Of a DNA stretch of 33,723 bases, positions 1 through 33,723 are shown one piece after another. The stretch spans positions 1 through 33,723 of the forward strand of contig QBMH01000076.1 in assembly GCA_003249025.1 (NCBI GenBank), in the 5' to 3' direction. This DNA comes from Leptolyngbya sp. Lineage in GTDB: Bacteria > Cyanobacteriota > Cyanobacteriia > Leptolyngbyales > Leptolyngbyaceae. The translations under genes were made by a program, and so were the position numbers. Each line of letters opens with the position of its first letter. Position 1 is the first letter of the stretch. Under the pieces are notes generated by a model that was given only the letters and a program-made list of their open reading frames with translations, was not told the origin of the DNA and did no database searches.

Positions 1-385
1 GGTCTGGGGGCAGAAACGGGGGCAATGGTGCTGGGGGCTGCGTGGCTGGATGAGACAAAAAGGCGGTGACACGAGTCAGTTCCGCAGTCCAGGCGGTGGA
101 TTGATAGACCGTTTTGCCTGCTGGATTTTGCACGAGCAGTGCCAAATCCTCTGGGGTATCGATACTGAAGGTCGTGGGTAAAGAAGTGACGTAGGATTGC
201 CAGTGGTTTTCTGGTCGGGGGCGATCGGATTCGCGCATTAACTGGTCTTTGATCCCATCATCGATGCGGTTTAGCTTGGTTTGATAAATTAGCCACCAAG
301 ACACCATGCCAAAACCCACCAATGCTCCACCTGCGAGCAATGCGGATAGAAGGGCAATTCGGAGCCGGAAGGAATGCAGTTTCAT
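1..385 (-). CDS. Sensor histidine kinase, N-terminal part (runs off the window)
   Basis: Only the first 128 codons are present; the rest lies beyond the left edge. The visible part has a short basic N-terminus (MKLHSFRLR), one hydrophobic segment at about residues 10-33, and then an extracytoplasmic stretch ending in a proline-rich run (QPPAPLPPFLPP). This is the usual start of a membrane sensor kinase with a periplasmic sensing loop. The HAMP, HisKA and ATPase domains are not in the window, so the kinase call rests on context: its ATG overlaps the stop codon of the OmpR-type regulator by 4 bases (ATGA at 382-385), the typical layout of a co-translated regulator/kinase pair. The ligand is unknown. 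The nearby Spy-like gene and CusR/HprR-like boxes suggest envelope, metal or oxidative stress, which is an inference. Confidence 0.8.
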   Translation of the reverse strand, partial: MKLHSFRLRIALLSALLAGGALVGFGMVSWWLIYQTKLNRIDDGIKDQLMRESDRPRPENHWQSYVTSLPTTFSIDTPEDLALLVQNPAGKTVYQSTAWTAELTRVTAFLSHPATQPPAPLPPFLPPD

Positions 386-1065
386 GAGTCAGGATCGGGT
401 TTGCGAAAACAATAGCCCACCCCCCGCACACTGTCGATGTAGCCGGTGCAACCTAGGGGTTCAATCTTTTTCCGCAACCGCTGAATGCAAACATCCACCA
501 GGTTGGTACTGGGGTTGAAGTCATAGCCCCAGACATGTTCGAGGATCTGGGTGCGGGTAAATACACGACCGGGCGATCTCATCAGGTATTCCAGCAAGTT
601 GAACTCACGAGTGGTCAGTTCTACTGATTGCTGATTACAGAACACTTCCCGCGTAATTCGATCCAGTTTGAGGGAGCCGACACTGAGCAGATTTTGGCGA
701 TCGCCCGATACCCGCCGCACTAACGCATGAATTCGGGCAACCAGTTCTTCAACAAAAAACGGTTTAGCAAGATAGTCATCAGCGCCCAGATTTAGCCCTT
801 CCAGGCGATCGTCCAGTTCGTTGCGTGCCGTTAGCAACAACACTGGGGTATTCCGACCCGCTCGCCGCAACCCTTTGAGAATTGCCAAACCATCCTTACC
901 CGGCACCATGATATCCAGCACAATCACGTCATATTCACAGTCCATTGCCCGCAAATAGCCGTCGTTGCCGTTGTCGCAATAATCCACTAAAAAGCCCTGC
1001 TCCTTCAAGCCCGCTTGGACAAAATCGGCAATTTTCGCTTCATCTTCAACGTAGAGAACGTGCAT
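382..1065 (-). CDS. OmpR/PhoB-family response regulator, CusR/HprR-like
   Basis: A full-length (227 aa) two-domain regulator. The receiver domain is at about residues 1-115, with the acidic pair E7/D8, phospho-acceptor D51 (in VLDIMVPG), T79 and K101 (in AKPFF). The winged-helix DNA-binding domain at about 125-222 ends in the typical VRGVGYCF motif. It most resembles the CusR/CopR/HprR group of OmpR regulators (IMVPG, LGADDYLAKPF). It forms an operon with the downstream kinase (4-base overlap) and is divergent from the Spy-like gene across a 175-bp spacer that holds a CusR/HprR-like palindrome at 1118-1133. The regulator probably controls that promoter, possibly its own, and the one at 1743-1797. 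The signal cannot be read from the sequence. Confidence 0.93.
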   Translation of the reverse strand: MHVLYVEDEAKIADFVQAGLKEQGFLVDYCDNGNDGYLRAMDCEYDVIVLDIMVPGKDGLAILKGLRRAGRNTPVLLLTARNELDDRLEGLNLGADDYLAKPFFVEELVARIHALVRRVSGDRQNLLSVGSLKLDRITREVFCNQQSVELTTREFNLLEYLMRSPGRVFTRTQILEHVWGYDFNPSTNLVDVCIQRLRKKIEPLGCTGYIDSVRGVGYCFRKPDPDS

Positions 1066-1117
1066 AGGAAAGTGGTGAATCTCCTATTCATTCTATGTCC
1101 GTTCCCCGTTGGCTCAA

Positions 1118-1172
1118 ATTACAAAACTGTAATCGATGAGTGGCTGAAGCGGTCATTTTTCAACGGCTTAAT
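1118..1172. promoter_or_regulatory. Composite regulator element A, CusR/HprR-like palindrome plus conserved block
   Basis: The palindrome ATTACA-AAAC-TGTAAT at 1118-1133 has perfect 6-bp arms. It differs at one base from the core of the CATTACAAAATTGTAATG consensus known for E. coli CusR and HprR. After 18 bases comes the block 1152-1172: GTCATTTTTCA, one variable base, CGGCTTAAT. The same two parts at the same spacing recur at 1743-1797. The element lies between the divergent regulator (start 1065) and the Spy-like gene (start 1241). Binding by the adjacent regulator is inferred. Confidence 0.7.
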
Positions 1173-1240
1173 CAAGCTATCAACCGATCATCAGCCTGAA
1201 TCAAATCAGTTCACCCTATTCACATGACGGAGAGACATCT

Positions 1241-1705
1241 ATGAAAATTCAATCTCTATTTCTACTGCCTACAGCCGTATTGTTGGTTCACGTTGGCAGC
1301 GCGATCGCCGCTGCTCAGATCAACTCCATGTCTCCTGTCCTACTTCTGGCTCAAATATCTCCCCCCGCCTCATCGCCCGATCAACCCAATGAAATTCCTG
1401 CGCCACCCTGGGCAAGAAATCTCAACCTCAGTACAGAGCAGAGATCGCGGCTGAAGACCGTCAACGAACAAGCCCACAACGAGGGTGAAATGCTGCATCA
1501 AAAACTGATGGCGGCAGAAAAACAAGAGCGATCGCTCTTACAAAGTAACGCCTCGATTCAACAATTGCGCCAACAGCATCAGGAGGTGCAAAAACTGCGA
1601 CAACAACTGGATAACAACCATTTTGAAGCCTTCCTGGGAGAACGCCAAGTGTTGACCTCTGACCAACTTGCCAAGGTGATTCAGGAGTTTCGTAACCGTC
1701 CTTGA
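1241..1705 (+). CDS. Spy/CpxP-like periplasmic protein
   Basis: A 154-residue secreted protein. The signal peptide covers about residues 1-24, with a hydrophobic core and an Ala-rich cleavage region (SAIAAAQ). The mature part has a short Pro/Ser/Gln-rich linker and then a helical, Gln-rich, coiled-coil-like region with two LTxxQ-type motifs, LSTEQ (about residue 64) and LTSDQ (about residue 139). These are the hallmark of the Spy/CpxP/heavy-metal-resistance family of periplasmic chaperones and stress sensors. It is preceded by a GGAGAGA ribosome binding site and by the composite element at 1118-1172, and is divergent from an OmpR-type two-component system, as with CpxP/CpxRA. It may buffer periplasmic unfolding or metal stress, or feed back on the kinase. 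The family call is good; the function is inferred. Confidence 0.8.
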   Translation: MKIQSLFLLPTAVLLVHVGSAIAAAQINSMSPVLLLAQISPPASSPDQPNEIPAPPWARNLNLSTEQRSRLKTVNEQAHNEGEMLHQKLMAAEKQERSLLQSNASIQQLRQQHQEVQKLRQQLDNNHFEAFLGERQVLTSDQLAKVIQEFRNRP

Positions 1706-1742
1706 GGATTCCCACAATTGCTCAAAAATCCCTCTCTTCACA

Positions 1743-1797
1743 ATGACAACTTTGTAATCAAGCCGTTAGCAAACCTGTCATTTTTCATCGGCTTAAT
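1743..1797. promoter_or_regulatory. Composite regulator element B, second copy upstream of the PqqD operon
   Basis: The palindrome ATGACA-ACTT-TGTAAT at 1743-1758 has one mismatch between the arms. It is followed after 18 bases by GTCATTTTTCA-x-CGGCTTAAT at 1777-1797. The 21-base block matches element A (1152-1172) at 20 positions, and the spacing between palindrome and block is identical, while flanking sequence differs. The ATG of the PqqD-like gene is 63 bases downstream of the block start (89 for the Spy-like gene). Co-regulation of the operon with the Spy-like gene by the 382-1065 regulator is the simplest reading. Confidence 0.7.
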
Positions 1798-1839
1798 TGA
1801 GTCATCAGCCAATCTCTCTCACTTAACCCAGAGGAACCC

Positions 1840-2088
1840 ATGTCCCCTTTGTCATCACTCACCATCAGCAACGATGGTTTTGCCTTTAATGTCACCACGG
1901 GCGAAAGCTACACCCTCAATCGCTGTGCCCAAATGGTTCTGCACCGACTCCGCTCTAGCGAAACCCAGGAACAAATTGTTCAAGCGATCGCCAGTGAGTT
2001 TGGCATGGCTCAAGGCATCGTTGAACGAGATGTCGCAGACTTTTTTCAGCAACTCCATAGGCTTGGATTTGCAGGAGCCAATTCATGA
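1840..2088 (+). CDS. PqqD-like small protein (RiPP-recognition-element fold)
   Basis: An 82-residue protein with the PqqD pattern: an N-terminal beta-rich part with G-x-x-F-N-V-x-T-G-E-x-Y-x-L-N (about residues 13-28), a helix (AQMVLHRL), a repeat-like EQIVQAIASEF segment and a C-terminal DVADFFQQLHRLGF helix. In PqqD this winged-helix fold binds a precursor peptide and presents it to a modifying enzyme. No radical-SAM PqqE and no obvious precursor peptide is next to it here. It is the first gene of a four-gene operon, with a GAGGA ribosome binding site at 1831-1835 and a 4-base ATGA overlap with the ATP-grasp gene. It probably acts as a substrate-presenting partner of the ligase or decarboxylase (inference). 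PqqD-like proteins also occur outside RiPP pathways. Confidence 0.75.
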   Translation: MSPLSSLTISNDGFAFNVTTGESYTLNRCAQMVLHRLRSSETQEQIVQAIASEFGMAQGIVERDVADFFQQLHRLGFAGANS

Positions 2089-3125
2089 AACCCCTGGCAA
2101 TTGCGATCACTGGCATTAACTCCATCGATAATCCTGGTCCCGGCACCGGGGTTGCTCGCAGCCTGCGGGAAGCTGACCCGCTTGACCTGCGCTTGATCGG
2201 ATTGGCATACGATGCCACGGAACCAGGGCTGTATATGGATTGGCTGTTCGATCGCCGCTACATCATGCCCTACCCTTCTTCCGAGCCGGAAGTTGTGATT
2301 CAGCGCCTACAACAGATTCAACAGCAGTTTGGCTTGGATTGTGTGATTCCCAACTTTGATTTAGAACTGCCGCTGTATATCCGCTGTGCTAGAGAACTGG
2401 AAGCGATCGGCATCCGGACTTTTCTACCAACCAAAGCCCAGTTTGCCCTGCGGAACAAAGCGAAACTGGCAGAAATCGCTCCCCAGTTCGGCTTACAGAC
2501 TCCAGAAACAATCAGTGTCACCTCCCTCCAGGAATTGCAGCAAGCGACAGCAAAAATGGGCTTTCCGGTGATGATCAAAGGTTCTTACTACAAGGCCTAT
2601 CGAGTATTTAGCCAGGAAGAAGCGCGATCGCGCTTTCACCAACTGGCAGCAGAGGCAGGCTTTCCCATTTTGGTACAGCAGATTGTGAGGGGCATTGAAT
2701 TGAACCTAGTGGGACTGGGTGACGGCGTGGGCGGTCATCTGGGACTGGTTGCCATCAAGAAAATGGGTGTCACCGAACTGGGCAAAATTTGGAGTGGGCT
2801 GACGATTCAGCATCCCGGTTTAATCAGCGCCGCGATCGCCTTCTTGCAGCAGACCCAGTGGAAAGGTCCGTTTGAACTGGAGTGCATCGCAAGTCAGGAT
2901 GGCACCCTTTATCTGATTGAAATTAACCCGCGCTTTCCCGCCTGGATTTACTTTGCGACCGGGGTTGGCATCAATCTACCCGCCCGTATGGTACAGGCTG
3001 CTTTTGGCTTGCCCCTACCGCCCCTGCCCACCTACGAAGCGGGCAAACTCTTTATGCGCTACACCTATGAACTGGTGACAGACGCAACTCCCTTACAAAC
3101 CCTCGTGACTTTAGGAGAACGCTAA
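2085..3125 (+). CDS. ATP-grasp ligase, carbamoyl-phosphate-synthase-like
   Basis: A 346-residue stand-alone ATP-grasp enzyme. The N-terminal pre-ATP-grasp part (about 1-115) opens with a Rossmann-like AIAITGINS and a GPGTGVARSL loop. The central ATP-binding part contains GFPVMIKGSYYKA (about 158-172, nucleotide-binding lysine) and LVQQIVRGIELN (about 200-211). The C-terminal part has the metal-binding acidic set E264/E266 (FELEC) and E279-x-N281-x-R283 in EINPRF. Members activate a carboxylate as acyl phosphate and join it to an amine or other nucleophile. The substrate is unknown; the lack of CarB or DdlB specific architecture argues for a specialised ligase. It overlaps both neighbours (ATGA upstream, TAATG downstream), so it is translationally coupled to the PqqD-like protein and the decarboxylase. 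Confidence 0.85.
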   Translation: MKPLAIAITGINSIDNPGPGTGVARSLREADPLDLRLIGLAYDATEPGLYMDWLFDRRYIMPYPSSEPEVVIQRLQQIQQQFGLDCVIPNFDLELPLYIRCARELEAIGIRTFLPTKAQFALRNKAKLAEIAPQFGLQTPETISVTSLQELQQATAKMGFPVMIKGSYYKAYRVFSQEEARSRFHQLAAEAGFPILVQQIVRGIELNLVGLGDGVGGHLGLVAIKKMGVTELGKIWSGLTIQHPGLISAAIAFLQQTQWKGPFELECIASQDGTLYLIEINPRFPAWIYFATGVGINLPARMVQAAFGLPLPPLPTYEAGKLFMRYTYELVTDATPLQTLVTLGER

Positions 3126-4519
3126 TGCAGACCTACGAAAAGCCCGTGATTCATCCGTTGCACAGTGGGTTGATGAATAAGTTTGCCGGAGCGACCCCAG
3201 CCCAACGGCAGGTTAAATCCGCGATCGCCGGAGTTGCGGTTGAGGAATTAGTCGAGCAGTACGGTTCCCCTTTGTTCGTTTATTCGGAGCGCACCCTGCG
3301 GCGGCAGTTTCGCACCATCCGTAACGCCTTTGCTACCCGCTATCCCGATGTCACCTTTGGCTGGTCTTACAAAACCAATTATCTAAAAGCGATTTGCGCC
3401 ATTTTTCATCAAGAAGGGGCAATGGCAGAACTTGTCTCCAAGATGGAATACGACAAAGCCAAAGCCTTGGGGCTTCCGGGTAATCAAATCATTCTGAATG
3501 GTCCCCACAAACCCTTTGCCACCTTGGAAGCAGCGGTGCGTGATGGAGTCACGATCAACATTGATCACCTAGATGAAATTGAGGATCTGGAGGCGATCGC
3601 CACCCAACTCGATCGCCCCGTGACCGTGGGTCTTCGCCTCAATTTGGATGCAGGCATTCAACCCTGCTGGTCGCGCTTTGGTTTCAATTTGGAATCGGGG
3701 CAGGCAATGGCAGCGATTCAACGGATTGCCCAAGGCGGCAAATTACGAATTAACGGCTTGCACAGTCACATTGGCACTTACATTCTTGATCCCAACGCCT
3801 ACGCCCGTCAGGTGGAAAAAATGGTGCAGTTTGGCTACGAGATTGAGGCAACCCAGGGATGGCGGATGGACTACATCGACATTGGTGGCGGTTTTCCTTC
3901 CCGTAGTCGGTTGAAGGGAGCCTATCACGCGGCGGATGTGTTGCTGCCGACGATCGACGAATATGCCGATGCTATCTGTGATGCGATGTGGAAAGCGCTG
4001 AAACCCGGACATACGCCGAAACTGATTATTGAATCGGGTCGGGCAATGGTGGATGAAGCGGGGACATTGATCACCAGCGTGTGCGGCACCAAACGATTGC
4101 CCAATGGCACCCGCGCCTATGTCATGGATGCCGGGGTCAACTTGCTGTTCACCAGCTTTTGGTATCGCTTTGATCTGGCGCTGGCTCAACCCGTGCCTGG
4201 TGTGGCGGAACCCTCAGTGATTTACGGTCCGCTGTGCATGAATATTGACGTGATTGATGAGCAGATCTCTCTGCCGCCTTTGTCGCGGGGCGATCGCTTG
4301 GTGGTTTCCACGGTCGGAGCCTACAACAACACGCAATGGCTGCAATTTATTGAATACCGTCCCAATGTGTTGCTAGTGACCGAATCCGGCGATGTGGAAC
4401 TGATTCGGGCAGCAGAAGATATCACTGATTTAGAACGGCGGGAACATTTGCCTCCTCGATTGGCACTCCAGCCCATTCGCGATCGCAACGACAGTTTCAC
4501 CCCTACCGGAGGTCGCTAA
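3125..4519 (+). CDS. Fold-type III PLP-dependent decarboxylase (DAP/ornithine decarboxylase family)
   Basis: This 464-residue protein has the alanine-racemase-like barrel plus beta domain. Key sites are the probable PLP lysine K83 in SYKTN, HSHIGT at the barrel, the phosphate-binding glycine turn in DIGGGFPS (about 252-258), E303-S-G-R306 (ESGRAM), and the C-terminal active-site segment C371 with D375 in GPLCMNID, as in diaminopimelate and ornithine decarboxylases. It carries an N-terminal extension of about 35 residues before the usual start and is divergent at the substrate-specificity loop, so it need not be LysA. It lies in a tight operon after an ATP-grasp ligase, which suggests decarboxylation of an amino-acid-like moiety of the ligated or presented substrate. 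Its ATG overlaps the previous stop by one base. Confidence 0.87.
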   Translation: MQTYEKPVIHPLHSGLMNKFAGATPAQRQVKSAIAGVAVEELVEQYGSPLFVYSERTLRRQFRTIRNAFATRYPDVTFGWSYKTNYLKAICAIFHQEGAMAELVSKMEYDKAKALGLPGNQIILNGPHKPFATLEAAVRDGVTINIDHLDEIEDLEAIATQLDRPVTVGLRLNLDAGIQPCWSRFGFNLESGQAMAAIQRIAQGGKLRINGLHSHIGTYILDPNAYARQVEKMVQFGYEIEATQGWRMDYIDIGGGFPSRSRLKGAYHAADVLLPTIDEYADAICDAMWKALKPGHTPKLIIESGRAMVDEAGTLITSVCGTKRLPNGTRAYVMDAGVNLLFTSFWYRFDLALAQPVPGVAEPSVIYGPLCMNIDVIDEQISLPPLSRGDRLVVSTVGAYNNTQWLQFIEYRPNVLLVTESGDVELIRAAEDITDLERREHLPPRLALQPIRDRNDSFTPTGGR

Positions 4520-4522
4520 ACA

Positions 4523-6673
4523 ATGCTGGACTTGCGTGACTCATCCTCACGGTGGGGGCGTTTGAAGCTGACGACCCCAACCAGCCAGCCGTTCACCCGA
4601 TGCTGGAGCCGCTTGAAGGCGGAAACCCCTTTTCGCCTAACCCGCGCCATTTGCGCTGCCACTGCCGAGATTTTGTTTCTGCGCGGTGTGGGCACTGGAG
4701 CCTTGTTGCTGACTGCCATGCTGTTGCAACCGGGCGTGTTGATCTTGGGATTGGTGGGTGTGGTCGCAGCGGTGCTATTTGCCAGCCTGCTGCAAATTGA
4801 CCTCAGCGATCGCGATCTCAGCCCCTTGCTGTTTAATCCCTTGTTGGCGGGGTTGAGTGTGGGGTACTTATTTCAACCTAGCGCCCCGACCGTGTTTTTG
4901 GCGGCGGCGGCGGGAGGATTGGCATTTTTGCTCACCTGGGCGATTGCCCATTTTTTCAAAACCTTCCTCTGGCTACCCGTGCTGAGCCTACCGTTTATTC
5001 TGGTCAGTTGGATTGTGCATTTAGCAGCCTTTCGGTATATCGGTTTAGAACACGCCATTCTACCCGAACACGCTTACACCATTGGTCTGCCCATTTATCT
5101 AGAAGGGTTTCTTCGCACACTAGGATTGATTTTCTTTCTGCCCAATGTTTGGGTGGGCATGGTGGTTGCCTTGTTGCTGCTGTTCAATTCACGCATCCAG
5201 TTTTTGCTGGCAGTCAGCAGCTACGCCTTGGGCACCAGCCTAGGCGGGATTTTGACTGGAACGTTTGCCTATGTCTACTCCGATCCAGCGGCATTGAATT
5301 TTATTCTCGTTGCTCTGGCGATCGGCGGCTTTTATCTGCTGCCCTCACCTCGCAGCTATGGGTTAGCCGCGATCGCCGTTTCCCTGACTGCCCTAGTGAG
5401 TGAAGCCGTCAGCGTTTTCTGGGCGGCGGTCGGGTTGCCCGTTCATGCCCTGCCCTACAACCTCGTCACCTTACTGCTGTTGTACTTGCTGGGCATGTCT
5501 GGTAATCAATCGCTGGTACGCACCCCCCAGGCATCTCCAGAGAAAACCTTGGATGCCGAGCTCACCGCTCGGCGTCGCTATCAGGGCAGTGGCAGGGCGA
5601 TCGCGCTTCCGTTTGCAGGGCGTTGGTCAGTCTGGCAGGGCTGCGATGGCAAGTGGACTCACCAGGGACTCTGGCGCTATGCCTATGACTTTGTGATTCA
5701 GGATGAGCAAGGACAAACCTATCGCGGCGCTGGCACCCAGTTAGCCGACTATTACGCCTTTCAGAAACCAGTGCTGTCACCCATTCGCGGCTGGGTAGTG
5801 CGCGTGGTCAACGATGTGCCCGATTGTGCGATCGGCACCGTCAACACAGACGACAACTGGGGCAATCATGTGGTGCTATATGACGAACGGGGATTTTACA
5901 TTGAAATTTCCCACTTTGCCCAATCCAGTATTGCCGTCAAGCAGGGCGATCGCATCGAGCGGGGAACCCTAATCGGACGATGTGGCAACTCTGGTTACTC
6001 GCCCCAGCCCCACATCCACATCCAAGCGCAACTCACCCCGGAAGTGGGAGCCGCCACTATGCCTTTCAGTTTCGCCAACCTGCGAGTGAACGACGAATTC
6101 TGCACTGAATCGACCCCCGATGAAAACACCTTGCTTGAAGCGGTTGTTCCCGATCAGGCTCTATCCCAGTCGCTTAATTTTCCGCTCGATACCCAACTGA
6201 ATTTCTGCGTGTTTCACAAAGAACGGGCAATTGGGAAGCTCACTATTACAAACCGGATGGCGATCGATGGCAGTTTTTACTTCGACTCTGGCAAAGCCAA
6301 GCTATTCTACAGCCGCGATCAAGATGGTTTTATATGCCATCGTCTACAGGGAGACGATCCGGCTCTAGCGCTGTTGCTGATTGCCCTACCCAAACTACCC
6401 TTGGTACGACATCCCGGCTACCTCTGGTGGGATTATCTGTCCATTAGCACAGTCACAAGCGGAGTTCGCCGGATGTTCTATCAATTCGCTAGTTCCCTGT
6501 ATCCCCGGTTGGCATCTGCCCGTTATGCCGGACAATGGCAGTCGCCTTCGACTCTGATCGGCACTATTACCATTCCCGGCATTGCCAAAAAGTTGAATAC
6601 CTCTGTCATCTTCGATCGCACCTATCAGCTAATACGAGTCAGCGTCGGAGATCGCTCCCTCCTACGTTCATGA
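4523..6673 (+). CDS. Urea-transporter-like membrane domain fused to M23 (LytM) peptidase
   Basis: A 716-residue fusion. Residues about 45-335 form a multi-pass membrane domain with the urea-transporter signature LFNPLLAGLSVGY and a second-half repeat (LPYNLVTLLLLYLLG). A linker leads to an M23 metallopeptidase domain at about 365-520 with zinc-site candidates H380 and D389 (HQGLWRYAYD), H464 (ISHFAQ) and the H497-x-H499 pair (PHIHIQ). A further domain of roughly 190 residues with no recognised family follows. The gene begins 3 bases after the decarboxylase stop behind GGAGG (4508-4512). UT/M23 fusions are known as a domain architecture, but the job is not established. Possible roles are passage of a small operon product and cleavage or remodelling at the cell wall. 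The intact H/D/HxH set argues for an active enzyme. Confidence 0.85.
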   Translation: MLDLRDSSSRWGRLKLTTPTSQPFTRCWSRLKAETPFRLTRAICAATAEILFLRGVGTGALLLTAMLLQPGVLILGLVGVVAAVLFASLLQIDLSDRDLSPLLFNPLLAGLSVGYLFQPSAPTVFLAAAAGGLAFLLTWAIAHFFKTFLWLPVLSLPFILVSWIVHLAAFRYIGLEHAILPEHAYTIGLPIYLEGFLRTLGLIFFLPNVWVGMVVALLLLFNSRIQFLLAVSSYALGTSLGGILTGTFAYVYSDPAALNFILVALAIGGFYLLPSPRSYGLAAIAVSLTALVSEAVSVFWAAVGLPVHALPYNLVTLLLLYLLGMSGNQSLVRTPQASPEKTLDAELTARRRYQGSGRAIALPFAGRWSVWQGCDGKWTHQGLWRYAYDFVIQDEQGQTYRGAGTQLADYYAFQKPVLSPIRGWVVRVVNDVPDCAIGTVNTDDNWGNHVVLYDERGFYIEISHFAQSSIAVKQGDRIERGTLIGRCGNSGYSPQPHIHIQAQLTPEVGAATMPFSFANLRVNDEFCTESTPDENTLLEAVVPDQALSQSLNFPLDTQLNFCVFHKERAIGKLTITNRMAIDGSFYFDSGKAKLFYSRDQDGFICHRLQGDDPALALLLIALPKLPLVRHPGYLWWDYLSISTVTSGVRRMFYQFASSLYPRLASARYAGQWQSPSTLIGTITIPGIAKKLNTSVIFDRTYQLIRVSVGDRSLLRS

Positions 6674-6788
6674 CACGAGCCTTTCCTGCTCCTACAGGGG
6701 TCTTCAACTGAATGATATTTACCTCCCTACTAAAGATTATCGCCTTGGAACACATCGCTCAGTTTTTAGCAATCAGCTTGTTTAAGGT

Positions 6789-9700
6789 TTAAGACACCGG
6801 GCTGAGTAGCTTATCCGTGGAGGTTTCTGGGTTCACCTCTGGGGAATCTTTCTCGGATGGGGGAACCGCTTGCCAAAACTTCGGCAGGTATTCCGACCAG
6901 TTATCCAAGATTTTTTTGGCTTTGGGACTACCAGTGCGATCGCGGTGCGCCTGAATTAACTCTTTGAGTTGCTGTTCGCCCACGGGGGAAGTAATGCGCT
7001 GGGGCTTGATAATTTCTGGGTTAACCTTGGCAGCAAAACTGCCGTCTTCATCCAAGAAGTAGGCGAGTCCGCCCGTCATGCCAGCGCCGATATTGCGTCC
7101 GGTTTTGCCCAGCACCACAATCACGCCGCCCGTCATATATTCGCAGCAGTGATCGCCAGAACCTTCAATCACGGCTTTGGCTTGGGAGTTGCGGACGGCG
7201 AACCGTTCACCTGCTAAACCCAATGCGTATAGGGTGCCGCCCGTCGCGCCATAGAGGCAAGTGTTACCGATAATCACGTTCTCGGAGGGGTCGTAGGTCG
7301 CGGTAGTCGGAGGGAAAATGACAATTTCGCCACCGTGCATTCCTTTGCCTACATAATCGTTGGCTTCGCCTTCCAGGGAAAGGGTCATACCAGGCAGGTT
7401 AAAGGCTCCAAAGCTTTGACCCGCTGCCCCGTTAAAGTTGAGTGTGATCTGTCCGCTGAAGCCGCTGTTGCCGTACTGTTTGGCGATCGCGCCTGCAATT
7501 CTGGCACCCACCGTGCGATCGGTGTTCACGACCTTCCAGGTTTTGGTTAGGTTCGTTTGGTGGGCGATCGCTGCTTGAATGTCAGCATCTGCCAAAATCT
7601 CGTCATCCAACACAAAGCCGTTGCTGTGAACTGGTTCGTGGATTAACCAAGCGCGATCGGTGCGGGTATCTGGGAGTTTGGTCAGGCAGTCTAAGTTTAG
7701 GCTGTGGGTTTTGGTCAGGGTGACCTCTTCCCGCATTTTCAGCAAATCCGCCCGTCCAATGACATCGGTGAGGGATTGGTAGCCCAAACGAGCCAGCAGC
7801 GATCGCACTTCTTCCGCTACGAAAAAGAAGAAGTTGACCACATGCTCAGGAATACCCGTAAACCGCTTGCGGAGTTCTTCTTTTTGGCTGGTTACACCCA
7901 CAGGACAGTTATTCGTGTGGCAAATTCGCGCCATGATGCAGCCTTCTGCGATCATGGCGATCGTGCCAAAGCCAAATTCTTCGCCACCCATTAATGCTGC
8001 CATGATTACATCCCAACCCGTGCGGATGCCGCCATCCACTCGCAGCAAGACGCGATCGCGCAGTTTGTTTTGCATCAGCACTCGATGCACTTCCGTTAGT
8101 CCCAGTTCCCAAGGGCTACCCGCATGTTTGATCGAACTCAGCGGCGAGGCTCCGGTGCCGCCTTCATGTCCCGAAATTTGAATCACGTCAGCGTTTGCCT
8201 TTGCCACACCCGCCGCGATCGTGCCAATGCCTACTTCTGCCACCAGTTTCACCGATACTTTGGCAGTTGGGCTGATCTGGTGCAAATCAAAAATCAGTTG
8301 GGACAAATCTTCAATCGAGTAAATATCATGGTGGGGCGGTGGCGAAATCAGCGTTACTCCGGGTTTAGAGCGGCGCAGCATGGCAATATATGGACTAACT
8401 TTATTGCCTGGAAGTTGCCCCCCTTCTCCCGGTTTGGCACCTTGAGCTACCTTGATTTCTAGCTGCTGGGCGCTGATCAAATATTCGGGAGTGACTCCAA
8501 AGCGACCCGACGCAATTTGCTTAATGGCAGAACTGACGCGATCGCCATTCTGCAACCCTCTCAAATGGGGCAATGTAGCAGATTGCCCCGCTTCATTCAC
8601 ATCATTTAAGGTTTGAAAACGAATCGGATCTTCGCCGCCTTCGCCAGAGTTGGATTTGCCGCCAATTCGGTTCATGGCGATCGCCAGGGTTTCATGTGCC
8701 TCACGAGACAACGCCCCCAACGACATACCACCCGTGCAAAATCGCTTGACAATATCGCCAGCGGATTCTACGTCTTCCAAGGGAATGGAAGGGCGATCGC
8801 TCTTGAGATCGAGCAAATCCCGTAGTGCGGTGAGTGGACGACCTGCCATATATTTTTGGTAGAGTTCGTAATGGTCGTACTGATTTTGCTGCACTGCCTT
8901 ATGCAAATGCTTAGTCATCTCCGGGCTGTTGATGTGAAACTCGCCACCCGGTCGAGAGTTGACGAAACCCATATTTTCCAGCTTTTTGATCGTCAATTCT
9001 GGAAAAGCCCGGTGATGAATCGCCATTACTTCATGCGCCAGTTCAGTTATGTTTAAACCGCCCAAGCGAGACGCAGTGCCCGAAAAGCCCAAATTGAGCA
9101 GGTCGCCGCCAATGCCGATCGCCTCAAAAATCTGGGCACCGTGATAGCTCGACAGTAGCGAAATCCCCATCTTCGACATAATCTTCAACAAGCCATCTTC
9201 GATCGCCCTACGAAAATTAGTTTCCGCCGCCACCAAGCTAATTTTTTTCAGCTTGCCCCGTTCCATAAAGCCCTGGGTTTTGGGATCATGCCACCACTGC
9301 CGCACCGTTTCCAACGCCAGATAAGGACACACAGCGCTGCCACCAAATCCAATCAGGCAAGCGAAGTGATGGGTACTCCAACATTGGGCAGTATCAACGA
9401 TGAGCGAGGCTTTCATCCGTAAGCCTTGCCGAATCAGATGGTGGTGAACTGCACCCACTGCCAATAAAGGGGGAATGTAGCTAAAGTAAGCGTTGATGCT
9501 GGCAGGAGTGCCGTTTTGAGCCGCGCGATCGCTCAAAATCAGAATTTTTTTACCTGCTTTTACCGCTGCGGTTGCCTGCTGACAGAGATCTATGACCGCT
9601 TGCAGCAAGCCATCGGGACCCAACGCAATTTTGAACAACGTTGAAAGCGTTGCTGTCTCAAACCCAGATTCACGGATGTGATCCAGTTCAGCATCATTCA

Positions 9701-11456
9701 GCACGGGGCTATCCAGTTTGATTAACCGAGCCGATTCTGGCTTGGCTTCAAGCAGGTTGATCCGTTCGCCTAGCTGCGTCGTCAAAGACATCACCAGACG
9801 TTCGCGGTAGGGATCGATCGCCGGATTAGTCACCTGAGCAAATCGCTGCTTGAAATAGTCATACAGCACATGAGGTCTGGCAGATAGCACCGCTAAGGGA
9901 ATGTCATCCCCCATGCAAAAAGTGGGTTCCTTGCCTTGAGCCGCCATCTCCTGAATGGTTAATTCCACGTCTTCTGCCGTGAAACCAAAGGCAGTTTGAT
10001 AGCGCAGAAACTCTTGCGTTTTCAACTTCGGCGTTTCGTTCTCAAATGGCTGAACTGCCAACTCTTGGCGATGCTGTTTCAGCCACTCACCGTAGGGATG
10101 GGATTGGGCAACTCGCTGCTTAATCTCCCAATTCTTAAGGATTTCGTGGGTTTGCAAATCCACCGCAATCATCTGTCCTGGACCGAGCCGTCCTTTTTCC
10201 AAAATTTCGGCTTCCGGAATGTCTACTACGCCTGCTTCTGACGCGACGACGATATACCCATCGCGGGTGATCACATACCGAGCCGGACGTAGCCCATTGC
10301 GATCGAGGGACGCGCCCACCACTTTGCCATCACAAAAAGCCAAGAGTGCTGGACCATCCCACGGTTCTTGAACGCCGCTGTAGTATTCGTAGAAATCAAC
10401 AATTTCTGGATAATCTGCCAAATCCGGCTGATTGTCATAAGCCTCTGGCACCATAATCATCAACGCTGCTTGCGGACTGCGCCCCGATCTCACCAGCAGT
10501 TCACACACATTATCCAAGTTGGCAGAGTCGCTATTTTCCATCCGCACGGTTGGCATCAGGTCAGGCAGACGATTCTTGGACGCAGACTCTCCAGAAACAT
10601 GCCAGCATTCATGTGCCAAATCGGGCTGTTTAGCCATCATCCAGTTGATGTTACCCAACAGAGTATTAATTTCGCCGTTGTGACCCAATAGTCGCATGGG
10701 TTGAGCTAGGGGCCACTTTGGCAAAGTATTAGTACTAAAACGGCGGTGATATAGGGCAAATGCGCTCTTGTAGTCTGGGTGTTTTAGGTCGGCGTAAAAC
10801 TCGCCTAGTACCGCCGATCGCACCATCCCTTTATAAACAATCGTGCGGTTGGAGAATGAACAGAGATAGAAGTCCTCGACTGTTTTCCCGACTGCCTTTT
10901 CAGCTTCTTGCAAAACCCGCTTACGAATTAGGTATAGTTGCCGCTCTAATTCATCGCCTTGCAGCGTCGATCGCACAAAAAATTGCTCGATATGCGGCTG
11001 ATTTTCTCGTGCTTGAATGCCCAAACACTCTGGATACACAGGCACGACACGCCAGCCTAAAACCGTGGCTCCTTCTTCAATGGAAACTTGCTCTAGGGCT
11101 TTGCGGGCGATCTCCGCCACAGGCGCATCTTGGGGCAAAAACACCATGCCCACTCCAATGGATTCCCGTGCAGGTTGAATACCCTTGGCTGCAAACCAGG
11201 CAGCGAAAAGATCCCAGGGGATGGAGGTCATCACACCCGCCCCATCTCCAGAATCTTGGTCAGCGCTGCATCCGCCTCGATGCTCTAGGCAGGTTGCAGC
11301 AATCAATGCTTTTTCAACCAACTCATGGCTAGCTCGCCCTTGCTGGTCGGCAATAAAGCCAACGCCACAAGCATCGCGCTCTTCTACTAACCAGCGTTGC
11401 CCTTCATATCCACTATTCGACTGATTGCTATCCCGATTCACAGTTACATTAGCCAT
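6789..11456 (-). CDS. glsF: Ferredoxin-dependent glutamate synthase (Fd-GOGAT)
   Basis: The 1555-aa enzyme makes two glutamates from glutamine and 2-oxoglutarate with electrons from reduced ferredoxin, completing the GS-GOGAT cycle. Domains in order are the class-II glutaminase (nucleophile Cys in [12 protein letters not shown], exposed after removal of a propeptide of about 29 residues), a central domain, the FMN-binding synthase barrel ([26 protein letters not shown]), the 3Fe-4S cysteines in [15 protein letters not shown], and the C-terminal beta-helix (GxxGG-type repeats, [10 protein letters not shown]). An insertion after [10 protein letters not shown] ([15 protein letters not shown] region) matches the ferredoxin loop absent from NADPH-type GltB. 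The ATG at 11456 (MANVTV) is preferred over an in-frame upstream start at 11501 because it gives the normal short propeptide. The gene is also called gltS in cyanobacteria. The next gene downstream, 4523-6673, is convergent. Confidence 0.96.
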
Positions 11457-11938
11457 GACAATGACGTATTTCGTTCGGTTGGTAAGATGTTTTTTTAACA
11501 AAGTCTACTAAGGACTAGGTTTTGCTTTTGAATTTCTTAAGGGCTGCCATAGGCATCGTTATCACCCATTTCAGGGCTGGAAAATGCAGACGCTTTGTCA
11601 GAAAATCAAAACCAAACTCCATAAAAGATCACTATAAAAGGAATCATTACTTAAAAAACAGTTTGAGATTGATCAACATTACAGGGAAAAGACCGTGAAG
11701 AAGAGTACAGCAGGAACCAAACACAAATTAGGCTAAAAGACGGCAGAAACAACCTTCGGATAGCATTTACATTGAAAGCGGAAGACGATCTTAGGGTCAA
11801 TGCAATAGCCAATGAGTGGTTACCTAGAGTTCTCTTAGAATAGAGTCTCCTTTCTTAATTATGAGAGGCAAATCTGTCTTTGGACTTGGAGTTTATTGAA
11901 TCATAGGCAGTAAGAGAAAAAGGAATGAGTGCCAAACA
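11457..11938. other. Divergent intergenic region between glsF and the NAGPA gene
   Basis: About 480 bp of AT-rich DNA between two divergent genes, so it should carry both promoters. No convincing coding frame was seen. A TATAGT hexamer on the minus strand (11631-11636) is a possible -10 for glsF without a good -35. A TAGAAT at 11836-11841 could be a -10 for the NAGPA gene, also with a poor -35. A GTG-N8-TAC NtcA-like match at 11695-11708 was examined and not accepted. Confidence 0.5.
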
Positions 11939-13699
11939 ATGCTAAGAAAACGGCTGAATCTCAAGCGATCGCGGTTACTCGATTGCATTGTGGGAACGTT
12001 ATTGCTTTTGGGGATTTCAATCCCCTCTCAGGCACTTCCTACCGTTCGGCAAGGCACACAAATTCTGCTGAATGGACACGCTCTCTCTGCACCTTGGAGC
12101 CAATGGCAAGCAAGAGATACTGGTTTGCGAATTGGGATCAGCGATCGCGTCCTCACTCAAACGGTTGGCATTCAACTTCTCACGACCAACACCGCCACTC
12201 ACCAGCCGATTCAATGGTTTACTCAACCCAAATTCTCGCCAAATGCCCTATCCACGCGGATCTCATCTCTGCGCTATTTAGATCTAACGGAGATGGCGGC
12301 TCAAAATGGTTGGCAGATGAAAGTTGCGGGTTCCACCCTAGAAATTAACTCCCCCACTGCCAATGTGCGCGCGATTCGGCAAGGGAAACCAGCGTGGGGC
12401 GATCTCATCGTCATTGAATTAGATCGTTCAACTCCCTGGCAAACTGATGCTGCCAATCAGGATGTGATTCTGACCCTCAATGCCCGCGTTGCGTTCGATA
12501 TATTGCAACAAATCAAGACCATTTCTGGCAAATATGTTCAGTGGATTAGCGTTGAGCCATTCGGCAATCAAACCCGCGTTCGCTTGAGGATGATCAATGG
12601 CATTCAACCCCGCATTTGGAGTCTTGCAAAGCCCGATCGCATCATTGTCGATGTTCGCCCTGATAGCTTGATTGAACGCAATGTTTTGTGGGCACCAGGG
12701 TTGCGCTGGCGGCAGCAGACGTTGGCGATCGGCAACAATCGGGTGCCCGTCACTTGGCTAGAACTCGATCCCTGGCAGCCTGGTTTGAGCCTGAAGCCAA
12801 TTGTGCCAAACCCGTCCTCCATGATGGGAATTGCGCCCCTTGCCCAAACTGCCCAACAAGCCCAGGCAACCGCCGCGATTAACGGCGGATTTTTTAACCG
12901 CATTCGGCAGTTGCCTCTGGGTGCCATTCGCTTAGATGGACGGTGGCTGTCAGGTCCTATTTTGAATCGCGGCGCGATCGCCTGGGATGGATTAGGGAAT
13001 TTCGCATTCAATCGCCTGACCCTCCGAGAAACCCTGACCACTTCCACCGGGCAACAGCTACCAATTACGCATCTCAACAGTGGCTACATTCAAGCTGGCA
13101 TTGCTCGATACACGCCTGACTGGGGAGCCACTTACACACCTTTATCAGATAATGAGATCATCGTTTCAGTGCAAAATAATGGAGTTGTCAGCCAACAGCC
13201 ACTCGCAAAAGCAGGTAGCGCTGGAGTGCCGATTCCAAGCAATGGTTATTTACTGGTCCTGCGATCGAATCAATCCATCGCTTCCGCATTAACACCAGGA
13301 ACAGTATTACAACTAGCAACTAGCACCGATCCATCGGAGATAAACCGCTATCCCTATGTGCTAGGCGCGGGACCTTTATTAATTCAAAACTCGCAGATTG
13401 TGGTAGACCCGAAAATAGAAGGATTCAGCAACGCTTTTGCGACGGAAACTGCCCCCCGTAGCGCGATCGCTCAAACGAATACGGGTCAAATCCTGTTGGT
13501 CACCGCCTACAAAAAACTGAATAGTGAAGGACTTACCCTGACCGAAATGGCACAAATTCTTCAGCAGTTTGGTGCGATGAACGCTCTCAACCTAGATGGT
13601 GGTAGCTCAACCACGCTTTACTTGGGTGGACAGGTGATTGATCGTCCTCCCAATTCAGCCGCCCGCGTTCATAACGGAATAGGCATCTTTCTGCGCTAG
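11939..13699 (+). CDS. Secreted phosphodiester glycosidase (NAGPA/DUF2233 family) protein
   Basis: A 586-residue exported protein. A signal peptide covers about 1-32 (hydrophobic LLDCIVGTLLLLGISI, then SQALP). The N-terminal half (about 35-280) is beta-rich, with LPTVRQGTQILLNG resembling copper-amine-oxidase-N/AMIN-type wall-associated modules; that subfamily is uncertain. The C-terminal half is a NAGPA domain, with landmarks AINGGFF (about 312), TAPRSAIAQ (about 505) and NLDGGSSTTL (about 550), ending in HNGIGIFL. The family includes the human GlcNAc-1-phosphodiester uncovering enzyme and bacterial envelope proteins and cleaves sugar phosphodiesters. In cyanobacteria it probably acts on exopolysaccharide or cell-wall glycans in the periplasm (inference). 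It is divergent from glsF. Confidence 0.88.
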   Translation: MLRKRLNLKRSRLLDCIVGTLLLLGISIPSQALPTVRQGTQILLNGHALSAPWSQWQARDTGLRIGISDRVLTQTVGIQLLTTNTATHQPIQWFTQPKFSPNALSTRISSLRYLDLTEMAAQNGWQMKVAGSTLEINSPTANVRAIRQGKPAWGDLIVIELDRSTPWQTDAANQDVILTLNARVAFDILQQIKTISGKYVQWISVEPFGNQTRVRLRMINGIQPRIWSLAKPDRIIVDVRPDSLIERNVLWAPGLRWRQQTLAIGNNRVPVTWLELDPWQPGLSLKPIVPNPSSMMGIAPLAQTAQQAQATAAINGGFFNRIRQLPLGAIRLDGRWLSGPILNRGAIAWDGLGNFAFNRLTLRETLTTSTGQQLPITHLNSGYIQAGIARYTPDWGATYTPLSDNEIIVSVQNNGVVSQQPLAKAGSAGVPIPSNGYLLVLRSNQSIASALTPGTVLQLATSTDPSEINRYPYVLGAGPLLIQNSQIVVDPKIEGFSNAFATETAPRSAIAQTNTGQILLVTAYKKLNSEGLTLTEMAQILQQFGAMNALNLDGGSSTTLYLGGQVIDRPPNSAARVHNGIGIFLR

Positions 13700-13764
13700 A
13701 TTCCTCATCTACTCAATAGTATGAAGTCAACTTTTTGGAATGTAACTAAATATGTAGATTTAGT

Positions 13765-13780
13765 AAATCCAGGGGGATTT
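13765..13780. other. Small hairpin AAATCC-AGGG-GGATTT
   Basis: A perfect 6-bp stem with a 4-base loop, 65 bases past the stop of the NAGPA gene and about 100 bases before the cupin gene. There is no U-run, so it is at best a weak transcript end or a leader structure. Confidence 0.3.
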
Positions 13781-13876
13781 CAGGTGTCGAAGCACTAAAA
13801 AAATTTGCTATGTTGACGCACAGGAGACGTACTCCCCATATGCCCCATTACGATTAAGTGATAAGGAGAATCCATC

Positions 13877-14296
13877 GTGCCTTCCACCCAAGAAATTCAA
13901 GAAATTTCAGCCCTTACTTTATCTAACGTAACCCCCTTATCAGCGTCATCCAGCGAATCACGCCCTTGGGGAGCGTTTACCATTCTTGAAGAAGGACGAG
14001 GATACAAAATTAAGCGAATTGAAGTGAAGTCTGGTCACCGCCTTAGCCTACAAATGCATCATCACCGCAGTGAGCATTGGATAGTAGTTTCCGGTACTGC
14101 CAAGGTCGTTTGTGGTGATGAAGAACTCATCTTGCATAGCAATCAATCGACTTATGTCCCTCAATGCACGGCTCACCGTCTAGAAAATCCTGGAGTGATT
14201 CCGCTTGTTCTGATAGAAGTGCAAAACGGTGAATATCTTGGTGAAGACGATATTATTCGTTTTCAAGATGACTACGCACGTACTCCGACAAAGTAG
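13877..14296 (+). CDS. Phosphomannose-isomerase-type cupin (ManC C-terminal-like)
   Basis: A 139-residue single-domain cupin equal to the C-terminal isomerase domain of type II phosphomannose isomerase/GDP-mannose pyrophosphorylases. Visible motifs are RPWGAF at the entry, RIEVKSGHRLSLQMHHHRSEHWIVVSG with the metal-binding His cluster and E, then AHRLENPG and LIEVQNGEYLGEDDIIRFQDDY at the end. The start is GTG at 13877, chosen because AAGGAG (13863-13868) sits at proper spacing. It likely interconverts mannose-6-phosphate and fructose-6-phosphate for polysaccharide or glycoprotein synthesis. No pyrophosphorylase domain is present. The separate neighbouring NAGPA gene upstream also points to surface glycans, but a joint pathway is not shown. 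Confidence 0.9.
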   Translation: MPSTQEIQEISALTLSNVTPLSASSSESRPWGAFTILEEGRGYKIKRIEVKSGHRLSLQMHHHRSEHWIVVSGTAKVVCGDEELILHSNQSTYVPQCTAHRLENPGVIPLVLIEVQNGEYLGEDDIIRFQDDYARTPTK

Positions 14297-14303
14297 GATA
14301 TTC

Positions 14304-14333
14304 TTGAGTCTGTCAAAGCCATCTGAGTAAAAT
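14304..14333 (+). promoter_or_regulatory. Candidate sigma-70-type promoter for the Fe-S carrier gene
   Basis: TTGAGT at 14304-14309 and TAAAAT at 14328-14333 are separated by 18 bases, leaving a leader of about 45 bases before the ATG at 14383. The -10 matches consensus at 5 of 6 positions, the -35 at 4 of 6. Transcription is not proven. Confidence 0.5.
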
Positions 14334-14382
14334 AGGGTGGCTTGCTGACAAATCTCCTTAGCGATCGCAATTTTTAAGCACC

Positions 14383-14721
14383 ATGATTCAACTCAGTGCT
14401 TCTGCAACTAGTGAAGTTTTGCGGCTAAAAGCAAAAACGCACAATGCTGACGCGAAACTTCGGATCTCAGTATCACCTGGCAGTTGCCTTGATCTTTCTT
14501 ATTCACTCACGTTTGATGTTGATGCTCAGCCTGAGGATTATCTTTATCAACAAACCACCAGTATCTCTATACTTGTGAGTTCCAACGCCTTACCTTACTT
14601 GGATGGATTGGTGCTTGATTACTCGGAAGACTTGATGGGCGGTGGTTTTCGCTTTCATAATCCCAATGCTGTGCAGTCGTGTAGCTGTGGCAACTCCTTT
14701 TCTATTCAAAACACTCGTTAG
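14383..14721 (+). CDS. A-type Fe-S cluster carrier (HesB/IscA/SufA family)
   Basis: A 112-residue protein with the three cluster-ligating cysteines of A-type carriers at standard places: C35 in PGSCLDLSY, and C100 and C102 in SCSCGNSF. The middle LDGLVLDYSEDLMGGGFRFHNPNA segment is the family's usual core. Such proteins accept Fe-S clusters from the SUF/ISC scaffold and pass them to apo-enzymes or store iron. The first motif reads GSC rather than the commoner GGC and C35 is followed by L-D-L-S-Y, a diverged variant, so the subfamily is uncertain. It sits upstream of rpsL, but a string of promoter-like sequences in the 198-bp gap suggests the ribosomal genes have their own transcription. Confidence 0.88.
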   Translation: MIQLSASATSEVLRLKAKTHNADAKLRISVSPGSCLDLSYSLTFDVDAQPEDYLYQQTTSISILVSSNALPYLDGLVLDYSEDLMGGGFRFHNPNAVQSCSCGNSFSIQNTR

Positions 14722-14766
14722 AGTCATAGTCACTTAATTAGAAATTGAGTAATTACCAGTGGCATC

Positions 14767-14870
14767 TTGATCAAAACAATGTGGTAGACTAGAATTTCTG
14801 TTGACTTCTCAGATTTGAAAACTTTAAATGAGTAAGTGCGATTGACACCGCAGTGAAAAGTTGATATTCT
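14767..14870 (+). promoter_or_regulatory. Three tandem candidate promoters upstream of rpsL
   Basis: Three -35/-10 pairs occur, each with a 17-base spacer. P1 is TTGATC (14767-14772) and TAGAAT (14790-14795). P2 is TTGACT (14801-14806) and TTAAAT (14824-14829). P3 is the consensus TTGACA (14842-14847) and TATTCT (14865-14870). The rpsL ATG is 50 bases beyond P3. Tandem promoters suit a highly expressed ribosomal operon. Which ones are used cannot be told from sequence. Confidence 0.55.
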
Positions 14871-14919
14871 GGGAGGTCGAAAAAAGCTAACACGTCAGAC
14901 TGCCGCACTAACCCTAGAC

Positions 14920-15294
14920 ATGCCTACAATTCAGCAACTCATTCGTAGCGAACGTCAAAAATTAATTAAGAAGACGAAGTCTCCTGCACTAAAAAGCTGC
15001 CCTCAGCGGCGTGGGGTTTGCACTAGAGTCTATACTACAACACCCAAGAAGCCTAACTCGGCACTACGCAAAGTCGCTCGTGTTCGATTGACTTCTGGTT
15101 TTGAGGTGACAGCTTACATCCCAGGCATTGGGCATAACTTACAAGAACATTCTGTTGTCATGATTCGAGGTGGTCGCGTTAAGGATCTGCCGGGTGTTCG
15201 TTACCATATTATTCGTGGAACATTAGATACTGCGGGTGTCAAAGATCGCAAGCAAAGTCGTTCTAAGTACGGGGCAAAGCGTCCTAAATCATAA
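14920..15294 (+). CDS. rpsL: 30S ribosomal protein S12
   Basis: A 124-residue S12, part of the decoding centre of the small subunit. It begins with the usual [12 protein letters not shown] and carries the conserved [24 protein letters not shown] loop and the [14 protein letters not shown] loop, whose lysines are the known sites of streptomycin resistance. Both look wild type (KKPN and RVKDLPG). Length is normal. It is the first gene of the str operon rpsL-rpsG-fusA-tuf-rpsJ, with candidate promoters at 14767-14870. Confidence 0.98.
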
Positions 15295-15458
15295 GAACTT
15301 GTTGATAATCATGGCTTTCTTCAAGCCTTAGTGCCTTTTAAGCTTCCGCTATCTTTGTGTACTGCGTTTAAGTTCCATATCTCATGTTTAGCCAATAGGC
15401 TGCCTGCGTATAGGAAATTTTCTAGTTTATCTTTTGCTAACTGAAGGTTATTTGCTCT

Positions 15459-15929
15459 ATGTCCCGTCGTACGGTTATTCAGAAACGTCCTGTCCCCCCT
15501 GATTCGGTTTATAATTCCCGGCTTGTCACAATGATGTCAAGACGAATCATGGAAAGTGGTAAAAAATCTCTTGCTTCACGCATTATTTACGATGCATTTA
15601 AAGCTATTGAGCAGCGTACCGGTTCTGATCCGATGGGAGTCTTTGAGCAGGCAGTTAAAAACACAACACCTTTGGTAGAAGTTAAAGCTCGCCGCGTAGG
15701 CGGAGCAACTTATCAAGTACCCATTGAGGTGCGTTCCGATAGAGGTACTGCCCTTGCTCTGCGGTGGTTGATTCAATTTGCTCGTCAGCGTGCTGGTAAA
15801 ACCATGGCAAGCAAATTGGCAAATGAGTTGATGGATGCAGCGAATCAGACAGGCAGTGCGATTCGTAAGCGTGAAGAAACTCATCGGATGGCAGAAGCGA
15901 ATAAAGCCTTTGCTCACTATCGGTATTAA
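15459..15929 (+). CDS. rpsG: 30S ribosomal protein S7
   Basis: A 156-residue S7, the protein that nucleates assembly of the 16S rRNA 3' major (head) domain. It shows the standard MSRR start, the helical core ([15 protein letters not shown]), the [20 protein letters not shown] beta-ribbon that contacts the E-site tRNA, and the C-terminal [26 protein letters not shown]. It follows rpsL after 164 bp, an unusually roomy gap for a co-transcribed pair. That gap holds a GGCTT-TCTTC-AAGCC mini-hairpin (about 15319-15333) but no clear terminator. Confidence 0.98.
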
Positions 15930-16017
15930 GTTCGCTTTTTCTTTAAAATCGAGAAACATCAAATTTTTATAAAGCAATAGTGATGACGCTGTTGCTACCG
16001 AGACCAAGGAGGTAGCT

Positions 16018-18138
16018 ATGCCCCGTACTGTTCCGCTTGAACAAGTCAGAAACATTGGCATTGCCGCACATATTGACGCAGGTAAAACCACAACGACAGA
16101 GCGGATTTTATTCTACTCTGGCGTAGTCCATCGAATGGGTGAGGTTCACGAAGGAACCGCTGTAACCGATTGGATGGATCAGGAGAGGGAGCGTGGTATT
16201 ACAATTACTGCTGCTGCAATCACCTCTGCTTGGACTCGACGTGATCCCCAAAATCCTACTCAGCCCATGCCGGGTGAACCTGAGTACAAGATCAATATCA
16301 TTGATACCCCAGGTCATGTAGACTTCACCATTGAAGTTGAACGTTCCATGCGCGTTTTGGATGGAGTAATAACTGTTCTTTGTTCGGTGGGGGGTGTTCA
16401 ACCTCAAACTGAAACGGTCTGGCGGCAAGCCGATCGCTACAACGTTCCTCGGATTGTATTCATCAACAAGATGGATCGAACTGGAGCAAACTTTTTCAAG
16501 GTGCATGAGCAGGTTCGCGATCGCTTACGGACAAACGCTGTTCCCATTCAAATTCCCATTGGTAGTGAGGACAAGCTTAGAGGCATTGTTGACCTCGTGC
16601 GGATGAGAGCCTATCTTTTTAAAAATGACCTGGGAACTGAAATTGAAGATGCTGAAATTCCATCGGATGTGATTGAGCTTGCAAATGAGTATCGTCTTAA
16701 GTTAGTTGAATCTGTTGCTGAAACAGATGACGTTCTGACTGAAAAGTATTTAAACGGTCAAGAGCTAACTCAAGCAGAGATCAAACTAGCTCTTCGCAAA
16801 AGTACTCTCAGTGGTGCAATTGTTCCTGTGATTTGCGGCTCTGCCTTTAAAAATAAGGGCATTCAGCTTTTATTGGATGCAGTCGTAGAGTATTTGCCCT
16901 CTCCGGTGGATGTTCCACCCGTTCAAGGACTCACCCTAAAAGGAGAAACAGTTACCCGCACTGCGGATGATAACCAGCCCCTAGCAGCCCTAGCATTCAA
17001 AATCATGGCAGACCCCTACGGTCGGCTGACATTTGTTCGCGTTTATTCGGGTGTTTTGCAGAAAGGCAGCTATGTACTCAACGCAGCCAAGGATAAAAAA
17101 GAAAGGATTTCTCGCTTAATTGTTCTCAAAGCAGACGATCGCATTGAAGTGGATGAGCTTCGTGCGGGTGACTTAGGCGCAGCGCTTGGACTCAAAGATA
17201 CTTTTACGGGTGATACTCTTTGTGATGAGCATTCACCCGTCATTCTTGAATCCTTGTTCATTCCAGAGCCTGTCATTTCCGTCGCCGTTGAACCAAAAAC
17301 CAAGCAGGACATGGAGAAGCTATCCAAAGCGCTTCAGTCTCTCTCTGAAGAAGACCCTACCTTCCGCGTCAGGATTGACCAAGAGACAAACCAGACTGTA
17401 ATTGCTGGGATGGGTGAGCTACACCTAGATATCTTGGTAGATCGAATGAAGCGGGAGTTTAAGGTTGAGGCAAATGTTGGTGCCCCACAAGTTGCCTATA
17501 GAGAAACGATTCGTAAAGCTGTTCGTGCTGAAGGAAAATTCATCCGTCAAAGTGGAGGCAAAGGACAGTACGGGCATGTAGTAATTCAATTGGAACCCGG
17601 AGAAGAAGGAACTGGCTTCGAGTTTGTCTCTAAGATTGTAGGTGGAACGGTTCCAAAAGAATACGTTTCACCTGCTGAACAAGGTATGCGAGAAGCTTGT
17701 GAATCTGGCATCTTAGCGGGTTACCCAGTCATTGACCTCAAAGCTACTTTAGTCGATGGTTCTTATCACGACGTTGATTCTTCTGAAATGGCTTTCAAAA
17801 TTGCTGGCTCTATGGCAATTAAGGAAGCCGTAATGAAGGCGACACCTGTTATTCTGGAACCCATGATGAAAGTTGAGGTAGAAGTTCCTGACGATTTTGT
17901 TGGGAATGTGATCGGGGATTTGAACTCGCGTCGAGGGCAAATTGAAGGTCAAGATAATGTTCAAGGAATTGCAAAAGTAACTGCAAAGGTTCCATTGGCT
18001 AACATGTTTGGATATGCTACAGATATCCGGACGAAAACTCAGGGGCGAGGAATTTTCTCAATGGAATTTAGTAACTACGAGGAAGTGCCTCGCAATGAAG
18101 CTGAAGCAATCATTGCGAAAAGCAAAGGGAACGCATAA
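16018..18138 (+). CDS. fusA: Translation elongation factor G
   Basis: A 706-residue EF-G, the GTPase that drives translocation. G1 is [10 protein letters not shown]2 lies in RERGITIT, G3 is DTPGHVDF, G4 is NKMD and G5 is the GSA of CGSAFKN; domains II-V follow with [13 protein letters not shown] (domain III) and [10 protein letters not shown] (domain IV). A proline-rich insertion, [19 protein letters not shown], lies between the switch I region and G3, about 8 residues longer than the corresponding E. coli segment. An AAGGAGGTAG ribosome binding site precedes the ATG. The stop codon lies inside a 20-bp tandem duplication that continues to the tuf start. Confidence 0.97.
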
Positions 18139-18163
18139 TCAGGAAAAGGAACGCATAATCAAT
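18124..18163 (+). repeat. 20-bp tandem duplication across the fusA stop and tuf start
   Basis: Copies at 18124-18143 and 18144-18163 agree at 17 of 20 bases, with 14 consecutive identical bases (GGAACGCATAATCA). The first copy holds the last fusA codons and stop. The second lies in the 23-bp gap and provides AAAAGGA as the likely tuf ribosome binding site, so the duplication created or spaced the tuf initiation region. Confidence 0.85.
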
Positions 18164-19391
18164 GGCACGCGCAAAGTTTGAACGGAATAAACCCCACGTA
18201 AATATCGGTACGATCGGTCACGTTGACCATGGCAAGACGACACTAACGGCTGCAATCACAATGACTTTGTCTGCTTTAGGGCAGGCGCAGGCAAGGAAGT
18301 ATGACGAAATTGATGCGGCTCCAGAAGAAAAGGCGCGCGGCATCACCATTAATACAGCCCACGTTGAGTATGAGACTGAAAGTCGGCATTACGCTCACGT
18401 TGACTGTCCTGGACACGCTGATTATGTGAAAAACATGATCACGGGAGCAGCCCAGATGGATGGCGGTATTCTCGTCGTTTCTGCGGCTGATGGTCCTATG
18501 CCTCAGACTCGTGAACATATCTTGCTAGCTCGTCAAGTGGGTGTTCCCTGGCTGGTAGTTTTTCTGAATAAGAAAGACATGGTGGATGATGAGGAACTCT
18601 TGGAACTTGTTGAACTCGAAGTTCGTGAGCTGCTGGATTCTTATGACTTTCCTGGCGACGAAATTCCGATTACAGCGGGATCGGCGCTGCAAGCTTTGGA
18701 AAAGATGACCGCAGCCCCCACGACTAAACGGGGCGAGGACGAGTGGGTTGATAAAATCTACGATTTGATGGATACCGTGGATGCTTATATTCCTACTCCT
18801 GAGCGTGATATCGACAAGCCTTTCTTGATGGCTGTTGAAGACGTTTTCTCGATTACAGGTCGGGGTACAGTTGCCACGGGTCGGATTGAGCGAGGTTCTG
18901 TCAAAGTAAATGATAAAGTTGAGTTAGTTGGCATTAGAGATACCCGCGAATTTGTTGTAACGGGCATCGAAATGTTCAAAAAGAGCCTTGAGCAAGGAAT
19001 GGCAGGAGATAATGCTGGTATTCTTCTGCGAGGAGTGGAAAAGAAAGACATTGAGCGAGGGATGGTGATTGCAAAGCCAAAATCCATTAAACCTCATACT
19101 CAGTTTGAGTCTGAAGTCTACATCTTGAAGAAAGAAGAAGGCGGTCGCCATACTCCTTTCTTCCCTGGCTACAAACCGCAGTTTTATGTGCGGACAACTG
19201 ATGTAACGGGTACTATCAGCGCTTTTACAACCGATGAAGGGACTGAGGCAGAGATGGTCATGCCCGGCGATCGCATTAAAATGACGGTCGATCTCATCAA
19301 CCCTATCGCAATTGAGCAAGGGATGCGCTTTGCGATTCGTGAAGGGGGGCGTACAGTCGGTGCGGGTGTCGTTGCGAAGATTCTAAAATAG
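18162..19391 (+). CDS. tuf: Translation elongation factor Tu
   Basis: A 409-residue EF-Tu of the normal cyanobacterial/plastid length, delivering aminoacyl-tRNA to the ribosome. G1 is [10 protein letters not shown]2 is in [14 protein letters not shown]3 is [13 protein letters not shown]4 is NKKD and G5 is GSAL; domains II and III follow and end in [13 protein letters not shown]. The extra loop typical of cyanobacteria ([15 protein letters not shown]) is present in the G domain. It starts 23 bases after the fusA stop. A strong hairpin follows the gene at 19409-19454. Confidence 0.98.
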
Positions 19392-19408
19392 CAGCGGTTC
19401 CCTATTCA

Positions 19409-19454
19409 TTAAAGCTATTGGCGATTCAAAAAAATTGATTGTCAATAGCTTTAA
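19409..19454. other. Strong hairpin between tuf and rpsJ
   Basis: A perfect 12-bp inverted repeat, TTAAAGCTATTG (19409-19420) with CAATAGCTTTAA (19443-19454), encloses a 22-base A-rich loop that can add a small inner TCAA/TTGA stem. It starts 18 bases after the tuf stop. No U-run follows on the plus strand, so it may be an RNA processing or stability element or a partial attenuator rather than a classic terminator. Confidence 0.6.
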
Positions 19455-19573
19455 GCGCCCTTCTGCCTCTTTCTTTAAAGCTTTCTCTTTCTATTCAAGC
19501 GGTGACTCAAGCCCATTTTGCGGCTGATGAGTTTTGATTCAGTACCTAGAAAATTCAAAATCGGTGAACTTAG

Positions 19574-19891
19574 ATGGCAACTATTCAGCAGCAAAAGATT
19601 CGTATTCGTCTTAAAGCATTTGACCGTCGGCTTCTAGACACATCCTGTGAGAAAATTGTGGATACGGCAAATCGTACAAACGCCACCGCAATTGGCCCGA
19701 TTCCTCTCCCTACACGGCGTAGGATTTATTGTGTACTGCGATCGCCCCATGTGGATAAAGATTCCCGTGAGCATTTTGAAACGCGCACCCATCACCGCAT
19801 TATTGATATCTACCAACCTTCTTCTAAAACGATCGATGCTCTGATGAAGCTTGACTTGCCGGCTGGCGTAGACATTGAAGTTAAGCTGTAG
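19574..19891 (+). CDS. rpsJ: 30S ribosomal protein S10
   Basis: A 105-residue S10 (NusE), a head protein of the small subunit and also a transcription antitermination factor. It reads [16 protein letters not shown] at the start, [40 protein letters not shown] in the middle and [13 protein letters not shown] at the end, all canonical. It has the cyanobacterial position at the end of the str operon rather than in the S10 operon. The 182-bp gap from tuf contains a strong hairpin, so it could be partly uncoupled from tuf. Confidence 0.98.
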
Positions 19892-19950
19892 AACGCTAGA
19901 TAAATACTTGCTCAAGACATTAATGTCTCAATGTTTTACCTGACTGACCG

Positions 19951-20085
19951 ATAACAATACTCCGGACAGTTTTTGAGACAGAGGCTGAAACCCCCATTCT
20001 GCCGTTGGCATTTGACCTCCCTGAGGAGGCTAAAACCCGCATTCTACCGTTAGCGATTTAAAATTGTCCGGACTGTTGCGATAAT
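19951..20085. repeat. MITE-like element with terminal inverted repeats
   Basis: Outer inverted repeats TCCGGACAGTTTT (left, 19961-19973) and AAAATTGTCCGGA (right, 20060-20072) match at all but one position, with weaker pairing extending outward on both sides. Inside are two direct repeats, 19981-20013 and 20026-20059 (GAGGCT-x-AAACCC-x-CATTCT-x-CCGTT-x-GC pattern), and a CCTCC-CTGA-GGAGG hairpin at 20016-20029. It has no coding capacity. It lies in the gap between convergent rpsJ and the beta-helix gene and may be a non-autonomous element or an unusual bidirectional terminator. Confidence 0.5.
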
Positions 20086-20087
20086 CT

Positions 20088-22160
20088 TTACCGATTAATC
20101 GGTTCTATGGTCGATGAAATACCTTGATTGGCAAGGGTTCGTGTTAGCTGTTCAGCTTTTGTGCGCTCGCTAAAAGCACCCACTTGCATCATCACCTTGT
20201 TATTAGAAGCAATTAAGAATGCATCAGGCACAAGTGCTAGCACTTGTGCCTGATGCATTGCTTGCTCAGCATTAACAACCACTCGAAAACGGACAGTACT
20301 AACCTTCGGATCGTTAGAAGAGAATGCTGTATTTTGTATAGCGGAGGGTTGAAACACTCCGCGCATACTATAGACACTTGGCATCTCACCAATTTTACCC
20401 AGTGGAATGTTGGAGCTTGGCACTGGAAGCAAGGTTTCAGAAGCATTTTTAGCAGCTTTTGGAGCTTCCATTATTGCCTTAGTTAAACGAGTTGGTCTTG
20501 CTTCCAGATCAGAACGTAGCGTTGTTAGTTCGGGTGGAGGCACGGGGATCGTAATCGGGATAGGGGTAATCGAATTTTCAGATGGAGGCACGGGGATCGA
20601 GATTGGAATAGCTGTGATTGGAGATAAGAGCGCTAGCGGATGTCTTTGAACTGGCTTCGGCGCAGAGGGTTTTGCGAGGATATTAGGACGCACAATTTGG
20701 GTAGAAGATGCAGGCGGCAGAGGAAAGGTTTCTAAGAGGGGTGCATTCTTAGGCACAACTGATACTGATACAGGAAGCGCGATCGCGGATAAGTTTTGCC
20801 CTTTAAGATTGAGTTGAGTAGGCGTATTAACCACCAATGTCCCAACTGGCGGCGATTTTAACGGCGAAGAACTGCCACTAACTGAGGCAACACTCAAAAG
20901 TTGACGGGCAGGCTGCACTGCTACAGTCAACGGGTTGGAACGAGCAGATTGCAAGGGTGAAATCTGATTATATTGTGCAGAAGGCATGGCAATTTGCACA
21001 ATTTGCATTGGGCGGGGCTGTGCGGATGGGTTAGACGAGAGTGCAGAGGGTATTGGAAACGCTGCTGCCGAGTTAGAAGACGCTGGCAGCATTCCTGTGG
21101 TTAACGTTCCAACTGCATTTAGCCACTCGTTGCCGACTGCGGAAATCACTTGATCAGTGGCTGAAACATCGACATCGGACAACCCATTATTCCGAAAGAA
21201 ATTCCCTCCTGGATGTGCAGTAGTTCCCAAATCAGGTCGCGAAGCATCTTTGGCAAGCAATCCATTCTGTCGATTTCCTTCAACAGAATTGTTTCGGACG
21301 ATTGGCTGGGCAGATCCTTGACAAACCATGCCATTTTGATTTTGCGTCATGCGATTATTCGCAATCAGGGGAGCAGCGCGATAGCCCACTATCATTGCCG
21401 AACCAGTTTGTTCAAAAATATTATCTTGAATGGTTGGCTGGGCAATTCCCGCCACTCCAATTCCTGCTGTGCGGTTCTGATAAAAATAGTTATTTTGGAT
21501 GCGGGCAGTGCTATCGCCCATGATCAAAAGCCCATAGCTGTTTCCAGTAAAGGTACTATTGGTGACCAACGGATTGCTGGAGTCAATCCCCACCCCATAA
21601 CCCTGTGGATTTGGATTGGTCACTGTCACCCCGTTTAACGTCGCCGGAGCGGTGATTTCTATCGTGAGGGATTGCGCCAAGGTTTTACGGGTAGAAGCGC
21701 CACCGCCCTGAATTAGGATGTCTTGTCCTCTCGTTGCCGGATCACCTTGAAGCGTTACGCCCGCATTCAGCACCAATGGAAAATGTTCTCCCGTTTCGGT
21801 GCTATAGGTTCCTGACGCGAGGAAAATGGTGGTGCCTGACTGTGCGACTTTTAGTGCATGAGTAATCGTTTTAAATGGAGTGCGATCGCTGCCATTGTCA
21901 GTATCGCTGCCATTGCTAGAGTTAACATACAGGCTGCTTGTTGAGCGTTTCGCTATCGCAGACTGTGCCAGTAGGATGGAGTGCTGAGTAAATATCTGGG
22001 AACTTGTATTATTTGCTTTTAAGGAGTTGATCGGATTAGCGCTTCCTGGCTGCGCGATCGCGATTGACCCTAAAACAGCGCTTACCATCTGAACTGTAAA
22101 ACAGAGAATCCGCGCCTGAGAAAAACAGCTTAGAGAAATTGGTGCAGTGCTTATGCTCAA
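20088..22160 (-). CDS. Secreted parallel beta-helix protein with C-terminal SPOR-like domain
   Basis: A 690-residue protein. The N-terminus has a signal-like hydrophobic region (about 15-40). Residues about 75-345 form a DUF1565/right-handed beta-helix: LYVNSSNGSDTDNGSDRTPFKTITHAL opens it, followed by N-rich rungs (NNYFYQNRTAGIGV, NNRMTQNQNGMV, NNSVEGNRQNGL). A long low-complexity Pro/Ser/Ala linker (about 350-590) includes two near-repeats ending in ITIPVPP/ISIPVPP. The C-terminus (about 625-690) resembles a SPOR peptidoglycan-binding domain (MMQVGAFSERTKAEQLTRTL). The start is TTG at 22160, supported by AGGAG seven bases upstream (22167-22171). It is probably a wall-attached glycan-binding or glycan-acting surface protein; no catalytic residue can be assigned. 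Confidence 0.8.
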   Translation of the reverse strand: MSISTAPISLSCFSQARILCFTVQMVSAVLGSIAIAQPGSANPINSLKANNTSSQIFTQHSILLAQSAIAKRSTSSLYVNSSNGSDTDNGSDRTPFKTITHALKVAQSGTTIFLASGTYSTETGEHFPLVLNAGVTLQGDPATRGQDILIQGGGASTRKTLAQSLTIEITAPATLNGVTVTNPNPQGYGVGIDSSNPLVTNSTFTGNSYGLLIMGDSTARIQNNYFYQNRTAGIGVAGIAQPTIQDNIFEQTGSAMIVGYRAAPLIANNRMTQNQNGMVCQGSAQPIVRNNSVEGNRQNGLLAKDASRPDLGTTAHPGGNFFRNNGLSDVDVSATDQVISAVGNEWLNAVGTLTTGMLPASSNSAAAFPIPSALSSNPSAQPRPMQIVQIAMPSAQYNQISPLQSARSNPLTVAVQPARQLLSVASVSGSSSPLKSPPVGTLVVNTPTQLNLKGQNLSAIALPVSVSVVPKNAPLLETFPLPPASSTQIVRPNILAKPSAPKPVQRHPLALLSPITAIPISIPVPPSENSITPIPITIPVPPPELTTLRSDLEARPTRLTKAIMEAPKAAKNASETLLPVPSSNIPLGKIGEMPSVYSMRGVFQPSAIQNTAFSSNDPKVSTVRFRVVVNAEQAMHQAQVLALVPDAFLIASNNKVMMQVGAFSERTKAEQLTRTLANQGISSTIEPINR

Positions 22161-22396
22161 AAGGTTCTCCTAAGGCTCAGATTCTAATTAATCTAGCGAT
22201 TCACTTAAATGGACTAAAGCTACAGTTAAGAAACTGATAATGTCGAGTTCAATGTACTCCATCTACTCAATTTTGCCGCACAAAAATTCGTCAAATCCAT
22301 AAAAGGTAAGGCTCTAAAAACTGATCAATCAAGCACTTGAACCAAATTCATTGATAGTAGAGTTACCACCGATTTTATAGAGGGAGATAGTCATTG

Positions 22397-23455
22397 ATGG
22401 GCGACGAATACACTCAGAATCAATTTGTTCAGCTTGCACTGTTACGTATTTTGGATGCCAATCTCGATCGCGCACGAGAAGGTTTGCGGGTTGTCGAAGA
22501 GTGGTGCCGCTTTGCCTTAGGAAATGCTGATCTTACCCAAGAATGCAAAGCGCTCCGGCAAGAACTTGCCACTTGGCATACAGCAGAACTCCGGGCGGCA
22601 CGGGATACTCCGGGCGATCCGGGAACTGCTCTGACCCATCCTGGAGAAGAAACCCGCGCGGATGTCCAGCAAGTGCTACAAGCAAATATCTGCCGAGTTG
22701 AAGAAGCGCTAAGAGTGCTGGAAGAGTATGGTAAAGTGCATCAATCCGCAATGGGGCTGGCGTGTAAGCACATGCGGTATCGAGTTTACACCTTGGAAAG
22801 TAAGCTGACGGGTTCTAGACTGCATCAAACACTACAGCGATCGCGGCTTTACTTAGTCACCTCTCCCTCTGAAAAGCTCTGTGAGCAAGTAGAAGCCGCG
22901 CTGCAAGGGGGGCTGACCTTGGTGCAATACCGCAACAAAGAAGCGGACGATCAGATTCGGCTAGAAATGGCTGACAAGCTGTGCCGATTGTGTCATCACT
23001 ACGGCGCTCTGTTCATCGTCAATGATCGGGTAGATCTAGCAGTAGCTGTCAATGCCGATGGTGTTCACCTGGGGCAACAGGATATTCCCTTTGCGATCGC
23101 CCGTCAGTTGCTTGGCGCTCAACGGTTGATCGGACGCTCCACCAAAAATCCTGACGAGATGCACCAAGCAATTCAAGAAGGAGCCGATTATATTGGTGTC
23201 GGTCCAGTCTATGAAACGCCTACTAAAGCAGGTAAAGCCGCCGTAGGGTTAGACTATGTGCGCTATGCCGTAGACCATGCCACTATTCCCTGGTTTGCGA
23301 TCGGGGGAATTGATGCGAATAATCTTGCGGTCGTATTGGCGACTGGAGCCGATCGCGTGGCCGTTGTCCGCGCCATCATGCAAGCTGATCAGCCGACCGA
23401 AATCACACAATATTTGCTCAACCAGTTTCCTAGAAATACAAGAAGCAGCATATAG
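22397..23455 (+). CDS. thiE: Thiamine-phosphate synthase, long cyanobacterial form
   Basis: A 352-residue enzyme joining HMP-pyrophosphate and thiazole phosphate to thiamine phosphate. The C-terminal half (from RLYLVTSPS at about 150) is a TIM-barrel ThiE: QYRNKEAD, FIVNDRVDLAVAVNADGVHLGQQDIP, IGRSTKNP, GADYIGVGPVYETPTKA and FAIGGIDANNL. The N-terminal half (about 10-140; LRILDANLDRAREGLRVVEEWCRFALG, EEALRVLEEYGK) is the helical extension common in cyanobacterial ThiE, of unsettled function. ATG 22397 is preferred over an overlapping TTG at 22394, with AGGGAGA at 22381-22387. No TPP riboswitch is visible upstream, and no thiS follows although the two genes are often adjacent; a nuclease relic is found there. 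Confidence 0.95.
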   Translation: MGDEYTQNQFVQLALLRILDANLDRAREGLRVVEEWCRFALGNADLTQECKALRQELATWHTAELRAARDTPGDPGTALTHPGEETRADVQQVLQANICRVEEALRVLEEYGKVHQSAMGLACKHMRYRVYTLESKLTGSRLHQTLQRSRLYLVTSPSEKLCEQVEAALQGGLTLVQYRNKEADDQIRLEMADKLCRLCHHYGALFIVNDRVDLAVAVNADGVHLGQQDIPFAIARQLLGAQRLIGRSTKNPDEMHQAIQEGADYIGVGPVYETPTKAGKAAVGLDYVRYAVDHATIPWFAIGGIDANNLAVVLATGADRVAVVRAIMQADQPTEITQYLLNQFPRNTRSSI

Positions 23456-23504
23456 ACACCCTCTAAACAGCATCACCTACTTGAGCTACTGGTAAAATCT
23501 CTCC

Positions 23505-23654
23505 ATGTTCGACAACATCTGCAAATTTCTGGCAGAAACCTTTTCCACCGACTTTGCCACCTGGTTACTAGGAGAACCCATTTCTCTCTTGCTACCTAAT
23601 AAGCTATTTCGGCTATCCAAGAAATTGCAACTCCAAGGATGGAACCCACAATGA
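23505..23654 (+). pseudogene. N-terminal relic of an Rpn/DUF4351-type nuclease
   Basis: A 49-codon frame opens MFDNICKFLAE and continues to TDFATWLLGEP, the characteristic first 28 or so residues of the Rpn/PD-(D/E)XK recombination-promoting nuclease family that is abundant in filamentous cyanobacteria. After about position 23588 the similarity stops, and the frame runs 20 more codons antisense over the end of the divergent-PAP2 gene before a TGA. The catalytic PD-(D/E)XK core is absent, so this is a truncated remnant, probably left by a deletion or recombination. The family match is from recognition of the N-terminus only. Confidence 0.7.
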
Positions 23655-24051
23655 CCTGGAAGGGCGTATGTCCTAGCAGTTCTTTTAGGCGCATTTCTGT
23701 AAATTGATGCTCTCCCTGAAAGAATTCATCAATAATTTGGTTCAGTACCCGCGCCTGTTTACCCGCCGCTTGCCTCACTCCAGCAGCGTCATACATGACG
23801 ATGACTGCAAAAACAACGGCGATCGCAAATTCAGGGCTTGCCCAGCCCAGGGTTTGCCCTACGCCAGTAGCTAAAGCGGTGACAAAGGCAGAGTGGGCGC
23901 TGGGCATTCCTCCGGTTTCTACGAAAGCGCGTAAATTCAGCTTTCCATGAGTGCCCAATTCAACCGGAATTTTAAGCACTTGGGCTATCAGGCACGCCGC
24001 GATCGCAACCACTAGTACCTGGTTGTGAAGAATGTCGCTAAAATCCTGCAT
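23596..24051 (-). CDS. Divergent PAP2 family membrane protein (DUF212)
   Basis: A 151-residue integral membrane protein with about four hydrophobic segments. It carries the DUF212 signatures GGMPSAHSAFVTALATGVG, which resembles the PSxH motif of PAP2 phosphatases, YDAAGVRQAAGKQA and LKELLGHTPFQV, and ends in a last membrane helix. The family is thought to dephosphorylate lipid or isoprenoid phosphates, but activity is not well shown. The position just downstream of crtE, on the same strand with a 100-bp gap, is common in cyanobacteria and fits a link to isoprenoid metabolism. Its 3' end overlaps the relic nuclease frame on the other strand. Confidence 0.92.
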   Translation of the reverse strand: MQDFSDILHNQVLVVAIAACLIAQVLKIPVELGTHGKLNLRAFVETGGMPSAHSAFVTALATGVGQTLGWASPEFAIAVVFAVIVMYDAAGVRQAAGKQARVLNQIIDEFFQGEHQFTEMRLKELLGHTPFQVIVGSILGVAISWIAEIAY

Positions 24052-24151
24052 GAGTTTCCGTGGGTGAAAAGGGCGTTCGAGAGTTCAGTCAATTAGAGTT
24101 CGACAGGACAAAATAAACTTCAAGAAGACAATGATCTTTAATAGTAAATGC

Positions 24152-25078
24152 CTAATGGGTACGAGCAACAATGAATTCTGCCAATGCAATCAAGGGCGCA
24201 GCCTTGTCTTCAAAAATTGCGAGTTCTGCCTTTGCCCCCTCCACTAGCTTTTTCGCTTGACAGCGAGATTCTTCTAGCCCCCAGATGCTTGGATAGGTTG
24301 CCTTTTTCGCTTTTAGATCTTTACCAGCCGTCTTGCCCAATTCTTCCTGAGTCGCTGTGATATCCAAAATGTCATCCACAATCTGGAAGGCTAACCCAAT
24401 GTTTTTTGCATAGCGAGAAAGGCGCTGTAAATCGTCTTCAGGCGCACCTGCCAAAACCGCGCCAGAAAGCACTGATGCTTCAAGTAGGGCTGAAGTCTTG
24501 TGATTATGAATAAAATTCAAGGTTTCTAGCGAAACGTCTGATTTTCCTTCACAGTCTAAATCTACCACTTGACCGCCGACTAAACCCGCCGCACCCACTG
24601 CACGACCCAACATGGCAACCACCTTCAGCAGATTTCCAGCGGCGACATCCTTCGTTTCCATAGCAACATGCTCAAAAGCATAGGCTAATAAACCGTCTCC
24701 CGCCAAAATTGCCACATCATCACCAAAAACCTTGTGGTTAGTGAGTTTGCCACGACGATAATCATCATTATCCATGGCAGGCAAATCATCATGAATCAGT
24801 GACATTGTATGAATCATCTCAAGCGCACAGGCAGTAGGCATTGCGATGTCTACTGTGCCACCCGTTAATTCACAGGTGGCAAGGCAAAGAATTGGACGCA
24901 GCCGCTTTCCTCCTGCCATGAGGGAATATCGCATGGCTTCATAAATCTTTTCAGGGTAGATCACTGGAAGTGAACGATCTAACGCTATCTCAACTTGGGC
25001 TTGTCGCTCTGCAAGATAAGTGGGTAGATCGAAGTGAGATCTCCGCTGGGAAGCTCGTACATCGTCCGTTATTATCAT
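24152..25078 (-). CDS. crtE: Geranylgeranyl (polyprenyl) diphosphate synthase
   Basis: A 308-residue trans-prenyltransferase that builds C20 GGPP for carotenoids, phytol and quinones. The first Asp-rich motif is [11 protein letters not shown], preceded by GGKRLRPIL and METHIHSLIHDD-type helix residues ([13 protein letters not shown]). The second Asp-rich motif is FQIVDDILD, followed by [17 protein letters not shown]. The ATG at 25078 is chosen over a longer frame opening at 25132: it lies 8 bases after GGGAGG and gives the usual N-terminus of cyanobacterial CrtE. It is transcribed in the same direction as folD upstream (181-bp gap to the folD stop) and the DUF212 gene downstream. Confidence 0.95.
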
Positions 25079-25259
25079 TTCATATCCCTCCCAGTTTCTC
25101 TTAATTACACAAGAATACGTGTGCATGGGCACGATGGGGAATCTATGGAATCAATATTTGCAAAGAAATGAGCATTAACTGATGGAGTTCCCCGAACTAA
25201 GCCATTTCTAATCATTCTACGGAGCTTTCTGCACTCACGGAACATTCAAGCAATAGAGA

Positions 25260-26132
25260 TTAGAGTCGTTTTCCATAGCTTTCTACAGTGTTTTTGAGCA
25301 GCATGGCAACGGTTATGGGTCCAACGCCACCGGGAACCGGGGTGAGATAGGCCGCGATCGCCCGCACACTTTCAAAGTCCACATCTCCTACCAGGCGTGA
25401 TTTTCCATCGGAGTCAGTGACGCGGTTCATACCCACATCAATCACCGCTGCTCCCGGTTTGACCATATCCGCCGTAATTAGTCCAGGGCGACCGACCGCC
25501 GGGATCAAAATATCAGCGGTACGAGTAATAGCTGCTAGATCAGTCGTTTGCGAGTGGGCAATAGTGACCGTGGCGTTGGCTTCCAACAGCATCAAAAATT
25601 GGGGCTTGCCCACCAAAATACTGCGCCCCACCACCACCGCGTGTTTGCCTTTGGGATCGATGCCATATTCTTGCAGCATCCACATGACTCCGGCAGGGGT
25701 GCAACTCCGCAATCCTGGCTCTCCTCGTAGCAGTCGTCCCATATTCACGGGGTGCAGTCCATCCGCATCTTTATCGGGGTGGATTTGATTGAGCAGGGCA
25801 ACGGCATTTAGATGAGGGGGCAGGGGCAACTGCACTAAAATGCCATCGACGCGATCGTCGTGGTTGAGTGCTTGAATGGTTTGCTCTAGTTCGGCTTGGG
25901 TGGTTTCCGTGGGAAAGTGTTTGCCAAAGGACGTAATGCCTACATTAGTGCAAGCACGTTCTTTATTACGGACATAGGCAGCGCTGGCGGGATTGTCACC
26001 CACCATGAGTACCGCCAATCCGGGAGGGCGACCTTTCTGGGGTTCTAACTGTTGAATTTGATGGATGAGGCTGGTTTGGATGTGTTGAGAGAGTGCTTTG
26101 CCATCCAAAAGTTGGGCGATCGCAGAAGACAT
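25260..26132 (-). CDS. folD: Bifunctional methylenetetrahydrofolate dehydrogenase/cyclohydrolase
   Basis: A 290-residue FolD interconverting 5,10-methylene-, methenyl- and 10-formyl-tetrahydrofolate with NADP. The catalytic lysine is in [11 protein letters not shown]. Other family landmarks are [44 protein letters not shown], the Rossmann element [12 protein letters not shown] and the C-terminal [14 protein letters not shown]. Length and order are normal. It is divergent from the lipoprotein gene, sharing a short promoter region of about 100 bp. Confidence 0.97.
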
Positions 26133-26233
26133 GCAGGATAAACAGCGAGGTGAGTATAAAGGCGAACTGTGACACTAGACTGTATTAACACAGTAAGCTG
26201 TTGATTAGTGTCTCAGATTCAACGAGTTCTGTG

Positions 26234-26668
26234 ATGACTCTTCCAAATTTTAATGGGTTAGTTCGTAGTAGTAGGCAGCCAGTACTGTTGCCAGGTCAGC
26301 GATGGATTTTGTTGGGACTTTTGATCGCCTTAGTCAGTTGTGGGGGGCAAGCCGCTTCTGAAAGCAATGGAACGGGCGGAACGGGTGGAATTGTCATGCC
26401 AAAAACAACCTCAATTCAAGAGGTGCAAAAAACGGCTGACCGAAATTCAGTAGTGACCGTGAAAGGTGTGGTGGGCGATCGCGTACCGATTCTGAATGGC
26501 ACCGTGTATGAACTTCAGGACTCTACGGGCAAAATTTGGGTACTTACCCAAAAACAGCCCCCCAACTCAGGGCAAGAAGTAATTATTACAGGCAACCTCC
26601 GCTTCAAAAGCATTCCCCTGAATGGGCAAGAGCAGGGATCGGTCTATGTGGAGCAATCGGGGGAATGA
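26234..26668 (+). CDS. Small lipoprotein with an OB-fold-like domain
   Basis: From ATG 26234 the product is 144 residues: a hydrophobic segment (WILLGLLIALVSC) ending in a lipobox L-V-S-C with C36 as the lipidated cysteine, a Gly/Ser/Thr-rich linker (GGTGGIV), then about 80 residues of beta-strand pattern. In these, VVTVKGVVGDRVP, YELQDSTGKIWVLTQ and VIITGNLRFKSI look like a small OB fold of the kind seen in secreted nucleic-acid or sugar-binding domains. A longer frame from a TTG at 26201 also exists, but the ATG gives a better signal peptide. No specific function can be assigned. It is probably anchored to a membrane and exposed to the periplasm. Confidence 0.75.
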   Translation: MTLPNFNGLVRSSRQPVLLPGQRWILLGLLIALVSCGGQAASESNGTGGTGGIVMPKTTSIQEVQKTADRNSVVTVKGVVGDRVPILNGTVYELQDSTGKIWVLTQKQPPNSGQEVIITGNLRFKSIPLNGQEQGSVYVEQSGE

Positions 26669-26670
26669 CT

Positions 26671-26716
26671 GTAGAGATCGAAATGGTTGCGGATCTGGAT
26701 CTGAATCGATCTCTAC
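26671..26716. other. 10-bp inverted repeat just after the lipoprotein gene
   Basis: GTAGAGATCG (26671-26680) and CGATCTCTAC (26707-26716) form a perfect 10-bp stem with a 26-base loop, beginning 3 bases after the stop codon. No U-run follows. It could stabilise or end the lipoprotein transcript, or be a small dispersed repeat. Confidence 0.45.
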
Positions 26717-26768
26717 ACCCAAATTTACCCCAATTTTTGCCCCAAACTGACCTAAAAACACCTAAACC

Positions 26769-26798
26769 AAAAAGCAAGGACTCGTTAGAATCCTTGCT
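26769..26798 (-). terminator. Rho-independent terminator of the tRNA gene
   Basis: On the minus strand, AGCAAGGA and TCCTTGCT form an 8-bp stem with a 10-base loop, followed by TTTT. It begins 20 bases past the 3' end of the tRNA at 26818, in the right orientation to end that transcript. Confidence 0.8.
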
Positions 26799-26817
26799 GA
26801 AAGGGTTATTTCAGCGA

Positions 26818-26889
26818 TGGCTCAGGCGGGGTTTGAACCTGCGACCTTGGGCTTATGAGTCCCCTGCTCTACCACTGAGCTACTGAGCC
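26818..26889 (-). tRNA. tRNA with CAT anticodon, elongator Met (or Ile2)
   Basis: The 72-nt minus-strand sequence folds as a cloverleaf: acceptor GGCTCAG/CTGAGCC with discriminator A, D arm GCTC-AGTGGTA-GAGC, anticodon loop CTCATAA and T loop TTCAAAC. No CCA is encoded. The perfect acceptor stem and lack of initiator features (first pair is G-C) rule out fMet. The body (GCAGGnGACTCATAA, then GGTCGC) resembles tRNA-Ile2 as well as elongator Met, so the identity is not settled. Mismatches are present in the anticodon stem (G27-A43, A31-G39) and the T stem (A51-C63). Confidence 0.85.
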
Positions 26890-27010
26890 ATAAATTAAGC
26901 ACCTTATAAAAGTAGCATAACTGAAATCAATACCAAAACGATGATCGAATCTAACTCATAAAATTCAAAAGCAAAGGGGAGAAAAAATCTCCCCTTCCAT
27001 ATCGAATTGA

Positions 27011-27068
27011 TAGAAATGGAACTAACCGCGAGGCAGATATAGAAATGGAACTAACCGCGAGGCAGATA
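27011..27068 (-). repeat. Perfect 29-bp tandem duplication at the stop of the LysM-M23 gene
   Basis: 27011-27039 and 27040-27068 are identical. The copy nearer the gene includes the last codons (YLPRG) and the TAG stop at 27051-27053. The outer copy is untranslated, directly after the stop. It is a local duplication that left the protein end unchanged. Confidence 0.95.
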
Positions 27069-29150
27069 CGCCATGGGGTTAACAGCACCTTTTCCTGAAG
27101 GATGTACCTCAAAGTGGAGATGAGGACCAGTGCTGTAACCAGTACTTCCCATTTCAGAAATTTGCTGCCCTTGAGTAACTTGTTGACCTGCTTGAACTAA
27201 GATCCGACTATTGTGTCCATACAGCGTTAAGCTGCCGTCCGGATGCTGGATTTCTACAAGGTAACCGTAGCCACCTGAATTCCAGCCAGCGGTGACAACT
27301 ACGCCATCTGCGGCAGCCACAATCGGTGTACCAATTGGACCTGCAACATCAACGCCTTTGTGCATCCGTCCCCAACGCCAGCCAAAGCCGGATGTTAAGA
27401 CTCCTTTGGCTGGCCAAATGAAACCTTCTAGCCGCTCACTTGCTCCAGGCAAATAAGATTCGCTAGTTCCTAAAGAAGGCAATTCAGGTGATACCGCTTG
27501 ACCGATTTTAGACTGCAACAGGGGATCATAGCTTTCGGAGCCAAGAGGAGCAGAAGCGACAAGTTGAGATCGCGATCGCTGACTTTGAACTGGCATTATT
27601 TGCTGAGGCAACGTATTCATCTGAGTCGATGAATCGACCTTGACTCGACTACGCATTTCTTGCAACTGGGTTCTTAGAGTAGCAGCCCTATCAGAACTAA
27701 ACTCTGGATTAACCCGGTCATTTAAAGCAGAAGCGTAATTACCATTTGAGAGACTGGTAGAAGCTGCAACCTGGGGCTGCAAAAACGTAGCCGTTTGAGG
27801 ACGTAGTGCTTGAGTTTGGTAACGTTGTCGAAGCTGATCGATTTCTTGCTTCAAATTCTCAACGTTATTGTAGCGCACCAACCTAGACTCAGATTCACTC
27901 GTTGGCTGCACCTGACTCTTTCCAGAGAAGGATGTGGTGGCACCTTGCACGCTAGCTGAAGGCAAGGGCACAAAAGTTGCAGACGAGTTTGGCAAAGGAG
28001 TAGTAGATGAAGCGCTTGCAACAGTTGATGCAACTGGAACAGACGCGATCGAACCCTGATATTCCGATGGCTCAACAGCAGCAGCTTGAGAGGGCGGAAT
28101 AATTAACGTCTGGCTGACGAAAATATAGTTCGGGTTGGAAATTCGATTTGCCTCTGCTAGCTGCTTCACAGAAATATTGTGAACACGAGCGATCGCGGCA
28201 AGCGTATCTCCATGAGCAATGCGATAGGAAGAAGCTTTGCTACTTTGAGCAGCAGAAGTTGGAAGCTGAGTGTTTACAGGAGACCGAAATGCCACCTGTT
28301 GCTGGCTATCGGAAGCTGCCAACGGGCTTGGCATGGTCACCTGCTGAGAATCAGGCTCAACAGGAAGGGTAGATACCACCTGAACCTGTTGCTCTAGTTG
28401 AGGTACTTGCTGTGCGGGTTGAGGGCTAGCCTTATATTTCTTAGAACTAAGTACCGCTAGACCACTCTGCAAGCTTTGAGTTTTTTGCTTGAGGTTTTCA
28501 AGTGCTTTGTGCTGCTTATCCTTCAGGTCTTTGCTGTTTGCTAAATCAGCTTGAGACTCAGAAATTTGAGATTGACCAGAGATGGGTCCGTAGTAACCAG
28601 GTGAAATGGACGAGGCTGACGCATCAGATACTTGCGCCAAACGAGTATCTGTGGGAACGATCAGGACTTGACCCACTCGCAAGACAGAATCTATAGAGAG
28701 ACCATTTGCCAGTGCAACTAAGTTGGCATCAGTTCTATAGAATCGGGCAACATCCCAAAGAGTTTGACCTTCCTGAACCGTATGGTTGACTTTGCGATCG
28801 CCTCTAGCAATAGATGATTCAATCGCCTCAGAATCGGGTGAAAGCGCAGCGGCTTCAAAGGAAGCTGACGATGCCGAAGCCACGGGTTCATTTTGAATAG
28901 GCTCTGCCGCAACAGCCCCATCTCCTTGACGAGAAATCGGCAGGCTGTAAGCCCCCATCGAAATTGCCAAACCAATCATAGCTGCCGAAGTCCGAACTCG
29001 GCGATTGGTTTCTGGAATAGCCTGCTTTACTTGAGCCATTGTTTCTTCGTGCTCGTTCATACAGGAAGGACCAGGCTTAACCTTCTGCGGAAATGTTCGT
29101 CTCAAAAAACGACCTCCTAAACTTCCAGCGTTTAACTGTCTTTGAGCCAT
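27051..29150 (-). CDS. Peptidoglycan-binding LysM protein with M23 metallopeptidase domain
   Basis: A 699-residue envelope protein. After a basic N-terminus there is one hydrophobic segment (AAMIGLAISMGAYSL). LysM 1 (VQEGQTLWDVARFY to VGQVLIVP) and LysM 2 (IAHGDTLAAIARVHNI to VSQTLIIP) bind peptidoglycan. They are separated and followed by long Gln/Ser-rich, partly coiled-coil linkers. The C-terminal M23 domain carries the zinc motifs HKGVD and HLHFEV with GYGYLVEI in between. It is a likely endopeptidase or amidase activator (EnvC/NlpD-like) for cell division or wall growth. The start is ATG 29150 behind GGTGGATC, preferred over a TTG frame opening at 29171. A 29-bp tandem duplication overlaps its stop codon. 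Confidence 0.93.
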   Translation of the reverse strand: MAQRQLNAGSLGGRFLRRTFPQKVKPGPSCMNEHEETMAQVKQAIPETNRRVRTSAAMIGLAISMGAYSLPISRQGDGAVAAEPIQNEPVASASSASFEAAALSPDSEAIESSIARGDRKVNHTVQEGQTLWDVARFYRTDANLVALANGLSIDSVLRVGQVLIVPTDTRLAQVSDASASSISPGYYGPISGQSQISESQADLANSKDLKDKQHKALENLKQKTQSLQSGLAVLSSKKYKASPQPAQQVPQLEQQVQVVSTLPVEPDSQQVTMPSPLAASDSQQQVAFRSPVNTQLPTSAAQSSKASSYRIAHGDTLAAIARVHNISVKQLAEANRISNPNYIFVSQTLIIPPSQAAAVEPSEYQGSIASVPVASTVASASSTTPLPNSSATFVPLPSASVQGATTSFSGKSQVQPTSESESRLVRYNNVENLKQEIDQLRQRYQTQALRPQTATFLQPQVAASTSLSNGNYASALNDRVNPEFSSDRAATLRTQLQEMRSRVKVDSSTQMNTLPQQIMPVQSQRSRSQLVASAPLGSESYDPLLQSKIGQAVSPELPSLGTSESYLPGASERLEGFIWPAKGVLTSGFGWRWGRMHKGVDVAGPIGTPIVAAADGVVVTAGWNSGGYGYLVEIQHPDGSLTLYGHNSRILVQAGQQVTQGQQISEMGSTGYSTGPHLHFEVHPSGKGAVNPMAYLPRG

Positions 29151-30007
29151 TGATCCACCCTGTGCTAACAACTTAAATCACATTCAAAGGCGATCTAGAT
29201 CACACATGGCAAATACACTTAGGCAAGAGTACCCCGCTTTTTGAATTTAGACAAGTTCTTACTCACAGTAAAAATTTAAAGTAAGCATCAAACCCGCGTA
29301 GACAAGGAACTTTGGAACATTAGCAACACCAGAAAAGTATTTAATTTTTCAGTGCTCTAAAACGATTCCAACAACCGAAATCTACAGAAACCTGTAGATA
29401 CTGTTATCCTGCCAATCTAAAAAGCGGAAGCAAAAATACAAAAACGTACCCTGTGGAAACGACTCAAATGTCCAAACAATCAACACTCCTCACCAGTCCA
29501 CCAAAAAGTTAGTCATGCTCTAGACCAACTTGTCTTTCAAGACACTGCACTGTACCACAGACTCAAGCAACCAGTTTTATTCAGCACAAGCCTTAAAGTC
29601 TACCTATTTATAATTAAAAAGCTTACTGCTTTTAGCTTTCAAGAATTGGCAGGGGGATTAACGCACTAATTGATAAACTATGTGAAAGTGTTAAGAAACT
29701 ATAGGAATTTCTTATTGTTTCGTAGTAAATTTCGTAGCACAACACACTAACATCGAATTTTTTTCAATCCTGCTCCTGTTTAAGCAGGGTCAAAAACTTT
29801 CTTGATGCACCTCCGATTGAAATATCTAACTTTCTGAATCGACACTTGGATTTTCAGCCTAAATGTATAGATGCACATATATAGATGGAGTGCTGTTTCA
29901 ATTTAATTCCGCTAGAACAATTTCTAACGATATAAGTCAACAGGGCAATGTAGTTACCCCGCGTTGGAAACCTATGCTTAGTGATGAACTCAAGTAATAG
30001 TGCGTCA
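29151..30007. other. Long AT-rich gap between the LysM-M23 gene and trmL
   Basis: About 850 bp without a convincing gene on either strand. It must hold the promoter and leader of the LysM-M23 gene (minus strand). A small perfect hairpin CTACAG-AAAC-CTGTAG is at 29382-29397. No terminator-like structure or recognisable small RNA was found, and an 11-base partial match to the Yfr1 core (29484-29494) lacks its flanking stems. Confidence 0.5.
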
Positions 30008-30469
30008 TTATTGAAGCAATCCCAACTGCCTATTGGCTTCAAATAAGCCAATAGCGACGCTCACAGAGAGATTAAGGCTGCGTACTTGGGGCTGAGTCAT
30101 TGGAATATAAACAGTTTCGGTGCAAGTTTGCAGTAAATCTTTGGGTAGACCCATCGTTTCACTGCCAAAGAGTAACCAATCGGATGGTAGAAATTCAAAC
30201 TTAATATAGCTGCATCGTCCTGAAGTGCTAAAGCCGATCCAACGACTATTTGGCTGTCGAGGAAATTTTTGAAAGTCTTCGATCGAGGGATGATAGGTCA
30301 AATTTACGTAGGGCCAATAGTCTAAGCCGGCCCGTTTGAGATAGCGATCGCTAATTTCAAAGCCCAGAGGTCCAACCAAATGCAGCTCTGTGCTTGTCGC
30401 CGCGCAGGTTCTAGCAATATTGCCAGTATTGGGTGGAATTTGGGGATGAACTAAAACAACCTGAACCAT
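30008..30469 (-). CDS. trmL: tRNA (cytidine/uridine-34 2'-O)-methyltransferase
   Basis: A 153-residue SPOUT methyltransferase of the TrmL/YibK type, which methylates the wobble ribose of tRNA-Leu isoacceptors using S-adenosylmethionine. Characteristic segments are HPQIPPNTGNIARTCAAT at the N-terminus, GFEISDRYLKRAGLDYW, LLFGSETMGLP and the knot region IPM-x-x-x-x-VRSLNLSVSVAIGLFEANRQL. Length is normal. It is divergent from panB across about 460 bp. Confidence 0.95.
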   Translation of the reverse strand: MVQVVLVHPQIPPNTGNIARTCAATSTELHLVGPLGFEISDRYLKRAGLDYWPYVNLTYHPSIEDFQKFPRQPNSRWIGFSTSGRCSYIKFEFLPSDWLLFGSETMGLPKDLLQTCTETVYIPMTQPQVRSLNLSVSVAIGLFEANRQLGLLQ

Positions 30470-30928
30470 TAGATAAATTGCCTTTTTTAATACGCTATCG
30501 GCTAGCGCTTAACTTTTCCCTATCTTAGATAGACTTTGATAGCTTTTCTTAATACTTGCTTGCGACGTTGAATAAATGAAAATTTTGCATCCAATGTTCA
30601 TCTGAGTACTTATACCTTTTTCAGATTAAATTGATTGAATCTTACTCAGTCATCAGGAAGTTTCAACTTTGACGTTAAAGCAGGGGATGCAGGATTAGTC
30701 AAAAGCAGTTAGTTTGACCACATTTTCGTGCAAATCAAAAGTGTCTGTATTTTACTTATCGATTTCATAGATTTTTTATCTATATATATATGTAGCAAAA
30801 TCTGAAGGTTTTAACTGTAACGGGACAGGGATGAAAACAGCTTTAAGCAAGGATTTCGACTAGATGATGAATCAACGATCGCTGAAAGCAGGGTAGGGTG
30901 AGAAAATATAGGGTTTAGAGATGGTTTG
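30470..30928. other. Divergent promoter region between trmL and panB
   Basis: About 460 bp, AT-rich, with no credible coding frame. It contains an alternating TA tract (about 30781-30791) preceded by a short TAGAT-TTTTT-ATCTA hairpin (30768-30782), and no clear -35/-10 pair. It should contain both promoters. Confidence 0.45.
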
Positions 30929-31708
30929 ATGGCAGTAACAACGCAGCAAATTGGACAGTGGAAACAGCAGGGGCGGGCGATCGTGGCGCTGACTGCATGG
31001 GATTTTGCCTTGGCGGCGGTGCTAGATGAAGCTGGAGTCGATCTCATTTTGATTGGCGACTCCTTAGCCATGGTGGCTTTGGGATACAACAACACCCTGC
31101 CGATTACGCTAGATGAGATGGTGCATCATGCAAAAGCCGTGCGCCGTGGAGTACAGAGAGCATTGCTAGTGTGCGATCTCCCCTTTATGACCTATCAAGA
31201 AAGTGTGCAGCAGGCATTACACTCTGCCGGTCGGTTATTAAAAGAAGCTGGGGTGCAAGCGGTGAAGCTAGAAGGCGGGAACCCGATCGCGGTTGAAACT
31301 GTGGCACGCTTGGTGCAGGTGGGAATTCCCGTCATGGGTCATGTGGGGCTGACTCCACAATCGGTGCATCGCTTGGGCTATCGGCAGCAAGGAACTTCAC
31401 AATCCGCAGGAGAAGAAATTTTGGCAGAAGCGATCGCCCTAGAACAAGCAGGAGCTTTTGCGATCGTGTTAGAGCATATCCCTAGTGAGCTTGCCCAACA
31501 AATTACCCAAAAGCTTGCCATTCCCACCATTGGGATTGGAGCGGGGCAACATTGCGACGGACAGGTGCTAGTCACCGCTGATTTGTTGGGATTATCCACT
31601 CGGCAGCCACCCTTTGCGAAAGCCTATGTCAACTTACGAGAAACCATTATGGGCGCAGTTCAGGCGTTTGCTCAAGAGGTGAGCGATCGCACCTTTCCAG
31701 AAGAATAA
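30929..31708 (+). CDS. panB: 3-methyl-2-oxobutanoate hydroxymethyltransferase
   Basis: A 259-residue PanB making ketopantoate from ketoisovalerate and methylene-tetrahydrofolate, the first committed step of pantothenate and coenzyme A synthesis. Landmarks are [56 protein letters not shown] and [23 protein letters not shown]. The ATG at 30929 gives MAVTTQQI; a TTG three bases earlier is less likely. Cofactor supply would come from the FolD pathway (also in this window, though not adjacent). Its end is 6 bases from the end of the convergent next gene. Confidence 0.96.
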
Positions 31709-31714
31709 TTGCTT

Positions 31715-32092
31715 CTATAGTTTTTCTGCTAGCGGCTGGCAAAAATTGACCGCGCCAATTTTGATTACATAAATGGCGACGGGTGTTGCCAGCTTAATTG
31801 GCAAATCAGTGTTTGTGGTTAAGGCTGCCAAAACATCGCCACTCAGTCCATCCTCAAAAGGTTCTTTGAGTTCGGGTTGGCAAATAATATGTCGCCAGCG
31901 TTTGGCGAGTCCATCAATCCAGCGATCGGAGGTATCTGGTTGTTGCCCGCATTGAATGGCAAGGGCGATCGCGGCATCGTCTAAGTCGCCTTCACAATCT
32001 TCCAAAACATCCAAAGCAATCAACGCGTCAGGATATTCTGAGAGGTCTGTCCGAAAGTAATTGATTTCCTCAAGCGTCACAATCATAGACAT
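31715..32092 (-). CDS. Unknown acidic protein, probably cyanobacteria-conserved
   Basis: A 125-residue protein that I do not recognise. It is acidic and helical in its first 90 residues (EYPDALIALDVLEDCEGDLDDAAIALAI), with a tryptophan-rich WIDGLAKRWRHIICQ stretch, and ends in a hydrophobic beta-like segment (LATPVAIYVIKIGAVNFCQPLAEKL). No signal peptide or membrane helix is seen. Two nearby starts are possible (32092 and 32086); neither has a clear ribosome binding site. Codon use and HIP1 content look like the neighbours, so it is a normal chromosomal gene. Its stop is 6 bases from that of convergent panB. Confidence 0.75.
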   Translation of the reverse strand: MSMIVTLEEINYFRTDLSEYPDALIALDVLEDCEGDLDDAAIALAIQCGQQPDTSDRWIDGLAKRWRHIICQPELKEPFEDGLSGDVLAALTTNTDLPIKLATPVAIYVIKIGAVNFCQPLAEKL

Positions 32093-32161
32093 ACAGGCAA
32101 TGTGATAAGTCAGACAACATACTAGCGCATGTCTTTTTAGCGCGTAGAGTAATTTCTGAGC

Positions 32162-33571
32162 CTACTCCAAAACAGGTAGCTGCATCACCACACGATAGTG
32201 GGATTCCACTTGTTGCACTGTGGGAGATTTGCGGTTGACTGACCATTGACTGCGCTCAAATAATTGCGATCGCAACTCATCCAGATTAACTCGCGTGGGT
32301 TTCCCGGCTGCAATCACGCGATCGCCCTTCACCCAAACGCTGTCTACGACATGAGTCGGACGACCCAACACCAGCAACCCAATGGGATCAGTGCGGGGCA
32401 ACATCGATAAATTCGTCAGGTCATACAGCACCAAATCTGCTTGCTTGCCCACGGTCAGAGAACCGATTTCACTTGCCATACCCAACCCAGTCGCGCCTCC
32501 CAAAGAAGCGAGTTCTATCGCTTGGCGCGGCGTAATCCAGTGGGTGTAGTCTAAATCGGTGACGTTGTGCAAAATCGTGCCAATTTTAATCGCTTCTAAC
32601 ACATCTTGCGAATCATTACTGGCAGCACCATCGCAGCCAAAGGCAACATTCACACCCGCTTGACGATATTTCAAGATCGGCGCAATACCGCTGCCTAACC
32701 GCAGATTACTTAAGGGATTATGAACCACAGTAGAACGGGTGTCCCCTAATAGATCAATGTCGTGTTCATCCAGCCAAACACAGTGAGCAAGGGACGTTTT
32801 GGGGCTGAGAAATTCCAATTGCTTCAGATGTTCAACGGCACTACAGCCATATTTTTCATGCGCCAAGAGTTTCTGTGCTTTCGTTTCGAGCAGATGGGCA
32901 TGACGACAAAGATTGTGGCGATCGCTCAACTCCACACAGCCCTCAAACAGCGCATCGGAACATAACTGAGGCCCAGTAGGTGCAGCCATAATAGAAATCC
33001 CTTCGGTTGGGCGATGGAACTGGGCGATCGCCTCCCGCAAAAATTCTAATGTTGCCTCCGTCGATCGCAAATAGGTTGAGTGCTTTGGCTCGATGCCACC
33101 ACAGGGAATCCCCGATTCCAACACCTCATCTTGAATTAGCGGACCTACAAAAGCGCGAATGCCCACTTCTCTATACGCTCGAACCGCCGCCGCCACCGTT
33201 TCCAACTCTTGACCCGGAATCAGAACCAGATGATCCACAACGGTCGTTCCCCCGGTGAGCAAGGTTTCAACGGCAGTTCCCAAGGCGCTTAGATAAATTT
33301 GTTCTGGATCAAGCGGCGTAAAGTCATACAGTTCTGCCAGCCAAAGTTCCAGCGGATAGGGCGGAATCATGCCACGCTGCCACATTTCTGAAGAGTGGGT
33401 GTGAGCATTGACGAAACCGGGAAGTAACAGTTTGTTACGACCGTCGATCGCAGTTCCGACCACGGCTAAGTTGGGGGCGATCGCAGCAATTCGCCCATCC
33501 ACGATCTGGACGCTTACTTCTTCATAGCCCTGATCTACCGGAATTAAAACCTGCTCAATTGTAAAACTCAC
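32162..33571 (-). CDS. Metal-dependent amidohydrolase (ATZ/TRZ, MTA/SAH deaminase-like)
   Basis: A 469-residue amidohydrolase-superfamily enzyme. An N-terminal beta-sandwich leads to the metal motif H57-x-H59 in FVNAHTHSS. Further barrel ligands are the His in RHAHLLETKA (with the nearby Glu typical of deaminases), the His in LAHCVWLDEHD and the Asp in GCDGAASND. The C-terminal GSLTVGKQADLVLYD closes the sandwich. This set matches the cytosine-deaminase-like group that hydrolytically deaminates S-adenosylhomocysteine, methylthioadenosine, guanine or triazines; the exact substrate cannot be told. It is a single-gene unit, with 69 bp to the gene upstream of panB's convergent partner. Confidence 0.9.
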   Translation of the reverse strand: MSFTIEQVLIPVDQGYEEVSVQIVDGRIAAIAPNLAVVGTAIDGRNKLLLPGFVNAHTHSSEMWQRGMIPPYPLELWLAELYDFTPLDPEQIYLSALGTAVETLLTGGTTVVDHLVLIPGQELETVAAAVRAYREVGIRAFVGPLIQDEVLESGIPCGGIEPKHSTYLRSTEATLEFLREAIAQFHRPTEGISIMAAPTGPQLCSDALFEGCVELSDRHNLCRHAHLLETKAQKLLAHEKYGCSAVEHLKQLEFLSPKTSLAHCVWLDEHDIDLLGDTRSTVVHNPLSNLRLGSGIAPILKYRQAGVNVAFGCDGAASNDSQDVLEAIKIGTILHNVTDLDYTHWITPRQAIELASLGGATGLGMASEIGSLTVGKQADLVLYDLTNLSMLPRTDPIGLLVLGRPTHVVDSVWVKGDRVIAAGKPTRVNLDELRSQLFERSQWSVNRKSPTVQQVESHYRVVMQLPVLE

Positions 33572-33723
33572 CCGCAGTAACCCTGTACAGTTTTTTCCAT
33601 TGTGGCAGGTCAGATTTTTTCCAGAAAGCCCCAGGTGGATGAAATGCGTAATTTTGAGTTTTAAGTTTTAACTTACGGTTCGCTCATTTTCAGGGTGGCT
33701 CGTCAGATTGTGGCCCAAGGCGA
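33572..33723. other. Right-edge intergenic region
   Basis: About 150 bp with no complete gene. On the minus strand an open frame enters from beyond the edge and ends in ...SDEPP followed by TGA at 33690-33692. Ten codons are too few to tell whether this is the end of a real gene. Confidence 0.3.

Follow-up and report, generated by a model that had tools for sequence, protein, structure and literature searches.

A conserved, so far unnamed four-gene operon in Leptolyngbya sp. and its possible role in biosynthesis and export

A set of four genes, encoding a PqqD-like protein, an ATP-grasp ligase, a PLP-dependent decarboxylase and a fusion of a urea transporter to an M23 metallopeptidase (UT-M23), was found to be inherited jointly, and these genes work as one unit. 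The unit is read here, tentatively and with a probability of about 0.4, as a conserved biosynthesis-and-export operon that has no name yet and that would carry out a ligation and a decarboxylation, then release a small product with an amide link and export it, where we infer the substrate, product and transport. In agreement with the original prediction, which knew of no named pathway with these genes, no name for it was found in the profile libraries or in the literature searched, a scope outside which preprints and most subscription papers fell. Searches for papers on PqqD with ATP-grasp and decarboxylase, or on a urea transporter with M23, returned none on the set, and none of the four proteins reached a named NCBIfam equivalog. 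Because a set conserved in at least 15 phyla has neither a name nor a known product, a whole pathway seems to await elucidation. If the reading is true, the operon would yield a new metabolite, UT-M23 fusions would gain their first function, and an M23 peptidase might prove to act in the cytoplasm.

The window analyzed is the whole 33,723-nucleotide stretch of Leptolyngbya sp. contig QBMH01000076.1. The open-reading-frame listing placed four frames at 1840-6673, and this listing and a domain search confirmed the genes, positions, overlaps and gap originally described. The features of the cassette are as follows.

1840..2088, + strand: PqqD-like protein, 82 aa, RiPP-recognition-element fold family (PF05402)
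2085..3125, + strand: ATP-grasp ligase, 346 aa (invariant catalytic residues, AlphaFold2 model)
3125..4519, + strand: alanine-racemase-fold (type III) PLP decarboxylase, 464 aa, not LysA (domains, residues)
4523..6673, + strand: UT-M23 fusion, 716 aa, with urea-transporter fold, M23 metallopeptidase domain and C-terminal beta-rich part (PF03253, PF01551)
4643..5488, + strand: UT (channel) domain of UT-M23 (PF03253 match)
5606..6112, + strand: M23 domain of UT-M23, about residues 362-530 (domain match, model)

The PqqD-like and ATP-grasp genes are joined by an ATGA overlap at 2085-2088 and the ATP-grasp and decarboxylase genes by a TAATG overlap at 3123-3127, and a 3-base gap separates the decarboxylase from UT-M23. 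A promoter and terminator scan gave signal no better than that of shuffled sequences.

Gene neighborhoods were surveyed for 80 ATP-grasp relatives (80 loci) from 15 phylum-level groups, with ATP-grasp identities of 49-87%. The PqqD-like gene was adjacent to the ATP-grasp gene in 77 of these loci, the decarboxylase gene in 76 and the UT-M23 gene in 69, and the gene order was unchanged in most; parts of the set were missing near ATP-grasp in loci L111, L133 and L138. Since the arrangement recurs across so many groups and at such identities, it is not due to chance. Among 390 cyanobacterial genomes, ATP-grasp and UT-M23 were found in the identical eight (Fisher p 8e-17). About a third of 121 Aquificota genomes carry the set, with all three large genes in 38 and none in 79. 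The genes are split in 13 of the 38 carriers, at a distance of 195 kb on a single contig in one case and on separate contigs in several, and some appear to be unlinked. Insofar as the split copies still co-occur, the association of the genes exceeds mere proximity. Pairwise distances between the cassette proteins were correlated (r 0.75-0.91, versus at most 0.25 with shuffled labels), and plasmid-borne copies of ATP-grasp, decarboxylase or full UT-M23 were not found. A set kept across 15 phylum-level groups, even when unlinked, almost certainly does one job. The conserved co-occurrence that the original prediction proposed as a check was observed in related and in very distant genomes, and the genes, rather than being scattered in relatives, were gained and lost together in Cyanobacteria and Aquificota. 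The description of the module as complete was not upheld, since most non-cyanobacterial copies carry two extra genes: a beta-barrel gene was seen downstream in 45 of the 80 loci and a TPR protein in 47, mostly in non-cyanobacterial copies, and these neighbors also tie the proposed export pathway to the envelope. The next commonest neighbor was a two-component protein (18 loci), and all others occurred in 11 loci or fewer.

In the proposed pathway, the PqqD-like protein would bind a peptide or partner and help present the acceptor to the ATP-grasp enzyme, which, judging from its fold and catalytic residues, would spend ATP on an amide bond between a putative carboxylate and an amino acid. The alanine-racemase-fold enzyme, judging from its residue pattern, would then strip the alpha-carboxyl from a conjugated amino acid, on the model of FslC/FigC, SbnH, MccE and BtrK, whose substrates are amino acids joined to a citryl group, a peptide or a carrier. 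The M23 domain, on the predicted cytoplasmic face of a urea-transporter-like channel, may cut or sense the conjugate, and the small product may exit via the channel. In most non-cyanobacteria, the beta-barrel and TPR proteins may carry the product across the outer membrane or anchor the complex to it. In the cyanobacteria considered here, a CusR/CopR-like two-component system probably activates the operon in response to metal or envelope stress. A bolder version, rather unlikely as a whole, is that of an unrecognised widespread pathway in which small decarboxylated amides, metabolites of a new class, would be made on or with a PqqD-like presenter, handed by a cytoplasmic M23 into the fused urea-transporter-like channel and then to a dedicated outer-membrane barrel, in answer to metal or envelope stress.

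The UT-M23 protein matched UT (PF03253; 157.7 bits, cut-off 25) and Peptidase_M23 (PF01551; 40 bits). In its structural model (pLDDT 87) the UT half has the fold of urea transporters (dvUT, UT-B; PF03253), with a Z of 34.9 over 313 residues to 3k3f, and the M23 part matches 7qrl (Z 14.5); no named fold was found in the full-length model for residues 531-716, the C-terminal beta-rich part. Unlike urea transporters, the cassette protein is fused to M23 and this beta-rich part, and the position of dvUT E187 is mostly Ala. Compared with the filter residues of dvUT (taken from PMC4357013), F52 and F205 were kept among 46 sequences, the T130 position was Ser in 43, and the E187 position was Ala in 32 and Leu in five; UT-A and UT-B also vary at the urea filter positions (PMC4357013). 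The zinc and catalytic residues of M23 (H380, D389, H464, H497 and H499) were present in 46 of 46.

The invariance of these residues and an M23 fold nearest to LytM-type wall peptidases (Z about 14) favor envelope modification, toward which the original prediction leaned and in which an amine or amide would decorate peptidoglycan or the outer membrane, with M23 as a periplasmic wall peptidase. The beta-barrel and TPR neighbors in about 45 of the 80 loci, the Spy/CpxP-like and two-component neighbors in cyanobacteria, and the nature of the carrying lineages, which we take to be two-membraned bacteria, are also consistent with it. However, the distribution of charges, together with a urea-transporter fold whose helices are even in number, predicts a cytoplasmic M23, so that a wall peptidase is doubtful. 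Under an assumed 10-helix urea-transporter layout, Lys plus Arg came to 12.6 on the predicted inner side versus 2.8 outside, with the inner side richer in 46 of 46; the N-terminus and the C-linker give much of this bias, and when they were left out the values were 4.2 versus 2.8 (37 of 46). The closest stand-alone M23-domain relatives found were those of Thermus and haloarchaea, and haloarchaea have no peptidoglycan, which also counts against envelope modification; overall it is unlikely. The preferred reading, biosynthesis and export with M23 on the predicted cytoplasmic side, has its own difficulties. To our knowledge, almost all M23 enzymes are extracytoplasmic, which counts against a cytoplasmic M23. 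The solutes of urea transporters are small and neutral, but decarboxylation of an amino acid leaves an amine, which counts against export through the channel. Archaeal peptidoglycan hydrolases that attack bacteria, reported in PMC12352652, count against this reading as well.

The PqqD-like protein matched PF05402 (42.9 bits, cut-off 23.4), a family with many RRE domains unconnected with PQQ biosynthesis (PMC12710340), and its profile matched the lasso-peptide chaperones TfuB1 and TbiB1 (E about 1e-11), placing it by profile in the same family as PqqD and the lasso-peptide RRE proteins. Both points speak for a RiPP pathway, in which the PqqD-like protein would be a true RRE, the ATP-grasp and decarboxylase would modify a ribosomal peptide encoded elsewhere, and M23 would trim the leader before export by the channel. 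Unlike for these systems, no precursor gene was found near the cassette: among all frames of 20-110 aa around it in 80 loci (distant or shorter genes falling outside this scope), no conserved precursor or carrier peptide gene was found, and the only small frames to recur were the PqqD gene and frames lying antisense to, or in another reading frame of, the genes for the barrel and TPR proteins. The urea-transporter pore is also too narrow for peptides, with a constriction of 2-3 A in solved urea transporters (PMC10541013), and a RiPP pathway is thus quite unlikely. PQQ biosynthesis was rejected, as PqqC (TIGR02111) was above its cut-off in none of 23 cassette-bearing genomes (best 63 of 240 bits). 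No invariant Ser, as the phosphopantetheine serine of an acyl carrier protein would be, was present in 38 PqqD-like sequences, which, with the membership in PF05402, speaks against a butirosin-type carrier pathway. With no conserved precursor peptide gene near the cassette, that the PqqD-like protein may present a substrate is something we infer.

The decarboxylase matched Orn_Arg_deC_N (114 bits) and Orn_DAP_Arg_deC (51 bits), and K83, H215, G254-G256, E303-G305-R306 and C371 were invariant in 51 sequences. The nearest solved structure was 7kh2, FslC/FigC. M372 corresponds to M355 of FigC; a Met follows the catalytic Cys in 51 of 51 sequences, and the Tyr (Y347) is present in 50 of 51. Roles for the specificity residues of FigC and DAPDC were assigned in PMC7857480. 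The shared Cys-Met motif and Tyr on the specificity elements favor a rhizoferrin-type siderophore or metallophore pathway (FslA-FslC, FigA-FigC), in which the enzyme would decarboxylate an N-citryl-amino acid, as do a CusA/CzcA pump upstream in Persephonella-type loci and an SLH porin annotated 'iron uptake porin' that adjoins the operon in three Scytonemataceae loci. However, the cassette has an ATP-grasp in place of an NIS synthetase (PF04183), which was found in none of the 23 cassette-bearing genomes (E. coli and Haloferax controls were positive), and all 51 copies have Ile and Gln at the positions of the FigC citrate contacts H357 and R387. A rhizoferrin-type siderophore as such was rejected on these two grounds, and a pathway of this type is improbable.

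In the assembly of the butirosin side chain, BtrJ is the ATP-grasp ligase. The cassette resembles the BtrI-BtrJ-BtrK system in pairing a carrier-sized small protein (BtrI has 87 aa) with an alanine-racemase-fold decarboxylase (BtrK) that acts on a conjugated amino acid (PMC7857480). It differs in having a PqqD-like protein in place of an acyl carrier protein, in UT-M23, beta-barrel and TPR proteins for which butirosin has no counterpart, and in its span of 15 phylum-level groups. From its residues, the decarboxylase groups with the FslC/BtrK-like enzymes, which remove the carboxyl group from amino acids in conjugated form.

The enzyme shares with LysA the fold, the PLP lysine and the E-x-G-R motif, and lysA (TIGR01048) was its top NCBIfam profile, at 220.5 bits versus a cut-off of 297.9 (FslC, 217 bits, cut-off 500). 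T343 on the specificity helix (51 of 51 copies) stands against Arg in the genome's own LysA (NPRP), and C371-M-N-I-D (51 of 51) against CESGD. The enzyme is not LysA, because the genome has another LysA and the DAP-binding residues are absent, and the outcome that the original prediction named as fatal to it did not arise. A housekeeping LysA in an accidental cluster, compatible with six of 22 other cassette genomes (some of them drafts) having no separate match above the lysA cut-off, is practically untenable and was rejected, given the score below cut-off, the lost DAP residues, the retention of the cluster over 15 phylum-level groups, and a separate full-score LysA both here (469.7 bits, beside a separate SpeA-like gene) and in the other 16.

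Pfam matches of the ATP-grasp protein were weak (PF15632, 27.4 bits, cut-off 29.1; CPSase_L_D2, 21.7 bits, cut-off 19.8). The fold was confirmed by an AlphaFold2 model (pLDDT 90), nearest to 2pn1 (Z 28.7, rmsd 2.7 over 288 residues), and K125, K165, E264, E266, E279, N281 and R283 were invariant in 57 sequences; fold matches did not discriminate between biotin carboxylases, PurD/PurK and PylC. The weak similarity to ATPgrasp_Ter (PF15632), a family of Ter-operon biosynthetic pathways, lies below the cut-off, and no Ter genes were seen adjoining the cassette in a neighbor survey run without Ter profiles. The two enzyme families would fit the proposed ligation and decarboxylation. Taken together, the original prediction was partly supported: it stood as to a conserved unit and an enzyme other than LysA, its two reactions agree with the enzyme families, and the wall peptidase and the completeness of the module were not supported.

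The region upstream of the cassette contains the following features.

2..385, - strand: predicted start of the partner histidine kinase, truncated by the contig end (open frame)
382..1065, - strand: divergent OmpR-type response regulator, cztR/silR/copR heavy-metal family best match, probable operon regulator
1117..1134, + strand: operator-like box AATTACAAAACTGTAATC, intergenic, regulator gene on one side and LTXXQ gene on the other (pattern match)
1241..1705, + strand: small LTXXQ-like protein with apparent signal sequence, Spy/CpxP type, weak (PF07813, 21.6 bits, cut-off 24.3)
1742..1759, + strand: operator-like box AATGACAACTTTGTAATC preceding the operon (pattern match)

The response regulator, which probably controls the operon, matched Response_reg (85 bits) and Trans_reg_C (99.7 bits); TIGR01387 gave 241 bits and did not reach its cut-off of 279. 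Homologous two-component genes lie upstream of the cassette in the cyanobacterial relatives examined, and at locus L063 the position of the kinase is held by a cztS/copS-like kinase (233 bits, below the cut-off of 293). LTXXQ-like homologues were found in close cyanobacterial relatives only (a cluster of three). A search of the literature on the CusR box yielded nothing useful. CusA-type efflux genes or CusR-like boxes near the cassette hint at a link to metal or envelope stress. Matches to AATKACAANNYTGTMATC, a pattern drawn from the same two sites, occur in the window at 1117 and 1742 only, with 0.02 expected. Similar boxes are present in relatives, and the L063 equivalent of the 1742 box is a perfect palindrome, AATGACAAATTTGTCAT.

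All four reading frames of the original prediction were recovered at the coordinates and with the couplings it had given, and each protein was recognized as a member of the family it had named. The ATP-grasp protein scores weakly against Pfam, and its assignment rests on a modeled fold and on its catalytic residues. The source genome is cyanobacterial, its nearest relatives in the ATP-grasp tree being Scytolyngbya and Pantanalinema (Leptolyngbyaceae). The features considered here are as follows.

Upstream of the operon, divergent, cut by the contig end: two-component system
1117, upstream of the LTXXQ gene: AATKACAANNYTGTMATC box, pattern match
1241-1705, + strand, upstream of the operon: LTXXQ-like small protein
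1742, upstream of the operon: AATKACAANNYTGTMATC box, pattern match
1840-2088, + strand: PqqD-like protein
2085-3125, + strand: ATP-grasp protein
3125-4519, + strand: PLP decarboxylase
4523-6673, + strand: UT-M23 (urea-transporter-fold domain fused to an M23 metallopeptidase domain)

A convergent 1570-amino-acid frame at 6789-11501, which reads as glutamate synthase, showed no sign of belonging to the operon.

The UT domain was present in 23 of 390 cyanobacterial class genomes and a UT-M23-type protein in eight, one copy being cut by its contig end. The other three genes adjoined UT-M23 in identical order in all eight, and an independent search of the 390 genomes with the ATP-grasp profile returned the same eight and none besides. 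The Brasilonema UT-M23 copy (L066:12455-13883) is split over two frames and lacks the stretch matching residues 368-605 (the M23 domain and beyond), which points to either a disrupted gene or an assembly error. GTDB species genomes scanned with the ATP-grasp alignment yielded 100 relatives, and the best 80 of 100 were read; selected by ATP-grasp, this sample gauges what accompanies that gene. PqqD adjoined it at 77 loci, the decarboxylase at 76 and UT-M23 at 69. Missing partners mostly reflected contig ends (e.g. L084, L088, L098 and L131). Real exceptions were single loci with ATP-grasp alone (L067) or only PqqD and ATP-grasp (L111), and three without UT-M23 (L071, L133 and L138). L109 resembles L111, but its contig stops about 1 kb downstream. 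Both are Aquificales loci with no decarboxylase or UT-M23 beside PqqD and ATP-grasp; an ABC-type ATPase gene lies immediately upstream in L109, and a transposase-like gene intervenes in L111. Their parts may sit on different contigs, since other Aquificota genomes show such separation. When every gene was searched independently in 121 Aquificota genomes, ATP-grasp, UT-M23 and decarboxylase were each found in 40, all three in 38 and none in 79. The genes were not all adjacent in 13 of the 38; part of these splits are contig breaks (genomes G600 and G622), but in G539 UT-M23 shares the contig at a distance of 195 kb. Among the four proteins, pairwise distances correlated at r 0.75-0.91, versus at most 0.25 for label shuffles. 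The gene order in L137 (UT-M23, barrel, TPR, PqqD, ATP-grasp, decarboxylase) makes two blocks visible in the gene set. Additional copies of PqqD with a partial ATP-grasp upstream of one intact cassette (L136:188-893) and a second, partial ATP-grasp adjoining another (G554:C65:21136-21585) are remains of tandem duplication. By gene neighborhood and profiles the four genes stay together in the cyanobacteria and at most of the 80 loci, and within the limits of genome evidence the proposed joint pathway holds. This gene set belongs to no named family or system, and we rate the system as new in gene content; the proposed chemistry follows known precedents.

The alternative that the decarboxylase is an ordinary LysA was examined. 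NCBIfam scores were 220 bits for lysA and 217 bits for FslC, both under cut-off, and the nearest solved structure is FslC. The organism's own full-score LysA lies on a separate contig, and LysA above cut-off also occurs in 16 of 22 other cassette genomes; a third, weaker homologue in the organism's genome was taken as SpeA by length and speA match. Specificity-setting residues are named in the FigC paper (PMC7857480). By alignment, the LysA Arg position corresponds to Thr343 and its Cys-Glu to Cys371-Met372, while H357 and R387, which contact citrate in FigC, correspond to Ile374 and Gln404. The sub-cut-off score, the separate LysA and the replaced Arg and Cys-Glu argue against an ordinary LysA. 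T343, W346, C371-D375 and Q404 are unvarying across 51 cassette decarboxylases, and this invariant pattern with its replaced contacts suggests a single specific substrate that would be neither DAP nor N-citrylornithine. FigC, SbnH, AcsE, MccE and BtrK, which have conjugated amino acid substrates, have been grouped with DAPDC (PMC7857480); from this grouping and the ligase beside the decarboxylase, we infer that the cassette enzyme may also act on a conjugated amino acid. The nearest known logic is BtrI-BtrJ-BtrK of butirosin (small protein, ATP-grasp, decarboxylase), where the small protein is an acyl carrier protein, whereas that of the cassette is PqqD-like. The PqqD-like protein has seven invariant positions, and its profile extends to lasso-peptide chaperones. 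PqqC exceeded cut-off in none of 23 cassette genomes, and no conserved small frame was found near the cassette at the 80 loci.

The description of UT-M23 as carrying a wall peptidase is doubtful. Its AlphaFold2 model (716 residues; pLDDT 87, pTM 0.79) matched urea transporters over residues 26-348 (Z 34.9) and LytM-type domains (Z about 14), and the M23 residues are invariant in 46 sequences. With the ten helices found in each subunit of solved urea transporters (PMC10541013), the two termini end up on the same side. Assuming this layout, K+R counts in the loops were 12.6 on the N-terminal side versus 2.8 opposite, with the sign agreeing in 46 of 46 sequences, and 4.2 versus 2.8 (37 of 46) with the termini excluded; these charges predict a cytoplasmic M23 domain. 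In a plasmid collection, the nearest stand-alone M23 proteins belonged to haloarchaea and to Thermus, the latter at 42% over 177 residues; these proteins (L152, L153 and L154) have an LPFxGxW...RYAYDF...CGNSG signature in common with the UT-M23 domain. Haloarchaea have no peptidoglycan, and therefore the M23 substrate must differ there or its use is against bacteria. The position of E187, a filter residue in dvUT (PMC4357013), is mostly Ala in UT-M23, so the solute need not be urea. A cyanobacterial urea transporter lacking M23 (L034, genome G330) has a C-terminal region resembling EF-hand repeats and reads like a calcium-linked UT fusion.

The AATKACAANNYTGTMATC pattern matches the window at 1117 and 1742 only, the same two sites from which it was derived. 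In L063 PqqD is preceded by a perfectly palindromic form of the box, AATGACAAATTTGTCAT. We presume a resemblance of this operator-like box to the E. coli CusR box; a literature search for this likeness gave no confirmation. At three or fewer mismatches the box occurred at only 7 of 80 loci, against 1.6 in shuffled sequence; five of the seven are cyanobacterial, and the box is thus local to the cyanobacterial group. Independently of the box, a CusA/CzcA pump gene lies upstream of the cassette in L114 (924 bits, cut-off 701), with relatives in L104 and L118. Box and pump both hint at a metal or envelope stress link, and do no more than hint.

Immediately 3' of UT-M23, a beta-barrel protein was present at 45 of 80 loci and a TPR protein at 47. 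The barrel call was based on reading of the sequences; in the longer form of this protein Pfam gave TPR repeats and nothing else, and in the short form it gave no match at all. The pair is absent downstream of UT-M23 in cyanobacteria, and an SLH porin takes its place at three Scytonemataceae loci. Seven loci (L113, L132, L134, L135, L139, L140 and L141) from Desulfurobacteriaceae and Thermodesulfobacteria carry a DUF4405 membrane protein and another protein, with an OB-fold domain in L140, upstream of PqqD. At several of these loci the two genes sit behind a two-component pair, which in L134 is a sigma-54 activator and a kinase.
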